A DNA stretch of 64,000 nt from Ignavibacteria bacterium (GTDB taxonomy: Bacteria > Bacteroidota > Ignavibacteria > Kapaibacteriales > UBA4661): contig JAAFIV010000006.1 in the NCBI GenBank assembly GCA_013298775.1, positions 1-64,000 of the forward strand, in the 5' to 3' direction. The translations under genes were made by a program, and so were the position numbers. Below are positions 1 through 64,000 of the stretch, in pieces; position 1 is the first letter of the stretch, and every line of letters starts with the position of its first letter. The notes below the pieces were generated by a model. The model saw nothing but the letters and a program-made list of their open reading frames with translations, did not search any database and was not told the origin of the DNA.

Positions 1-137
1 ACAACATAGCTGAGGAAAGGCAATAGTGGCGAAAAATGGCGTATATTCATGTTCTTTTCAGGAATCTGCCATTTTTAACCCGTATTTCCAAACAATTGCC
101 GAAAAACTTTTCATTATGTACTTATGTGTATGTTCTT

Positions 138-176
138 GTGAGGCTCTCAATTCTTATTGAGGGTCTCACTTTTTTT
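138..176 (+). terminator. Rho-independent terminator of an upstream gene
   Basis: A 13-bp stem (138-150 pairing with 157-169, one mismatch) is followed by seven T residues at 170-176. It would end a plus-strand transcript that starts left of the window. The stem core GTGAGGCTCTCA recurs in other intergenic hairpins of this window (3108, 18828, 21286, 52660, 52729). Confidence 0.7.
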
Positions 177-190
177 ATTGCCCCTTCGTG

Positions 191-270
191 CGCCACAGCT
201 TCCGCCACAGCTTCCGCCACAGCTTCCGCCACAGCTTCCGCCACAGCTTCCGCCACAGCTTCCGCCACAG
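191..270. repeat. 12-bp tandem repeat upstream of tatC
   Basis: About 6.7 near-perfect copies of the 12-mer CCGCCACAGCTT lie 110 bp before the tatC start. As the unit is a multiple of three, it keeps two short reading frames open (36-362 and 157-417). I do not regard these as genes: they have no recognisable composition and overlap a terminator and the tatC start. The rest of 1-379 shows no gene. Confidence 0.9.
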
Positions 271-379
271 CGCAGCATCAAGAGAATCTTGTTTTTTCCC
301 TTATGTTGTTATATCTTCGTTATTGTAATGGAAGCACAAACGCCTTTCCACCCACCATTTGAGCCATCATTCCGCAACC

Positions 380-1177
380 ATGAGCATCCTTTCTACGAAG
401 AATTCCAACGACAATAAAGCTGGTATTGAAGAGAATCCAAACGAACAGGAACAAGGTTTTCTGGGGCATTTGGAAGAATTGCGCCAGCGCATTTTCAAAG
501 CGGCTATTTTCCTTCTGCTCGGCTGCGTCCTTGCGGGCGTGTTTGTGAACGACATTATGAATTGGATTTTACTCAAACCTGCCACCACAGCCAAGCTCGA
601 ACTCCAGAATCTACGCCCTTTCGGACAACCTTTTCTATATTTCAAAGTCGTGTTTGCCTCTGGCATTGTCGTCGCGTTTCCGTTTGTCATTTACCAGCTT
701 TGGAAATTTATCGAACCTGGTTTGTATAAGCACGAGCGGCAGTGGGCGGGTAAAATCACGGTCTTTACGACGCTCTGTTTTCTGCTTGGAGTGAGTTTTG
801 CATATTTTGTGATGATTCCCGCAATGCTCCAATTCAGCGTTTCGTTTGGTAATCCCGCTATTAAAAACATCATTGACGTAAACGAGTATTTTGGTTTTAT
901 CACCATGACGGTGCTTGGCGCGGGGCTTATTTTCGAGCTGCCAATGATTACCTTCGTGCTGGCTTCTATCGGTATGATTACCTCTGCAATCATGCGCGAA
1001 TACCGCCGCCACGCGATTGTGGTCATTCTCATCATTGCTGCTATTCTTACGCCCAGCCCCGACCCTGTGAATCAACTGCTGTTTGCTTGCCCCTTGTACG
1101 TGCTGTATGAAATCAGCATTATTGTTGCAAAGATTTCGGCGAAGAAATCGGCAGAAGAGCCACAAAGCGCATCGTAA
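380..1177 (+). CDS. tatC: Sec-independent protein translocase TatC
   Basis: TatC is the multispanning receptor subunit of the twin-arginine translocase, which binds RR signal peptides and exports folded proteins. The 265-residue product has the conserved N-terminal FLGHLEELRQR (residues 27-37), several hydrophobic spans, the EPGLYKHER loop, and the C-terminal TPSPDPVNQ followed by the last membrane segments. I chose ATG 380; a TTG at 359 would add seven residues but has no support. No tatA/B gene is adjacent. A probable Tat substrate with an SRRDFLK motif is encoded at 61635. Downstream lies an inverted-repeat element (1201-1304). Confidence 0.96.
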   Translation: MSILSTKNSNDNKAGIEENPNEQEQGFLGHLEELRQRIFKAAIFLLLGCVLAGVFVNDIMNWILLKPATTAKLELQNLRPFGQPFLYFKVVFASGIVVAFPFVIYQLWKFIEPGLYKHERQWAGKITVFTTLCFLLGVSFAYFVMIPAMLQFSVSFGNPAIKNIIDVNEYFGFITMTVLGAGLIFELPMITFVLASIGMITSAIMREYRRHAIVVILIIAAILTPSPDPVNQLLFACPLYVLYEISIIVAKISAKKSAEEPQSAS

Positions 1178-1200
1178 CGCACTATTCAGGTCATTCGACA

Positions 1201-1304
1201 GGGAACGCGGATTTTAAGGACTTTTGAGGACTGGTCAGGACTCTAGCGTATTTGAACAAATTTTTGAGTCCTCAAAATCCTCGTTGTCCTCAAATCCGCG
1301 TTCC
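1201..1304. repeat. Inverted-repeat element with GGAACGCGGATTT ends (copy A)
   Basis: GGAACGCGGATTT at 1202-1214 is the exact reverse complement of the right end at 1292-1304. The inside holds further paired GAGGACT/AGTCCT blocks, so the whole element can fold on itself. It is clearly homologous, in opposite orientation, to 49806-49911. It lies between tatC and the TSUP gene and creates a spurious N-terminal extension of the latter. Confidence 0.85.
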
Positions 1305-1319
1305 AAAATCAAGATATTC

Positions 1320-2093
1320 ATGTTCGACCTCCCTTTATTCAAACTCATAATTCTCTGCGGAAGTTCATTCTGTGCGGGTTTGGTGGATTCTATGGTTGGC
1401 GGCGGCGGGCTAATTCTCATTCCCACACTCCTCCTCTTGTTCCCGCAGATGCCCATTCCAACCGTGATTGGCACGAATAAATTTGCTGCCGTGCAGGGTA
1501 TGGGCATGGCAACGCTGCAGTACATTCGCACGGTTCAAATTCCTTGGCACAGCATGGTTCCTGCGGCGGCGGCGGGTTTTTGTGCAGCACTTTTAGGCGC
1601 GAAAGCACTCACGGTGCTGGATAGCAGTATCCTTCGTCCTGTGATTGTGGTTCTGCTCATTGCTATTGCGCTGTACACCGCATTCCGTAAGGATTTTGGC
1701 AGTATTCATGCACCACACCGCAGCGCGGGCGAGCAACGCGCTATCAGCATTGCACTCGGAGCAACGCTGGGATTGTACGATGGATTCTTCGGTCCTGGCA
1801 CGGGAAGTTTTCTCATCTTTGGTTTTATCGGACTTCTGGGGTTTGGTTTTCTGGATGCAAGTTCTTCAGCGAAGGTGGTAAATTTCGCAATGGGCTGTGC
1901 CGCGCTTGGGTACTTTCTTTGGACAGGAAATGTGCGCTTTGAGATTGGCATTCCACTCGCCGTGTTCAACATCGCAGGAGCGTTTGTGGGAGCGCGTTTG
2001 GCGGTGCAGAAAGGAAGCCGCTTTGTGCGTGTGTTGTTTTTAGTGGTTGTCGGTGGTGTAATTGCGAAACTGGCGTGGGATATGCTGCGGTAA
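1320..2093 (+). CDS. TSUP/TauE-SafE family membrane permease
   Basis: This 257-residue integral membrane protein belongs to the sulfite exporter TauE/SafE (TSUP, DUF81) family, whose members move small anions or sulfur compounds. The two internal half-repeats are visible: GGGGLILIPTLLL near the N-terminus and GPGTGSFLIFGF in the middle, each followed by further hydrophobic segments. Substrate cannot be deduced. I chose ATG 1320 because the frame upstream of it translates an interspersed repeat. The gene faces a convergent lipoprotein gene ending at 2117. Confidence 0.88.
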   Translation: MFDLPLFKLIILCGSSFCAGLVDSMVGGGGLILIPTLLLLFPQMPIPTVIGTNKFAAVQGMGMATLQYIRTVQIPWHSMVPAAAAGFCAALLGAKALTVLDSSILRPVIVVLLIAIALYTAFRKDFGSIHAPHRSAGEQRAISIALGATLGLYDGFFGPGTGSFLIFGFIGLLGFGFLDASSSAKVVNFAMGCAALGYFLWTGNVRFEIGIPLAVFNIAGAFVGARLAVQKGSRFVRVLFLVVVGGVIAKLAWDMLR

Positions 2094-2116
2094 AGAACGT
2101 AATGGAAATCAGCTCC

Positions 2117-3052
2117 TTACGGATGCGAACGAAAAACGTCATCAAGCGCGTTGTGGAGCGGCTTGGGAAGCATTGCTCGCCAATAGGGACGTTCTTTTGC
2201 AATAAAGTTATTCAATGCCTGTGCATCATTCCCTTTCGCCAGAAGCCGCACCGTTACAAGCGCGGAACTATACACCTCGAAAAGATTTTGTGTGTTGCGA
2301 TTGCCTTGCAATGAGGTTTGACGCTCTTTGTAGCGTGTTTGTGCTTTTGCGGCAGCATCAGCAAAATAGCGCGAACGTAGTTCCTGTGCGCGTTCTGGCG
2401 ATGCCGCAAATACGACGAGTGAATCTGGTACGCTCACAACTTCGTTTGGCGCGAGATATTCGGGATAGTATTCGTCGTAGGCAAGCAGCGCAAGCGTACT
2501 GTCTGGAAGCGTGATAAAATCTGGGTTACCGACATCGAATCCTGCCGCAACGGTATATTTTCCTGCGCGTTTTTTCAAAACCGTCATGCCAATACTTGCC
2601 ACCGCGCTATTGCCGCCGCCATCGGTGCGGATGCAGAGTTCGTTTGTGCCGTCGCGGTCGAGGTCGCGCAGGTCGAGCATGGTGCCGTAGTAGTATTTTC
2701 CTTCAAAGGCTTGTTGGAACTGCGCTTTGGCACTATCGTATTCGTAAATGCGCAGGGTTTCAAAGCCAATTCTCGCACCTAAAGAATCTTTCGGGTAAAT
2801 TGTTACCAGCGCATCCTCGAAGCCGTCATTGCTAATATCGGCGCGGCGCGTGTCAATTTTGCGCGAAGCCAATTCCGTAGGAACAGGAAAAGGAACACTC
2901 CGCGTCTCAGAACCCGCATGGATAGGCTTTTCTTCGGCAGGTTCATTGCACGAAACAAAAAGAAAACTGCATACGACACAGCACACCAGCAGCGAGCGAA
3001 GCGAAGGAGTGCGATGGCTGAAAAAGCGCACAAAATCTTGTGTGGAGGACAT
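2117..3052 (-). CDS. Putative lipoprotein with VCBS-like segment, unknown function
   Basis: The 311-residue product starts with a hydrophobic signal segment ending in a lipobox-like LFVSC, so it is probably a lipid-anchored envelope protein. Internal stretches such as DISNDGFEDALV and DLRDLDRDGTNELCI resemble the calcium-loop-rich repeats of VCBS/FG-GAP proteins. No catalytic family is recognised. ATG 3052 places the signal peptide properly; an upstream in-frame ATG at 3196 would run into a mobile repeat. The long 5' region (3053-3522) contains only repeats. Confidence 0.75.
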   Translation of the reverse strand: MSSTQDFVRFFSHRTPSLRSLLVCCVVCSFLFVSCNEPAEEKPIHAGSETRSVPFPVPTELASRKIDTRRADISNDGFEDALVTIYPKDSLGARIGFETLRIYEYDSAKAQFQQAFEGKYYYGTMLDLRDLDRDGTNELCIRTDGGGNSAVASIGMTVLKKRAGKYTVAAGFDVGNPDFITLPDSTLALLAYDEYYPEYLAPNEVVSVPDSLVVFAASPERAQELRSRYFADAAAKAQTRYKERQTSLQGNRNTQNLFEVYSSALVTVRLLAKGNDAQALNNFIAKERPYWRAMLPKPLHNALDDVFRSHP

Positions 3053-3107
3053 TGTGATTGAAGGAATAATGCGAAATAAACAATTCAGTACCCGCGAAGA
3101 ACAACGT

Positions 3108-3155
3108 GAGAGCCTCGCCGACGGCTTTGCGTCAAGAAGCGAGACCCTCACAGGA
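3108..3155. repeat. Hairpin of the GAGGCTCTCAC family
   Basis: GTGAGAGCCTCGC pairs imperfectly with GCGAGACCCTCAC, with an inner GACG/CGTC pairing. Related hairpins at 138, 21286, 52660 and 52729 sit at gene ends and behave as terminators. This copy lies upstream of the lipoprotein start and lacks a T tract, so its role here is unclear. Confidence 0.6.
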
Positions 3156-3195
3156 GGCTGATGAATACGAGCGTTCAAGAGTTCATACTTCATCA

Positions 3196-3337
3196 CTCAC
3201 CTTACGCACACCCTCGCGCCGCCCTCACCCCTCGCTGCGCGAGACCCTCTCCCAGAGGGCGAGGGTTAGTGGAGACTAGCTCTGAAGCCCTCTCCCTCTG
3301 GGAGAGGGTTGGGTGAGGGTCTTATGCGTAAGGTGAG
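3196..3337. mobile_element. 142-bp MITE-like element, copy 1, with 7-bp target duplication
   Basis: The ends are perfect 13-bp inverted repeats: CTCACCTTACGCA (3196-3208) and TGCGTAAGGTGAG (3325-3337). TTCATCA is present on both sides (3189-3195 and 3338-3344), as expected for a target-site duplication. The interior consists of palindromic CCCTCTCCC/GGGAGAGGG blocks and has no coding capacity. An element of identical length and ends lies at 18916-19057 in the opposite orientation, with a different flanking duplication. Confidence 0.92.
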
Positions 3338-3357
3338 TTCATCATTATACTTCATAC

Positions 3358-3508
3358 CTTTGTACACGACAAAATCTCTGAAAAGCTCATATAATCAGGC
3401 TTCAGTGGCTTGAGACTTCTTGTCTGTGTTTATCGCTTGAACCCCGTGCTAATACTCACAGACAAGAATGTCTGTGCCACTGCTGAAAAATTTTTGTCGT
3501 GTACTCAG
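3358..3508. mobile_element. 151-bp MITE-like element, copy 1, with 9-bp target duplication
   Basis: The left end CTTTGTACACGAC pairs with the right end GTCGTGTACTCAG, giving a 13-bp inverted repeat with two mismatches. ACTTCATAC flanks both sides (3349-3357 and 3509-3517). The inside carries two CAGACA..TGTCTG palindromes. The length is identical to the copies at 34092 and 36493. No reading frame is present, so mobilisation would need a transposase supplied elsewhere. Confidence 0.93.
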
Positions 3509-3522
3509 ACTTCATACTTTTC

Positions 3523-4203
3523 TTAATTCGAGTTAGCTTTCAGCTTTGCAATCTCGTCTTGCATTTTTTTGTGGTCAGCCACGAATGCTGCTACACCCTT
3601 GTCGGTAAGCGGGTGCTGGAGCGATTGTAACAGTGGCTTGTACGGGCAAGTGGCAATATCCGCGCCCGCTTTTGCCGATTCCAAAATGTGCATCGGATGG
3701 CGAATAGATGCCGCTAAAATCAAGGACGACAAGCCTTGCGTGTCCCAAATGTCGCGTACATCGCGGATGACTTCCATGCCGTCGTAGCCAATATCATCCA
3801 AACGCCCCACAAATACGCTCACGTAGGTGGCTCCGGCGTTGTTTGCCGCGAGAGCCTGTGTTGCACTGAAAATAAGCGTTACGTTGGTCTCTACGTCTTG
3901 GTCAGCGAGCTTTGCAACGGCTTTCAAGCCTTCGGGAATCATCGGAATTTTAATCGTGGCTTCGGGGAACCACGTGAGAATTTCGTCTGCTTCGCGCAGC
4001 ATTCCATCGGCATCCAGCGAAATAACTTCGACCGACAAATGCCCGCCGACAAGCTGATGAATCTCCAAAATGCGCTTGCGAACATCTACTTTCGGGTCTT
4101 CTTTTGCTAACAATGACGGATTCGTCGTAACGCCGCTAATAATTCCAAGCGACGCAACATGGCGGATTTCCTCAAGGTTGGCGGAATCTAAATACAGTTC
4201 CAT
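3523..4203 (-). CDS. Transaldolase / fructose-6-phosphate aldolase-like (TalC/MipB family)
   Basis: This is a small class I aldolase of the TalC family, which acts in the non-oxidative pentose phosphate pathway or cleaves fructose 6-phosphate. The 226 residues match the single-domain barrel. Visible signatures are LDSAN at the N-terminus, GVTTNPSLL (24-32), the Schiff-base lysine K85 in IKIP, and ASIRHP and GADIATCP near the phosphate site. Transaldolase and F6P aldolase cannot be told apart by eye, so no symbol is given. The gene is monocistronic, with mobile repeats immediately downstream. Confidence 0.93.
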   Translation of the reverse strand: MELYLDSANLEEIRHVASLGIISGVTTNPSLLAKEDPKVDVRKRILEIHQLVGGHLSVEVISLDADGMLREADEILTWFPEATIKIPMIPEGLKAVAKLADQDVETNVTLIFSATQALAANNAGATYVSVFVGRLDDIGYDGMEVIRDVRDIWDTQGLSSLILAASIRHPMHILESAKAGADIATCPYKPLLQSLQHPLTDKGVAAFVADHKKMQDEIAKLKANSN

Positions 4204-4304
4204 ACTATTTCCTTGTGCTGAAAAATTGGGTAAAAAATGAGAAAAACGTGAGCGTATAATCTCTGATAAAAATCGTTACACTGCAGTATTCATGCGTGTT
4301 TTGT

Positions 4305-4673
4305 TTATGCCGCTTGCGCAACAATCTCTTCATCCATAAAAGCAAAGCCATGACGCGCTCTCCACGCCCGCGCTGACGTGGTTTGGTCAGGAATACCAAG
4401 CAAGAGCATTTCGATAGAAATGGCTTCGTTCAAGGCTTCCCATAGAATGATGGTGCTTTTGCCGTGCAAGACATATGATTCGCGTGCCTCCGCCGTTGCT
4501 TCGGCGAGGTGCGGAAACCAGTAGTAGGGCGTTTCTATCACACGTCCATCGTGGAGACGCACCATAAACATTTCCGCACCAAAGGTTACCTGCCGAATGC
4601 GGGATGTTTGCAGCATTTGTTGAATGATGCCGTCGCGTCCTTGTGTGAAGTCGTTATTGGTTAAAGTGTTCAT
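4305..4673 (-). CDS. DUF2442 domain protein
   Basis: The 122-residue product carries the DUF2442 pattern: FMVRLHDGRVIETP, then YYWFPHLAEAT, then a Glu-rich helix, and ALNEAISIEMLLLG. This domain is widespread next to DUF4160 genes, and such pairs have been suggested to behave like toxin-antitoxin modules; its activity is not established. ATG 4673 overlaps the 3' end of the preceding DUF4160 frame by 20 bases, indicating translational coupling. Residues after about 90 form a family-atypical tail. Confidence 0.78.
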   Translation of the reverse strand: MNTLTNNDFTQGRDGIIQQMLQTSRIRQVTFGAEMFMVRLHDGRVIETPYYWFPHLAEATAEARESYVLHGKSTIILWEALNEAISIEMLLLGIPDQTTSARAWRARHGFAFMDEEIVAQAA

Positions 4674-4905
4674 TCCATTTCTCCAAAATTGCCGCCTGTT
4701 GTTGGCGAATAATTTCTTGAATGTGGCGTACTTCCTTGCCTGAAAAGCCATAATTGTAAACGCATTCAGCATTTTCAATCCAAAACTTTGCACGTGCATC
4801 CGCCGTAGAAACGTGGACGTGGGGCTTTTCCAAACGATTGCCCTACGCCTCAGAACTGTAAAAAGCAAAGGTGAATACTGGAGATAAAAAGCCTAACGTC
4901 GGCAT
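4654..4905 (-). pseudogene. DUF4160 gene interrupted by an in-frame TAG
   Basis: Reading from ATG 4905, the frame gives 20 residues ending in FYSSEA, then TAG (4845-4843). It continues in the same frame as GNRLEKPHVHVSTADARAKF... to WNEHFNQ and TAA at 4656-4654. Both halves match DUF4160, in which FYSNEG...PHVHV is contiguous. The only defect is the amber codon, apparently part of a 6-base insertion (GCGTAG). It is therefore a very recent pseudogene, a read-through product, or a sequencing error. Its partner DUF2442 gene follows directly. Confidence 0.75.
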
Positions 4906-4922
4906 GATACCTTGCCTTTACC

Positions 4923-6986
<2,064 letters not shown>

Positions 6987-7613
6987 TTAGTTTGAATGCG
7001 AGATGGTGTGGGCTATTTGGAGAATATGACTCAGAACACCAAGTATTCGTGCGGGTTCGACGATAAGATAATCGTCAAAATCAATATATGCTGTGTCACC
7101 TTCGAGTTTCAAAAAACGCCATTCTGTGCCAGTTGTGGAGCATCCAAACACCGCAGGAATACTCCGTTTCTTTGCCTCGTTGAATCTTTTTGCCGCAATC
7201 ATCGCTGCGATACATTGCGCAAAACCGCTTTGAACATTATCATTTTTCGCTTCCACAATATTTAAAATCGGTGCTTCGATAAGCAAGCGTTGTGCAGAGG
7301 CGGTAAAAAGAAAATCGCAGCGTCCGCTCAAGCCGTGTTCGGGTTCGACCTTGAGTTCCCAGCCTGAAAACAAGCTCACATGAGACTTTTGGCTCCGCCA
7401 TGCCTCAATAAGCAACGGCGCAATGATAAACTCCGACCGCGCTTTTTCGGTATTCATCGCCAACGCAAGAGCAATATCTTCTTCTCGTGTAGCGGCGTAA
7501 TGCTCTGGTACGGCAATAGGCTGAACATGAGGAAACATCTGACTTGCAGACGAGATGTTTATTTGGAACTGCTCTTGTATTTGCCCAATTGACGTAAAAT
7601 CACTAAATGTCAT
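6987..7613 (-). CDS. Putative PD-(D/E)XK-fold nuclease-like protein
   Basis: The 208-residue protein shows the core of a restriction-endonuclease-like fold: E61 in KARSEF, GRCDFLF with D100, and IVEAKNDN with E121 and K123, spaced as in PD-(D/E)XK nucleases. Similar hypothetical proteins are common in cyanobacteria and Bacteroidota, and no specific substrate is known. There is no methyltransferase partner beside it, so it is not an evident restriction enzyme. It is co-directional with gyrB, 42 bp apart, and could share its transcript. Confidence 0.7.
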   Translation of the reverse strand: MTFSDFTSIGQIQEQFQINISSASQMFPHVQPIAVPEHYAATREEDIALALAMNTEKARSEFIIAPLLIEAWRSQKSHVSLFSGWELKVEPEHGLSGRCDFLFTASAQRLLIEAPILNIVEAKNDNVQSGFAQCIAAMIAAKRFNEAKKRSIPAVFGCSTTGTEWRFLKLEGDTAYIDFDDYLIVEPARILGVLSHILQIAHTISHSN

Positions 7614-8243
7614 ACTGTTCCTTGATATGCCGTAGAAGACATGAACGAGAATGCTCCGACCAACTCAAGCGAAAAAGCGCGTCAAACCTTGTGTTGAGCT
7701 TGTCGAAGCATTGTATTTATTTTTCATATTCTTCACTGGAGAAAAATCGCACTACAATCTCAGATACGAAATTCATCAAGAAGTTGGGATTATACAAGAA
7801 GTTTTTGTAAAGATAGAGCCGAGTCGGTGGTGGCTTTCCATGCGATTGCATCGGCGAAGCTGAAGGGCGCACAAATACTGCAACCGTGCTGTTTTCTCAA
7901 GAGTATCTCAAGAATATCTCAAGAATATCTCAAGAATATCTCAAGGATAACTATCTCACAGATAATTGTGTAGCGCAGAATAATTTTGGAGAAACGTATT
8001 TCCAGACTTTCTGACTTCGCAATGCAAAAGGAACAAGGCAAGAAACCAACGCCACTTGCTTCAAGGACGAAAATTTCTCCTCTGCCGCCCGTGCATGGGA
8101 ACTTTTTTTGCATATTTCATTGTATTCTTGGTATTTTACAAGAGCGAAAATGCACGTGCTTTGCTGCACTCTTTCGACCGTTCTTCCAAATACCGCATAT
8201 AACCTATTGTTTCTCACTGTTTGTTTAATCCAAGCGAGTAACT
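7614..8243. other. 630-bp region without a recognisable gene
   Basis: No frame here has protein-like composition or family motifs. The only clear structure is the 11-bp tandem array at 7894-7947. The right end should contain the promoter and leader of nuoG, but I see no convincing consensus or strong Shine-Dalgarno sequence. Confidence 0.6.
7894..7947. repeat. 11-bp tandem repeat (AAGAATATCTC)
   Basis: About five copies of AAGAATATCTC lie in tandem, the first one slightly diverged. The array is intergenic, about 300 bp upstream of nuoG. The unit length matches one helical turn. Confidence 0.9.
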
Positions 8244-10028
8244 ATGCCAACGATTACCATTGACGACCGCAAAATTGACGCAAAAGCCGGACAAACTATT
8301 ATCCAAGCTGCCCTCGAAAACGGTATGGATGTGCCGCATTTTTGCTGGCATCCGTCCTTGTCGGTAGCGGGAAATTGCCGTATGTGCCTTGTGGACGTGG
8401 GTACGCCCAAGATGAACCCCGACCGCACGCCCGCGCTCGACGACAACGGCAATCCCGTGATTATGTTCATGCCAAAACTCCAGATTGCGTGCGCTACGCA
8501 GGTTTCGGAGGGAATGGTCGTGCGTTTGGGACACCCGAAAGTAGAAACAGCGCAAAATTCCGTTATGGAGTTCCTCCTTGCCAATCACCCACTTGATTGC
8601 CCGATTTGCGACGAAGCCGGACAGTGCAAACTTCAAGAATACGGCTACAAACACTCCAACGGCGCAAGCCGTTTCGATGAAACGAAAAATCACAAAGACA
8701 AGCGTGTTTCCTTGGGTCCAAACGTGCTGTTCGACGGCGAGCGGTGTATTTCCTGCTCGCGCTGCATTCGCTATGCTAAAGAAGAAGCACAGCAGCCCGT
8801 TCTGAGCTTTGTTCAGCGCGGCGACCATGTTACCATCGAAACCTTTCCAGGTACGCAGTTTGACAGTCCGTATTCGATGAACGTGATTGAAATTTGCCCT
8901 GTCGGCGCACTCACCAGCCCTGACTTCCGCTTCAAAGCTCGCGTTTGGGATATGTCGTTCAATGAATCCGTCTGTACGGGATGTGCGCGTGGCTGCAACA
9001 CGCAGGTAGGCGTACGCAACAACGAGATTCTGCGCCTTGAACCGAATACAAACATGGACGTAAACCAATACTGGATGTGCGACCACGGACGCTTGACGCA
9101 ATACGACTTTGTGAATCAAAACCGCGTAACCAAGCCACTTATCCGCACAAATGGCACACTCGCCGAAGCAGACTGGAACGATGCCATTCAAAAAGCGGCG
9201 GAATTGCTCAAAGGCGTGAGTGGTAGTGAAATTGCGGTGCTTGGCTCATCACGTGCCACCAACGAAGACAACTACGCGCTTGCTCGCTTCGCAAAAGAAG
9301 TGCTGAACACACCCAACCTTGATTTCTTCCGCTTTGAAGACCCATCCTTTGGCGATGAAAAACTGCGCAAAAGCGATATGTCGCCCAACAGCATTGGTGC
9401 AGCAGAAGTTGGCGTAAAACCTGGCGCAGGCGGCATTTCGGCGAAAGATTTGGCAGCGAAAATTTCCTCTGGCGCAATCAAAGCATTGTACGTGTTGGAT
9501 GACGACATTGCAGCAATTTCCCCCGAACTGGCTTCCGCGCTTGATAAACTCAGCGTTTTGATTGTCCACGCGCACAACCACACCGCAACGGCGAAAAAAG
9601 CGCACGTCGTTTTTGCAAGCGCGACGTATGCTGAGTTGGAAGGCACGTACACGAATTTCCAAAACCGCGTACAGCACGTGGAGCCGTTCATCGTTACCAC
9701 CGAAAACGAGCGCAAAATGGGCATGAAAATGAGCCGCTTGGATAAATTCGGCGCACACAACGACCGTTGGACACAAGGCGAACGCCGCAACTGCCGCCAA
9801 AGCTGGCGCGTTATCACAAGCCTCGCAAAAGGTTTGGGCGCAAGTGCTGATGCGTGGCGGTACCGCGCTTCGGAAGATGTGTTTGAAGAAATTGCTGATA
9901 AAATCTCATTCTTTAGCGGATTGGATTATACCTTGCTTGGCGAGCGCAAAGGCGTGGTTTCAGGCGAAACGGAGAAGGAATTTGCTCCCGCGTTTGAGTA
10001 CGAATCGCATACCTTGAAGCCGAATTAA
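8244..10028 (+). CDS. nuoG: NADH-quinone oxidoreductase subunit G (NuoG)
   Basis: NuoG is the iron-sulfur subunit of the peripheral arm of complex I. The 594 residues contain ligands for four clusters: a 2Fe-2S site (C34, C45, C48, C83), the His/Cys N3-type site (H115, C119, C122, C128), a 4Fe-4S site (C168, C171, C174, C218), and the N7-type site of the molybdopterin-like domain (C244, C247, C251, C279). The molybdopterin-like region is short compared with the roughly 900-residue enterobacterial protein. nuoH and nuoI follow, but nuoE and nuoF are not in the window. Confidence 0.95.
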   Translation: MPTITIDDRKIDAKAGQTIIQAALENGMDVPHFCWHPSLSVAGNCRMCLVDVGTPKMNPDRTPALDDNGNPVIMFMPKLQIACATQVSEGMVVRLGHPKVETAQNSVMEFLLANHPLDCPICDEAGQCKLQEYGYKHSNGASRFDETKNHKDKRVSLGPNVLFDGERCISCSRCIRYAKEEAQQPVLSFVQRGDHVTIETFPGTQFDSPYSMNVIEICPVGALTSPDFRFKARVWDMSFNESVCTGCARGCNTQVGVRNNEILRLEPNTNMDVNQYWMCDHGRLTQYDFVNQNRVTKPLIRTNGTLAEADWNDAIQKAAELLKGVSGSEIAVLGSSRATNEDNYALARFAKEVLNTPNLDFFRFEDPSFGDEKLRKSDMSPNSIGAAEVGVKPGAGGISAKDLAAKISSGAIKALYVLDDDIAAISPELASALDKLSVLIVHAHNHTATAKKAHVVFASATYAELEGTYTNFQNRVQHVEPFIVTTENERKMGMKMSRLDKFGAHNDRWTQGERRNCRQSWRVITSLAKGLGASADAWRYRASEDVFEEIADKISFFSGLDYTLLGERKGVVSGETEKEFAPAFEYESHTLKPN

Positions 10029-10120
10029 GCCAAAGGAATAAAGGCAAAAGAATAAAGTTTTTTGTACAAGTATTTGTCGCATCTTTGCAGGATTTCTCAC
10101 CTACAATCTGGAGAAGTGAT

Positions 10121-10408
10121 ATGGGTAACGACCCAAGAATTATTGAGCTTTTAAGCGAAATGCTCATTGAGCAACGTCAGACAAATCAGCGTTTAGAAGG
10201 TGTTGAACGCGAACTTTCAGGCGTGAAGCATGAAATTTCGGAACTAAAGCACCAGCAAGAAATTACAAATATCAAACAAGATGCAATGATTGATGAACTT
10301 GGGCGTTTGCGCAAAGCATTGGTGCAGGTTGCAGAAGGTTCTGGCGTAGGCTTTGAAAAAATTGATGACCATGAACGCCGCATAAAAGCTCTCGAAGCGC
10401 GATTGTAA
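10121..10408 (+). CDS. Small coiled-coil protein of unknown function
   Basis: The 95-residue product is almost entirely predicted heptad-rich helix (RLEGVERELSGVKHEISELK and RIKALEARL), with no transmembrane segment or signal peptide. ATG 10121 is preceded by GGAGAAGTG, a good ribosome-binding site. It lies 92 bp after nuoG, inside the complex I gene cluster. No family is recognised; a role in complex I is only suggested by position. Confidence 0.65.
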   Translation: MGNDPRIIELLSEMLIEQRQTNQRLEGVERELSGVKHEISELKHQQEITNIKQDAMIDELGRLRKALVQVAEGSGVGFEKIDDHERRIKALEARL

Positions 10409-10462
10409 GCATTGTAACTATCCCGCAGTTTTCCATCATTTTTGAATTATTTTCTCCTCATC

Positions 10463-10984
10463 ATGGATTTCAACCGCGAAGAAAATTTTGCCGCCTTTGT
10501 TACCAAGAAAGTGGATTATTACTTGGGTAAATGGGAATTGTTCGAGCGTTCTTCGGAGAAAATTTCGTGGAATTGGTCGGCATTTTTGTTTTCCACGTAT
10601 TGGATGATGTACCGCCGAATGTACGTTCCTGCGGTTGCTGTCTTTGCTGCAAGCCGCATCGTGAAATACGTGATTGCCCTCAGCGGTGGACGCGCCTATC
10701 GCCTGACGACCATTCTTTTTTCGGTCGCAATCGGGATGCTTGGTAATTACATTTACTATGCCTATACATCAAGCAAAATCGCGGATGTAGCCGATACCGC
10801 CAGCACCGACGACCCCGCCGTTATCGGGCGCACCTTACGCGAAATAGGCGGCACGTCGTGGCTCTGGATGTGGCTCCTCGTCTTCGTGGGCGGCGCGGTA
10901 GATACGCTCTTGAAAAAAGCACTCTTGAACCGCGCAGTATCGCTAGAAAATTTCGATGCTGATACGATTTGGGATGTGTTGTAA
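10463..10984 (+). CDS. DUF2628-like membrane protein
   Basis: The 173-residue product contains the pattern SWNWSAFLFSTYWMMYRRMY (residues about 33-52), typical of DUF2628 proteins, followed by three hydrophobic segments. The family has no assigned biochemical activity. ATG 10463 was preferred over a TTG seven codons upstream. It sits between nuoG and nuoH together with the coiled-coil gene, and its role there is unknown. Confidence 0.72.
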   Translation: MDFNREENFAAFVTKKVDYYLGKWELFERSSEKISWNWSAFLFSTYWMMYRRMYVPAVAVFAASRIVKYVIALSGGRAYRLTTILFSVAIGMLGNYIYYAYTSSKIADVADTASTDDPAVIGRTLREIGGTSWLWMWLLVFVGGAVDTLLKKALLNRAVSLENFDADTIWDVL

Positions 10985-11016
10985 AAATTCAAATTACAGT
11001 AAAACTTCTTTTAGTA

Positions 11017-11105
11017 GTGGCACAGACATTCTTGTCTGTGAGTGTTAGTGAAGGTTTGAGGAGAGAAACACAGACAGGAATGTCTGTGCCACTGAAGCCT
11101 GATTT
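11017..11105. repeat. Degenerate core of the 151-bp element family
   Basis: This copy holds the paired core (GTGGCACAGACATTC and GAATGTCTGTGCCAC) and the adjacent GAAGCCTGATTTT of the 151-bp family. The TGTACACGAC ends are eroded, leaving only AAAACTTC and GAGTTTT. It lies between the DUF2628-like gene and nuoH. Confidence 0.85.
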
Positions 11106-11190
11106 TAACGACCATTCAAGAGTTTTATTGCGATGAAACTCAACGATATTGCAAAATATACTCTTCTCACCCGCATAAATACTTGCTTCT

Positions 11191-12243
11191 ATGGACTTCC
11201 TCACACTCTGTCTGGTGTCGCTCTTGAAAGGCGCACTCGTGTTGTTTCTCGTCATGCTGCCGGGCGCGATTATTTCCGTGTATTCGGAGCGGCGCGTGGC
11301 TGCCTTTATCCAGCAGCGATTGGGTCCGAACCGCGTTGGTCCATTCGGCTTGATGCAAGCATTTGCCGATGTTGCCAAGCTCATTTTCAAAGAAGATGTT
11401 GTGCCGTCGGAAGCAAATAAATTTTTTCACTCGCTCGCGCCGCTTATTGCGTGTACCACCACGCTCGCGCTCTTTGCCGTCATTCCCTTCGCAGACTACG
11501 TGATGATAAACGGAACCCGTATAGATATTGCGGTCGCGCCAAATATCAACCTTGCTGTGTTGTACATTTTGGCAGTGAGTTCGGTTGCAGTGTATGGCAT
11601 TACCTTTGCGGGCTGGTCGTCGGGCAATAAATACTCGCTCTTGGGCGCACTTCGCTCTTCGGCGCAGATGATTTCCTACGAACTTACGCTCGGCTCGTCG
11701 CTGATTGGAATTATTATGATGACAGGTTCGATGAATTTGGGTGATATTGTCCATGCGCAAGCAAATTTGAAATGGAATATCTTCTATCAACCGCTTGGCT
11801 TCTTGATTTTCCTCGTTGCGTCCTTTGCCGAGACCAATCGCGCACCCTTCGACCTTGTAGAAGCAGAGCCAGAGCTGGTTGGCGGCTATCACACGGAGTA
11901 TGCGGGCATGAAGTTCGGTTTGTTTATGTTGGTGGAATTTGTGCATACGATTATCGCGCCGTGTATCATTGTTACGCTGTTTTTGGGTGGTTGGCAGATT
12001 CCCGTTCCAACGTTTATTTTGAATGCTATCGGCATTTACGATGGCTCAATTCCAATGGTTCTGCTGCAACTCGGCTCATTCCTTGTGAAAGTCTTGGCAA
12101 TGATGTTTTTCTTTATCTGGGTTCGCTGGTCGCTTCCGCGCTTCCGCTACGACCAACTTATGAACTTGGGTTGGAAAGTAATGTTGCCGCTCTCGCTTGT
12201 AAACATCATCATTACAGCGATTGTGGTGTATTTTACAAAGTAA
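11191..12243 (+). CDS. nuoH: NADH-quinone oxidoreductase subunit H (NuoH)
   Basis: NuoH is the membrane subunit at the foot of complex I that forms much of the quinone channel. The 350 residues have eight or so hydrophobic spans and the family signatures SERRVAAFIQQRLGPNRVGP (32-51), SYELTLG, and AETNRAPFDLVEAEPELVGG (about 215-234), the acidic loop lining the quinone chamber. The stop is 19 bp from the next gene (Uma2), so the two are probably cotranscribed. Confidence 0.97.
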   Translation: MDFLTLCLVSLLKGALVLFLVMLPGAIISVYSERRVAAFIQQRLGPNRVGPFGLMQAFADVAKLIFKEDVVPSEANKFFHSLAPLIACTTTLALFAVIPFADYVMINGTRIDIAVAPNINLAVLYILAVSSVAVYGITFAGWSSGNKYSLLGALRSSAQMISYELTLGSSLIGIIMMTGSMNLGDIVHAQANLKWNIFYQPLGFLIFLVASFAETNRAPFDLVEAEPELVGGYHTEYAGMKFGLFMLVEFVHTIIAPCIIVTLFLGGWQIPVPTFILNAIGIYDGSIPMVLLQLGSFLVKVLAMMFFFIWVRWSLPRFRYDQLMNLGWKVMLPLSLVNIIITAIVVYFTK

Positions 12244-12262
12244 ATTGCTTGAGGCTTTCCTT

Positions 12263-13045
12263 ATGCACATCGCTCAATCGTTTATAGGGCAAAAAAAATC
12301 GGGTAAAAGGGCTGAAGAAGCCTTCATTACTCGCTCTTTGGCAAAAAAAACTGCGCTGAATGACGTAGCAATGCCCAAGCGATTTGATTTCTCGGTGAAC
12401 GATATGCAGAAAATGGCGAAACTCGGCATGATTCCTCAGCGTGGCGTTGAGCTTGTCGGTGGTGATGTTATGTTTGGCGCACGACGCAAACGCTTTTCGA
12501 TTGAGGAATATTACCAGCTTGCCGATGTAGGCATTCTACCGTCAAGCACTCGCGCCACAGAACTACTCAATGGAGATATTCTTACGATGAGTCCAGTTGG
12601 AAGCCGCCATTTTGCAGCCGTCGCAATGCTGCAATATCATTTGCATCAAGCACTTGGGAATGAGGCGTGTATTGCCGTTCAAAGCACGATTTTACTTCCG
12701 CTTTTTCGTTCTGCACCAGAACCAGATATTGCCATTCTTCGTTTTCGCAACGATTTTTATCGCCATGAATTACCAACAGCGAATGATGTTTTGCTGCTTA
12801 TTGAGGTCGCTGATTCCACGCTCAAATACGATAGCGGCGTAAAAGCGAAACGCTATGCAATGTCGGGCATTTCGGAATTGTGGATTGTTGATGTGCGGCG
12901 GAGACAACTGGAACTATGCCGCAAGCCCTCCAATAAAGGCTTCACAGAGCGCAGAATCATTGCCAACGACGAGACTATTCACCTTGCGGCATTACCACAT
13001 CATTCCTTCAAAGCCGCAACGCTCCTTGGTACAGAGATTGAATAA
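12263..13045 (+). CDS. Uma2 family (DUF820) putative endonuclease
   Basis: Uma2 proteins share the PD-(D/E)XK fold and are abundant in cyanobacteria and some FCB bacteria; their cellular role is unknown. The 260-residue product has RFSIEEYYQLADVGIL, TELLNGDIL, APEPDIAIL, VLLLIEVADSTLKYD (active-site D and E-x-[AK] region), and KAKRYAMSGISELWIVD, all typical of the family. The N-terminal 45 residues are extra. It starts 19 bp after nuoH and ends 58 bp before nuoI, so it lies inside the complex I transcription unit. This is unlikely to be its original location. Confidence 0.88.
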   Translation: MHIAQSFIGQKKSGKRAEEAFITRSLAKKTALNDVAMPKRFDFSVNDMQKMAKLGMIPQRGVELVGGDVMFGARRKRFSIEEYYQLADVGILPSSTRATELLNGDILTMSPVGSRHFAAVAMLQYHLHQALGNEACIAVQSTILLPLFRSAPEPDIAILRFRNDFYRHELPTANDVLLLIEVADSTLKYDSGVKAKRYAMSGISELWIVDVRRRQLELCRKPSNKGFTERRIIANDETIHLAALPHHSFKAATLLGTEIE

Positions 13046-13103
13046 ATGACACGAACTTTCATCACACCTTGCAACCATTTGTAAATACTATTCTTCAAGC
13101 ACT

Positions 13104-13628
13104 ATGGCAAATATCAACATCAATACTCGCGCACAGAAAATGACGTTTTGGGAAAAAATCTATCTTCCTGAAATTGCCAAAGGTCTGTCGCTGACGTTTA
13201 AGCAAATTTTCGAGCCGAAAATTACCCGCTCCTATCCCGAAGAACGCTTTGAGCCAACGGGGTCGTATCGTGGTCGTCCAGTGCTGGTGCTGGAAGAAGA
13301 AGGCGAACGCTGTGTGGCGTGCGGCTTGTGTTCGCGGGTGTGTCCAGCACTTGCTATCGAAGTGCAAGCGGGCGAAACGCTCACACGCGACAAAGAACGC
13401 TATCCAGCAAAGTTTGAAATCAATATGTTGCGCTGCATTTTCTGTGGTTTTTGCGAGGAAGTCTGCCCCGAAGAGGCAATCGTGATGAGCAAAGATTATG
13501 AAATGGTCTATCAAAACCGTGAAGATGCTATCTTGGGCAAGGATAAACTACTCGTGCCAGTGGCGCAGTTGCAAGACCGCTTGGAGTATTTGCGGACGCA
13601 CCAATACTACGAGCCGAAAGCGGCGTAA
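13104..13628 (+). CDS. nuoI: NADH-quinone oxidoreductase subunit I (NuoI)
   Basis: NuoI is the ferredoxin-like subunit carrying clusters N6a and N6b. The 174-residue protein has two classical 4Fe-4S motifs, with C70/C73/C76/C80 (CVACGLCSRVCP) and C111/C114/C117/C121 (CIFCGFCEEVCP), a normal length, and the N-terminal amphipathic region. It closes the local nuo cluster and is followed by a strong terminator at 13701-13742. Confidence 0.96.
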   Translation: MANININTRAQKMTFWEKIYLPEIAKGLSLTFKQIFEPKITRSYPEERFEPTGSYRGRPVLVLEEEGERCVACGLCSRVCPALAIEVQAGETLTRDKERYPAKFEINMLRCIFCGFCEEVCPEEAIVMSKDYEMVYQNREDAILGKDKLLVPVAQLQDRLEYLRTHQYYEPKAA

Positions 13629-13700
13629 ATACTAGACTTTCAAATGGGAAAAGGTAGTTCCTTTATCCAATCAACAGCATTTGAAAATGAACATAAAAAA

Positions 13701-13742
13701 AAACCGTAGAGACAGCACAAAGACTGTCTTTACGGTTTTTTT
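13701..13742. terminator. Bidirectional terminator between nuoI and the PAS/MCP gene
   Basis: AAACCGTAGAGACAG (13701-13715) pairs with CTGTCTTTACGGTTT (one mismatch). An A run precedes it and a T run follows, so it can end both nuoI (plus) and the convergent minus-strand gene ending at 13781. Confidence 0.9.
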
Positions 13743-13780
13743 GTTTTTGCAATCTTTACAATAAAATTGCGTACAATTTT

Positions 13781-14437
13781 TTAGAATTGCAAGAGTTTAC
13801 GGAATTCGCGCATAAGGCTCTGAATGCGGCTGAGAGACGATTTAGAGCGTACGGCAAGGTTTTGTACCTCATTTGCTACCACCGCGAAACCTGCGCCCTG
13901 TGCGCCAGCACGACTAGCTTCAATCGTGGCATTTACGGCAAGCAAGTTCAGCGATTTCAAAATACGGTCAATTTCGTTACCAGATTCCTCAATTTCCGCG
14001 CTTTTTGCAGCAAGAGTACGCAAGAGGTCGGAATTATCACCCTCGCGGCGGTCGTGGATGCGGAGAATCATCCCCTGCAAGCCCATGAGTTTGCCGCCCT
14101 CAGACACTCCGCGCCCGTGTTCATGCACCCATGCTGGCGAGCCATCGCGGCGAACAATACGATATTCCACATCCCAATCCACATTGCTTTTGATTGCCGA
14201 TGAAATCATGCTATCAACCATTACGCGGTCTTCAGGGTGAATTACCGATGAAAACGTGCGATTGCGCCCATTAACAAAGTCATTTGCTTCAAAGCCCGTC
14301 AGATGGCGCACGGAGTCGGAAATATATTGAATGGTGTAGCTTTCATCAGCCTTGCAACTATACACACAGCCCTCTAAATGCGCTACCACCGACTGCATCA
14401 GGCTGCTCACCTCGTTTGTGCTAAAATCCATAGCCAA
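13781..14437 (-). CDS. Soluble PAS protein with minimal chemoreceptor signalling tip
   Basis: The 218-residue protein has a PAS domain (about 20-130, with the PAC-like VEYRIVRRDGSPAWV) joined by a short helix to a segment matching only the hairpin tip of methyl-accepting chemotaxis proteins: LNLLAVNATIEASRAGAQGA (163-182), then GFAVVANEVQNLAVRS. It has no transmembrane helix, no HAMP domain and none of the long methylation helices, and it ends 20 residues after the tip. It may bind CheA/CheW-like partners as a cytoplasmic sensor. No che genes are in the window. The start could be ATG 14437 or ATG 14431. Confidence 0.8.
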   Translation of the reverse strand: MAMDFSTNEVSSLMQSVVAHLEGCVYSCKADESYTIQYISDSVRHLTGFEANDFVNGRNRTFSSVIHPEDRVMVDSMISSAIKSNVDWDVEYRIVRRDGSPAWVHEHGRGVSEGGKLMGLQGMILRIHDRREGDNSDLLRTLAAKSAEIEESGNEIDRILKSLNLLAVNATIEASRAGAQGAGFAVVANEVQNLAVRSKSSLSRIQSLMREFRKLLQF

Positions 14438-14503
14438 GTTCCTCTCTGGAAATTGCGTAAAATGTAAGTAAGAATTGAGTTATTTGCTTCGTAAACGTAT
14501 TGC

Positions 14504-16153
14504 TTAATCTTTTGCGTCGGGCGCATCATTACTGGGTTTGTCATTTGGTTTGTCAAATTTTTTATCGGCGAATTTTCTGTCACCAAACTTTTTGTCACCA
14601 AACTTTTTATCACCAAATTTCTTATCGCCGAATTTTTTATCACCAAACTTTCGGTCGCCAAACTTGTTATCGCCAAATTTTTTATCACCAAATTTTCGGT
14701 CACCAAATTTTTTATCGCCGAAACTGCGGTCGCCACGCTTATCATCAAATTTTCGGTCGCCAAACTTTTTCTCACCGAAACTACGGTCGCCGCCTTTATC
14801 ATCAAATTTTCGCTCCCCAAATTTCTTATCACCAAAACTGCGGTCGCCGCGTCTGTCATCGAACTTGCGTTCTCCAAATTTTTTATCGCCAAATTTCTTA
14901 TCACCAAATTTTTTCTCACCAAAACTGCGGTCGCCGCGTCTATCCTCGAATTTGCGTTCCCCAAACCTTTTCTCCCCAAATTTCTTATCTCCAAAATTTT
15001 TATCGCCAAATTTTTTCTCGCCATCGGGAGCTTCGCCGCGAGGTTCGGAGCGGTCTTCAAAGCGTTTTGCTTCAAATTTGCGGTCGGTAAAATTCCGCTC
15101 GCCAAATTTCTTATCTCCAAACTTTCGGTCACCGAATTTCTTATCTCCAAACTTTCGGTCACCAAATTTCTTATCTCCAAAACTTTTCTTCTCGAAGCTA
15201 CGCTCGCCACGAGGTTCAAAGCGGCGTTCAGAGCGAGCTTCTGCAGGTGCGGAGTATTTCGCACTGGATTTCGTTGCATTTTTATCGCCTTCAAAACAGA
15301 AGACAAACTCGCCTTTGAAACGCAAAACAAGAAATTTCGTGTACAATTCGCTGACTGTGCCGTAATGGTGCGTTTCGGTGTCCATCGTAAGATTGCACCC
15401 CAAGTACGCACGGCGCGTGGGCATGATTTGCCGAGCGGCTTCGAGCAAAGGAACAAGACGATATGGCGTTTCGAGCAATACAACAGTACGCGGCTCGTCT
15501 GCAAGCCGCTTCAATTCTTGGATGCGCTCGGCTGGCTCGCGGCTGACAAAGCCCGCAAAAACGAAGGAGTCCATCGGCAGACCGCTTGTAACAAGGGCAG
15601 TCATAATGCTAGACGCGCCTGGCACTGCTTTTATCGCAATACCTTTTTCAATACAGCGACGAACAAGCTGTGCGCCTGGGTCAGCAAAGAGCGGCGTGCC
15701 AGCATCGGAGACGAGTGCGAGCGATTTTCCTTGCTGAAGCAACGTGAGCAATGCACCTGTTTGTGTAGCTTCGTTGTGTTCGTTTAATTCTTCGAGCTTT
15801 TTGGTAATTTTATTCTCATGCAAAAGTCGCGCCACTGTTTTACCTTCTTCGCCAACCACGACATCCGCCATTTTCAGTGTTTTCACAGCGCGGGCAGTCA
15901 TATCCTCGCTATTACCAATGTGAGAAGAGACCAAAAACAAGGTGCCACTCTTCTGCGCATTTGGTTTTTCCTTGTCTGCGGCGGCTTCGGCGTTGTGAAG
16001 AAACTCCGAAGGTATGAAATTCTCCAAAGCAGCAGTTTCGGAAATATTCTCAGTGTTTTCGGATGCGGTATCGCTTTGTGTTGCGGTGGTAAGTCCAGTA
16101 TCAGCATTGAGTTCCGTATCGGCATTGAACTCGGTATTTGTCGCTATGTTCAT
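14504..16153 (-). CDS. RsmI-like SAM methyltransferase with long KFGD-repeat tail
   Basis: Residues about 70-290 form a tetrapyrrole-methylase-fold domain of the RsmI type, which 2'-O-methylates C1402 of 16S rRNA. Signatures are LFLVSSHIGNSEDMTARA, SDAGTPLFADPG (149-160), AVPGASS, and LETPYRL. An acidic, low-complexity 65-residue N-terminal extension precedes it. From about residue 310 to 540 the chain is a disordered tail of roughly 38 phenylalanines in [K/R]-[K/R]-F-G-[D/E] units, with a higher-order RGDRSFG repeat. Typical RsmI is about 280 residues and lacks this tail. Because the catalytic half is divergent, I give no symbol. Confidence 0.85.
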   Translation of the reverse strand: MNIATNTEFNADTELNADTGLTTATQSDTASENTENISETAALENFIPSEFLHNAEAAADKEKPNAQKSGTLFLVSSHIGNSEDMTARAVKTLKMADVVVGEEGKTVARLLHENKITKKLEELNEHNEATQTGALLTLLQQGKSLALVSDAGTPLFADPGAQLVRRCIEKGIAIKAVPGASSIMTALVTSGLPMDSFVFAGFVSREPAERIQELKRLADEPRTVVLLETPYRLVPLLEAARQIMPTRRAYLGCNLTMDTETHHYGTVSELYTKFLVLRFKGEFVFCFEGDKNATKSSAKYSAPAEARSERRFEPRGERSFEKKSFGDKKFGDRKFGDKKFGDRKFGDKKFGERNFTDRKFEAKRFEDRSEPRGEAPDGEKKFGDKNFGDKKFGEKRFGERKFEDRRGDRSFGEKKFGDKKFGDKKFGERKFDDRRGDRSFGDKKFGERKFDDKGGDRSFGEKKFGDRKFDDKRGDRSFGDKKFGDRKFGDKKFGDNKFGDRKFGDKKFGDKKFGDKKFGDKKFGDRKFADKKFDKPNDKPSNDAPDAKD

Positions 16154-16203
16154 CGGTCGGGAAAAAAGGTGAGAGAGGTAAAAATCGCACAGTCGAAAAG
16201 ATA

Positions 16204-16251
16204 CATAAAAAAACGGCTCTGAGAGCAGAAATAATGCAATCAGAGCCGCAA
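16204..16251 (-). terminator. Rho-independent terminator of ssb
   Basis: On the minus strand CGGCTCTGA (16248-16240) pairs with TCAGAGCCG (16222-16214) and is followed by a run of seven T. It lies between ssb and the RsmI-like gene. Confidence 0.9.
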
Positions 16252-16307
16252 ATCTACGGAAATTCCGTTATTTTTATGCACGACTTTTCTGTCGTCAAAA
16301 CTTCGTC

Positions 16308-16736
16308 TTAAAAAGGCAGTTCTTCGTCGGACGGGCTGGAATCATTCACACTCGCACTGTTCAAAGACGTTTCGGCGTAATGTTGGACAAATTCATCCGC
16401 GTTTTTGCGTCCATCCAGAAGCAAAACGTTGTCGGCTACAATCTCGGTGACGTAGCGTTTTTCACCGTTTTTCTCATAGGAACGCGTTTGAATCTTGCCT
16501 TCCACCAAAAGACGTGAGCCTTTTTTGACAATTTCTTGAATAATTTCTGCAAGTTTGCGCCATGCAACGACGTTGTGCCAATCGGTGCGCTCTTGTGGCG
16601 AACCGTCTTTATCTTTCCACATTTCCGATGTGGCAAGTGCAAAGGTTGCAACCGGAACCCCGCTTGTCGTATAGCGCACTTCCGGGTCTTTTCCAACGTT
16701 CCCGATGAGAACAACACGGTTAAATCCACGAGACAT
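16308..16736 (-). CDS. ssb: Single-stranded DNA-binding protein
   Basis: SSB coats single-stranded DNA in replication and repair. The 142 residues comprise the OB fold (NRVVLIGNVGKDPEVRYT at the N-terminus, TDWHNVVAWRKLAEI in the middle, RSYEKNGEKRYVTEIVADNV) and a short linker ending in the acidic tip DEELPF that binds partner proteins. Length and tail are typical. It is followed by its own terminator. Upstream (16737-17319) no gene is found. Confidence 0.97.
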   Translation of the reverse strand: MSRGFNRVVLIGNVGKDPEVRYTTSGVPVATFALATSEMWKDKDGSPQERTDWHNVVAWRKLAEIIQEIVKKGSRLLVEGKIQTRSYEKNGEKRYVTEIVADNVLLLDGRKNADEFVQHYAETSLNSASVNDSSPSDEELPF

Positions 16737-17319
16737 AAAAGCCTCCGCTTTTTCTGGGAATAAGTGTGGTGAAGGAGAGTAATTGCAAGGTCTGAAGAAG
16801 AAATCTGAAAAGAAAAGGAAATTGACCTTTTTTCAGCACTTGTAGGGCGAATCTACAACAAAAAAAATCAGCGAAAAAGTGCAATAAGATAGTAGCAATT
16901 TTCAGCCAAACGTGTCGGTTTTATGCGGTGTTGTTTGATGAAAGAGAGAATGTGCGATGATGTAAAAAGAGGCTTTGAGGCAATGGTATCAACCGAAAGA
17001 TTTTCCCCTCGTCGTAGCTCTTTTCTCTCTCGGTACGCTTGGAGGAGGACTTCGTACAGAATGAGTTTTTATGCGGCTTTCAAGATTGTAGCTCAACTTC
17101 AATTTTAACGAAACCCCAATACTCATTGAAATAAAAAGTATTTTGTGCAATCTACTCCTATCTTGATGACACTGAGTTTTGACCCATTGTGCGTTTTCGT
17201 GATAACGATAATGAATTAAAGCCGCATTATTACTGGGTTGTAGCAGTTGCTGTTTGTTAGTACCATTTCCATTTGAAATCATTGTGAACCAGTAATTTTT
17301 CATTTGCTTCCAAAGAATT
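16737..17319. other. 580-bp region without a recognisable gene
   Basis: No family motif, tRNA fold or convincing reading frame is seen. It should contain the divergent promoters of ssb (minus) and the K+ channel gene (plus). A segment near 17065-17105 (AGTTTTTATGCGG ... CTCAACTTCAA) resembles one at 57921-57960, suggesting a further degenerate repeat. Confidence 0.5.
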
Positions 17320-17991
17320 ATGCGCACTTTCCGATTATTTCTCTACAAACGTAAGTACGAAGTCCTTTTGCTGGCATTGTTACAGCATTTGTTCATTGGT
17401 ATTGTTCTTCAGGATTTACAGTTTTATGCAAAGGTTATCTGGCCCATCAATATGCTTGTCTTGGGCATTGCCAGCGTCGGGATTTTTATTGAAAAAGGCA
17501 AATGGAAAAATGCTATTCGTACTGTCCTCGTTCTCCTTGTTCTCGCCTTTCCTCTGAGTTTGCCATTCTTGGGTAACTTGCCCTATTTTATGCTGACACT
17601 GAACATTTCGTATGTGATATTTTTTACCTTTATTTTTTGGGAAGTCGTACGATTCCTCATAAAGCCAAGCTATATCAACGCCGACGTGATTTCCGCTTCC
17701 GCTTGCGGGTACTTGCTACTCGTAGAAATAAGTGCTTTTTTGCTGCAAGCCTACTTTTATCATAATCCATTGTCATTTAAGGGAATAGACCCTACTGGCA
17801 CTGCCGCTTCCTACATTGATTTGGTGTATTTTTCCAGTATTACCATTACGAGTATTGGTTTTGGTGATATAACTCCGAATACGCCTCACACCAAGCTGGT
17901 TACGGCATTGTTTGGTATCGCGGGGCAGTTTTATTCGGTGGTACTTGTGGGTATTCTGATTAGCAAATTTTCTTCTCATTCGGACACGTAA
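17320..17991 (+). CDS. Two-pore-helix potassium channel family protein
   Basis: The 223-residue protein has about six hydrophobic segments and one pore loop, with the selectivity filter TSIGFGD at 177-183, the GFGD variant of the K+ channel signature. The C-terminal pair of helices around the filter is an ion-channel (Ion_trans_2) module. It has no RCK or cyclic-nucleotide domain. Long hydrophobic N-terminal segments suggest a six-helix arrangement without an obvious voltage-sensor arginine ladder. maf starts 32 bp downstream. Confidence 0.9.
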   Translation: MRTFRLFLYKRKYEVLLLALLQHLFIGIVLQDLQFYAKVIWPINMLVLGIASVGIFIEKGKWKNAIRTVLVLLVLAFPLSLPFLGNLPYFMLTLNISYVIFFTFIFWEVVRFLIKPSYINADVISASACGYLLLVEISAFLLQAYFYHNPLSFKGIDPTGTAASYIDLVYFSSITITSIGFGDITPNTPHTKLVTALFGIAGQFYSVVLVGILISKFSSHSDT

Positions 17992-18022
17992 ATTTTTGTA
18001 TCCTTTATTTTTTCATCACAAT

Positions 18023-18643
18023 ATGTCTCAAATAAAAACTCCCAAGAGCCGTACTCTAACGCTTTCTGCGCCGCTCGTGTTAGCATCGCAATCGCCGCGC
18101 CGTAAGAAATTATTGGAACAAATCGGTTTGGAATTTCGCGTGCAGGTGTCGGCGTTCGACGAGGAAAGCATTTCCGCGAGGAGCATGCACCCAAGCCAGT
18201 ATGTAGCGACCTTAGCAAGCGCGAAAGCCTCCATTGTCGCACAAACACTCACGTCTCCCGCAATTGTTCTTGGCGCAGACACGACCGTCGTTTTGGATGG
18301 AACAATTCTCAATAAACCAACCGATGCCGCCGATGCCGCACGAATGCTGGGTTTGCTGAGTAATCGCACCCATGAGGTGTTTACGGGGATTGCGCTGGTG
18401 GAATCTGGCGTGAAGCGCATTGTAACAGATGTTGTGCGCACAGAAGTGTGTTTTCGCGCTCTTGAAGACGAGGAAATTGCTGCGTACATTGCCAGTGGTT
18501 CACCGCTCGACAAGGCAGGTAGCTACGGCATTCAGGATGATTTTGGAGCTGTTTTTGTGAAGGAAATTCGCGGATGCTATTACAACGTTGTGGGGTTGCC
18601 ATTAGAGCGATTATACCAGCGTTTGCGGGAGTATTGTGCGTAA
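18023..18643 (+). CDS. maf: Maf family nucleotide pyrophosphatase
   Basis: Maf proteins hydrolyse dTTP, UTP or modified nucleoside triphosphates to monophosphates. The 206 residues show LVLASQSPRRKKLLEQIGL, FDEESI, GADTTVVLDGTILNKP, HEVFTGIAL, YIASGSPLDKAGSYGIQDD, and the C-terminal NVVGLPLERL, all conserved in the family. ATG 18023 was preferred to a TTG nine codons upstream. A T-tailed hairpin at 18828-18866 is the likely terminator, with a 124-bp repeat element in between. Confidence 0.95.
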   Translation: MSQIKTPKSRTLTLSAPLVLASQSPRRKKLLEQIGLEFRVQVSAFDEESISARSMHPSQYVATLASAKASIVAQTLTSPAIVLGADTTVVLDGTILNKPTDAADAARMLGLLSNRTHEVFTGIALVESGVKRIVTDVVRTEVCFRALEDEEIAAYIASGSPLDKAGSYGIQDDFGAVFVKEIRGCYYNVVGLPLERLYQRLREYCA

Positions 18644-18661
18644 ACGCCATAGGGTACCAAT

Positions 18662-18784
18662 GAGGGCTTTCGCAGACGGTTTGTTTCATGGGCAGACAAG
18701 AGTGTCCGCCCTACCAAAGCCTGATAAAACCGAAGCCTGATGGTAGCGCAGACACTCTTGTCTGCGCCCTTTACGAAAGTCCTA
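18662..18784. mobile_element. 124-bp-class repeat element, degenerate left end
   Basis: The left end GAGGGCTTTC and right end GAAAGTCCTA (18775-18784) correspond to the TAGGACTTTC inverted repeat of 20079-20202, and the length is the same within one base. The inside has CAGACAAGAGTGTC and GACACTCTTGTCTG palindromes. It lies inside the maf 3' region, upstream of the terminator. Confidence 0.8.
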
Positions 18785-18827
18785 TCAATATCATGTTTGG
18801 CTCATCGAATTATTGTGCTAACAACAG

Positions 18828-18866
18828 AAGAGGCTCTGACGTACTGCTCGTCAGAGCCTCTTTTTT
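18828..18866 (+). terminator. Rho-independent terminator (maf)
   Basis: A perfect 14-bp stem AAGAGGCTCTGACG / CGTCAGAGCCTCTT (18828-18841 and 18849-18862) is followed by a run of six T. The sequence belongs to the same hairpin family as those at 138 and 21286. Confidence 0.92.
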
Positions 18867-18915
18867 GAATAGTGTTTTTACCTGCAAACCGCATTCAAAC
18901 TTTTTGCATTAAAAC

Positions 18916-19057
18916 CTCACCTTACGCATAAGACCCTTACCCAACCCTCTCCCAGCGGGAGAGGGCTTCAGAGCTAGTCTTCACTAACCCTCGCCCTCTG
19001 GGAGAGGGTCTCGCGCAGCGAGGGGTGAGGGCGGCGCGAGGGTGTGCGTAAGGTGAG
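18916..19057. mobile_element. 142-bp MITE-like element, copy 2, with 7-bp target duplication
   Basis: The ends CTCACCTTACGCA (18916-18928) and TGCGTAAGGTGAG (19045-19057) are identical to those of 3196-3337, as is the length. The interior runs in the opposite orientation. TTAAAAC flanks both sides (18909-18915 and 19058-19064). Confidence 0.93.
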
Positions 19058-19087
19058 TTAAAACGTTCCGCATTAAAACGTTCCGCA

Positions 19088-19960
19088 TTAAAACGTTGTT
19101 CCTGCTCGGAAACTTGAAATGGTGCGGCGTTCACCTGGAGCAATGACGCGCCCGACAACAGGAATGTTCGGTAAAACAACCGTATTTTCTTGAAGGCGAA
19201 TAATCGTGCGTGGCGTGTTTTGTTGTGCTGGAATGCCATAATCGGTTTCCAGATTTGACGAGGAACGAATTGTGCCAATAAATGGTAACGACGTGCTAAT
19301 GGCGTAGCTCTGCGCTTGACGGTGTGCGCGATAGGAATTGCTACCAACGGCTTGTGTTACCACGCCTTGATTTTTGCCCGTAATTTTCAAGCCAACGCTC
19401 AACGAGCCAAACATAGGAATCATGCCAGATGCAGAGAAATCGGCGGTGGGGAAATCCATTCCAGCTGCGTCGCGTAATTCAGCAATTTTAATCCATTTTG
19501 GTTCTAAACCTGTAACGCCGAGCGCGTTAATATCAACAGTGGTACCAAAGCTAGAAGCAATGCGTCGAATAATGCGCCCGATGGCGTTGATGTCGAAATA
19601 GTAGAATACTTCATCATTTGCAACGCGGTAGTAGAGCGTATCAACGCTTGCAAGACGTGGCGACGCGCCAGAGGTGAAGGTGCTATCGCGCAGCAACACG
19701 GCATCGGATTGTCCACCAACGGTTACGCCCGTGCGAACAACGGTGCGGCTTACGCGGTAGGTGCGTGCAGTTGGGTTATTGTTCGTGTCGAGTTCGGCTG
19801 CGTCATAGACGGTATAATCACCCGTGCGGTAGCCGAATTTATCTGCTTGAGCGGGCTGAAATAATTCACACGAGCTTGCAAGCATCGTCAAAAGCAGGGC
19901 TGCAAGCACAAGTGGGAAAGACAAACGTGATTGTTTGCGGGATATTTGCTGAGGTTTCAT
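19088..19960 (-). CDS. Putative lipoprotein of unknown function
   Basis: The 290-residue protein has a signal peptide with a lipobox (LASSC, Cys at about residue 31) and is otherwise soluble and beta-rich. Nothing in it matches a family I know. Its tail terminates only 30 bp from a 142-bp mobile element, so its 3' flank has been the insertion target. mdh lies 264 bp away on the same strand, separated by a 124-bp element. Confidence 0.7.
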   Translation of the reverse strand: MKPQQISRKQSRLSFPLVLAALLLTMLASSCELFQPAQADKFGYRTGDYTVYDAAELDTNNNPTARTYRVSRTVVRTGVTVGGQSDAVLLRDSTFTSGASPRLASVDTLYYRVANDEVFYYFDINAIGRIIRRIASSFGTTVDINALGVTGLEPKWIKIAELRDAAGMDFPTADFSASGMIPMFGSLSVGLKITGKNQGVVTQAVGSNSYRAHRQAQSYAISTSLPFIGTIRSSSNLETDYGIPAQQNTPRTIIRLQENTVVLPNIPVVGRVIAPGERRTISSFRAGTTF

Positions 19961-20078
19961 GCGATTCCCTTGAATGGTTGTGAAGTGGGAAAATTGTTCT
20001 GTGGTGAAAATGTATTCAACGTCAAATTACAAAAAGGGGCGAAAAACTTCTCCATTTTTCGCCCCGCTTATTTTGTCT

Positions 20079-20202
20079 TAGGACTTTCACAAAACGCTCG
20101 TTTTGTGGCACAGACAAGAGTGTCTGTGCTACCGAAGGCTCGAACAACCTGCATCAAGTGGTAGCGCAGACACTCCTGTCTGCGCCATTTATGAAAGTCC
20201 TA
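20079..20202. mobile_element. 124-bp MITE-like element flanked by TA
   Basis: Perfect 10-bp inverted ends TAGGACTTTC (20079-20088) and GAAAGTCCTA (20193-20202) enclose two CAGACAAGAGTGTCTG-type palindromes. The outermost TA may be the duplicated target, as produced by IS630/Tc1-mariner transposases. The other copies are at 18662 and 61256. It lies between mdh and the lipoprotein gene. Confidence 0.85.
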
Positions 20203-20224
20203 TGGCTACTAACTACGCCTTACA

Positions 20225-21154
20225 TTACGCATTCGCTGTCAATTTCGCCATGTTCGAGCGTACATCGTCAGCAGATTTGTTCAATGCTGCTTGTTCGTCG
20301 GCGGAGAGCTTAATTTCAAAAATGCGCTCCATGCCATTTTTGCCAAGCACAATCGGCACACCGCAGACAACATCCTTCAAGCCGTATTCGCCTTCCAACC
20401 ACACCGCGCATGGCAAAATACGACGCTTGTTTTTGATGATACATTCTGCCATTTCCACTGCCGAAGCCGATGGCGAGTAGTACGCGCTGCCTGTTTTGAG
20501 CAAGCCAACAATCTCCGCGCCACCATTTGCGGTACGTTTTACGATTGCATCAATTTTTTCTTGCGACATAAGCTCTGAAAGCGGCACACCTGCTACGGTG
20601 GTGAAGCGTGGAAGCGGAACCATTGTATCGCCGTGTCCGCCCAAAACGAAGGCGTTGATGTCCTCGACCGATACGCCAAGTTCCATCGCGATAAACGTGC
20701 GGTACCGCGCCGAATCAAGTACGCCAGCCATGCCGATAACTTTGTGGCGTGGCAAACCTGTTGCTTTCAGTGCAACATAGGTCATCACATCAAGCGGGTT
20801 GGAAACAACGATAAAAAACGCATTCGGTGATTTTGCATACGCTTGCTCAATACACGATTTTACGATTTCCGAATTCTTAAACAATAAGTCGTCGCGGCTC
20901 ATTCCGGGCTTGCGAGCAAGTCCGGCGGTCATAATCACGATGTCGGAATCTGCGGTGGCATCATACGTATTGGTGCCAGTGACAATCGTATCTGAGCCAA
21001 TGACGGGCATTGCTTGGAACATGTCCAAGCCTTTGCCTTGCGGCAAATCTTCTACGACATCCACGATAACAACTTCGTGTGCGAGTTCATCATATGCAAT
21101 TTTCTGAGCAGCCGTCGCGCCCACGTTTCCTGCGCCGATTACGGTAATTTTCAT
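20225..21154 (-). CDS. mdh: Malate dehydrogenase (LDH-like type)
   Basis: The enzyme oxidises malate to oxaloacetate with NAD in the citric acid cycle. The 309 residues have the Rossmann loop GAGNVGA (7-13) and an NAD-preferring D32. The substrate residues are R81 (the malate-type specificity Arg in LARKPGM), R87 and R150, with the catalytic H174 in GGHGD. The sequence is of the type 3 (LDH-like) group, as in Chlorobi. It is preceded by the metalloprotease terminator and appears monocistronic. Confidence 0.96.
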
Positions 21155-21277
21155 AACAAACCTACGTTGAATGAGAATAAAAATGAAGGTGAATTGAAGG
21201 CAATTTGGGGTGAGAAGAATCGCAAATTACGCGCTTTTTAGGAATCTCGGAAGAGAATCTTTACAAGACAGTGCAGA

Positions 21278-21328
21278 CAAAAAAATGAGAGCCTCGCTGA
21301 CGGCTTTCCGTCAGAAGTGAGACCCTCA
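21278..21328 (-). terminator. Terminator of the metalloprotease gene
   Basis: On the minus strand a stem of TGAGGGTCTCACTTCTGACGG against CCGTCAGCGAGGCTCTCA is followed by seven T. It lies in the 215-bp gap between the metalloprotease stop and the mdh start. Confidence 0.85.
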
Positions 21329-21369
21329 TTGTAAACCAAGTATGTATCAGCTTTGCAGCGTATTTGTGC

Positions 21370-23844
21370 TTATTTTTTCGGATTCAAAATATTGTCAATC
21401 ACTGCTGCTATATCCTTCAAATGCGCCTTTGTTGCGTCGTTTGCGGCTTTGCTGGACGCGCTTTGGCACGCATTTTTCAGATTGTCCAATTGCAAACGCG
21501 AAAGGCTGCGAACATCAGTATTCGAGACATCTGGCGGCAAAATGAGGCTGAAAATTTTGTTTTGCGGAAAGCCCTGAATGGGCGTTGCCGCAACGGGCGC
21601 AAACTTCGCGCCAAGCTCGTTCACGTAGGCGCGTTGAAGATTGCGGCGGTATGCGTCAATATCGGGCTTGCCTTGTTTCAATTCCGCAAAGAGCGCGGTT
21701 TCCATGTCGTTGTATAATTCCTTTACCGAGTACGCATTTGCGCCGCCTGTGGCTTCATGTTCGACGAGGCGCAAAAGTTTATCATTGCTCACCATCGTCC
21801 GCACCGTGCGGGCTTGCGCGTCCATGAGTTGCTTGATTGCGCCAGAGGGCTGAATTTTACGCAAAACATCGTCGCGCAAAAACATTTTCGGTGCTTTCCA
21901 CGCATTTTCCGCGACAAACTGCACGGCTTCGCGCTGCTTTGCCTTCGGGAGCGGCGTGTATTGGTCGCCTGTTTGTCCGTAGGTCTTGAAGACAACATCC
22001 ACGCCGCCCGGATAGTTTGCCACGTGAATGATTTCGCGCAGCCATTGTCCCAACACCTCATTATACAATTCTTTCAATTCGTCGTAATCCAAGCCCTCTT
22101 TTGCTGGCGCGTCCACGAGATTTTGCATCACGCGCTCAAGGTTTTTAATGCCGTAGGCGGTAGATTTCATCGCGTCGTCGCCCAAGTCTTCCGTTTGGGA
22201 AAAGGGGTCAAGCACGCCGCCAAATTGCTGTGCGCCGAAGCGGTACATTTTGTTCGTTTCGGTCAAACGCGCCCATTTGTTGAGCGAATCCAGCTCTTCA
22301 TCAGGCGTTTTCGCGCTCGGTATAGGACGATAGCCCCACTTCGTTGCAAACAGGTCGTAGGGACCTACTTTCGGCATCATTGCTGCGCCGTCGCCTGGTT
22401 GAGCAACGTAATTGAAACGCGCATAATCCATGATGCTGGGCGCAGTGCCAAATTTTTCGGTAAATGTTTTTGAGCGCAAGGAATCAACGGGATACGCATT
22501 GGAAGCCTTCATATTATGCGGGAAGCCGAGCGTATGCCCCACTTCATGCGCTGAAACGAAGGTGACAAGCTCGCTCATAAGGCTGTCTGGCAAGGGCAAT
22601 TTTTTCGTGCGCGGGTCGGCGACGGCTTGCACGAAATACCAGTTGCGGAGCAGATTCATCACGTTATGGAACCAGCCAATGTCGGATTCCAAAATCTCGC
22701 CCGTGCGCGGGTCAATCACGTTTGGACCGTAGGCATTTTCAATCGGCGAGGGATAATAGCGAATGACGGAATAGCGTGCGTCTTCGGGCGACCATTCAGG
22801 GTCTTCTTTCGCAGAAGGCGCGTCAATACAGCGAATGGCATTTTTGAAACCAGCTTGCTCGAAGGCGACATTCCACATCTCTACGCCTTTTTTGAGCGCG
22901 GGTCGCCATTGTGCGGGCGTTGCGGGGTCGATGTAGTACGTGATAGGCTTTTTCGGTTCAACAAGTTCGCCACGTGCAAATGCCGCATCGTCCTTGGGTT
23001 CGAGCCGCCACCGGCGAATGTAGGTGCGCTTTTCTGCACGCTGCGTCGGCATGCCGTAATCGGTTTGATTGATGAAAAAATAGCCAACGCGCGAATCCTG
23101 AAAGCGAGGCATCATCGGCTTTTCGGGCAATTTCACCATTGAATGGTGCATGGTAAAGGACATCGTGCGCGAAGCGGGATTTTGCGGCGCGTTGTCGGCG
23201 GAATACGTCAGAACGTTTTCAACCTCAATATTTTCAGGAAAACTCCGTACATAATCAATGTACGAGCGGCTGCCGTCCAGCGCGGAAATGCGATACGCAT
23301 CGCGCTTCGCTTTTGCGGGCGTAAGCAAACCAACATCGGTCGTAAAAAGCGAGGAAACATCAATGATTACGCCCGTTGTATCTTTGTTGTAGGCTTGAAT
23401 AGTGAAGGAAGCAAGCACTTCCTCAAAGTTGCCATTTTTTACGGCTTTTGCGATGGGCAGAGAATCCGATGCAACATTGGTGTACGGTACAGCGCGAAGC
23501 AAAATGCGATTAAACTTGCGTTCCCAGCGAATGACCGATTCCGACTGCGCTTGCTCGCCACCGTAGCCGTCTTGCGGCGTTTTTGCTTGGCGCGAGACGA
23601 GGAGCATCTCTTTCCCCAAGAGCTTATTGGGGATTTCATAAAAAACTTTTTCTTCAATGCGATGCACCGTAAATAAGCCCTCATCGGACTTTGCTTGTGC
23701 GGTAATCACATCCTTGAATGCCTTGATTCCATTTGGGTTTGCCGGCGGCGGCGAGGTGGCGGGTGCTTGTGCGTACGCATGCGCGGCGGAAAGGCTCATC
23801 ACGCCCCAAACAAGTAATCGTGCAATGTTGCTGCGATGTTTCAT
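21370..23844 (-). CDS. Secreted zinc-dependent metalloprotease (DUF5117/DUF5118 type)
   Basis: The 824-residue protein begins with a Sec signal peptide (cleavage near AAHAYAQA, residue 26). The middle contains an extended zinc motif HEVGHTLGFPH (H433, E434, H437, H443), characteristic of metzincin-like proteases, downstream of the N-terminal DUF5117/DUF5118-like region. Proteins of this arrangement are common in Bacteroidota and Chlorobiota and are thought to act in the periplasm or outside the cell; substrates are unknown. It has no type IX sorting domain at the C-terminus. Confidence 0.88.
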   Translation of the reverse strand: MKHRSNIARLLVWGVMSLSAAHAYAQAPATSPPPANPNGIKAFKDVITAQAKSDEGLFTVHRIEEKVFYEIPNKLLGKEMLLVSRQAKTPQDGYGGEQAQSESVIRWERKFNRILLRAVPYTNVASDSLPIAKAVKNGNFEEVLASFTIQAYNKDTTGVIIDVSSLFTTDVGLLTPAKAKRDAYRISALDGSRSYIDYVRSFPENIEVENVLTYSADNAPQNPASRTMSFTMHHSMVKLPEKPMMPRFQDSRVGYFFINQTDYGMPTQRAEKRTYIRRWRLEPKDDAAFARGELVEPKKPITYYIDPATPAQWRPALKKGVEMWNVAFEQAGFKNAIRCIDAPSAKEDPEWSPEDARYSVIRYYPSPIENAYGPNVIDPRTGEILESDIGWFHNVMNLLRNWYFVQAVADPRTKKLPLPDSLMSELVTFVSAHEVGHTLGFPHNMKASNAYPVDSLRSKTFTEKFGTAPSIMDYARFNYVAQPGDGAAMMPKVGPYDLFATKWGYRPIPSAKTPDEELDSLNKWARLTETNKMYRFGAQQFGGVLDPFSQTEDLGDDAMKSTAYGIKNLERVMQNLVDAPAKEGLDYDELKELYNEVLGQWLREIIHVANYPGGVDVVFKTYGQTGDQYTPLPKAKQREAVQFVAENAWKAPKMFLRDDVLRKIQPSGAIKQLMDAQARTVRTMVSNDKLLRLVEHEATGGANAYSVKELYNDMETALFAELKQGKPDIDAYRRNLQRAYVNELGAKFAPVAATPIQGFPQNKIFSLILPPDVSNTDVRSLSRLQLDNLKNACQSASSKAANDATKAHLKDIAAVIDNILNPKK

Positions 23845-24006
23845 CGTGTTCTCTCCATGAACGGGTGGTTGAAAGGTGAATAGTGGGTGAGTGCTTGATA
23901 CAATAATCAGAAAGGAAGGGCAAAAATACGGATTTTTTGAGGGAAAGTTACAGTAGTGCGGATTTTCTTGTTACTCACGTTTTCCCGTGATTGCTGTTCG
24001 GTGAAA

Positions 24007-24038
24007 CCCGTTCCACCGTTCAGAAACGGTAAGACGGG
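24007..24038. other. Hairpin upstream of the sigma factor gene
   Basis: CCCGTTCCACCGTT pairs with AACGGTAAGACGGG (outer 5 bp and inner 6 bp around a 4-base loop). It lies 120 bp before the sigma gene and 160 bp after the divergent metalloprotease start. It has no T tract; a regulatory role is possible but untested. Confidence 0.45.
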
Positions 24039-24160
24039 AAGATAAAGGCTTTAAAACAGCATTTTCCAGCAACAATCCGACCGTGATTAAACTTTTTCCC
24101 TGAACGAATCATCAAATTAACGTAAATTACAAATGTATAATTCTTGTTTGCTAAATAACC

Positions 24161-24733
24161 ATGAGCTACGCCCTTGCTGTGAAGAACGATGACGCACTTC
24201 TAACCGCCTTGCGAGAAGCCACCGAATCTAATAGTGCGGCGGCAAATGAGTTCGTGCGGAAGCATCAAAAATTCGTGTATTCTACGGCACTTCGGTATTT
24301 GAAGTCGTCGGACGATGCTTATGATGCAACACAAGAAGTGTTCATTAAAGCCTTGAAGAGTATCAAAAATTTTCGTGGAGAAAGCTCCATTACAACGTGG
24401 CTGTATCGCATCACGCAGAACGTCTGCTCTGGCATGAAGCGGAAAGAGAAAGTCCGTCAGTTTGTGGGCTTGGATGTGATTGAAGAAATTGAACCTGACC
24501 ATACCATCACCCCTGCACAAGCCACAGAAAACAATGATTTCAAGGTACGATTTGAAAAACTTTTGGCACAACTCCCCGACAAACAGCGCGAAACCTTTAT
24601 GATGCGCTACTTCGATGAATTGTCCTACGAAGAAATTTCCCAAGCTCTCGGCACAAGCGTCGGTGGACTTAAAGCAAACTATTTTCAAGCGGTGAAAAAA
24701 TTAGCACACCTCTTGAAAGAGGAGAAAAAATAA
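24161..24733 (+). CDS. ECF-type RNA polymerase sigma factor
   Basis: This is an extracytoplasmic-function sigma-70 factor. In its 190 residues the sigma2 region is seen in SDDAYDATQEVFIKALKS and FRGESSITTWLYRITQN, and the sigma4 helix-turn-helix in LPDKQRETFMMRYFDELSYEEISQALGTSVGGLKANY. It is separated by one base from the next gene, which encodes a single-pass membrane protein, and a periplasmic Spy-like protein follows. This layout suggests an envelope-stress sigma/anti-sigma switch. Confidence 0.95.
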   Translation: MSYALAVKNDDALLTALREATESNSAAANEFVRKHQKFVYSTALRYLKSSDDAYDATQEVFIKALKSIKNFRGESSITTWLYRITQNVCSGMKRKEKVRQFVGLDVIEEIEPDHTITPAQATENNDFKVRFEKLLAQLPDKQRETFMMRYFDELSYEEISQALGTSVGGLKANYFQAVKKLAHLLKEEKK

Positions 24734-24734
24734 T

Positions 24735-25484
24735 ATGGCTATCTATTCCGATACTTCCCATGCGGCATCGCCACCTGCGGGTGCGCCTTTGCTGCAACGC
24801 GACGAGCTAGAGGCTCTTTTGCCCGATTTTGCCTTCGGTGAACTGAGCGAGAACGACGCAGCACGCGTTATTGCCTCGCTTCCAGCATTCCCCGACCTTC
24901 AAGAAGAACTCACACTTATCCAAGAAAGTTTTACGGCTCTCGAAGAGGCGATGGAAACCATAGAGCGTGCCAATGCTCAACGCTTGCGCAATCTCAGCGT
25001 TCATGTGCAAGAGCGTTTGCGTGAGGAAACTCTCCGTTCCAAGCGGCGTTGGCAGTGGTTTCGGATTATGATTCCGAGTGTTATCGCTGCTGCCGTTCTT
25101 GCGGTCGTCGTTGTGCCAAATCGTGTTTCCGACGCGCTTCGTGAGCGTTTGGGCATTGCGGGTGCAACAACAAGCGACAGCGCATTAGATTTGAAACCCG
25201 AAGAAATTGAGCAAATACGCGCCATTTCAGAACCAAATGCCCTCCAAGCTGGCTTGCTTGATGCCGATGCTGGTGTGAACGACAAAGCACTCGCGGAGGC
25301 AATGGACAAATCGTTTTCATCGCACGAAAATACGATGGCTTCTACAATGCTCCACAAGGAAACAATGAAAGCTCTTGCCCAGAACACATCGGCTTTCCAC
25401 GATTATTTTGATAATTCCACCGATATGCAAAACCTCAGCGATGAGGATGTGGCAAACGTTGCTGCGGCACTCACGGAAATGTGA
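24735..25484 (+). CDS. Putative membrane anti-sigma factor
   Basis: The 249-residue product has an N-terminal cytoplasmic region with an acidic helical segment (EALLPDFAFGELSENDAARV, 26-45) reminiscent of anti-sigma N-terminal domains, one transmembrane helix (about 109-127), and a C-terminal periplasmic part rich in polar residues. It starts one base after the sigma stop. A zinc-binding HxxxCxxC anti-sigma motif is not present. The assignment rests on gene order and topology. Confidence 0.75.
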   Translation: MAIYSDTSHAASPPAGAPLLQRDELEALLPDFAFGELSENDAARVIASLPAFPDLQEELTLIQESFTALEEAMETIERANAQRLRNLSVHVQERLREETLRSKRRWQWFRIMIPSVIAAAVLAVVVVPNRVSDALRERLGIAGATTSDSALDLKPEEIEQIRAISEPNALQAGLLDADAGVNDKALAEAMDKSFSSHENTMASTMLHKETMKALAQNTSAFHDYFDNSTDMQNLSDEDVANVAAALTEM

Positions 25485-25494
25485 TATATGCTAA

Positions 25495-25571
25495 CTTGTG
25501 GCGCAGACAAGAGTGTCTGCGCTACCACTACCCCATCGGGGTAGCGCAGACACTCTTGTCTGCGCCACAAG
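25495..25571. repeat. Perfect 32-bp inverted repeat between anti-sigma and Spy-like genes
   Basis: Arms 25495-25526 and 25540-25571 are exact reverse complements with a 13-base loop. The sequence is the CAGACAAGAGTGTCTG palindrome unit shared with the 124-bp elements. In RNA it would form a very stable hairpin within a likely three-gene transcript. Confidence 0.95.
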
Positions 25572-25633
25572 ACGCGCAAAATACTTCTATCAGACTACTA
25601 CCTACTCTCTCGAATTTCATGGAGAATTTTTGT

Positions 25634-26152
25634 ATGACCTTTTTTCGACGTTTTTCTGCCTTTTCGCCGCGAATACCAAGCATTTGTCTTGTGTTTGTGA
25701 GTGCATTCCTTTTTGTTTGGGGAAATGCTTTTGCGATTGCTACGGGCGCACCTAAAACAAAGCAACAAGAAGGCGGCAAAGCAAAAATTGAGCAATTAAA
25801 AAAGCTCAAACTTATTGAAAAACTTGACCTTGACGACGCAACAGCAGAAAAGTTTTTTGTTCGCTACAATGGCGGACAGAAAAAAGTGGACGAAGCCCGC
25901 AAAGCTCTCGACGAAGCCACCAACGAGCTTGACAAGGCAAAAGCAAGCGGCAACAATGATAAAATCAAGCAAGTAACCGAAACGATGTTGCAAAAGCACA
26001 AAGGTCTGCAAGATGCCACCAACGAAATGCTGAAGTCTATTCGCGGTGTGCTGACCGAAAAGCAGTACGCAGAGTTTTTGGTGTTTGAAGCAAAGTTTCC
26101 GGAAATTCTGCGGAAATCTTTGCAGGAACGCAAAGATTCGACGCGGAAGTAA
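25634..26152 (+). CDS. Spy/CpxP-like periplasmic protein
   Basis: The 172-residue protein has a hydrophobic N-terminal signal segment followed by a helical, charged mature chain with long coiled-coil-like helices and a LTEKQYAEFLVFE segment resembling the LTxxQ motif of Spy/CpxP periplasmic chaperones. ATG 25634 is preceded by GGAGA at good spacing; an in-frame ATG 15 bases upstream lacks this. With the sigma and anti-sigma genes it forms a plausible envelope-stress module in which it could be a sensor or effector. Confidence 0.68.
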   Translation: MTFFRRFSAFSPRIPSICLVFVSAFLFVWGNAFAIATGAPKTKQQEGGKAKIEQLKKLKLIEKLDLDDATAEKFFVRYNGGQKKVDEARKALDEATNELDKAKASGNNDKIKQVTETMLQKHKGLQDATNEMLKSIRGVLTEKQYAEFLVFEAKFPEILRKSLQERKDSTRK

Positions 26153-26206
26153 ATGCTACCTTGAAGGGCGCATACAATCTACATTTCGGCACTGACGATT
26201 ATTCTA

Positions 26207-26268
26207 CGGTAGCGTAGAGGAAATTGCCCACAAAATGGCGTACTTTCCTCTACGCTACCGATGTTTTT
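26207..26268 (+). terminator. Rho-independent terminator of the sigma operon
   Basis: A perfect 17-bp stem (26207-26223 with 26244-26260; CGGTAGCGTAGAGGAAA and its complement) is followed by a T-rich tract. Confidence 0.88.
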
Positions 26269-26291
26269 TGAATAGACTACACTATCAACGT

Positions 26292-26413
26292 CATTACGTT
26301 AATGCCCTCACCCTGCCCTCTCCCAGAGGGAGAGGGTTATGGAAATGTTTCTGTATCTTGCCCCTCGCCTTTGGGAGAGGGGTTGGGGTGAGGGAAAAGC
26401 ACTTAACTTAATG
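26292..26413. repeat. CCCTCTCCC-type palindromic repeat with CATTAMGTTAA ends
   Basis: Inverted ends CATTACGTTAATG and CATTAAGTTAAGTG (read inward from each side) enclose CCCTCACCC and GGGTGAGGG blocks like those of the 142-bp elements. No flanking duplication is evident. It lies 45 bp upstream of ftsY. Confidence 0.75.
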
Positions 26414-26457
26414 CAATAGATTCACTCTTTCCCCCTCCAACCACAAGCACGATATTT

Positions 26458-27516
26458 ATGGCACTTTTCGACAAATTCAAAGAAAAAGTTAGCATCGCCC
26501 GTGAAAAAGTCTCCGATAAAATGGCGGAAACACGGGAAAAGATGAGTACGGCGGTTCAGAACACCAAAGAAAAGCTCAAATTCAAGCGTTTGCGCGAAGG
26601 GCTGAACAAAACTCGCACAAATCTTGTCAATCGCTTGGCGGGCGCACTCTTACCTGGTCGCAAGATTGATGAAGCCCTCATGGGCGAAATTGAGGAAATT
26701 CTTATCACCGCAGATATTGGCGTAAAAACAACCACCGCTATTCTCGCTGCTGTGCGCCTTCGTGTGCGTAAGGAAGGCTTGGATAATGCTGCGGAATTGT
26801 ACGATTTTATCAAACAAGAAATTTTGACAATCCTTCTGCAAGGGCGCGACAATATCAAGTCAATGCAAGATTCTAAGCCGTTTGTGGTGATGGTTGTGGG
26901 CGTGAACGGCGTTGGCAAAACAACGAGCATTGGCAAACTGGCGCGAAATTACAATGACGACGGCAAGAAAGTTATCATCGGTGCTGCGGACACCTTTCGT
27001 GCTGCCGCGACCGAACAGCTTGATGTGTGGGCAGAACGCGCCGAAGTGGAAATTATCAAGCAGCAACAAGGCGCAGACCCCGCCGCCGTTGCCTTCGACA
27101 CGCTCCAAGCCGCACTTTCCCGCGAAGCAGACATCGTGCTAATTGACACAGCAGGACGCTTGCACAACAAAACAGGGCTTATGGCAGAATTGGAAAAAAT
27201 GGGACGCGTGATGAAAAAGCTCAAAGCCTCAGCACCTGATGAAGTCTGGCTTGTGCTGGATGCGACGACTGGACAAAATGCAATCCAACAAGCAAAAGAA
27301 TTTACCAAAGTCGCGCCCGTAACGGGCTTAATTCTCACCAAGCTCGACGGCACCGCTAAAGGTGGCGTGGTGATTGCGATTGCCAATGAATTCAAGATTC
27401 CTGTCCGCTACATCGGGGTTGGCGAAAAGGTTGGAGATTTGCAGGAATTTCATCCAGCAGAATTTGTGAGCGCACTCTTTGAAGCCGCAGAAGAGCTGGA
27501 AGAGCATGAAGAATGA
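26458..27516 (+). CDS. ftsY: Signal recognition particle receptor FtsY
   Basis: FtsY docks SRP-ribosome complexes at the membrane. The 352-residue protein has an N-terminal charged helical region, the NG domain with GVNGVGKTTSIGKLA (148-162, P-loop), DTFRAAATEQL, DTAGRLHNK, and LTKLDGTAKGG. It lacks the long acidic A domain of enterobacteria, as is usual outside Gammaproteobacteria. It is flanked by repeats on both sides and is probably monocistronic. Confidence 0.97.
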   Translation: MALFDKFKEKVSIAREKVSDKMAETREKMSTAVQNTKEKLKFKRLREGLNKTRTNLVNRLAGALLPGRKIDEALMGEIEEILITADIGVKTTTAILAAVRLRVRKEGLDNAAELYDFIKQEILTILLQGRDNIKSMQDSKPFVVMVVGVNGVGKTTSIGKLARNYNDDGKKVIIGAADTFRAAATEQLDVWAERAEVEIIKQQQGADPAAVAFDTLQAALSREADIVLIDTAGRLHNKTGLMAELEKMGRVMKKLKASAPDEVWLVLDATTGQNAIQQAKEFTKVAPVTGLILTKLDGTAKGGVVIAIANEFKIPVRYIGVGEKVGDLQEFHPAEFVSALFEAAEELEEHEE

Positions 27517-27581
27517 TACGAAAATTTAACGTTCATAGCCATTCTGTTCCCGTCGGGCGGCTGTTATCACAAGCACAGTAG

Positions 27582-27624
27582 CCGTCCGGCGGGTACTTGT
27601 GCAAACGAATCACCCGCCGGACGG
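27582..27624. repeat. CCGTCCGGCGGGT palindrome downstream of ftsY
   Basis: A perfect 13-bp inverted repeat: CCGTCCGGCGGGT (27582-27594) with ACCCGCCGGACGG (27612-27624), and a related half-site CCCGTCGGGCGG 30 bp upstream. The GTCCGGCGGG core recurs in the porX terminator at 40924-40957. It has no T tract. Confidence 0.75.
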
Positions 27625-27778
27625 CAGCGTATCTGCACTCTTCAGCCACTTGGACGGGATAATGTCCGCACTATTACCTTTGAAGAACACACCAAAGCCG
27701 CATAAATACTAGCCTCCACCTAGATTTATTCGGCTTTTATCCTTTCCATTTCCACTGCCACTTGTTGCTGCAAACGCC

Positions 27779-28984
27779 ATGAATATTTTCCATACAGACC
27801 GCATAAAATCTATACTCCCGCAGATTCGCTCGTTTGTGGCGGAGGAAATTATTCCGCTTGAAAAAGATTATCTCCATGGCACGTTTCGCGCCCTCGAACC
27901 CAGATTACACGCGCTTCGCAGCAAAGTGAAAGAGAAAGGTTTGTGGACACCGCATCTGCCTGAATCCGATGGCGGCTTAGGTCTCACGCTCACCGAGTTT
28001 GGTATTGTGAGCGAGGAATTGGGTCGCAGCCCGCTTGGACACTACGTTTTCAACTGCCAAGCACCCGACATTGGCAATATGGAATTGCTGCATCAATTCG
28101 CCACAGAAGCCCAGAAACACACGTTTCTGGAGCCGCTTATGCGCGGGGAAATTCGCTCGTGTTTTTCGATGACCGAACCAGAATTTGCAGGGTCAAATCC
28201 CGTGAACATGGCGACAACAGCCGTGCGCGAGGGTGATGAGTATATTTTGAATGGTCATAAATGGTTCACCTCGTCCGCCGATGGCGCGTCGTTCCTTGTG
28301 GTAATGGCAGTCACGAATCCCGAAGCCGCGCCGCACAAACGCGCAAGTATGCTCATTATGCCCGCAACTACTGAGGGATACACGCTTGTACGAAATATCA
28401 AAATCATGGGCGACGAAGGCGACAGCTACGCAAGCCACGCTGAGGTGCGCTTTGAAAATTGCCGTGTACCCGCCGCAAATCTGCTTGGGAACGAGGGAGC
28501 TGGGTTCGCACTCGCGCAACACCGCTTGGGACCTGGACGCATCCACCATTGTATGCGCTTCATCGGCATTGCCGAGCGGGCGTTGGAGCTTATGTGCCGG
28601 TACGCCATTTCCCGCCACCTCGCGCCTGGAAAGCCGCTTGCAAGCCGCCAAAGTATTCAAATGTGGATTGCAGAAAGTCGCGCCGAGATAGACGCAGCGC
28701 GGTATATGGTGCTGCACACCGCAGATGGTATTGACAAAAACGGGGCGCAAGCAATGAAAGAATCTATTTCCACGATTAAGTTTTTTGTGGCAAATATGCT
28801 CCAACACGTCTTGGATAGAGCGATTCAGGTTCACGGCGCACTCGGCGTTACCGACGACACCGTGCTGGCGTATTGGTATCGCCACGAGCGAGCAGCCCGC
28901 ATTTACGATGGTCCCGACGAGGTGCATAAAACCGTGCTTGCGCGGAATATTTTGAAAAGTTATGGGTATGATATTGAGCAATAG
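27779..28984 (+). CDS. Acyl-CoA dehydrogenase (ACAD10/11-like)
   Basis: A 401-residue FAD-dependent acyl-CoA dehydrogenase that introduces the alpha-beta double bond in acyl-CoA catabolism. The N-terminal helical domain, the FSMTEPEFAGSNP and GHKWFTSSADGA motifs of the middle beta domain, and the C-terminal IQVHGALGVTDDT...RIYDGPDEVH are present. The LGPGRIHHCMR sequence resembles the ACAD10/11 subgroup, so a long or branched acyl substrate is possible. No electron-transfer flavoprotein gene is adjacent. Confidence 0.92.
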   Translation: MNIFHTDRIKSILPQIRSFVAEEIIPLEKDYLHGTFRALEPRLHALRSKVKEKGLWTPHLPESDGGLGLTLTEFGIVSEELGRSPLGHYVFNCQAPDIGNMELLHQFATEAQKHTFLEPLMRGEIRSCFSMTEPEFAGSNPVNMATTAVREGDEYILNGHKWFTSSADGASFLVVMAVTNPEAAPHKRASMLIMPATTEGYTLVRNIKIMGDEGDSYASHAEVRFENCRVPAANLLGNEGAGFALAQHRLGPGRIHHCMRFIGIAERALELMCRYAISRHLAPGKPLASRQSIQMWIAESRAEIDAARYMVLHTADGIDKNGAQAMKESISTIKFFVANMLQHVLDRAIQVHGALGVTDDTVLAYWYRHERAARIYDGPDEVHKTVLARNILKSYGYDIEQ

Positions 28985-29007
28985 TGATTTCTTTCCTATG
29001 TGCAAAA

Positions 29008-29098
29008 GCCCCTCACCCCAACCCTCTCGCAGAGGGAGAGGGCTTTCAGAACACCCTCACCCTTTGGGAGAGGGTCTCGCGGAGCGAGGGGTGAGGGC
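29008..29098. repeat. CCCTCACCCC palindromic repeat at the start of the receptor gene
   Basis: GCCCCTCACCCC at the left and GGGGTGAGGGC at the right enclose AGGGAGAGGG and TTTGGGAGAGGG blocks of the 142-bp element type, without the CTCACCTTACGCA ends. Its right edge contains the likely GTG start of the next gene. Confidence 0.85.
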
Positions 29099-31487
29099 AA
29101 TACACGCGCTGCGTCAGGAGCTTCAATATTCCTTGCAAAGCGCATCATTCCTTGCTCTGATGCTCCTTGTGCCGTCATTCCTTACGGCACAAACCTCCCT
29201 GCCCACCGCACCAAAAGCCACAGTACCGCCATTGCCCACAACACAAGCAAATATCACGCTTGCAAGGACTTCTCTTCTAAAAAATAGCACAACTGCCAAT
29301 TCTTCTACCTCATCACTCCGTGCGCTTTTGGCAGAAAAAAACGCTTTGGCGAGCCTTGCCACGCTGCAAGTGCCGCTCTACACACCGCTTCTGGCGCATG
29401 GACGCTTGTTTCTGAATGCTACACACGCATTTATCACGATTGGCAAACAGGATATTCCTTGGCTAGATTACAACGGTTTTGCGGAAATCCTTGCCGCGAA
29501 AACGCCGATGTTTCCGCTCTTTTTGGGTTCGCAAGGCGCATTTAATCATGGTTCGTTCTTTGGAAGCTCGGTTCGCGATATTGCGGTCATGGTCAATGGT
29601 CGCCCCACGAATGATATTGCGCTGGGCGCAGCGCATTTGGAGCATTTACCGCCAGAAATGATGGAACAAGCGGAAATCTACATCGGTTCGGACGCGGTGA
29701 TTTTGGCGAATAATGCCTCAGGAGCCGCAATAAACCTACAAGAAATACGCCACAACGTGAAGGATTTCTACACGCGAGCGTGGATTAGCCAATCCAACGA
29801 ACAATACACCGCCGCCGATGTGGATTTTAGCCACAACGTCGCACCAAACCTCAATTTCACGCTGGGAGCGCGAACGCAATTCGGCAGCCGCATTTACAAC
29901 AACACAGGCATTTCCTCGTGGAATGCCCGCGCAAAGCTGCATTGGAACGTGTCGTCGTCGGCAAATGTGTCGCTGAGTTATTTGCTGACGCAACACCGAA
30001 GCGCACTGAGCGGCGGCGTTACCACAGCAACCTTCTTTGATTTCAACACCAGCGCGACCATTTTCAACGAACTTCGGGAAAATACCTTCCGGCACGACCT
30101 CACACTCACCGCCAGTGCCTATCTTTCCCGCGATTCCGCCATAGCAGCCAGTCTGACGGGCTATGCCAGCCTCAACCAGCGTAGCCTCGAACGGGCATTG
30201 CGGCAAGGAACGGGGCTGAATGGTCAGCGTGGAGGCGGCGGCTTTGGTGTGCTTCCCGATACGCTGATTGCAGAATCCACCACAAATACCTTCACGGTGG
30301 GCGTTACAGGGCGCGTAGAAACACGGGTGAGGCTCTTTAACGCGCTGGATGCCGCTCTCACGGCAGGTGGGAGCATCAATGCCTCGAATGTGCAGACAAG
30401 TGTGTATTGGGATGAGAGTATGCGGCGAGTGGCGTGGCAGCAGAGTACGCGAGGTACAGTTAATCCGCCTGCTCGCGATACTGTGTCTGGTGAAATTTCA
30501 GGCTTTGGGCGATTGCAATTCACTCTCCTTGACCGCGTAAACACCAGTGGTGGAGCGCGGTTTACGCTTCTGAATGGCAGACCATACCTCGCCGTTGGAG
30601 CGCGTTTTTCAACATTGTTGCTTGATGAACACAAGACCAGTACCAATGGGACTTTCAGCACGACGCTCGAACTTTGGGGCGATTTTTCCCAGAGTTCCCG
30701 CGCACCAACGCTTTCCGAGCAAGGCATGAATGTTGCCGCCACAGCACGCTTCTCAACAGCAGCAACGACGCAGCTTCCAGAGCTTCGTGCTGAAGACCAC
30801 ACGCTCATTCTTGGTGGGCTTCGTCTTCGTCAGCAAGCGGCAAAGAGTGCTTTTTCGTGTGATTTTACAGCAGCCTTGCGCACTATTCAGAATGAAATCC
30901 GCGCTACGCCTGTGTTTCAGGCATTTCCGCACGTGGTGACAACGGCAAATTTGGAAGCAACAAACCGTCTTCGCACAATGCAGACCTCTAACAACACGAG
31001 TAGTTACGCGCTTCTTAGCGCATCGCTCATGGCGGATTGGTATGTGCAAAATGTTCTTTTTGGAGGGAATTTTGTATTTTCTGGATATGCGAATTGTACG
31101 GTGCCAATTTCCAGAATATCGCAAAACCTGACACAGCTTGTTCCAGAGCGGTTTCCGCTTGTTTCGGCGGGCTGTACCGCGCAGTATGAGTACGTTGTGG
31201 GGCGAAGTGTTCTCAGAGCAGGCATTCGCGTCCGCATGATGACGACGGTGCAAACACAAGGTTTTATGCCGACAACGTGGACGTATTTTGACAATGATTT
31301 TACCACAAACCCCACACAAGGACTGACAGGAAACGGCATAGACATTGTCGCGGCGGCACGTGTGGGCAATGCGTACCTCCGCGCAACGTACCAAAACGCG
31401 CTCAGTGTTCCTGCCACGACGGTAGGCTTTTATCCGCAATATCCAACAAATATCAGGCTTTCAGGCTCGTTTACAATTTTGGAATAA
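29091..31487 (+). CDS. TonB-dependent receptor-like outer membrane protein
   Basis: The product has a hydrophobic export signal (FLALMLLVPSFLTAQ), a plug-like segment (LEHLPPEMMEQAEIYIGSDAV, AINLQE), and a long C-terminal region of alternating hydrophobic residues typical of an outer membrane barrel, ending in RLSGSFTILE. A function in ligand uptake via TonB is inferred from the architecture; the substrate is unknown. The start is uncertain: GTG 29091 gives 798 residues, while an open frame back to 28962 would translate the repeat at 29008-29098. Confidence 0.8.
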   Translation: MRAIHALRQELQYSLQSASFLALMLLVPSFLTAQTSLPTAPKATVPPLPTTQANITLARTSLLKNSTTANSSTSSLRALLAEKNALASLATLQVPLYTPLLAHGRLFLNATHAFITIGKQDIPWLDYNGFAEILAAKTPMFPLFLGSQGAFNHGSFFGSSVRDIAVMVNGRPTNDIALGAAHLEHLPPEMMEQAEIYIGSDAVILANNASGAAINLQEIRHNVKDFYTRAWISQSNEQYTAADVDFSHNVAPNLNFTLGARTQFGSRIYNNTGISSWNARAKLHWNVSSSANVSLSYLLTQHRSALSGGVTTATFFDFNTSATIFNELRENTFRHDLTLTASAYLSRDSAIAASLTGYASLNQRSLERALRQGTGLNGQRGGGGFGVLPDTLIAESTTNTFTVGVTGRVETRVRLFNALDAALTAGGSINASNVQTSVYWDESMRRVAWQQSTRGTVNPPARDTVSGEISGFGRLQFTLLDRVNTSGGARFTLLNGRPYLAVGARFSTLLLDEHKTSTNGTFSTTLELWGDFSQSSRAPTLSEQGMNVAATARFSTAATTQLPELRAEDHTLILGGLRLRQQAAKSAFSCDFTAALRTIQNEIRATPVFQAFPHVVTTANLEATNRLRTMQTSNNTSSYALLSASLMADWYVQNVLFGGNFVFSGYANCTVPISRISQNLTQLVPERFPLVSAGCTAQYEYVVGRSVLRAGIRVRMMTTVQTQGFMPTTWTYFDNDFTTNPTQGLTGNGIDIVAAARVGNAYLRATYQNALSVPATTVGFYPQYPTNIRLSGSFTILE

Positions 31488-31504
31488 GCTGTTCCACAGG
31501 CTCG

Positions 31505-31554
31505 TTAGAGGCTATAATTAGAGGCTATAATTAGAGGCTATAATTAGAGGCTAT
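31505..31554. repeat. 13-bp tandem repeat overlapping the glycosyltransferase stop codon
   Basis: Nearly four copies of TTAGAGGCTATAA. The stop codon of the minus-strand gene (31553-31551, TAG) is taken from the repeat unit, so the array begins exactly at the gene end. Confidence 0.92.
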
Positions 31555-32642
31555 ATCACAGCCAGCACCGATTGCATGTATCGCGCGACCACACCCTGCA
31601 AGCTGTGATGCCGCGCCGCCCACGATGCACCATATTCCCCAACACCTGACCAATTCTGGCGTGCAAGCAACATTGCACGAATATCCTCGCGTAAATTCGC
31701 ACGGCGGATATTGAAGAAAGGATGCGCTTCGCCAGCACATTGCTCTTGCAAAAAAAGCGCGAAATCTGGCATGATTTCTACGGCGGTGGGTATTCCCATG
31801 AGCAGACTTTCGATAGAATTTACGCCATACCCAATCTCGCCGATACTGTCAATAAACGCATGACAACGTGCTTTTGCTGCCATTGCTTGCGGATGCGGGA
31901 GTTTTTCAATGAGAATAATTTCTATTGGAAATTCATCGCGGAGGCTCTCTAAAGCTGAGAGAATCAGGTCTGTGCCTTTGGCGGCACGATTCGTTGGCGC
32001 GTGCCCGATGCGGAGTGTTTCACCTTCTTGCGGAGGCAAGTAGGAGCGCGAAGGCGCGTACACAGGTGCTTCATAGGGATAAAATAAAAATTGCGCTTCG
32101 GGAAAAAGTAAGGTGTGGTCGTGTTCAAAGGTAAACGTAGCACGAGCTTTCTCCTGAACACCAGTAATGATGCCGCGTGTACGCATATCCGAGCCGTAGT
32201 ACATGCTCACTATCGGCACAGGCGTTTCCGCGAGAAGCTGCGGAAAGCGCGTAAAATCGTGTCCGCCGTCTGCAAAAATGAGGTCGAAGCTATTTAATCC
32301 ACCAATTTGCTGCAATGCCGCATGAATACTGGGCTGCCAATACCAATCGCGGAGGCGAAAAAGTGCTGCATCCAGCGCATTTGCGGGTTTCCAGTATTTT
32401 ACCGTGCCTTCATGCCGCTTATTGATGATGTTTGGCGTATGCCCTAAACGGATAATGTTCCGCAAAAGCGGTACAAAGGGTGCGTTCAGGGCAGGCAAAC
32501 GCAAAGCAATATCTTCCTCATAATTTTGCATCGGCGAAAGCAAGGTAATAAGCCGGCTATCATGCCCCAATCGCCGCTCTTCCTTGACAAGACGGATGGG
32601 AATGCCAGCAAAATTTTCAATAGCAAGATGAAGAATACGCAT
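31551..32642 (-). CDS. Glycosyltransferase family 4-like protein
   Basis: A 363-residue protein with two Rossmann-like halves: an N-terminal MRILHLAIENFAGIPIRLVKEERRLGH and a C-terminal nucleotide-sugar region with RIGHAPTNRAAKGTDLILSAL and a GYGVNSIESLLMGIPTAVEI segment corresponding to the GT4 EGFGLPxxEAMA motif (Glu in NSIESLLMG). The donor and acceptor are unknown. The start at ATG 32642 fits the beta-strand; upstream in-frame codons have no such motif. rpmH runs divergently. Confidence 0.8.
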   Translation of the reverse strand: MRILHLAIENFAGIPIRLVKEERRLGHDSRLITLLSPMQNYEEDIALRLPALNAPFVPLLRNIIRLGHTPNIINKRHEGTVKYWKPANALDAALFRLRDWYWQPSIHAALQQIGGLNSFDLIFADGGHDFTRFPQLLAETPVPIVSMYYGSDMRTRGIITGVQEKARATFTFEHDHTLLFPEAQFLFYPYEAPVYAPSRSYLPPQEGETLRIGHAPTNRAAKGTDLILSALESLRDEFPIEIILIEKLPHPQAMAAKARCHAFIDSIGEIGYGVNSIESLLMGIPTAVEIMPDFALFLQEQCAGEAHPFFNIRRANLREDIRAMLLARQNWSGVGEYGASWAARHHSLQGVVARYMQSVLAVI

Positions 32643-32852
32643 ACTTTGGATGGATTGGACGAGGGAAACGTGATATGTTTTTGATTTATTCTGCGGATGT
32701 GCAAAAATATTTTTTCTCCATTCCCAAAAAATACCTATATTTGCGATTCTGTACACAAAAATTTTGTATGCAGAGCAGACAATATACTTTTGCAATTCAA
32801 TTTCTTGTTTCATACGCTGCCCTACAAACGCGGCGTTTTCTCATTCTTCCCA

Positions 32853-33008
32853 ATGAAACGTACATTTCAACCCAGCAAAATTCGCCGTCGCAGAGTACAC
32901 GGTTTCCGTGCGCGTATGGCAACCAAAAACGGACGCAAAGTCCTCGCGGCACGTCGCGCAAAAGGTCGTCATAAATTGACCGTCAGCGACGAATCACGCA
33001 ACGGATAA
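32853..33008 (+). CDS. rpmH: Ribosomal protein L34
   Basis: A 51-residue basic protein with the family-defining [22 protein letters not shown] start and [20 protein letters not shown] end. It begins the conserved rpmH-rnpA-yidD-yidC order. dnaA, usually adjacent in many bacteria, is absent here; the neighbour on the left is a glycosyltransferase gene. Confidence 0.97.
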
Positions 33009-33067
33009 TTGCTTCCATGACGGCACGGCTTCTTGCCTCGCTTGATGATTACAATGCTTGATTACAG

Positions 33068-33102
33068 AGCGCATGGTGTTCGCATCAATGCGCTTTTTTT
33101 TT
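33068..33102 (+). terminator. Rho-independent terminator between rpmH and rnpA
   Basis: An AGCGCAT/ATGCGCT stem with inner pairing around TTCG is followed by eight or nine T. It could uncouple the abundant L34 message from rnpA. Confidence 0.85.
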
Positions 33103-33187
33103 GAGTGATTCTCTCTTGAGTAATTCTCTTTTGAATAGTTCTCGTTTGATTTTGAACGATTTTTGCTCCGTTCACGATGTACCGCCA

Positions 33188-33739
33188 ATGCCTGATTCCG
33201 CCTCAGAACAGCTTCCACAGCGCATAGAATCGCCGCCACGTGCGGTTTTGCCTCTGAAGGGCTTTCAAGCCTTCGATGCGGTGTTTCGGCATGGTGCGCG
33301 GTTTGCGTATCGAGGCGTTACGGCGTTTGTTTTGTTTGAAGATGTGCTGGCAAAGGCGCAGAAAAGCTCGCCCGAAGACCACGCTCTTCAAAATATCTAC
33401 GCCCATTATCAACGATATTCTTCTCGAAGCACAAGCAATGATGAGGCTTCTCACGCGCTCCTCGTGGGCGTATCGGCAAAGCGGCGCACACGTCCGGCGG
33501 TGATGAGAAATCGAATAAAACGACTCCTTCGGACAAGTATTCATCAAACAATACAGCGCGAAGGTCAGCGTTCACGCGGCATTGCGGCAATGGTTCTTAT
33601 TTGCAACATTATTCCCGAAAAGCCGTCCTTGTTGATGCTAGATGAAATTGCGCCGCTTGTACGGCGTATCATCCAAAATGCTGATAAATACTACTCTTCG
33701 CGGCATGGCAATAGCAATGCGGCAAAAGAAAAACTCTAA
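33188..33739 (+). CDS. rnpA: Ribonuclease P protein component
   Basis: RnpA is the protein cofactor of RNase P for tRNA 5' maturation. The family core is clear: [19 protein letters not shown] near the N-terminus, [25 protein letters not shown] with the RNR motif, and a C-terminal helix. At 183 residues it is longer than the usual 110-130: about 38 residues are inserted (about 50-88) between the second strand and LLVGVSAKR, and there is an N-terminal extension of about 20. The start is uncertain; ATG 33188 was preferred to an open frame from 33101. Confidence 0.9.
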
Positions 33740-33795
33740 CATCGCTTCATTCCTCAGACTTCACTGAGCGTTATGCTCACATTTCATCCTTTGAT

Positions 33796-34041
33796 ATGAA
33801 GTGGCTTGTTCTCCTCATCTTACGGGCATATAAACTCGTCCTTTCGCCCATGCTTCCGGCAGCGTGTCGGTTTTATCCAACATGTTCGGAATATGCGATG
33901 GAAGCAGTCGAAAAGCACGGCGTGATGCGGGGTTCATGGCTTGCAGCACAGCGCATTGGGCGTTGTCATCCGTGGCACGCTGGCGGCTTCGACCCTGTAC
34001 CGGAGAGCATTACGCCCTGCCGTTGCGGAGCGAAACGATAG
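33796..34041 (+). CDS. yidD: Membrane protein insertion efficiency factor YidD
   Basis: An 81-residue protein with the YidD signature: [29 protein letters not shown], then [24 protein letters not shown]. It acts with YidC in inner membrane protein insertion. Its stop codon (TAG) is contained in a 14-bp tandem repeat at 34033-34069. A nested pair of mobile elements separates it from yidC. Confidence 0.96.
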
Positions 34042-34069
34042 ACACAAAACGATAGACACAAAACGATAG
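34033..34069. repeat. 14-bp tandem repeat overlapping the yidD stop
   Basis: AAACGATAGACACA occurs twice (34033-34046 and 34047-34060), then AAACGATAG (34061-34069). The first copy includes the last Lys-Arg codons and stop of yidD. Confidence 0.9.
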
Positions 34070-34076
34070 GCAAATG

Positions 34077-34381
34077 GTAACTGGTCAGGTCATCTGTACA
34101 CGACAAAACCTTTGTAAAGCGCGTAAAATTAGGCTTCAGTAACACAGACATTCTTGTCTGTGTTTGTCACCTGAACCCCTCACTAACACTCACAGACAAG
34201 AATGTCTGTGCCACTGTGAAAACAGTTTTGTCGTGTACAGAGGGTCAGGTCATAATTTTTAGGATACAGATTGCCATGATTCTCGCAGATGAAGACTGGG
34301 AAGAAGAAGGGATATTCCTTTCTGAAATCCTCTCCATCATGGAAATCATGGTAATCTGCGTTCAGAAACCTAGCCAGTTAC
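34077..34381. mobile_element. Outer element with GTAACTGG ends, containing a nested 151-bp element
   Basis: GTAACTGGTCAGGT (from 34077) and ACCTAGCCAGTTAC (to 34381) are inverted repeats. GGCAAATG flanks both sides (34069-34076 and 34382-34389), giving an 8-bp duplication. Removing the inserted 151-bp element plus its 9-bp duplication leaves 145 bp. CAGATTGCCATGATT and AATCATGGTAATCTG are further inner inverted repeats. The ends match those of 49784-49936, though the interiors differ. Confidence 0.85.
34092..34242. mobile_element. 151-bp MITE-like element, copy 2, with 9-bp target duplication
   Basis: The ends ATCTGTACACGAC and GTCGTGTACAGAG are inverted repeats with one mismatch. GGTCAGGTC flanks both sides (34083-34091 and 34243-34251). 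This target sequence belongs to the terminal repeat of the outer element, so insertion happened after that element arrived. Confidence 0.94.
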
Positions 34382-34457
34382 GGCAAATGTACATTTTCAA
34401 TTCTCAATCTTCAATCTCTTCTCTTCAACCTCTTCTCACAGTTGAACCACAAGCAGT

Positions 34458-36458
34458 ATGGAACGTAAACAATTTATCGGATTTTTGCTCATTGGGCTTA
34501 TTATCGCTGGCTACATGACGTGGACATCCGTGCAGCAAGCACCACCGAAAACGCCGCAACAAAAGCAGCAAGATTCGCTTGCTCGCGTAAAAGCCGCATC
34601 AGAACAGGCTTCGCAGACTCCTTCTGCAAATAGCACAGCAAATAGCACAGCAAATACTCCCAATGGTGCTGGGCAAAATCAAGCACAAAATCAGGTGCAA
34701 TCAGGGAATGGTAGTAATCCGAACCATTCCAAGTTTGGTGCGCTCTACGAACCCTTTCGCGGCGGACGCGATGAGATTATTACGGTCGAGAACGACTTCC
34801 TCCAAGCGCGTATTTCCTCGCGTGGCGGCACGTTGCGTGCATGGCGATTGAAAAAATACTTGTCGTGGTATGGCGATAGCGTCCAGCTTATTCCTTTCGA
34901 GAATACGTTTGGCGCGCTCGGCATAAGTTTCCGCGATATGAACGACGGACAAGCAGGAACCTCACGCGAAAGTAATATCGTGGACACCCGTGAGCTGAAT
35001 TTCACCCTGCAAAGCCCACAAGGCGCAATAAACAAGGTTTCTGGCAATGATTCGCTCGTTGTTGTGGCAAGTGTGAGGTTGGCAAATGGCGGTGTAATTG
35101 AGAAAAAATATACCTTCTATGGCAATCGCTACCACACAAGCCTTGCTGTGCGCCTGAACGGTATGAACGGCATCATGGGCGATAAATACTCGCTCCAATG
35201 GCGCAACGGCTTACAATATCAAGAGCAGAACAGCGTAGAGGAATCCAGCCAAGCAAAAGCGTGGTTGGCGCAAAATGGCACACAATCGGAAGTGGATGCT
35301 GGCGCAGAGCCGAATCCCGTGAACGCAAACGGGACGTTGGATTTTGCAGCAATTAAATCGAAATATTTTGTTGCGGCAATTCAGCCAACGGGCGCACTCA
35401 AAAATGAAATGCTCCAAGCCTCGCTCACAGGCTACAAACAGCCTATGCCAAATGAAGGCAATGTCGAAAAATACGACATGAAAATTGACGTTCCATACTC
35501 GCAAAACCGCGTGGATACGTACTCGGTGTACATTGGTCCGATTGAGTATGATATTTTGAAAGAATACAAGCTGGAATCGGCGTTTAATTTCGCCAATCAA
35601 ATGATTTTAGGCTTGCAGTATATTATCCGTCCGATTGGTGAATACATGATTCTGCCGCTCTTGCGCTTCGTGTATAAGTTCATTCCTAACTATGGTTTAG
35701 CAATTATCATTTTCTCGCTTTTGATGAAGCTGCTTTTGCAGCCGCTCACCGCTTCGCAGACAGAATCCATGCAAAAAATGCAAATTTTGCAGCCGGAAAT
35801 GGAGAAAATCAAGAGTAAGTACAAAGACGACATGCAAAAGCAACAGCAGGAAACGATGAAGTTGTATAGCGAATACGGCATCAATCCTGCGGGTGGCTGC
35901 TTGCCATTACTCTTGCAAATGCCGATTCTTATTGCGCTCTACAATGTATTTTCGTCGGTGATTGACCTTCGTCAAACGCCCTTTGTTGCGTGGATTACGG
36001 ACTTATCCGTGCCAGACGAACTTTTGCGATTGCCGTTCAAGCTGCCGCTTATCAACATTGATATAATCTCTGGTCTGGCATTGTCTATGGGCTTGACAAT
36101 GTTTGCACAACAATACATGACCGTCAAAGACCCGCAACAACGCGCAATGGTCTATATGATGCCCGTGCTGATGACCTTTGCTTTTGCGAACCTTCCGGCT
36201 GGTTTGACGCTGTATTACTTCATGTTCAACATTTTGAGCGTGGCGCAGCAGGTGTGGGTAACGAAGTTTTCTAAAAATAAAATGACGCTTGCCGACCTCA
36301 AGAAAGCACCCAAAAAAGAAGGCTGGCTGCAAAAGAAAATGCGAGAAGCACAAAACATTGCAGCAGCGCAAGGACGCACAATTCCTGGACAAGCACCCGA
36401 ATTGCCCTCGCGAAATGACGACAAACGAGGCGACGATAAGAAGAAAAATCGTAAGTAA
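34458..36458 (+). CDS. yidC: Membrane protein insertase YidC
   Basis: YidC inserts and folds inner membrane proteins, alone or with Sec. The 666-residue protein has an N-terminal membrane anchor (FIGFLLIGLIIAGYMTW), a low-complexity Ser/Thr/Asn/Gln linker, the periplasmic beta domain, and the conserved C-terminal 60-kDa-IMP domain (YGLAIIIFSLLMKLLLQPL, GINPAGGCLPLLLQMPILIALY, MMPVLMTFAFANLPAGLTLYY), followed by a basic tail. It sits between two 151-bp elements in opposite orientations, at 34092-34242 and 36493-36643. Confidence 0.97.
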   Translation: MERKQFIGFLLIGLIIAGYMTWTSVQQAPPKTPQQKQQDSLARVKAASEQASQTPSANSTANSTANTPNGAGQNQAQNQVQSGNGSNPNHSKFGALYEPFRGGRDEIITVENDFLQARISSRGGTLRAWRLKKYLSWYGDSVQLIPFENTFGALGISFRDMNDGQAGTSRESNIVDTRELNFTLQSPQGAINKVSGNDSLVVVASVRLANGGVIEKKYTFYGNRYHTSLAVRLNGMNGIMGDKYSLQWRNGLQYQEQNSVEESSQAKAWLAQNGTQSEVDAGAEPNPVNANGTLDFAAIKSKYFVAAIQPTGALKNEMLQASLTGYKQPMPNEGNVEKYDMKIDVPYSQNRVDTYSVYIGPIEYDILKEYKLESAFNFANQMILGLQYIIRPIGEYMILPLLRFVYKFIPNYGLAIIIFSLLMKLLLQPLTASQTESMQKMQILQPEMEKIKSKYKDDMQKQQQETMKLYSEYGINPAGGCLPLLLQMPILIALYNVFSSVIDLRQTPFVAWITDLSVPDELLRLPFKLPLINIDIISGLALSMGLTMFAQQYMTVKDPQQRAMVYMMPVLMTFAFANLPAGLTLYYFMFNILSVAQQVWVTKFSKNKMTLADLKKAPKKEGWLQKKMREAQNIAAAQGRTIPGQAPELPSRNDDKRGDDKKKNRK

Positions 36459-36492
36459 TGACGCAGACAATCATGCAAGGTGTGGGCAATAC

Positions 36493-36643
36493 CTCTGTAC
36501 ACGACAAAACTTTTTTCATAGTGGCACAGACATTCTTGCCTGTGAGTGTTGGTGCGGGGTTCAAGCAACGAGCACAGACAAGAAGTCTCAAGCCACTGAA
36601 GCCTGATTTAATGGGCTTTTCAGAGGTTTTGTCGTGTACAAAG
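36493..36643. mobile_element. 151-bp MITE-like element, copy 3, with 9-bp target duplication
   Basis: The ends CTCTGTACACGAC and GTCGTGTACAAAG are inverted repeats with one mismatch. GGGCAATAC flanks both sides (36484-36492 and 36644-36652). The interior runs opposite to copies 1 and 2. It starts 35 bp after the yidC stop. Confidence 0.94.
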
Positions 36644-36668
36644 GGGCAATACATCTCAGACCTTGCAT

Positions 36669-36742
36669 AAAAAACGCTTTTCCCTCAAACAAATAGTAGC
36701 ATTGATGAACATTGCTGCTATTGAAGGGGAAAAGCGTTTTTT
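36669..36742. terminator. Terminator downstream of yidC
   Basis: AAAAAACGCTTTTCCC (36669-36684) pairs perfectly with 36727-36742, with an inner AATAGTAGCA/TGCTGCTATT stem and a T tract; it can act in both directions. Confidence 0.88.
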
Positions 36743-36838
36743 ATTATTGGTATTCAATACAAGACTACCGCAAACGGCACAGGCAAGCATACTTGTACTA
36801 CTTTGCACATTTGCGCACCTACAAACCACCTAAAAACA

Positions 36839-36901
36839 ACACACCCCGCTCGAAATACTCTCCAAGCATCGTACTTGAAAAGAGTTTCGGCGGGGTGTTT
36901 G
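36839..36901 (-). terminator. Terminator of the O-antigen-ligase-like gene
   Basis: ACACCCCGC pairs with GCGGGGTGT around an inner AAATACTCT/AGAGTTTC pairing; on the minus strand a T-rich stretch follows. It lies 48 bp downstream of the stop of the gene at 36949. Confidence 0.75.
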
Positions 36902-36948
36902 TTTATCCTGCTGTGAGTTGGCGGGGGTGTTCCCCGCTCAAGCTATTC

Positions 36949-39228
36949 TTACGGAATAAAATCGTTCTTATTTGCCTGACCCTGCATGAGTTGGATAACT
37001 TCTGCTTGCGTCTTCCGCGAAATGCGACGCTGCCAGAAATCCTGTACGAGCGGTTGCTGCGGAGCAAGCTGTACTGCGCGATAGAAGGATTTTGCGGCAC
37101 CGATACTATCACCCAATTCTAACTGCACTTGCCCTCTGAAGAGGAACAAATTGTGGTCGTCGCGTTTCAAGTCAATGTATTTGTTAATCCATTCAAACGA
37201 TTCTTTGTACTCGCCCTGACGGAAGTTAATTTCCGCCAAACGTCCCATTGCTTGATAGTTCGTTGGGTGCATGATGAGCAATTCTTTGAGTACACGCTTG
37301 TCAATATCCTGCATAGAGCGTACCATTTGCTGATTTTTGCTTGCTTCGGGGTCAGCTGCCATGCGGTCAATTTGCTGATCCACAGCACGTTGCATATCGG
37401 AAACGGGACTAAAAATCAAGTATTTACCAAAGCCGCTATACAGGGTATTCCAGTTGCGGTCGCCCGCCATTGGACCAAAAAGGCGGTCTGTGACCATATC
37501 TACTGGCTCGCCTTTGGTGAGCATCACGTAGATTTGGCGGTCGCCCCACATGGTAATTCCCCACGAAACAGCAACCCAAATGTAGAACACGCCAGCAATC
37601 TGACGGAACCACGGGAACCACTTCACGTTCAGCGTGAAAAGCGCACGGGCATTAGCTTCGGAACAAATCATTGCCGCCATGCCGCCAATCCACACTGCTG
37701 CATAGACGCGCGGCGTAGCAAAGTCTGTTTGGGTAACAAATACCCATGCAATAATACCGCCGATAGACGCATACATCAAGCCATTCTTGCGTTCGCGCCA
37801 TGCGTAGTACAAAAGCGAAAGCATAAAACCGTTCCAGCAAATAAAGCCAATTGGACCAAGTTCGACGAAAGATTGTATCCAGTCGTTGTGAATTTCCGCA
37901 CCGAGATTGTGCAGAATAGGCGTGTACATCGGCACGTAGAGCGGGAATTGACCAATGCCTACACCCAGCAAATATGCGGGAATGCCAAAGGGATGTTCGT
38001 ATTTTCCACGTGCTGATTTTTCAAAGGCAATTCGGCGCGACATACTCCAAAAGTCGAAACGGTCGTTGTGGTCGGCTGTTGCCACGCGTCCAAGCGTACC
38101 GAGCGCGGTGTGCGTAAATTCTTTGCTTGTCCCAGCAAGGTGCTGTGGATTGGTGTCGTTTTTAAGCGATTCTTGGCTTGGTGGCAAAAAGCTGATAGCA
38201 ATCGTCGCCGCCGCAACAGCAAGCGCGTGCGGCAAATACTTGATTTCTTTCCAACGTTTTTGGAAAACGAAAATAATTGCCATCACGCCGAAGGTAACGA
38301 AAAAGCTAATCCAGCCAGAACGTGCGCGGATGTGGAAGAGCATAATTACCGTAACCGCAAACGCGGATGACGCAAACAAGAAACGCCCAACGGTCTGAAT
38401 GTGGCGCGAGAACATATACCACGCAAGGAACGGCAAGGCTGTCGTGAGGTAGCTCGCCGCATACGCACGATACGCAAGCGTTGAAGACGGACGACCTGCG
38501 GACATAATCCAATCAAACGAAATAATGTATTTCCATTCCATATCAAAGAACGGCTTATCAAGCTGGATGTGGCGCATCGGAACATTTGCATCCACGCCAA
38601 AGAAGTACATACACATATTGATAAGACCGACAATCAGCGCGGTAGCCGCATACACATCCCAGAACATGCGCGATTTCCAGAACTGCGTTTGTTTACCCAA
38701 AATGTAGCCACCAATTCCGTACGAAAGCAAATAGACAAGACGCTCGTAGCCAAGCGTTGGGTTCATTGACCATGAAAGTGCGACTGTTCCCCAAATCATG
38801 TAGCCAAGCCAGAGAATTTCAGGTAAGGAGAAGGTAAGCGGCGCATTTTCTTTGCGCTGCGATTTCGTGAACAAAAACGTCAACGCGAAGACCATCGCGA
38901 TATAAATCGCTTTGATGTAAAAATCCACCGTATGAACGCCGTTCATGATGTAGAGCGGGTTTGCAGCGATAAGCGTCCAAGGAGCGCGAATCGTGAAGAA
39001 ACATGCCACTGCGCCAAGGAGCGTCCAGATAATCATACCGCTAAAGGGCATTCCAGCGAGGCTGTTGATGAGCAGAAGCGGGTTTAAGAGTAGTGGAATA
39101 CACATCCACAGTTGGAGCGATGTCTCGTCGTCGTTGGAGGCGAAAAAGCCGCTCGCCGTACCATTGCGCCGAGAAGCAGAGCCAATGTTTGCGCGGGCTG
39201 CTTTCTGCGCTGTTGCTGATTTTGCCAT
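36949..39228 (-). CDS. O-antigen ligase (WaaL/Wzy)-like membrane protein with TPR tail
   Basis: The 759-residue product has about 11-12 hydrophobic segments. A large loop around residues 340-430 contains GVGIGQFPLYVP and LGAEIHNDWIQSFVELGPIGF, matching the Wzy_C/O-antigen ligase signature (H and the following acidic pair). The last 150 residues form tetratricopeptide-like helices (YQAMGRLAEINFRQGEYKES; DHNLFLFRGQVQLELGDSIG). It probably ligates or polymerises a surface glycan; the exact substrate is unknown. It follows the FkbM-type gene on the same strand, 274 bp apart. Confidence 0.85.
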   Translation of the reverse strand: MAKSATAQKAARANIGSASRRNGTASGFFASNDDETSLQLWMCIPLLLNPLLLINSLAGMPFSGMIIWTLLGAVACFFTIRAPWTLIAANPLYIMNGVHTVDFYIKAIYIAMVFALTFLFTKSQRKENAPLTFSLPEILWLGYMIWGTVALSWSMNPTLGYERLVYLLSYGIGGYILGKQTQFWKSRMFWDVYAATALIVGLINMCMYFFGVDANVPMRHIQLDKPFFDMEWKYIISFDWIMSAGRPSSTLAYRAYAASYLTTALPFLAWYMFSRHIQTVGRFLFASSAFAVTVIMLFHIRARSGWISFFVTFGVMAIIFVFQKRWKEIKYLPHALAVAAATIAISFLPPSQESLKNDTNPQHLAGTSKEFTHTALGTLGRVATADHNDRFDFWSMSRRIAFEKSARGKYEHPFGIPAYLLGVGIGQFPLYVPMYTPILHNLGAEIHNDWIQSFVELGPIGFICWNGFMLSLLYYAWRERKNGLMYASIGGIIAWVFVTQTDFATPRVYAAVWIGGMAAMICSEANARALFTLNVKWFPWFRQIAGVFYIWVAVSWGITMWGDRQIYVMLTKGEPVDMVTDRLFGPMAGDRNWNTLYSGFGKYLIFSPVSDMQRAVDQQIDRMAADPEASKNQQMVRSMQDIDKRVLKELLIMHPTNYQAMGRLAEINFRQGEYKESFEWINKYIDLKRDDHNLFLFRGQVQLELGDSIGAAKSFYRAVQLAPQQPLVQDFWQRRISRKTQAEVIQLMQGQANKNDFIP

Positions 39229-39384
39229 AGTTTTTTGTAAAAAAACGAAAGTAAAATATAAGATGTTAGTTTAGCGTTTGTTGGTATCTACGACGTGAAG
39301 TGCCGATAGATTCTTGTGTTTGTGTTAATTGATGTTAAAGTGATGAAAATGTAAGTGCCAATGTTTCATCGCTTTTTCTCAATA

Positions 39385-39470
39385 GTGGCACAGACATTCT
39401 TGTCTGTGAGTATTGGTGCAGGATTCAGGTGGAAAACACAGACAAGAATGTCTGTGCCACTGAAGCCTGA
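39385..39470. repeat. Degenerate core of the 151-bp element family
   Basis: GTGGCACAGACATTCTTGTC, its complement AATGTCTGTGCCAC and the trailing GAAGCCTGA are intact, but the TGTACACGAC ends are lost. It lies between the FkbM methyltransferase and ligase-like genes. Confidence 0.85.
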
Positions 39471-39502
39471 TTTTGTACCCTTTCTCAGATTTTTGTAGAT
39501 AC

Positions 39503-40237
39503 TTACCGAGCATACACAACATACTCGCCCTGCGGCGGTAATGCCCTGAAACCCTCTTGCTGCGAGGCTTGCACAACAGCACTACGACACTCTTTTCCAT
39601 GCACTTCCACCAGCATCGTTTGTACACGCTCAAGCCAGTGTGTGTCGTATTGGAAAAGCTGTTTTTCGCCGCCTTCGATATCAACCTTGAGAATGTCAAT
39701 GCTCGCGCCATTCGAGAGTTCGTCTATTGTATAGCCGCGAATACCTTCGGAAGTCTCATCAATGCTGCGTTCGCGCATTCGGAATGCCCAGCTTTCGCCA
39801 TCCGGATTTTCAATTTCTAACATTTTTGCTTGATTCCACACCGCGCCTTCCACAATGCGCACATTTGGATACGTTCTGCAATTTCGCCGCGCCAATTCAG
39901 CATTCTGTACGTCTGGCTCAACGGCAACAATCGCAGCATTCGGATAGGTCTTTGCAAAAAACAATGCGGTACAACCGATATTCGCACCTGCATCCACAAT
40001 CAGTTGTGGTGAGGAAACGTGCTTCAGAACGCATTGATTTAATCCAAAGGTTTGCCACAGCACCAATACATCAGCTTTCGTGGGGCGAATTTTCAGCGTG
40101 TCTGGAATGTTGGGCAAGCGCACTTCTAGCGTGTCGCCGCGCTTGGTCTGGAACACGCGCAGAAGCTGGGAAACACCAAAATCCAGCAGGAAAAACCGCA
40201 GTGTACCAGTGATGTATCGCCAAATGTTATTCGCCAT
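39503..40237 (-). CDS. FkbM family methyltransferase
   Basis: A 244-residue SAM-dependent O-methyltransferase. Motif I VDAGANIGCTALFFA lies at 81-95, followed by AIVAVEPDVQNAELARRN, VRIVEGAVWN, the TIDELSN segment and DILKVDIEGGE, all typical of FkbM proteins that methylate sugars or polyketides. With the neighbouring ligase-like and glycosyltransferase genes, a role in surface polysaccharide modification is likely but not proven. tsaE lies 151 bp upstream, with a repeat between. Confidence 0.88.
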   Translation of the reverse strand: MANNIWRYITGTLRFFLLDFGVSQLLRVFQTKRGDTLEVRLPNIPDTLKIRPTKADVLVLWQTFGLNQCVLKHVSSPQLIVDAGANIGCTALFFAKTYPNAAIVAVEPDVQNAELARRNCRTYPNVRIVEGAVWNQAKMLEIENPDGESWAFRMRERSIDETSEGIRGYTIDELSNGASIDILKVDIEGGEKQLFQYDTHWLERVQTMLVEVHGKECRSAVVQASQQEGFRALPPQGEYVVYAR

Positions 40238-40304
40238 GAAAATTTGCGTTGTTGTGGTTGATAGTCAGAATGCCTTTGCAATACCTCATTTAATTCTTTC
40301 ATTT

Positions 40305-40380
40305 GTAGCGCGTAACACTCTTGTCTGCGAGCCTTTGCGGTATTGAAGAGGCACAGACAAGAGTGTCTGTGCTACCGAAG
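40305..40380. repeat. Degenerate CAGACAAGAGTGTCTG palindrome unit
   Basis: GTAGCGCGTAACACTCTTGTCTGCG at the left matches the inverse of GCACAGACAAGAGTGTCTGTGCTAC at the right; this is the core of the 124-bp class, without recognisable TAGGACTTTC ends. It occupies most of the tsaE-fkbM-type intergenic gap. Confidence 0.8.
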
Positions 40381-40388
40381 CCGAAAGT

Positions 40389-40886
40389 TTACGATGCTTG
40401 AGCAATATTCACCACTTCATCTGTATCATCCTGAAAGGTGCGCCGAATCTCGATTTTCCGCATATCTTCTTCTTTGTCGTCGAGCGTAAAAATCACCGAA
40501 TAGCGTTTGCGCGGCAGCGAGCCGTTTGCCTTTTCCGCCCATTCGATGAGCTTGATAGAATCTTGCGCGGCGAGGCATTCATCGAAGCCAATTTCCTGCA
40601 ATTCTTTTGTGGAATTGATGCGATACAAATCCAAATGATACAATTTCAACTCTTCCTCGTCAGGCGGCATCACGCCTTCGTAGGAATTGATAATCGTGAA
40701 GGTCGGACTAGAAACAATATCGCCAACGTGAAAATACTCGCAAATCCCGCGTACAAACTCAGTTTTGCCTGCGCCAAGGTCGCCATACAAAGCAACCACA
40801 TCGCCCGCCATCAGCGTTGCAGCAAATTCTTTGGCAAGGTCGAGCGTTTCGGTTTTGGTATGTGTAATATGGTAGTGGTGTTCCAT
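40389..40886 (-). CDS. tsaE: tRNA threonylcarbamoyladenosine biosynthesis ATPase TsaE
   Basis: TsaE is the ATPase that cycles the TsaB-TsaD complex making t6A37 in tRNA. The 165-residue protein has a Walker A motif GDLGAGKTEF (35-44), SSPTFTIINSYEG, LYHLDLYRI, and EWAEKANGSLP. A C-terminal extension of about 20 residues is not usual. It lies 84 bp after porX but is separated from it by a terminator. Confidence 0.94.
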   Translation of the reverse strand: MEHHYHITHTKTETLDLAKEFAATLMAGDVVALYGDLGAGKTEFVRGICEYFHVGDIVSSPTFTIINSYEGVMPPDEEELKLYHLDLYRINSTKELQEIGFDECLAAQDSIKLIEWAEKANGSLPRKRYSVIFTLDDKEEDMRKIEIRRTFQDDTDEVVNIAQAS

Positions 40887-40923
40887 CTAGTGGTATTCCA
40901 TCAGCAGTAGATAAGAAAACAAA

Positions 40924-40957
40924 CCCGCCGGACAAGCAATAAAGCCGTTCCGGCGGG
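40924..40957 (-). terminator. Terminator of porX
   Basis: On the minus strand CCCGCCGGAAC pairs with GTCCGGCGGG around a 13-base loop, followed by TTTGTTTTCTT. The core is shared with the palindrome at 27582. Confidence 0.82.
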
Positions 40958-40970
40958 ATAAAAAATAGGC

Positions 40971-42545
40971 TTACTTTGCTTCCAAGCTAAGAACGGGCAA
41001 AATCATTTCCTCAAGCGAAATGCCGCCGTGTTGGAAGCTGTCGCGGTAATGATTCAAGTAATGATTGTAATCCGTTGGATAAACAAAATAAAAATCTTCT
41101 TTCGCAATGATATAATTCGTCGTAACGCTGTGCTTGGGCAAATTATACTCTTCGGGGCGTTCAATCACGAGCGCGTTGCGTTTTTCCGCTTTCACATTGC
41201 GCCCAAACTTAAAGCGCAGACAGGTCGAGGTGTCTTTATCGCCAAGTGCCTTCGCGCCACGCATACAGCGCACAGAGCCGTGGTCGGTGGTGATGATAAT
41301 TTTTGCATTTTTTATGCTTGCCAATGCCTTCAACATACCGTAAAGGCTTGAATGCTGAAACCACGAGCGCGTCAGCGAGCGATACGCAGCTTCATTCGGT
41401 GCGATTTCCTTCAAAATTGGATAATCTGAGCGCGAGTGCGCAATCATATCCACCACGTTCACGACAATTGCGTTAAGGTGATTGTTCGCATAGCTCAAAA
41501 TCTCGTTTTCAATCTTCTTCCCGAAATCGGTATCAATGATTTTCACGTACTTAATATCGTTGCGGAGCTTGATTCTACGCCGTTCCATGTACTTATTCAG
41601 CAAATCTTTCTCAAAGCGATTTTGTCCATGGTCGTCGCCGCTTCCATCCACCCACATTTCGGGATAATGCTTCTGAATCTCTGATGGATACAAGCCTGCA
41701 AAGATGGAATTTCGCGCATACGGCGTAGCTGTCGGCAAAATACCGCAGTAATAGTCCTTCTGCACCGTGAAATGCGGGCGCAGCAATTCTTCCATAAGCT
41801 GCCATTGGTCGAGGCGCATACAATCTACCACAAAGAAAAATACGGGTGCGTTTTCTTTTTGGTCTTTCAGGTGCGGCGTGACGAATTTATCAAGGATTTG
41901 TGGCGAGAGAAGCGGCGTATTTACGTCGTTGGGAGCTTTTAGCCAGCCTTTGTAGGAATCCTCCACAAAGCGCGAAAACTCTGCATTGCACTCGCGCCAC
42001 TGGTTTGCGAGTGTTTCAGACAAGCCCAAATCGGGGTATTTGTCCAATTCCATGCTCCACGACACGAGTTTTGTGTAAATATCAACCCAATCGCTCCATT
42101 CAAGCGGCTCCATGAGGCGACGTGTCACCTCGTTAAAACCTTGCAAATAATCCTGCGTGAATTTCTGCGAGGTAATTTTATCTGATTCCAAAAATTTCTT
42201 ACACGCAGCAAGGATTTGTGCGGGGTTCACGGGTTTCGTGAGGTAATCGTTGATTTTCCGCCCGATTGCCTCTTCCATTACCGTTTCGGCTTCGTTCTTC
42301 GTAACCATCACCACTGGCACGGAATTATCAATATCTTTCAGTTTCGACAAGGTTTCCAAGCCGCTCATACCAATCATGGATTCGTCCAAAAAGACGAGAT
42401 TAGGATGATGTTGCTTAAATAGTTCAATTGCATCTTCACCGTTGGTAGCGGTCAAAACGTCGTAGCCACGCTGCTGGAGGAGGATAGTGTGCGGACGAAG
42501 GAGGTCTATTTCGTCATCAACCCAGAGGATTTGGTGTTTCGGCAT
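40971..42545 (-). CDS. porX: PorX: response regulator with PglZ domain controlling type IX secretion
   Basis: PorX is the response regulator of the PorXY system that controls type IX secretion in Bacteroidota. The 524 residues start with a receiver domain (D10/D11, phosphoacceptor D54 in VFLDESM, K104 in YLTKPVNP). A helical linker (about 125-200) and an alkaline-phosphatase-fold PglZ domain follow (VFFFVVDCMRLDQWQLMEELL; LPTATPYARNSIFAGLYPSEI; TTDHGSVRC). Length and order match known PorX. No porY kinase gene is adjacent. A protein with a type IX sorting domain is encoded at 61635. Confidence 0.93.
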   Translation of the reverse strand: MPKHQILWVDDEIDLLRPHTILLQQRGYDVLTATNGEDAIELFKQHHPNLVFLDESMIGMSGLETLSKLKDIDNSVPVVMVTKNEAETVMEEAIGRKINDYLTKPVNPAQILAACKKFLESDKITSQKFTQDYLQGFNEVTRRLMEPLEWSDWVDIYTKLVSWSMELDKYPDLGLSETLANQWRECNAEFSRFVEDSYKGWLKAPNDVNTPLLSPQILDKFVTPHLKDQKENAPVFFFVVDCMRLDQWQLMEELLRPHFTVQKDYYCGILPTATPYARNSIFAGLYPSEIQKHYPEMWVDGSGDDHGQNRFEKDLLNKYMERRRIKLRNDIKYVKIIDTDFGKKIENEILSYANNHLNAIVVNVVDMIAHSRSDYPILKEIAPNEAAYRSLTRSWFQHSSLYGMLKALASIKNAKIIITTDHGSVRCMRGAKALGDKDTSTCLRFKFGRNVKAEKRNALVIERPEEYNLPKHSVTTNYIIAKEDFYFVYPTDYNHYLNHYRDSFQHGGISLEEMILPVLSLEAK

Positions 42546-43067
42546 AAGCTAAAAGTGAGACAATGAAGAAAACGTTCTCCACAAGCGTAAACACGGCGCA
42601 AGCATAATGCGTACAAGCGTGATGATTACAGGTGTTGGAGTATGAAGAAAAGCCTTCTGCGCTTGCTTGCGATATTGAAATGTGCGGAAGCATGATAAAT
42701 ACACATGATAAATACAATACTTTACAAGACAATTTCACGCTACAAAGCGCATGAACACTTAACGGTGTAGCAACGATAATATTACGGTCTCCGTTTGCTT
42801 ATGAATGACAAACTTGAAGGGTGCATTTCGAGCGGATTTTTTCTGACAAACCACTAAATTTGTAAAGAGTACGCTATTTTCAAAGATATTTTTTTCTTTC
42901 GAGCAGATAACTCGTTGTAAAACAACATATTCGAGAGTTAAAGAATATTTTACATTTTTTTGCGGATTAACGTTATTTCATTTTTATTTGTGCTTGGAGG
43001 TTGTATTTTGAATCTCCGACAGCAACTATTTCTATCACGTTGTACCATCACAACACGAGGTGAATTT
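42546..43067. other. 520-bp region without a recognisable gene
   Basis: It separates the divergent porX and hpf genes. Short frames exist but have no family features. TAAATTTG near 42856 resembles the Bacteroidota -7 element TANNTTTG; a leader of over 200 bases to hpf would follow, so this is only a suggestion. Confidence 0.4.
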
Positions 43068-43367
43068 ATGGAGATTAAGGTAACTGCCCGCCATTTTGAT
43101 GCAAAACCCGACCTTCGGGAAGATGCCATCAATTCAGCTAAAAAGTTCGAGAAATTTTACAGTCATATTATCAGTACAGAGGTAATACTGAGCTTTGAGA
43201 AAATGCACGACTCTATCAAAACGGCGGAATTTGTTGTTCATGTTCACGACCATACCCTTGTTGCAAAAGAATCCAGCGATGATTTCTTCAAAAGCCTTCA
43301 TGATGGCTCGGAAAAAATGGTTCGCCAACTCACCAAACTTAAAACGAAACAGCACGTACAGCTTTAA
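43068..43367 (+). CDS. hpf: Short-form ribosome hibernation promoting factor (HPF/RaiA family)
   Basis: Binds the 30S decoding centre and stabilises idle ribosomes. The 99-residue product (MEIKVTARHFDAKPDLRE, then VILSFEKMHD, AEFVVHVHDHTLVAKESSDDFFKSLHD) matches the short HPF form without a dimerisation tail. ATG 43068 is preceded by GAGGTG at good spacing; an upstream in-frame extension has no homologous sequence. It is followed by a strong terminator (43410). Confidence 0.93.
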   Translation: MEIKVTARHFDAKPDLREDAINSAKKFEKFYSHIISTEVILSFEKMHDSIKTAEFVVHVHDHTLVAKESSDDFFKSLHDGSEKMVRQLTKLKTKQHVQL

Positions 43368-43409
43368 ACAAAGGAATAGCGTCTTTATCTAAACCTTTGT
43401 TCTAAAAGT

Positions 43410-43456
43410 AGAACGGCACCAAGCCAGCTTTTATGCGGCTTGGTGCCGTTCTGCTT
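43410..43456. terminator. Terminator of hpf (perfect 16-bp stem)
   Basis: AGAACGGCACCAAGCC (43410-43425) pairs with 43437-43452 and is followed by GCTTTT; a preceding AAAA tract allows function for the convergent YbbR-like gene as well. Confidence 0.92.
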
Positions 43457-43497
43457 TTGGAGGGTTCGAGACCTCATTGTACGAGAAAATTTCATTG

Positions 43498-43579
43498 ATA
43501 GTAGCACAGACTTTCTTGTCTGTGAGTGTTAATGCGGGTTTCGGGCGACAAACACAGACAAGAATGTCTGTGCCACTGG
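43498..43579. repeat. Degenerate core of the 151-bp element family
   Basis: The paired CACAGACTTTCTTGTCTGTG and CACAGACAAGAATGTCTGTG blocks remain; the left flank ATTGTACGAGAAAAT at 43481 resembles the TGTACACGACAAAA end, and the right end is unrecognisable. Confidence 0.8.
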
Positions 43580-43605
43580 AACCAATGTTTATATAATTTT
43601 CAGCG

Positions 43606-44607
43606 TCAAGGGCGCATCAATGCTTGTGCAGAAGACGTTTTGCGTGTACGCTCCACCACGCGGATATTACGCGGCTGCACGTGAACGGCATTGATGCCAG
43701 AAGGCGCAGAAACACTCGGTTTTAGGAGACCAGTTGTATTGGTGCGAAGTTGTGCATAATCAATGCTGACACGGATTTGTTCGGGTGAGCATTTTGCAAT
43801 GTCATCTATCCCGCCACGCAGCAGCACAGCTACTCGCGCTGGCAATGCGGACACATCCTTATTTCCACCGTATCCCATGATATTCACTGGCACATCTTCC
43901 ACCAGTAATTCCGCCATTTGCTGGACGTTGAGGTCGCAAGAAATGGTGAGTTTGGGAAATTGTACGACACCCGCCAATGTATCCGCAAGTTCGGTTTGCG
44001 CCGTGATTGGCTCATAGACATCGCGCCGCGAGATTGGCTCAGTCTGCCACGCGCTAATGCGGGCGAGCATGGTTTTACTGCTACGAATCGTGATACTGTC
44101 TGGCGTGAGGCGGTATGGCATGGTAACAACAAAGCCCTCGCGTGGCTCTACGTCTAGCACAGCGCGAATAGGAATGCGCTTTTGCGCAATAAATCCAATC
44201 GCTAAGGTGAGCGAATCCGACACCACACGCTGCACGAGAACGCCTACCGGAGCTTGAATTGCCTGTGAAAGCATTTGCCGCGAAACGGGGATAAATACTT
44301 GGTTCGGATTGCCTGTCTGCGCCTGTGCTTGCACGATGCGCACGGCGGGAACATCCACCACACAGCGTATTGCCGACGAGAGAAAATGATTGACAAGCTG
44401 CCAGCCCGCGCCTTGCACCCGTGCGCGTATCACGGGCGACGGTTCTGCTTCCAGCGCACGTCCTTCGGGCAAGCGAATATCAAGCGGAATATCAAGAATG
44501 GTGCTGTATTCCTCACGCATACTCGCATACAGCCACAACGCAACCGCCAAAAGCAAACAGGCTGCCAATGGTCCGAAAGCAATCGAAAAACGTGGTGCGA
44601 TGCGCAT
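43606..44607 (-). CDS. YbbR-like domain (CdaR-like) protein
   Basis: A 333-residue protein with an N-terminal transmembrane segment (FGPLAACLLLAVALWLYA) and several YbbR repeats, seen in LDIPLDIRLPEGRALEAEPSPVIRARVQGAG and later as PYRLTPDSITIRSSKTMLARI. YbbR proteins such as CdaR regulate the diadenylate cyclase CdaA in Firmicutes; a cdaA gene is not in the window. The start ATG is immediately preceded by a 14-bp tandem array (44614-44684). Confidence 0.8.
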   Translation of the reverse strand: MRIAPRFSIAFGPLAACLLLAVALWLYASMREEYSTILDIPLDIRLPEGRALEAEPSPVIRARVQGAGWQLVNHFLSSAIRCVVDVPAVRIVQAQAQTGNPNQVFIPVSRQMLSQAIQAPVGVLVQRVVSDSLTLAIGFIAQKRIPIRAVLDVEPREGFVVTMPYRLTPDSITIRSSKTMLARISAWQTEPISRRDVYEPITAQTELADTLAGVVQFPKLTISCDLNVQQMAELLVEDVPVNIMGYGGNKDVSALPARVAVLLRGGIDDIAKCSPEQIRVSIDYAQLRTNTTGLLKPSVSAPSGINAVHVQPRNIRVVERTRKTSSAQALMRP

Positions 44608-44613
44608 GAAGAA

Positions 44614-44684
44614 AAGTATGAAATCTGAAGTATGAGATCTGAAGTATGAAATCTGAAGTATGAAATCTGAAGTGTGAAATCTGA
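44614..44684. repeat. 14-bp tandem repeat upstream of the ybbR-like gene
   Basis: Five copies of AGTATGAAATCTGA, two with single changes, begin seven bases before the minus-strand start codon of the gene ending at 43606. The array must therefore lie in its 5' leader or promoter. Confidence 0.93.
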
Positions 44685-44723
44685 AAGCCTCATCAATACA
44701 AGTCTGCAGCCTACATTTGTCTT

Positions 44724-45449
44724 TTATCCCCGCATAAATACTTGCAAGTCTGCCAAGGTGATTGCGCCTTCGTACAAGGCTTTGCCGATAATGACACCAA
44801 ACATACCAAGTTCTGCAACGCGCTCCACGTCTTGCATGGAGGCTACGCCGCCGCTCGCGATAAAGTGCATTTTGGGGCGTTCTTCGCGGAGGCGTTGGTA
44901 TAAATCTACCGCCGTTCCTTGCATCATGCCGTCTTTGCTAATGTCGGTACACATGGCATATTTCACGCCAGCAGCCTCGTATTCAGCAAGAAATTCCATG
45001 AGCGAAATTTCGGTTACTTCTTCCCAGCCGCTCACCGCAATGCGTTCATTGTTCACGTCGGCGGCAAGGATAATGCGCTCCGCGCCATACTCTCCCAACC
45101 ATTCCAAAAAGAGTGAACGATTTTTCACAGCAATGCTTCCAAGCGTGATTTGACGCGCTCCGCACTCAAAGGCAATCCGCACATCGTCGGCGTGCTGCAA
45201 GCCGCCGCCAAAATCCACGTGCAAATGCTCGGCAGCGCGTGTTATCTGCTCTAGTGTGCGATAATTCACCACGCGCTTTGCTTTCGCGCCGTCCAAGTCC
45301 ACAACGTGCAAGCGTGTTAATCCTGCATCTTGGAAACGCAATGCCATATCGGCTGGCGAAGCGGTGTATTCGGTTTTCGCGCCGTAATCGCCTTGTTGCA
45401 AACGGACGCATTTGCCGTCAATAATATCAATCGCGGGAATAATGTGCAT
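44724..45449 (-). CDS. hisA: Phosphoribosylformimino-5-aminoimidazole carboxamide ribotide isomerase
   Basis: HisA catalyses the Amadori rearrangement in histidine biosynthesis. The 241-residue (beta/alpha)8 protein has the catalytic pair D8 (IPAIDIIDGKCVRL) and D131 (ILAADVNNERI), VDFGGGLQ, GSIAVKN, and TDISKDGMMQGTAVDLYQRL, typical of HisA rather than HisF. No other his gene is adjacent. The C-terminal codons are part of a GCATAAATACT motif found at three other sites. Confidence 0.94.
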   Translation of the reverse strand: MHIIPAIDIIDGKCVRLQQGDYGAKTEYTASPADMALRFQDAGLTRLHVVDLDGAKAKRVVNYRTLEQITRAAEHLHVDFGGGLQHADDVRIAFECGARQITLGSIAVKNRSLFLEWLGEYGAERIILAADVNNERIAVSGWEEVTEISLMEFLAEYEAAGVKYAMCTDISKDGMMQGTAVDLYQRLREERPKMHFIASGGVASMQDVERVAELGMFGVIIGKALYEGAITLADLQVFMRG

Positions 45450-45460
45450 GAAGGAAGTGT

Positions 45461-45534
45461 TGAATGTTGCGTTTTGAATGTTGCGTTTTAAGTATGAGAG
45501 CGCGTTTCAGCCCTCAGATTTCAGCCCTCAGATT
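45461..45534. repeat. Two 14-bp tandem duplications between hisA and the operon upstream
   Basis: TGAATGTTGCGTTT is duplicated at 45461-45488 and TTCAGCCCTCAGAT at 45507-45534. The second ends at the last base before the stop codon of the gene at 45535. Both fill most of this 85-bp gap. Confidence 0.9.
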
Positions 45535-46038
45535 TTATCCCTCATCCTTCGCCTTGAGCTTCCCCGTTGCACCAGCTTCTATGCGCTGCATACGGTTTTC
45601 TGCCACGAGTGCCATCGTTTGGGCGGCAAAGGCACGTGCGGTCTGAAAGCCGCGTAGTTCCAGCGTGAGCATGAGTTCATTGCCTCGTGCGGTTGGAATC
45701 CCTTCCAGCACTTTCAGGCTTTTTGTCGTGATAAGCAGTTTCGGATTCCAGATATGTTTCCAATCGCCTGTATTATTGCGGAATTTCCAGCGTTTGCATT
45801 CGATAGATTGTATCAAGTGCACAGGAATCGTGCGGACTTGAATGTCCGTGCGGGATTGCTTAAAACTTGTCATGGAATATTCGCTGATGTCGGTAACAAA
45901 TTCCAACACCAGCGCATCGTCCTCGAAGCGCATAATTCCTGAACTTCCAGACGAATACGCGCCCTTGAAGAGCGAATAATCATCGTTCGTAACGTCTTTG
46001 TCGAGGAAGAAGGGGATTGCGTCGAGGTCGAGAATCAT
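45535..46038 (-). CDS. Third gene of the ATPase/TOPRIM operon, possible PH-like fold
   Basis: A 167-residue soluble protein with no recognised family. The middle, with strand-rich VRTIPVHLIQSIECKRWKF, PKLLITTKSLKVLEGIP and ELMLTLELRGFQTARAFAAQ, is reminiscent of bacterial PH-like domains ending in a long helix. That comparison is by eye only. ATG 46038 overlaps the stop of the TOPRIM gene by four bases, so it is translationally coupled to the two upstream genes. An upstream in-frame start would overlap the TOPRIM gene much more. Confidence 0.7.
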   Translation of the reverse strand: MILDLDAIPFFLDKDVTNDDYSLFKGAYSSGSSGIMRFEDDALVLEFVTDISEYSMTSFKQSRTDIQVRTIPVHLIQSIECKRWKFRNNTGDWKHIWNPKLLITTKSLKVLEGIPTARGNELMLTLELRGFQTARAFAAQTMALVAENRMQRIEAGATGKLKAKDEG

Positions 46039-46709
46039 GGTGTACTTGGGATTGATATGGAGGAGAAATAGCTGGCAAGAAACGTGTAGAGATTGTGCGC
46101 TTCGTTGTGATTCAGTAACCAATCTTCCGGCTTGGTGTAGTCGCGGTTTTTCTCTTTTGCTTGCTCGCGTTCTTTATTCGATGAGCCGTGTAAAATCTCC
46201 ATGTAACTGTATATCTTGCTCTTGCGAATGGGAACACTCAATGTACGCGACGAGATGCGCTCTTGTTGCGCCAAAATGCACTGTTCGTAAGCGTTCCAGC
46301 AGTCAAGCAAGGGCTGATTTTCAGGATTGATAATGCGTTCAAGCAAGGTTTCTAAATCACCATTATCGTGGTTGTTTGGGAGCAAGAAAATATCAAACTG
46401 CACAGGTAAATCAGGACGCTCTGCGTGTATTGTCTCCGTGATGCTGGCTAATTCTTTGGCAATGCGGTCTTTTGTTCCAGCAAAATTTGTTCCTTGCTCT
46501 TCGGCATCTGCATCAAAAATAATGCAGTTTGTGAGTCCTTGCAGTGCAAACTGTGTGAATGTACTTGCTTGTGCTGCAAGCCCGCCATTTCCCGTACATT
46601 TGACAATACCCTGACCTTCTTTTAAGGTTTGTCCAAAATGGTATTGCACAAAATCTTGGAGAAATTTCACATCGGCAATACCTTCCACAAATAACGCGGC
46701 AGACCTCAT
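46035..46709 (-). CDS. TOPRIM-domain protein (DUF3226/DUF4435-like), partner of the ATPase
   Basis: The 224-residue product shows the TOPRIM pattern: E9 in LFVEGIADVKFL, a glycine-rich KCTGNGGL turn, D66-x-D68 in IIFDADAE, and PNNHDNGDLETLLERI, typical of OLD-like and DUF3226/DUF4435 proteins. TOPRIM domains of this kind are metal-dependent nucleases in OLD systems and in AriB of the PARIS anti-phage system. Its start overlaps the ATPase stop by four bases (ATGA), so both are one translational unit. Confidence 0.82.
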   Translation of the reverse strand: MRSAALFVEGIADVKFLQDFVQYHFGQTLKEGQGIVKCTGNGGLAAQASTFTQFALQGLTNCIIFDADAEEQGTNFAGTKDRIAKELASITETIHAERPDLPVQFDIFLLPNNHDNGDLETLLERIINPENQPLLDCWNAYEQCILAQQERISSRTLSVPIRKSKIYSYMEILHGSSNKEREQAKEKNRDYTKPEDWLLNHNEAHNLYTFLASYFSSISIPSTP

Positions 46710-47722
46710 ACAATCGCCCCTCCACGCAATTCTGTTCCATTTTCTACGGCAGTTTCAAATTGCTCAAAGGTGCTACAAATAGCTTCCACACGCTTTGTAA
46801 CAGGGCTGTCAATCAAGGTAAAACACCGCGCCCGCGCTTGAAACTCCTGCATTTCTGGCTCTTCTAGCACTTCTTTGAAGGCTTCTAAGCATTCCCAGTT
46901 GTGGGTGGTAGCGAAGAGTTGGACATCATGTGTGATAGCAGCTTTCAGAACAGTGCGCCAAAAGTCCCTGAAGTGGTCAATATGCACACCAGAATCTATC
47001 TCGTCAATCATTAAGCGATTGCCAGAATGCACGATAATTTCAATCAAAATACGGAAGAGTTTGATAACGCCATCACCGAAAACACCAAGTGGTAATGCGG
47101 GGTCTACGCCATGCTGATAGACAATCAAATACGGGTCAGCAGAATCTTTCGTGCGAATATCAAAGTTGATGAGTTTGGGCAATAGCACTTTCATATCCTG
47201 GATTAACTGCTCACGGAGCGTCGTCCTTGTCTGTATTTCATCCTCAAAAACTTTTGCTAAATAATGCTCATAACCATTGAAAAATGGTAGGTATGGCATG
47301 ATGAAAGCATGGATGCTCCCATAGGTATTACTGACAGATAACTTATCTTCAATCTGCGAAAAAGGCGGTTCACACGACCATTCTGCTTTTCCATTGATTG
47401 AATCATACTTTATTTCTACCGTGTAGCTAGGGTCGCAAGCAAATTTTATTGTAATACCTTTTTTCCATTCAGGGTTATTACGATTCGCAAAGTAGTCCAA
47501 ATACGAAGTGTTTATGCGGTCAAATCGCCTAAAAACCATTAATGCTGTCAGCATTCGCCATCGCCAAACTTCCGCAGATTTTGTAATAAGCAACGCCTCC
47601 AACACACTCGTCTTCCCCACATTGTTATCACCAACGATGAGGTTGAACTGCCCGATATTGTGCATTTCAAAATGCTCGAAGCGTTTGAAATTCTGGGCCG
47701 TGAAGGAGGTAATATGCGCCAT
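46706..47722 (-). CDS. AAA_15/OLD-type ABC-like ATPase
   Basis: A 338-residue SMC/ABC-like ATPase: the Walker A motif VGDNNVGKTS is at 30-39, a degenerate signature FGDGVIKLFRI at 215-225, Walker B LMIDEIDSGVH at 237-247, and the H-loop ATTHN at 271-275. The architecture is that of the AAA_15/AAA_21 ATPases in OLD, PARIS (AriA) and related defence systems, with no TOPRIM domain fused. The TOPRIM gene follows with a 4-bp overlap. fabF lies 44 bp upstream on the same strand. Confidence 0.88.
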   Translation of the reverse strand: MAHITSFTAQNFKRFEHFEMHNIGQFNLIVGDNNVGKTSVLEALLITKSAEVWRWRMLTALMVFRRFDRINTSYLDYFANRNNPEWKKGITIKFACDPSYTVEIKYDSINGKAEWSCEPPFSQIEDKLSVSNTYGSIHAFIMPYLPFFNGYEHYLAKVFEDEIQTRTTLREQLIQDMKVLLPKLINFDIRTKDSADPYLIVYQHGVDPALPLGVFGDGVIKLFRILIEIIVHSGNRLMIDEIDSGVHIDHFRDFWRTVLKAAITHDVQLFATTHNWECLEAFKEVLEEPEMQEFQARARCFTLIDSPVTKRVEAICSTFEQFETAVENGTELRGGAIV

Positions 47723-47766
47723 TGCACTAAATTATGTTGTTGCTAAAAAGTCATGCAGCCCAGCAT

Positions 47767-49017
47767 TTACGCCACTTTGCGAAACACCAGCGTCGCATTA
47801 TGCCCACCAAAACCAAAGCCGTTATTCAAAATGTTGGTAATCGTGCGCTTTTGTGCGGTGTTTGGGGTTACGTTCACATCAACGGCTTCGTCTTGGTTGA
47901 AGACATTAATCGTTGGAGGCACGGTTTGATGCTGCATTGCGAGCAGACACGCGATAGATTCAATCGCGCCCGCCGCACCCAGCAAATGCCCCGTCATAGA
48001 CTTCGTTGCGCTGATGTTTACACTTTTGATAGCGTCAATATCTTCGCCATAGAGACGCTTGATGGAGTTGATTTCCGCCACGTCGCCAAGCGGCGTAGAA
48101 GTGCCGTGCGTGTTGATGTAATCAAGGTCTTTCGCCTTCAAGCCCGCACAATCCAACGCCATTTGCATTGAACGCAACGCGCCTTCGCCCTCGGGATGTG
48201 GTGCGGTCATATGATACGCATCGCCCGACATTCCCACACCCGCCAATTCCCCGTAGATATGCGCTCCGCGAGCCTTCGCTGATTCCAACGTCTCCACCAC
48301 AAACGCGCCCGCGCCTTCGCCCATCACAAAGCCATCGCGGTCTTTGTCGTAGGGACGCGAGGCGGTTTCGGGGCTGTCGTTGCGCGTGGAAAGAGCTTGC
48401 ATATTGCCGAAACCTGCGATTGCCATTGGCGTAATCGAAGCCTCTGCGCCGCCGCAAATCATAATATCCGCCATGCCATGTTGCAAAATCATGTACGCAT
48501 CAATCATGGCGTGGAGCGAAGTTGCGCAGGCAGAAACTGTCGCGTAGTTTGGACCGCGAAGTCCATTGCGAATAGAAATCATGCCAGCAGCCATATCGGG
48601 AATCATCTGCGGCACAAAGAACGGACTGACGCGGCGCGGACCGCCCTTCATGTACTCGCGGAATTGCGCATCGTAGGAAATCATCCCGCCAATGCCCGAA
48701 CCATAGACAACCCCAATACGGCTTGTATCCATGTCTGGAAGGTGCATCTTTGCGTCTTTCATTGCCATTTCTGCGGTGATGATGCCGAACTGACAGTATT
48801 TATCAAGACGGTTCAGCACTTTGCGGTCAAGAAATTCACCCGCATTGAAGTTCTGCACTTCACACGCAAAGCGGCAGTGGTACTCGCTTGTGTCGAAGTA
48901 CGAGATAGGCACTGCGCCGCTTTTGCCGCCGACAAGTCCTTGCCAATACGCTTCTGCGCCCACACCAATCGGTGTAATCGCGCCGATACCAGAAATTACA
49001 ATGGTTTTACGTTGCAT
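47767..49017 (-). CDS. fabF: Beta-ketoacyl-ACP synthase II
   Basis: FabF elongates fatty acids by condensing malonyl-ACP with acyl-ACP. The 416-residue protein has the thiolase fold with the catalytic C164 in SACATS, H304 in [11 protein letters not shown] and H344 in [11 protein letters not shown], with K339. ATG 49017 gives the usual [18 protein letters not shown] start; an open frame upstream is unrelated. No acpP or other fab gene is adjacent. Confidence 0.96.
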
Positions 49018-49174
49018 AATCTTGGGAAAATAAAGTGATACTACTAGATTTGAATGACATGAGAAATCACACACAAACGATTGCTCTGCAATGAGTCTGC
49101 AACAAAAAGGAGCAATACAGAAAAGTAATCTACAACAAGATTGAGAGATGTAAAAAGTTTTTCTGAATCGAACT

Positions 49175-49762
49175 TTAAACACGTTTCGCGCTCTCAGCAG
49201 TTTCACCATCGCAGTATTCCACCGACCGCTGTAATGCTTGCTTGATAAATGTTTCCTTGCCATACAAGCGCGTCAGCATAATTGCTCCTTCGATGTCTTG
49301 AATAATCCGCCAAGCACGTATTTCTGCGGCTTTGGCGGTGTACGAGCTTTGTAAAATATAGCGCAAGGCAGCGTGCCAATTGTCGCTCACTTCCACGAGA
49401 AGCGGCTTTACGTCTGGATTTGTGTGTAATGCTTCGGTCGCAATATTGGCAACAATACAACCGCCGTGCTTATGGAGCATCATGGCAGTATGTTTCTGAA
49501 GCATAGATTTCATGCGCTTTTTGGGCGGTAAATGGTCGTTGTATGCAATGGCAAAAATGTGTTCCTGAAAATACGCGCTCATCTGCTTCAAACCTTCTTC
49601 CAAAATCTCGTCTTTGCTCGTGAAATAGTGATAAAAACTACCTTTCTGCAAACCGCATACTTCGGCGAGGTCGCTCATTGTGCTGCTGTGGAAGCCGTGT
49701 GTGCGAAAGCGTTCCACGCATTTACTGATGATTTCTTCGCGGGTGATTTTTTGGATTGGCAT
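49175..49762 (-). CDS. TetR family transcriptional regulator
   Basis: A 195-residue repressor with an N-terminal TetR helix-turn-helix ([26 protein letters not shown], split over residues 29-54) and a C-terminal ligand domain of the AcrR/TetR_C type. It lies 191 bp downstream of an efflux-type MFS gene on the same strand. A perfect 10-bp inverted repeat upstream of that gene (51192-51215) is a probable operator. The ligand is unknown. Confidence 0.88.
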
Positions 49763-49783
49763 GATGTTTTTTGTAGAAAAATT

Positions 49784-49936
49784 GTGACTGGTCAGGTCTT
49801 GATTTGGTAACGCGGATTTTGAGGACAGAAGAAGACGTTTAAGGACTCAACAATACGTTCAGAATAGTCTTGAGTCCTGACCAGTCCTCAAAAGTCCTCA
49901 AATCCGCGTTCCCTTACGAAAGAACCGACCAGTTAC
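49784..49936. repeat. 153-bp inverted-repeat element with GTGACTGG/CCAGTTAC ends (copy B)
   Basis: GTGACTGGTCAGGTC at the left and GAACCGACCAGTTAC at the right are inverted repeats with three mismatches. They match the ends of the element at 34077-34381. The central block 49806-49911 (AACGCGGATTTTGAGGAC ... ATCCGCGTTCC) is homologous to 1201-1304. No perfect target duplication is seen. It lies between the MFS and tetR genes. Confidence 0.85.
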
Positions 49937-49953
49937 AAAAGAATTTCCAAACA

Positions 49954-51150
49954 CTAGACATGGCGCGACATGGCAAGGAAATACACCAGTCCTAAAACAC
50001 TCATCACCACCATTGCGATTGGCACGGCGAGAAATTCAATATGCGCCAAACGCCCAACCAAGACTGTTCCTAATGACGCGCCCATAATTTGCAGAAAGCC
50101 CACCATTGCTGATGCCGCGCCTGCTCGCTCGGGGAAATCGCGGAGTGCTTCGGCAATCGCAATGGTGAGCGTAATGCCCAAACCCGACACAAACACAAAC
50201 ATACAAGCATTATACACGAAGGGATGAATCACCTTCAGCATGGGGAAGGCAAGCATGAGTGCGCCTCCCACGAGGGAAATGAGCAAACCGAGCGTCATAA
50301 GGCGTGGTGCGCTTGTGCGAAGAGTCATACGCCGAGCAATGATGCCACCTGCCACAAAGCCAAGCACGGTAAAGGTCGGATATACGCCATATTCCGCCGG
50401 AGAAACGTGCAGTTCATTGATAAAAAGTTGCGGACCACCGCTAAAAAATACATACAGTCCACCCATCGCAAAGGCAGATGTAATCACGTACCCAAGGAAT
50501 CGCGCCGAGCGCAGAAGCGGTGCGTAGAGGTCAAATACATTCTGAACGCTCATGGATGCTGGGCGAACACGATGCGTTTCTTTGAGCGAAGAAGTAACAA
50601 ATGCAAGTAATATCAAACCAAGTGCGGCGGCGGCAAGAAACGTCGAACGCCAACCAAAAAACACCTCCAACACGCCACCAATAAGCGGCGCAAGCGCGGG
50701 CGCGGCGGAAAAGATAATGGTGATAATGGCGAGTGCTTGGGCAAGCATTCCGCCACTATGCGTATCGCGCACGATTGCTCGTCCGGCAACAATCGTCGCG
50801 CTCCCGCCAACGGCTTGCAGAGCGCGTCCTGCAATCAGCACCGCAATCGTTGGTGCAAGAAAACTCACTGCCGAACCGCCCACAAAGCCGATAATACCTG
50901 CATAGACAATGGGTTTGCGTCCAAAGCGGTCAGCAAGCGGTCCCCAGAGCAATTGAAAAACGGCGAAGCACACCAAATATGCAAGCAGCGTCAGTTGTAC
51001 CATTTGCACCGAAGCCGAAAAATCGCGCCCAATGGACGGCAGCGACGGTAAATACACGCTTGTAGCAAATTGCCCTAACGCCGTCAAGCCGCTCAGAAGC
51101 GCGAGGAATGGAACATTGAGCTTTTCCGAAGAAGGTGATTCTGTGGTCAT
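49954..51150 (-). CDS. MFS multidrug efflux transporter (Bcr/CflA family)
   Basis: A 398-residue transporter with about 12 hydrophobic spans, the MFS motif LWGPLADRFGRKPIVYAG (residues about 69-86) and the Bcr/CflA-type start SGLTALGQFATSVYLPSLP. Family members export drugs such as bicyclomycin or chloramphenicol by proton antiport. Substrate cannot be deduced. The ATG is at 51150, with a perfect palindrome 42 bp upstream and a TetR gene downstream, suggesting a regulator-controlled efflux unit. Confidence 0.93.
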   Translation of the reverse strand: MTTESPSSEKLNVPFLALLSGLTALGQFATSVYLPSLPSIGRDFSASVQMVQLTLLAYLVCFAVFQLLWGPLADRFGRKPIVYAGIIGFVGGSAVSFLAPTIAVLIAGRALQAVGGSATIVAGRAIVRDTHSGGMLAQALAIITIIFSAAPALAPLIGGVLEVFFGWRSTFLAAAALGLILLAFVTSSLKETHRVRPASMSVQNVFDLYAPLLRSARFLGYVITSAFAMGGLYVFFSGGPQLFINELHVSPAEYGVYPTFTVLGFVAGGIIARRMTLRTSAPRLMTLGLLISLVGGALMLAFPMLKVIHPFVYNACMFVFVSGLGITLTIAIAEALRDFPERAGAASAMVGFLQIMGASLGTVLVGRLAHIEFLAVPIAMVVMSVLGLVYFLAMSRHV

Positions 51151-51191
51151 GCAAACAAATGAATGTTGGTTTAAAAAATTATTGATGATAA

Positions 51192-51215
51192 TTTACCAAA
51201 CGTTTGTTTGGTAAA
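51192..51215. promoter_or_regulatory. Probable TetR-type operator upstream of the MFS gene
   Basis: TTTACCAAAC (51192-51201) and GTTTGGTAAA (51206-51215) form a perfect 10-bp inverted repeat with a 4-base spacer. It lies 42 bp upstream of the MFS start. The neighbouring TetR-family gene (49175) is the likely regulator. Binding is not shown by sequence alone. Confidence 0.7.
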
Positions 51216-51244
51216 AAAAATATTTAGTTGCAAGATGACGTAAA

Positions 51245-51308
51245 AAGTTTTTCACATAAAGTTTTTCACATAAAGTTTTTCACATAAAGTTTTTCACATA
51301 AAGTTTTT
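51245..51308. repeat. 14-bp tandem repeat upstream of the THUMP methyltransferase gene
   Basis: Four perfect copies of AAGTTTTTCACATA (51245-51300) and a partial fifth (51301-51308) end about 95 bp before the start of the plus-strand gene. It also lies just outside the MFS operator. Confidence 0.94.
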
Positions 51309-51403
51309 CCCCGCCGCTTTTCATGCTATCTTTGTGCGGCTCTGCATTCACATTCAAATAGCATTGCACCAAAACAGCATTCTCATTTTTTTTCTCCATT
51401 TTC

Positions 51404-52627
51404 ATGGCAATTCACAGCAGCGATACCGAACTTTTGAACGGCACCGCCAAAAGCCGCATCCTCGTTACCTGCCCGAAGCAGATTCCGCCGTATCTGGCGC
51501 AGGAACTGGAGGCGTTGGATTTTCCCATTGCTGAAATTGCTCCGGCGGGTGTGTTTACGAGCGGCACGATGCACGATTGCTACAAGCTCAATCTTCACCT
51601 CCGCACAGGGCATCGCGTCTTGTTTCAGCTTGCTCGCTTTTACGTGCGTACGCCCGACGATTTGTACAAAAGTTTGTCGAAAATTGCGTGGGAAGATATT
51701 ATCCCGACCGATGGCTATGTGAGCGTGATTTCGTCGGTCGAAACCGAAGCAATTTCCAATACGATGTTTGCCAATGTGAAATGCAAGGATGCGATTGTAG
51801 ATAGAATTCGCGCTAAATGTGGCTCCCGACCTGATTCTGGCTCCGATACAAGCAAAGCCGTCGTGTTCGTGTATTGGAAAGGGCTGCATTGCAACGTGTA
51901 CTTGGACACATCGGGCGAATCCTTGTCCAAACGTGGCTACCGTTCCATGCCCGGACAAGCTCCCATGCGGGAATCGCTGGTGGCAGCAACGCTCATGGCA
52001 ACGAAATGGGATAGAACATCGCCCTTTGTGAATCTGATGTGTGGAAGCGGTACCATTGCTATCGAAGCGGCACTCATGGCATTGGGGCAAGCTCCTGCGC
52101 TTTTGCGCGAAAATTTCTCCTTCATGCACCTGTGCGGCTATTCGCCAACAACATGGGTGAATCTCCGCGACGAAGCGCGGGCAATGCTCAGTCGCTCGAA
52201 AGCCGCACAGAATCAGCCGTTTCTCGTTACTGCTTCCGACATCAGCAGCGCATCTATCGCGGCGGCAGAGCATAATGCGAAAGCGGCGGGTGTGGCGGAA
52301 TACATTCGTTTCCAACGGTGTGATTTTGCAGAAACCGAGGTTCCATCGGCATCGGACGGCGCATCACCTGTTGTGATGCTGAATCCTGAATATGGCGAGC
52401 GTATGGGCGAGGAAGCCAAGCTGGAAGACACCTACAAGCGTATTGGCGATTTTTTCAAGCAACAATGCGGCGGTTATCGCGGATATGTGTTCACAGGAAA
52501 TATGCACTTGGCAAAAAAAATAGGCTTGAAGGCTTCGCGGCGGCATGAATTTTACAATGCAGATATTGAGTGCCGTTTGCTGGAATATGAGTTGTATAGC
52601 GGTACGCGGCGTGTTTTTGGGGAATAG
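51404..52627 (+). CDS. THUMP-domain SAM-dependent RNA methyltransferase (RlmL N-terminal type)
   Basis: A 407-residue protein with an N-terminal THUMP-like region (RILVTCPKQIPPYLAQELEAL; CYKLNLHLRTGHRVLFQL) and a C-terminal Rossmann domain with motif I NLMCGSGTIAIEAALMALG and motif IV VVMLNPEYGERMG. This is the UPF0020 group, which makes m2G in 23S rRNA or tRNA. The motif IV residue NPPY is NPEY here. The symbol is withheld because RlmL and related tRNA enzymes cannot be separated by eye. Confidence 0.88.
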   Translation: MAIHSSDTELLNGTAKSRILVTCPKQIPPYLAQELEALDFPIAEIAPAGVFTSGTMHDCYKLNLHLRTGHRVLFQLARFYVRTPDDLYKSLSKIAWEDIIPTDGYVSVISSVETEAISNTMFANVKCKDAIVDRIRAKCGSRPDSGSDTSKAVVFVYWKGLHCNVYLDTSGESLSKRGYRSMPGQAPMRESLVAATLMATKWDRTSPFVNLMCGSGTIAIEAALMALGQAPALLRENFSFMHLCGYSPTTWVNLRDEARAMLSRSKAAQNQPFLVTASDISSASIAAAEHNAKAAGVAEYIRFQRCDFAETEVPSASDGASPVVMLNPEYGERMGEEAKLEDTYKRIGDFFKQQCGGYRGYVFTGNMHLAKKIGLKASRRHEFYNADIECRLLEYELYSGTRRVFGE

Positions 52628-52659
52628 TTGTTGTTCCCCAGTGTGCGAAAAATTTCTAT

Positions 52660-52691
52660 GTGAGAGTCTCACTTCTTCGCGAGGCTCTCAC
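52660..52691 (+). terminator. Terminator of the THUMP methyltransferase gene
   Basis: GTGAGAGTCTC pairs with GAGGCTCTCAC (one mismatch) with a short T-rich tail. It is a member of the GAGGCTCTCAC hairpin family. Confidence 0.78.
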
Positions 52692-52728
52692 TTTCTTCAA
52701 TACTTCATGCCACATACTTTGCCGAAAG

Positions 52729-52759
52729 TGAGACCCTGACTATGAAGTCAGAGCCTCAC
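52729..52759 (-). terminator. Terminator overlapping the stop of the chemoreceptor chimera
   Basis: GTGAGACCCTGACT and AGTCAGAGCCTCAC are complementary with one mismatch and a three-base loop. The TGA stop of the minus-strand gene (52758-52756) lies within the arm. The T tract after it is weak. It belongs to the GAGGCTCTCAC hairpin family. Confidence 0.68.
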
Positions 52760-55700
52760 GCTAAGGTTTTTGGAGTATTTTGCGAATTCTTCTGCTCCAA
52801 CGCGAACAAATGCACGAGTTTATCAAGGTTGTGCGTGAGGTCATTGAGCGTTTGTGCAGTCGCGCCCATGTCGTGGATGCTTTCGGACGAGGTACGGCTG
52901 ATTGCGCTGATAGATTCCATCGCGCCCGCAATCGCCTTGCTCGCGGAGGCTTGTTCCTTGCTGATGTCTGCAATGTCGCTCACAATCGTCATCACGGACG
53001 ACGTTGCAGTGATGATATTTTTCAATGCCTCGCCTGAATCCTGCGCCAAACCGCGTACATTCTGAATCCCTTGAACGCTCGTGTGCATCGAACCAATCAC
53101 CTGCTGAATACCACGCTGCGTCGAGCCAATGACGCTGGCAATTTCTTTCGTGGACGTTGCCGCACGCTCGGCAAGTTTGCGCACTTCGTCTGCCACTACC
53201 GCAAAGCCGCGTCCTGCCTCGCCTGCGCGAGCCGCTTCGATAGACGCGTTCAGGGCAAGCAAGTTCGTTTGGTCGGAAATGCCGCGAATTGCCTCGACAA
53301 TTTCCCCAATTTGATGTCCGCTTTGTTCCAATTCATTCAGAATTGCCTCTGAAACCCGCATAGATTCTGTTACGCGGTTCATTTCTTCCACCGTTTTGAA
53401 CACAATTTCGCCGCCCGTGCGTGCAAGTTCGCCTGATTCCCGCGAAACATGGCTTGCTCGCTCAATCTGCTCCGCCGTTTCGGTGATATTTTCGGAAATA
53501 AGAGCTGTTTGCTCTCTCACTCCGCTCATCTGCACAGTTTGTGCTTTCGCGCCTTCATTGAGTGCGCCGGTGGCAGTGGTAATGTCGTCGCTGGCTTCGG
53601 CAATCGTTTCTACCGAGCGTACAACCTGCTCTACGAGGGCGCGAATCGTCGCAACGGCATAATTGAAGCCATCGAAGAGACGGCTGATGTCGTCCATATC
53701 CTCTGCTTTTCGGGTAATATTCATCTGTACGGTCAAATCGCCAGAAGCGAAGCGGTTCATGGTTTCCAGCATCGTTTCTACGCTTTCGCTCAAATACACG
53801 CGCTCTTGCTCGGACTGCTCGGCAAGGAACCGCGTGGCTTCGGAGGAAAGTTGCAGTTCCCGTGATTGATTTTCAACAGTTTCTTGCTGGCGTTGGATTT
53901 CCGTTGTTTGGCGGGCTTGCTCGCGGAGCAAGGTTTTAAGCCGCTCCACGCTGGCTGCCTTGCGCCGATACGCATAAAATCCGCCACCCAGAACGGCGGC
54001 AATGACTAAAGCGCGAAACCACCATGCGTTGTAGAACATTGGCACGACAACAAGGCGCACGCTGGCTCCATCGTTATTCCACACGCCGTCGTTGTTCGAG
54101 GCTTTTACGCGAAAGGTGTAGGTACCGCCAGCAAGATTGGTGTAAATCGCGCTGTGCTGTGCGCCCGCATCGTTCCAGTCGTCGTCGAAGCCTTCCAGCT
54201 TGTAGGCATACTGATTTCGTGCGGAGTTGAGGAAGTTCAGCGCAGCAAATTCGATGTTGATAAAATTATCGCGCTCAGGAATTTCAATGGTGTGCGCGTA
54301 GGTAATGCTCGTGTCCACGAGAGCATGTTTGCCAAATTTCTTAAATCCCGTAAACACAACAGGCGGAACAAAGCTATTCTCCTGAATTTGTGCGGGGTTG
54401 AAGAGCGTCAAACCTTCGCCGCCGCCAACAATAATTTCGCCAGAACGCAGTTTCGTAAATGCACCGCGATTGAACTCATTATTTGCAATGCCATCATTCA
54501 TAGTGTAGGTGCGAATGCTGTTTTTATCAGCATTGAAGCGCACAATTCCTTTGTTTGTCGTCAGCCACACGTTGCCGTTTGCGTCGGGAATGACCGAATA
54601 AATCACATCATTTGGCAAGCCGTCTGCCTCGCGCCAGCTCCGCACCTCGCCTGTCGCTTTATTGAAGAGATTCAAACCGCCGTCGGTGCCGAGCCACAAG
54701 TTGCCTTTGCCGTCGTCCACGATGCACAGAATGTTATTGTTGCTGAGTGTTTTTGGATTTGCTTCGTCGTGCAGATAGCGCGTAAAATCGTCGGTTGGGG
54801 CATCGTAGCGGCATAAGCCATTGCCAAAGGTGCCAACCCACAACACGCCGTTTGCGTCTTCATACAAAGAGCGCACCGAGCTGAGACTGAGGCTGCGCGG
54901 GTTTGCGGGGTCGTGTTTGTAGGTTTGGAACACGCCTTTGGTGCGGTCGAGAACTTTGCACAAACCGCCTGTTGCGGTGCCAATCCAGAGCGTGCCTTTG
55001 CTATCCTCGAAAATGCGCCAAATGGTGTTCATGGAGAGACTTTGCGGATTCGCGGGGTCGTTTACAAAGGTGGTAAATTCGCCATTTTTGCTGCTCATTC
55101 GCGCCAAGCCGCCGCCGTTTGTGCCAACCCAGAGCGTGCCGTCGCGAGTTTCAAAGAGCGAGCGCACATCATTTTTCGGTAAACTTTTTTTATTGGCACT
55201 GTTGTTTTTGAAGACGGTAAAATTATCCGTTGTGCGGTCGAGAGCTGATAAACCCTCAGCTGTTCCGACCCAAACAGTGCCATCTGCGCCCTCGCAAATA
55301 CTACGAATATTGTTGTTGGGAAGACTCGTCGGGTCGAAGGGATTCGAGCGGTAGAGCGTGAAGCTCTTTGCTTGCGGATTGTAGGTGCAAATACCGTTAT
55401 TCAATGCCGCCCAGAGCGTGCCGCCTTTGTCGAAGAGAACGCGAATGACGCTGTTTGCGCGAAGACTTTTTGCTTGTTTTGGGGAAAATTTGAACGTGGT
55501 AAAATCATTTGTTGCGCGATTGAATCGCACTAAACCGCCGCCTTGCGTCCCCATCCAGACATTGCGCTCGGCATCTTCATCCACCGACCACACCGACGCG
55601 CTTGCGGGACCAGCTTTGCCGGCGGGGTCATTTGGGAAGCGAGTAAATACGCCACTTGTAGGGTCGAGACGGCACACACCGCCCGCAAATGTTCCTACCC

Positions 55701-56517
55701 AAATTTTTTGCTCGGAATCCCGAAACAAGCAACGCACAATGTTATCGCTGAGGCTTTGCGGATTCGCGGGGTCGTTCTTGTACGTGCGAGTAATCATGCC
55801 GCTTGTGGGGTCGAACAAACTGAGACCGCCAGACGTGCCAACCCACAGTTTGCCATCGTTTGTTTGTTCTAAAGCAAGTACATCGCTAGAAGGAAGTTTT
55901 GCGGGATTTTTTGCATCCACGCCAAAGCTCGTAAAGTCGTTGCTCGCGGGATTGTACAAGGCAAGTCCTGCCGAAAGTGTGCCAATCCAGACGCGCCCTG
56001 CATCGTCGCACAGTGCTTCAAAGACCACATTTTCTGGCAAACTTTTCGGATTTCCTTTTTGATGACGAAAAAGAGTAAACTTCTCCGTGCGAGGATTGAA
56101 GCGGGCAAGACCATTATCCGTCCCAACCCAGAGCATTCCTTCCTTGTCTTCGATGATAACATACACAACGTTATCGGGCAGCGAGGAGGAATCTTTTGGA
56201 TTGTGGCGGTAGTTCGTAAAGCTGTACCCGTCGTAGCGGCTAAGTCCGTCGTATGTTCCCATCCATAGAAACCCCTTGCTGTCTTGCATAATCGTCATGG
56301 CTGTTCCCTGCGTCATTCCTTGTTCTGCGCCGATATACTCAAACTGTACGGCGGCTTGTGCGCTGCTTTTTTGGATGGTTTGTGCTGTGAGAATTGGAAC
56401 AGAAAAGACGTTCAGCAAGAGCCAGAAAGCGCACAAATACACGCAAGCAGCAAACACACGACATATTGCTGTCGTACAAAAAAGGGAAAAGAAGCGTCTG
56501 AAATTCATGTAGTGCAT
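52756..56517 (-). CDS. Propeller/Y_Y_Y sensor fused to a methyl-accepting chemotaxis domain
   Basis: The 1,253-residue protein has a signal peptide, then 13 or so two-component-regulator propeller repeats (units such as [20 protein letters not shown] and [15 protein letters not shown]), a Y_Y_Y domain ([18 protein letters not shown]...[15 protein letters not shown], about 745-810), one transmembrane helix (about 832-851), a coiled coil, a HAMP-like segment (about 908-965), and a full MCP signalling domain (tip [20 protein letters not shown], about 1085-1104). In usual hybrid sensors the propeller/Y_Y_Y part is coupled to a histidine kinase; here the output is a chemoreceptor. No che genes are in the window. 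The start may be ATG 56508 instead. Confidence 0.92.
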
Positions 56518-56840
56518 GATAAGCCAAAAATTAAATCATAAAAAAGCAGCGATGACGAAAGGCAAGTTTTGATGCGGTGTGCAGCACGTCGCCCAGACGT
56601 GTTTCGCATTGTTGAAGCGAGCAAATGTACAATCTTTTTGTGGCTAATCCAAATGCAGACGTACAGCACTGAAAATGAGGTACAGCCTTCTTTGCTCGGC
56701 TTGCACTCTTTGCTCGGCACGCACTTTGTTGTATCACAATTCCCAAGAAACAAGTATTTTGTTATGTCGGGGATTTGGCAGACAGTAGGATTTTGATTTA
56801 CCTCTGCATAATTTTTTCATTCTCATTGTCTATTTTTTTC
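56518..56840. other. Intergenic region between divergent genes
   Basis: It must contain the promoters of the propeller/MCP gene (minus) and the epimerase gene (plus). A short direct repeat TTTGCTCGGC is seen at 56691-56700 and 56709-56718. No further structure is recognised. Confidence 0.45.
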
Positions 56841-57788
56841 ATGAAACATATCATTTTAGGTGCGGGTGGTTCTATCGGAACACCGCTTCAAAACTTGATT
56901 CTGCAAAAAAAAGAGCCATTAAAATTACTGTCACGTTCTGGTAAATCCGTACTCGGTGCGGATTCGGCTGCAGTGAATGTTTTGAATGCGGCAACATTGA
57001 AGGCAGCAATTGAGCCAAACTCGGTCGTGTATATGCTGGTTGGCTTGGAGTATTCCACCAAAATCTGGCGTACACACTGGCTTCCGCTTATTCAAAACGT
57101 TGTGGCGGCGTGTCAGCATCACGGGGCGCGACTGGTCTTTTTCGACAACGTGTATATGTACGGTCGTGTGCATGGCACAATGACTGAAGAAACCCCGATG
57201 AATCCTTGCAGCAACAAAGGTGAAGTGCGAGCAAAGGTGGCGGAGTTTGTTACAAATGCGTACAAAGGTGGCTCGGTACAAGGCTTGATTGCTCGCTCGG
57301 CAGACTTTTATGGTCCGTTTGCCCAGCGAACAAGCGTTCCGCAGCAATTAGCGTTTGATAATTTGGCAAAAGGTAAAAAGGCACAATGGCTCATCAGCCC
57401 TGATTTTAAGCACTCCTACACCTATACGCTGGATGCGGCGGAATCGCTGTATTTGCTGGCAAAGGACGAAAGCACGTGGAATCAGGTCTGGCACGTTCCC
57501 ACAAAAAATCCTGCGCTCACCGGACGAGAATTGACCGCGCTTGCAGGCAATGTGCTTGGCAGAAAAGCCGAAGCAACAGCAATGAGCCGTTTTATGCTGG
57601 GTGCAGTCGGTTTGTTTGTGCCAGTTGTGAAGGAAATTGCGGAAATGGCGTATCAAAATGAGCAGGATTATATTTTTGATTCGAGCAAATTCGAGCAGCA
57701 TTTCAATTTCACACCAACAAGCTATGACGCGGGTGTACGGACAACGTTTGAGCATTTTTACCCGCAGCTAGTCAAAATTGAAGTTTAG
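56841..57788 (+). CDS. NAD-dependent epimerase/dehydratase family protein
   Basis: A 315-residue extended short-chain dehydrogenase. The N-terminal nucleotide loop is ILGAGGSIGTPLQNLI, a variant of GxxGxxG. FFDNVYMYGRVHGTMTEETP contains the active-site Tyr region, and RSADFYGPF and the SPDFKHSYTYTLDAA segment follow. A typical YxxxK is not well preserved, so it may be an atypical SDR, a nucleotide-sugar reductase or a regulatory NmrA-type protein. ATG 56841 was chosen; earlier codons encode only a hydrophobic stretch. Confidence 0.82.
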   Translation: MKHIILGAGGSIGTPLQNLILQKKEPLKLLSRSGKSVLGADSAAVNVLNAATLKAAIEPNSVVYMLVGLEYSTKIWRTHWLPLIQNVVAACQHHGARLVFFDNVYMYGRVHGTMTEETPMNPCSNKGEVRAKVAEFVTNAYKGGSVQGLIARSADFYGPFAQRTSVPQQLAFDNLAKGKKAQWLISPDFKHSYTYTLDAAESLYLLAKDESTWNQVWHVPTKNPALTGRELTALAGNVLGRKAEATAMSRFMLGAVGLFVPVVKEIAEMAYQNEQDYIFDSSKFEQHFNFTPTSYDAGVRTTFEHFYPQLVKIEV

Positions 57789-57806
57789 ATAAACTTGCCC
57801 GTTTTC

Positions 57807-57907
57807 GCCCTCATCCCCCGCCTTCTCCCAGAGGGAGAAGGAGCTAAAACGAAGAGAATCAAGCGCTTCTGAAGCCCTCTCCCTCTGGGAGAGGGTTGGG
57901 TGAGGGC
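57807..57907. repeat. CCCTCTCCC-type palindromic repeat
   Basis: GCCCTCATCCC at the left and GGGTGAGGGC at the right enclose TTCTCCCAGAGGGAGAAGG and CCCTCTCCCTCTGGGAGAGGG palindromes. The interior CTTCTGAAGCCCTCTCCCTC matches the 142-bp elements, but the CTCACCTTACGCA ends are absent. Confidence 0.85.
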
Positions 57908-58061
57908 AAGCATGGACGCAAGTTTTTATGCGGGTTGTAGAATTTTATCTCAACTTCAACAAAAAATAATGAGAAAAAAATCTTCATTGGTAACGCAAAT
58001 TGATAGCGCAGCACTGGTAGCGCAGATGTCCCTCTTTTCCCGTTTGTTGAAGTGATTGCAC

Positions 58062-60062
58062 ATGAAAAAACTTGTTCTCAAAAAAACGTCATTTGATGCG
58101 GCTTCGGGGAAATCTGCGAAGGTGTACAAAATAAACTATGCCGAAGAGCTAAACGAGGCGCAACTTGATGCCGTCATGCACGACACGGGCGCAGCACTCG
58201 TGGTCGCGGGCGCGGGGACAGGAAAAACACGGACACTCGTGTACCGCGTGGCACGACTCATTGAGGATGGTATAGAACCCGCATCAATCCTGCTTCTTAC
58301 CTTTACGCGCAAGTCTGCCGCCGAAATGCTTCGCCGCGCAACACAACTGCTCGACGGCAGATGTGAAGCGGTTTCTGGCGGCACATTCCATTCCTTTGCG
58401 CATGGCTATCTGCGCCGTTTGCCCAAACACCTCACCGCGCTTGGTTTGGACAATAATTTCACCGTTCTCGACCAATCCGATGCCGAAGATGTGGTGAATC
58501 TCCTGCGTTCACAGCTTGTTGGCAATGATAAAAAACGTCGCTTCCCGCGTAAGAACACGCTGTTTGCCATGTTTAGTGCGGAAGCAAATTGCCGCAAAGC
58601 TCTTGAAATCATTATTCACGACGATTACCCGCAATTCGAGGAAGATACCCCTGCAATCAAGCAACTACGCGACTTCTACGTCGCCTACAAACGCAAACAC
58701 AACCTTGTGGATTACGATGATTTGCTTGTGCTATTTTTGGAGCTACTTCGCACCAATGCTGACCTCCGGCGCGATGTGCAGAAGCAATATCGCTATATCA
58801 TGGTGGATGAATATCAAGACACAAACCAGCTTCAGCATGAATTGGTGCTGTGTTTGGCGGCAATCCACGAAAATATCATGGCAGTTGGCGACGACGCGCA
58901 AAGCATATACTCTTTTCGCGGTGCGAACTACGAAAATATCATGCGCTTTCCCGATTCATTTCGGCATTGTCGCTTGATTAAGTTGGAAGAAAATTTTCGC
59001 TCCACACAACCCATTTTAAGCCTCACGAACGAGATTATCCGCCGCGCTTTGTATCGGTACGACAAGGAATTGTATTCGCGCAAATCGGGCAGCACTTTCC
59101 CGATGGTCATTCAATGCGACAAAGAGGCGCAGCAGTCGCAATTTATCGTGCAGCAAATCTTGGAATACCGCGAAGAAGGCTTACCGCTTGACGATATTGC
59201 TGTGCTGGTGCGCTCTGGCTTTCATTCTTTCGACCTCGAAGTGGAGCTAAATCGCGCCAATATTCCCTACCAAAAATTTGGCGGATTTAAGTTCGTCGAA
59301 ACCTCGCACATCAAAGATATTATCGCGCATTTGCGGGTGTTAGTCAATCCCAAAGATGCCGTGAGTTGGAATCGAATTTTGTTGCTGCTGGAAGGCGTTG
59401 GACCAAAAACTGCGCTGAAGGTGATAGATGCGATTGTTGCGGGCAATGTGACGCTGGAGACCGCACACAATCTGGGCGAAATAGCACGCGGCGATGAGCA
59501 AATCCGCCGCTTGTTCAATTTACTTGCTCGCCTGAACACCGAGAAACTCACGCCGTCCGAGCAGACGTGGCAAATCATTGACCACTATCGCCCGCAAATG
59601 AAGCGTAAGTACGACGATTACAAAAAACGCACAAAAGATATTGAAACGTTTGGCGGCATCACCGAGCGGTATCGCAGTATTAACGCGCTCTTGGCGGATA
59701 TGGCAATCGAACCGCCCGTAGAATCCGTCGAGGATATTGCCGCAACAGGCAGCGAAGATGAGTTCTTGACCATTTCCACCATTCACTCTGCAAAGGGCTT
59801 AGAATGGGGCGTTGTGTTCGTGATTTGGACGCTTGACGGGCGTTTTCCACCCGTGCGAGCTTTCGATACGGAAGAGAGCTTGGAAGAAGAACGGCGTTTG
59901 TTTTACGTTGCTTGCACACGAGCAAAGGAGCGGCTTTTTCTTACGTATCCCATTAACATTTTCGACCGTGAAACAGGCATGGTGCTAGGAAAAGTAACAC
60001 GTTTTCTGGACGGATTGCCAGAGGAATTAACTGAGAAATACTTATTGGCGGATGAAGAATAA
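58062..60062 (+). CDS. UvrD/PcrA-type ATP-dependent DNA helicase
   Basis: A 666-residue superfamily 1A helicase with the Q motif (LNEAQLDAV), Walker A GAGTGKTRTL (50-59), motif Ia LLLTFTRKSAAEM, Walker B DEYQDTNQLQ, motif III AVGDDAQSIYSFRGA, motif IV EENFRSTQPIL, and the C-terminal TIHSAKGLEW and YVACTRAKERLFLTYP motifs. It is slightly shorter than PcrA. UvrD, PcrA and Rep cannot be told apart by eye. ATG 58062 was preferred to a TTG two codons upstream. Confidence 0.94.
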   Translation: MKKLVLKKTSFDAASGKSAKVYKINYAEELNEAQLDAVMHDTGAALVVAGAGTGKTRTLVYRVARLIEDGIEPASILLLTFTRKSAAEMLRRATQLLDGRCEAVSGGTFHSFAHGYLRRLPKHLTALGLDNNFTVLDQSDAEDVVNLLRSQLVGNDKKRRFPRKNTLFAMFSAEANCRKALEIIIHDDYPQFEEDTPAIKQLRDFYVAYKRKHNLVDYDDLLVLFLELLRTNADLRRDVQKQYRYIMVDEYQDTNQLQHELVLCLAAIHENIMAVGDDAQSIYSFRGANYENIMRFPDSFRHCRLIKLEENFRSTQPILSLTNEIIRRALYRYDKELYSRKSGSTFPMVIQCDKEAQQSQFIVQQILEYREEGLPLDDIAVLVRSGFHSFDLEVELNRANIPYQKFGGFKFVETSHIKDIIAHLRVLVNPKDAVSWNRILLLLEGVGPKTALKVIDAIVAGNVTLETAHNLGEIARGDEQIRRLFNLLARLNTEKLTPSEQTWQIIDHYRPQMKRKYDDYKKRTKDIETFGGITERYRSINALLADMAIEPPVESVEDIAATGSEDEFLTISTIHSAKGLEWGVVFVIWTLDGRFPPVRAFDTEESLEEERRLFYVACTRAKERLFLTYPINIFDRETGMVLGKVTRFLDGLPEELTEKYLLADEE

Positions 60063-60227
60063 CATCGGTTCGATGTTCCTCAAAAATTTCACCTCCGCTC
60101 TCCAGAAAACTTTGGTATATTTGCGCCGTACAAATGCTTTACTGCGAACTATTTCGTTGTCAGCTATTTTGCACAAAAAAACCTTACAAACTGCACCACA
60201 TCTTCATTCTTCATCATTTTTATTCCA

Positions 60228-61247
60228 ATGGCAAAAAAAGCCCTCATTACCGGTATTACAGGACAAGACGGTTCGTATTTAGCAGAATTTCTTCTGGAAA
60301 AAGGCTACGAAGTGCATGGTATCATTCGCCGTGCCTCGACCTTCAATACTTCACGCATTGACCATCTCTACAACGACCCGCATGCTGCCGGAGTGCGGCT
60401 TTTTCTGCATTATGGCGACCTTTCGGATTCCTCAAATTTAAGCCGACTTCTGGCGAAAATTGCCCCTGAAGAAATCTATCACTTAGGCGCACAGAGCCAC
60501 GTCCGGGTCAGCTTCGACACACCCGAATATACTGGCGATGTCACGGGCTTAGGAACGCTCCGCATTCTTGATGCGATGCGTGAAACGGGCTTGCAATCAA
60601 AGTTTTATCAAGCATCGTCCAGCGAGATGTACGGCTTGGTACAGGCGGTCCCGCAAAACGAAACAACGCCGTTCTACCCGCGTAGCCCGTACGCTGCGGC
60701 GAAAGTGTACGCATATTGGCTGACGGTGAATTACCGCGAATCGTACAATATGTTTGCGTGCAACGGCATTTTGTTCAATCACGAATCTCCTCGTCGTGGC
60801 GAAACCTTTGTAACCCGCAAGATTACTCGTGCGGTGGCACGTATCAAGGCGGGGCTGCAAAAAGAATTATATCTTGGAAACCTTGATGCGAAGCGGGATT
60901 GGGGCTACGCAAAAGAATATGTCGAGGCAATGTGGATGATGCTCCAGCAGTCCGAAGCCGATGATTACGTGATTGCGACCAACGAAACGCATTCTGTTCG
61001 TGAATTTTTGGTGGAAGCATTTACGCATGTTGGATTGAATTGGCAGGACTTTGTTAAACTCGATGAACGCTATTTACGTCCCACTGAAGTAGATTTGCTG
61101 ATTGGCGATTACACCAAAGCCCGTACCAAACTTGGTTGGCAGCCCAAAACATCGTTCAAAGAATTAGTGCAAATTATGGTGGATGCCGATATTCAGCTTT
61201 TGCACGAACAATTGAGCGGAAAAATTGCGCGAGAATCGGAAGTGTAG
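60228..61247 (+). CDS. gmd: GDP-mannose 4,6-dehydratase
   Basis: Gmd converts GDP-mannose to GDP-4-keto-6-deoxymannose, the precursor of GDP-fucose, rhamnose and perosamine. The 339-residue protein has [21 protein letters not shown] with the GxxGxxG loop, [30 protein letters not shown] (Tyr/Lys pair), [20 protein letters not shown], and [17 protein letters not shown], all diagnostic. It lies 165 bp after the helicase and probably supplies sugars for the surface glycans handled by the glycosyltransferase and ligase-like genes. Confidence 0.97.
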
Positions 61248-61255
61248 AAAAACAA

Positions 61256-61379
61256 TAGGACTTTCGCAAATGGAGCAGACAAGAGTGTTACTCTACCAGT
61301 GGGCTTAGGTTTCATGCGGTTTCGGTAGAGAAGACACTCTTGTCTGCTCCTTAAAAGGTACCATGTTGCGAACATCCTA
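61256..61379. mobile_element. 124-bp-class element, degenerate right end
   Basis: The left end TAGGACTTTC is exact. The right end GAACATCCTA (61370-61379) is the expected inverted repeat with two changes, at precisely the same 124-bp distance as in 20079-20202. It contains the GCAGACAAGAGTGT palindrome pair and lies nine bases after the gmd stop. Confidence 0.82.
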
Positions 61380-61437
61380 AACAAATAGACATTATACAGA
61401 TTAAGCATTGAGGGGCTGGGAGCAGCATAAATACTGG

Positions 61438-61520
61438 CTTCAGTGGCACAGACATTCTTGTCTGTGTTTGTCGCCCGAACCCCGCACCAACACTCACAGA
61501 CAAGAAGTCTCAAGCCACTA
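61438..61520. repeat. Degenerate core of the 151-bp element family
   Basis: CAGTGGCACAGACATTCTTG and the CCGAACCCCGCACCAACACT interior match, but the element ends are missing. The right arm reads AAGAAGTCTCAAGCCACT, the same variant as in 36493-36643. The repeat frame accounts for a spurious N-terminal extension of the next gene. Confidence 0.85.
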
Positions 61521-61634
61521 TCTGAAGAGCAAAAACAGCTAATCTGTATAATGTCTAATACTATTGCACTTGTTCTCTCTTACACCTACATGTTCCGCCT
61601 CCTGCGGCACGATTCACCTTTTCTTAAAAACACC

Positions 61635-63275
61635 ATGAAACCATCCTCTTCTGCTCCCGCTATCGTGAACAATGTCAGCAATGCGTCTCGGCGCGATTTC
61701 CTGAAAACCACATCGGTACTAGGCGCATCAACGCTTGGTGTAGGGGCGAGCATGCTGGGCGGAATGCCCGTGCTTGCTGCCTCACCTTTGCAGGATAAAT
61801 TCGGCTCGGAAGCGCATAACAGCGACAATATCTTGGTCATTATCCAGCTTTTTGGCGGCAATGATGGCTTAAATACTATCATTCCGGCGGATAGTGCGGA
61901 TTACTACCGTTTGCGTCCTAAGCTCGCCGTTCGCAAGGAAGATGCGACGAGGCTTTTCGGTTCGCGAGTGTACTTGCATCCCGCGCTCACGAGCGGCGTG
62001 CCTTTTGGCGGAATGCAGCAAATGTACGAGGACGGACGCTTGGCACTGATTCAAGGCGTGGGCTACGAAAACCCGAATTTATCCCATTTCCGCTCGACTG
62101 ATATTTGGCTCTCTGGCATCAATTCTTCGCTTCCGACGACACAATTTACCGACGGCTGGATGGGACGCTCGATTGCACGGTTGCATGCTCCACAAGGCTC
62201 GCAAATCCCTGATTATCCGCTCTCGGTGCAGATTGGCGGAACGCTTTCCATGCTACTGAAAGACGACCGACGCGGCGATATGGGCATCGCACTCGCCGAC
62301 CCCGAACAATTTTTCCGTTTGGGGCAAGGCTTGTCGCCCGACGACGAGGCTCTCACCGACGCTTCCACCTTTGCGAGCGAATACAACTACGTCCGCACGA
62401 TTGCTCAGAAGTCCGATGCGTACTCGCAGCTTGTCAAACAAGCCTTCGACAAAGGACGCAATACGCTGGACTACGCAGCAGGCTTTGCGCAGCAACTCCG
62501 CATGGTTGCTCGCCTCATCTCTGGCGGTTTGCGCTCGAAAGTGTATCTCGTGTATTTGGGCGGCTTCGACACGCACGTTTTACAGCAACAGCCCGATGGA
62601 AGCGGCGTACATCCTGCGTTGTTACGTGCTTTAGCAACAGGAATCGCGCAATTTCAAACCGATGCTCTCCAGCAAGGTTTTGCCGACCGCGTCATCGGCA
62701 TGACGCTGTCCGAATTTGGCAGAAGACCGCAGGAAAACGGCTCGCTTGGCACCGACCACGGCGCGGCATCGGTGCAATTTGTTTTTGGCACAAATGTAAA
62801 CGGCAATACCTTTGGCAATGTGCCAGACTTGCAAAATCTCACCCGCAACGGCGACCAGCAATATCAATACGACTATCGCCGCATCTACACCAACGTCCTG
62901 CAAGCCTGGTTTGGTGCGACGGAAGCAGACACGACCGCGATTCTGGGCGAGCGTCTTGCGCCGCTTGGTGTGGTAAAATCGCGCACAACCAGCGTCCAAT
63001 CCGACCTCGCTTTCCTCAGCAACACGGAAGCATTTTCGATATATCCTAATCCTTCGACGGGCGCATCAACACTGCGTTTCACGCTGCGCAAAGCGGCTGA
63101 AGCAGACATTACGCTTTTCAGCACCGTAGGGCGCGTGGTGCAGAATGTGTGGAGCGGGCAGTTACAAGCAGGTGAGCATGCTCTTCCTGTGAATATCGCA
63201 CAAACAGGCGTTTTCCTGTGTACCGTGCGCATAAATGGCAAAAGCTATACACTGCCATTAACCGTTGTGCGATGA
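61635..63275 (+). CDS. DUF1501 protein with Tat signal and type IX sorting domain
   Basis: The 546-residue protein begins with a twin-arginine signal (SRRDFLKTTSVLGAS, 18-32). A DUF1501 alkaline-phosphatase-superfamily-like domain follows (VIIQLFGGNDGLNTIIPAD; YLGGFDTHVLQQQ; IGMTLSEFGRRPQENGSLGTDHG). The last 75 residues are a type IX secretion C-terminal domain (FSIYPNPSTGASTLRFTL...VFLCTVRINGKSYTLPL). It is thus predicted to cross the inner membrane folded via Tat and the outer membrane by T9SS. ATG 61635 was chosen because the open frame upstream reads through repeats. Confidence 0.92.
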   Translation: MKPSSSAPAIVNNVSNASRRDFLKTTSVLGASTLGVGASMLGGMPVLAASPLQDKFGSEAHNSDNILVIIQLFGGNDGLNTIIPADSADYYRLRPKLAVRKEDATRLFGSRVYLHPALTSGVPFGGMQQMYEDGRLALIQGVGYENPNLSHFRSTDIWLSGINSSLPTTQFTDGWMGRSIARLHAPQGSQIPDYPLSVQIGGTLSMLLKDDRRGDMGIALADPEQFFRLGQGLSPDDEALTDASTFASEYNYVRTIAQKSDAYSQLVKQAFDKGRNTLDYAAGFAQQLRMVARLISGGLRSKVYLVYLGGFDTHVLQQQPDGSGVHPALLRALATGIAQFQTDALQQGFADRVIGMTLSEFGRRPQENGSLGTDHGAASVQFVFGTNVNGNTFGNVPDLQNLTRNGDQQYQYDYRRIYTNVLQAWFGATEADTTAILGERLAPLGVVKSRTTSVQSDLAFLSNTEAFSIYPNPSTGASTLRFTLRKAAEADITLFSTVGRVVQNVWSGQLQAGEHALPVNIAQTGVFLCTVRINGKSYTLPLTVVR

Positions 63276-63485
63276 GAGATTGCAGAAAAAATCACTGACC
63301 TTGAAGAGATAAACGCTCAAGCATCAGACTATACCTTGCTTGTAGCAGATACGTCTTCAAAATGCGAAATCTAAAAAAACAACCTCAAGGCTTGATGGAA
63401 ACTTGTGTATAGGCATGTTAAAAAGGATTGCCATACTCATCTGCACTTCCTTTTGCTTTGATAAAGCGTTCCTAAAGACGTTCCT

Positions 63486-64000
63486 ATGCGCACCGATACT
63501 ATTTTGCATCAAATTTTTGTTCAATTGCCATCGCTCTTGTTCGTGCTTATCGGACGCGATGCAAAGGAAAGTGCAGACTACGAGTTTTCCTCGCCAGAAG
63601 TGAAAGAAACTGCATTTCGGCTGGATGGCGTATTTATTCCTAAAGCTCCGCAAGGAACGCTTTTTTTCGTTGAATTGCAGTTCCAGCACGACCCACGCTT
63701 CTATTCACGCCTCTTTGCAGAAATCTTCGTATATTTACGCCGTAATGCAAGCGATTACGATTGGCAAGCGGTGGTTGTCTTTGCGGAGAAACAGCTTGAT
63801 ACAGGTATTCCGCAGCAATATCGCGCTTTGGAAGGGCAGGTGCATCGTGTATATTTGGATAATTTGTCCGAAGAACAAAAGCATCAGCATCCGATTGATA
63901 TTGTGGAATTACTTGTCTTGCCAGAAAACACTGAACTAGTGGCAGGAAAGGCGCGAGCAGCATTGGCAAGGTCTGCGCAGGTACAAGACACATATAAACA
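63486..64000 (+). CDS. Rpn family / DUF2887 putative nuclease, 3' end outside the window
   Basis: From ATG 63486 the frame is open to the window end (171 codons). It starts MRTDTILHQIFVQLPSLLF, followed by SPEVKETAFRLDGVFIP, TLFFVELQFQHDPRFYSRLFAEIF and DWQAVVVFAEK, characteristic of DUF2887 proteins of the Rpn/PD-(D/E)XK group. Rpn relatives promote recA-independent recombination as DNA endonucleases. The D-x-V plus E-x-Q pair is the putative active site. The C-terminal part is cut off by the window end. Confidence 0.9.
   Translation, partial: MRTDTILHQIFVQLPSLLFVLIGRDAKESADYEFSSPEVKETAFRLDGVFIPKAPQGTLFFVELQFQHDPRFYSRLFAEIFVYLRRNASDYDWQAVVVFAEKQLDTGIPQQYRALEGQVHRVYLDNLSEEQKHQHPIDIVELLVLPENTELVAGKARAALARSAQVQDTYK

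Follow-up and report, generated by a model that had tools for sequence, protein, structure and literature searches.

A candidate ATPase-TOPRIM defence pair with a PH-like third gene in Ignavibacteria: family assignment, distribution and mosaic evolution

The locus and its junctions

Three minus-strand ORFs, in the order ATPase, TOPRIM gene and third gene, lie between fabF and hisA in an Ignavibacteria bacterium (GenBank assembly GCA_013298775.1, contig JAAFIV010000006.1). Named relatives likewise point to the Kapabacteria/Ignavibacteria group for this genome. The window analysed is the stretch of 64,000 nucleotides from position 1 to 64,000 of this contig, and the genome that it belongs to is referred to as G000. 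Upstream of the trio, fabF reaches 47767, and downstream hisA starts at 45449. A preliminary description, made from the sequence alone, had proposed a coupled three-gene unit with two four-base overlaps at a site unusual for such genes; both junctions, which are ATGA, and the position were confirmed (Table 1). Most of the seven species that carry the trio have ATGA between ATPase and TOPRIM gene, G006 being different.

Table 1. Features of the trio and of its edges in the window
Feature	Position	Strand	Basis
ATPase gene, ABC/OLD-type AAA_15, 338 aa	46706-47722	-	Pfam, PADLOC, structure model
TOPRIM gene (DUF3226), 224 aa, probable nuclease effector	46035-46709	-	Pfam, PADLOC, residues
Third gene, 167 aa from ATG, PH-like fold, constant part	45535-46038	-	Model, 7/7 linkage in genus
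ATPase N-terminal segment, residues 1-46, with Walker A, constant part	47585-47722	-	Identity across 7 species
Exchanged cassette formed by the ATPase core (residues 47 to about 265), probably the sensor	46928-47584	-	Trees, identity, GC
ATPase C-terminal tail, residues 278-338, exchanged with TOPRIM	46706-46891	-	Distance correlations
ATGA overlap, ATPase stop/TOPRIM start	46706-46709	-	Sequence
ATGA overlap, TOPRIM stop/third-gene start, kept in 7/7 species	46035-46038	-	Sequence
14-bp-period tandem arrays, two coinciding exactly with the trio's downstream edge	44614-44685, 45460-45489, 45505-45544, 51244-51309, 34033-34069, 34408-34437		

Family assignment of the ATPase-TOPRIM pair

The ATPase matches AAA_15 (2.2e-17) and also AAA_21 in Pfam. 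Its best PADLOC matches are AbiLi (1.4e-44) and PDC-M38A (3e-39), with five PDC-M38A models matching at 2e-18 or better, and AriA is found at 1.7e-17. The TOPRIM protein matches DUF3226 in Pfam (1.1e-14), while OLD-like_TOPRIM falls just short of the threshold (9.3e-4). In PADLOC its match to PDC-M38B (3.8e-10, residues 1-136) is weak, yet this is the sole family matched. The Pfam and PADLOC models gave no match to AriB or DUF4435 for the TOPRIM protein of the window, and AbiLii models (PADLOC, E up to 1) matched neither it nor the third protein. The allele in G006 matches DUF4435 at 0.0089, which is below the cut-off. A haemagglutinin appeared among the sequence hits to solved structures for the TOPRIM protein, at E values of 0.3-1, and was rejected as chance.

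Walker A (GDNNVGKT, with K37), Walker B (D240-E241) and the H-loop residue H274 are all present in the ATPase, and an alignment of 26 ATPases shows no variation at Walker A, D240/E241 or H274. The TOPRIM protein has E9 and D66xD68; in G007 the DxD motif is DAD at 95. With Z values of about 16-17.5, the ATPase model (pLDDT 85) comes nearest in fold to the heads of Rad50/SMC proteins and to PtuA from Septu and retrons. AriA structures were not among these top matches, an absence that, concerning the top matches only, proves nothing.

Of 395 genomes examined in the phylum, 16 carry DUF3226 genes, and an ATPase of this kind accompanies them at 26 of 27 loci. The earlier reading as an AAA_15/OLD-like ATPase with a TOPRIM partner is well founded, and the pair is, judged by its matches, a known kind of candidate phage-defence system. 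The unit was also put forward as a candidate undescribed system, which can no longer be maintained as the pair matches an existing PADLOC candidate, PDC-M38A/B. The literature searched held no paper naming DUF3226 or PDC-M38.

The trio shares adjacent genes and matches for both proteins with PDC-M38, and differs by the extra PH-like gene. AbiL of Lactococcus is alike in its ATPase-TOPRIM association (PMC12409363) and in the AbiLi match; however, the TOPRIM protein of the trio lacks an AbiLii match and a third gene is added. PARIS also has an ABC ATPase sensor and a TOPRIM nuclease on separate genes, and probably resembles the trio in mechanism: its ATPase hexamer sequesters a TOPRIM tRNase, which is released when a phage protein binds (PMC12409363). 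The trio differs from PARIS in its DUF3226 TOPRIM without an AriB match, its weaker ATPase match and its third gene. OLD nucleases and GajA of Gabija contain both modules but fused in one polypeptide, whereas the trio has separate genes. In Gabija, the UvrD-type GajB is adjacent, whereas the trio has no neighbouring UvrD partner, the UvrD-type helicase of the window (58056-60062) being 10 kb away.

Distribution and genomic sites

The genus-level counts rest on eight genomes. The complete trio, in the same gene order, was found in seven of the eight species, a recurrence beyond chance, and G003 has none. The related genomes are all draft assemblies, in which losses near contig ends are uncertain. 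No trio was seen beyond the genus among the loci examined.

Two types of site were found. In G001, G002, G004, G006 and G007, the trio follows a GroES gene and lies between genes for proteins of 136 aa and 156 aa; the trio of G002 is split over two contigs, and the 156-aa gene is broken in G001. In G000 and its sister G005 the trio follows fabF, and the GroES, 136-aa and 156-aa genes were not found in these two draft genomes. When the two sites are compared, DNA similarity sets in no more than 3 nt from the ATPase ATG and breaks off 36-42 nt short of the third gene's end, so that its limits are those of the trio itself. Whichever site is the older, it was the three genes that moved. G003 has the GroES gene, with no trio beside it. 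In G005 the trio is at a contig end and the third gene has an altered tail (L067:1-135); its last codons enter what we take to be sequence resembling the end of an insertion sequence, at the contig end. Because the same junction is found in 7/7 species, the genes moved jointly between sites and they are jointly absent from G003, the conserved trio and its junctions favour a functional unit, although vertical inheritance of the third gene as a downstream passenger is quite possible.

The flanking 136-aa and 156-aa genes (L068:9061-9471 and L068:11640-12110), present in five species, are without a Pfam match. Further ATPase-TOPRIM pairs were found close to the GroES-type locus in G007 (L070:2-244 with L118) and G002 (L071:1567-3183), and in G000 beside a paralogue of a 314-aa gene (L075:6138-7756). 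The second pair of G007 seems, from two contig ends, to have the third gene on one side and, on the other, the 156-aa gene, which in L118 also follows it. The second pairs of these three genomes suggest a hot spot for ATPase-TOPRIM pairs.

The third gene

No meaningful match to the third protein was found in Pfam, NCBIfam, PADLOC or PHROG, and sequence searches returned no solved relative. The AlphaFold model, from seven orthologues, is of modest to low confidence (pLDDT 64) and folds into a barrel of seven strands plus a helix at the C-terminus (residues 128-156). The top PDB matches to this pLDDT 64 model are nearly all of the PH/PTB type, with Z up to 11.7, which bears out the PH-like fold proposed beforehand. 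Relatives of the protein match bPH_3 (Pfam) at 0.002-0.004, below the cut-off; the window protein does not. Bacterial PH-like (bPH) proteins, which the third protein resembles in its modelled fold and through these relatives, are stand-alone elsewhere, whereas the protein of this genus is extended at its N-terminus and carries an insertion in a loop (up to WKHxWNPK). PH-like domains have been reported in some homologues of SNIPE, a membrane-bound defence nuclease (PMC13190303).

Purifying selection acts on the third gene (dN/dS 0.06-0.17). In a profile search, 58 of 395 genomes in the phylum and 21 of 123 in the order contained relatives. The 42 of them that were retrieved from beyond the genus are all stand-alone, with no ATPase or TOPRIM gene in the 1.5 kb read on either side, whereas the close orthologues within the genus are linked to the pair in 7/7. 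Occurrence without the pair, which the preliminary description had named as counting against a three-gene system, was thus seen among distant relatives but not among close orthologues. Only one member of the family was found in each genus genome searched. It appears that the third gene was recruited into the unit from a widespread stand-alone family.

Mosaic evolution of the locus

FabF groups the species into the sister pairs G000/G005, G001/G006 and G002/G004 (98-100 % identity; 98 % for G000 and G005). The rho values given for distances are descriptive, as species-pair distances are non-independent, and the tree tests carry the claim of mosaic structure. The ATPase N-terminus (residues 1-46) is 89-100 % identical at the amino acid level across seven species, with distances that track fabF (descriptive rho 0.84), and both this segment and the third gene fit the species history given by FabF. 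In contrast, the ATPase core of G000 shares only 40 % amino acid identity with that of its sister G005 and 74 % with that of G001. The divergence is abrupt, starting directly after Walker A, and is seen at the DNA level too. The GC content of the core is 0.408 against 0.484 for the window (sd 0.037). For the core, tree tests reject both G000+G005 (p-AU 1.3e-4) and G001+G006 (p-AU 1.1e-5), whereas the FabF and third-gene trees contain both groupings and reject G000+G001, though in the third-gene tree support for G001+G006 and G002+G004 is low. The core has therefore been replaced between sister species by exchange. Rapid divergence of the core was rejected as an explanation because the core of the non-sister G001 is far closer to that of G000 than is the core of G005.

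Distances for the ATPase C-tail correlate with those of the TOPRIM protein (rho 0.95) and not with fabF (rho 0.13), again as descriptive values. At least three alleles were found among the TOPRIM proteins of the seven species, with the TOPRIM/third-gene ATGA unchanged. The TOPRIM of G004 is of the kind found in G000 and G005 (85-86 %), and its sister G002 carries another. The C-tail and the TOPRIM gene thus make up a second block, exchanged together. An acquired cassette, as originally suggested, is accordingly right only in part: the trio as such is resident throughout the genus, and it is the ATPase core and TOPRIM module that have been exchanged.

Genomic surroundings and carriage

No known defence genes are linked to the trio in the 64-kb window, and its surroundings do not form a defence island. 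ATPase-DUF3226 pairs often lie between housekeeping genes, and in L117 and L126 the pair is next to a gene reading as sucC. In another genome of the phylum a pair is located between nuoE and nuoF (L132:1333-3032); among the loci read, no ATPase from beyond the genus scores higher than the one in this pair. The plasmid collection gave no match for the third or TOPRIM protein, phages and viral contigs gave none for the third protein, and the ATPase had only distant partial matches. On these searches, plasmid or phage carriage of the trio was rejected.

Proposed function and alternatives

We favour, with a probability of roughly 0.55, a split OLD/AbiL-type ATPase-TOPRIM pair (PDC-M38-like) that would act as an abortive-infection or nuclease defence unit, together with a genus-specific PH-like accessory. 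The defence reading is drawn from the family matches, the intact catalytic motifs, the ATPase fold, the conservation of the trio, its two sites with homology confined to the three genes, the mosaic exchange and the mechanism of PARIS. It is weakened by the lack of linked defence genes in the window, by the poor PDC-M38B match, by the low confidence of the third-protein model (pLDDT 64), by the stand-alone third-gene family elsewhere and by a place for the third gene that is perhaps historical, and exchange of the ATPase core could reflect selection other than by phage.

By analogy, an ATPase oligomer would keep the TOPRIM nuclease inactive and the exchangeable core would sense a phage trigger. 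The ATPase C-tail may dock its matching TOPRIM, which would explain the joint exchange of the two. Once triggered, the TOPRIM protein would stop the infected cell by cleaving either tRNA, like the PARIS nuclease, or DNA, like OLD. Conserved whichever alleles adjoin it, the PH-like protein is probably a common adaptor, which might bind the constant N-terminal face of the ATPase or place the complex at the membrane. A more elaborate version, in which the immune unit needs the PH-like protein as its third component and specificity is changed by two independently swapped cassettes between constant ends, is speculative and on balance doubtful. Its cassettes would be, with the same doubt, a stretch of the ATPase gene that encodes the sensor core and an effector module in which the ATPase C-tail is joined with the TOPRIM gene, and its constant ends, just as tentatively, the ATPase N-terminus and the PH gene.

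The strongest competitor, which we regard as quite possible though less probable than the favoured reading, treats the third gene as a passenger: a PH-like gene native to the genus, by chance downstream of a two-gene system and linked to it through translational coupling only. All 42 distant relatives stand alone beside other, mostly housekeeping, genes, the third gene tracks the species tree with one family member per genus genome searched, and other pairs in the same genomes are without it (L073, L074 and L075). However, the third gene moved with the pair between the two sites when the outer neighbours did not, it is absent where the pair is absent (G003), and the exact ATGA junction persists in 7/7 despite TOPRIM exchange.

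The remaining alternatives concern the pair itself. Its placement in or beside housekeeping operons (nuoE-pair-nuoF, sucC) and not in defence islands, as well as the annotation of AAA_21 as a putative AbiEii-type toxin, would suit a toxin-antitoxin-like or DNA-repair unit in which the ATPase restrains a TOPRIM nuclease acting as a toxin of a selfish or stress-response kind. We consider this unlikely, as replacement of a sensor-like core between sisters is more typical of an arms race and the closest PADLOC models are defence or candidate defence proteins. The likeness to PARIS (AriA/AriB) suggested at the outset has in its favour the separate ATPase and TOPRIM genes and the AriA match, but AbiLi and PDC-M38A outscore AriA by more than 20 orders of magnitude, no AriB model matches and DUF3226 stands in place of DUF4435, making a PARIS system highly improbable.

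ATPase-TOPRIM pairs recur in many defence systems, and the phage-sensing part is known for few. Under the favoured defence reading, the locus offers natural domain swaps, with sister species that differ in the ATPase core alone or in the C-tail and TOPRIM alone, so that sensor and effector specificity are directly testable by exchanging alleles. The trio would also show how a stand-alone PH-like protein can join an ATPase-TOPRIM unit.

Other features of the window

A response regulator fused to a PglZ domain is encoded at 40971-42545. By its layout, which is that of PorX of the type IX secretion system, it is not a defence PglZ. Short tandem repeats of 14-bp period, their units differing between arrays, occupy several intergenic gaps of the window.
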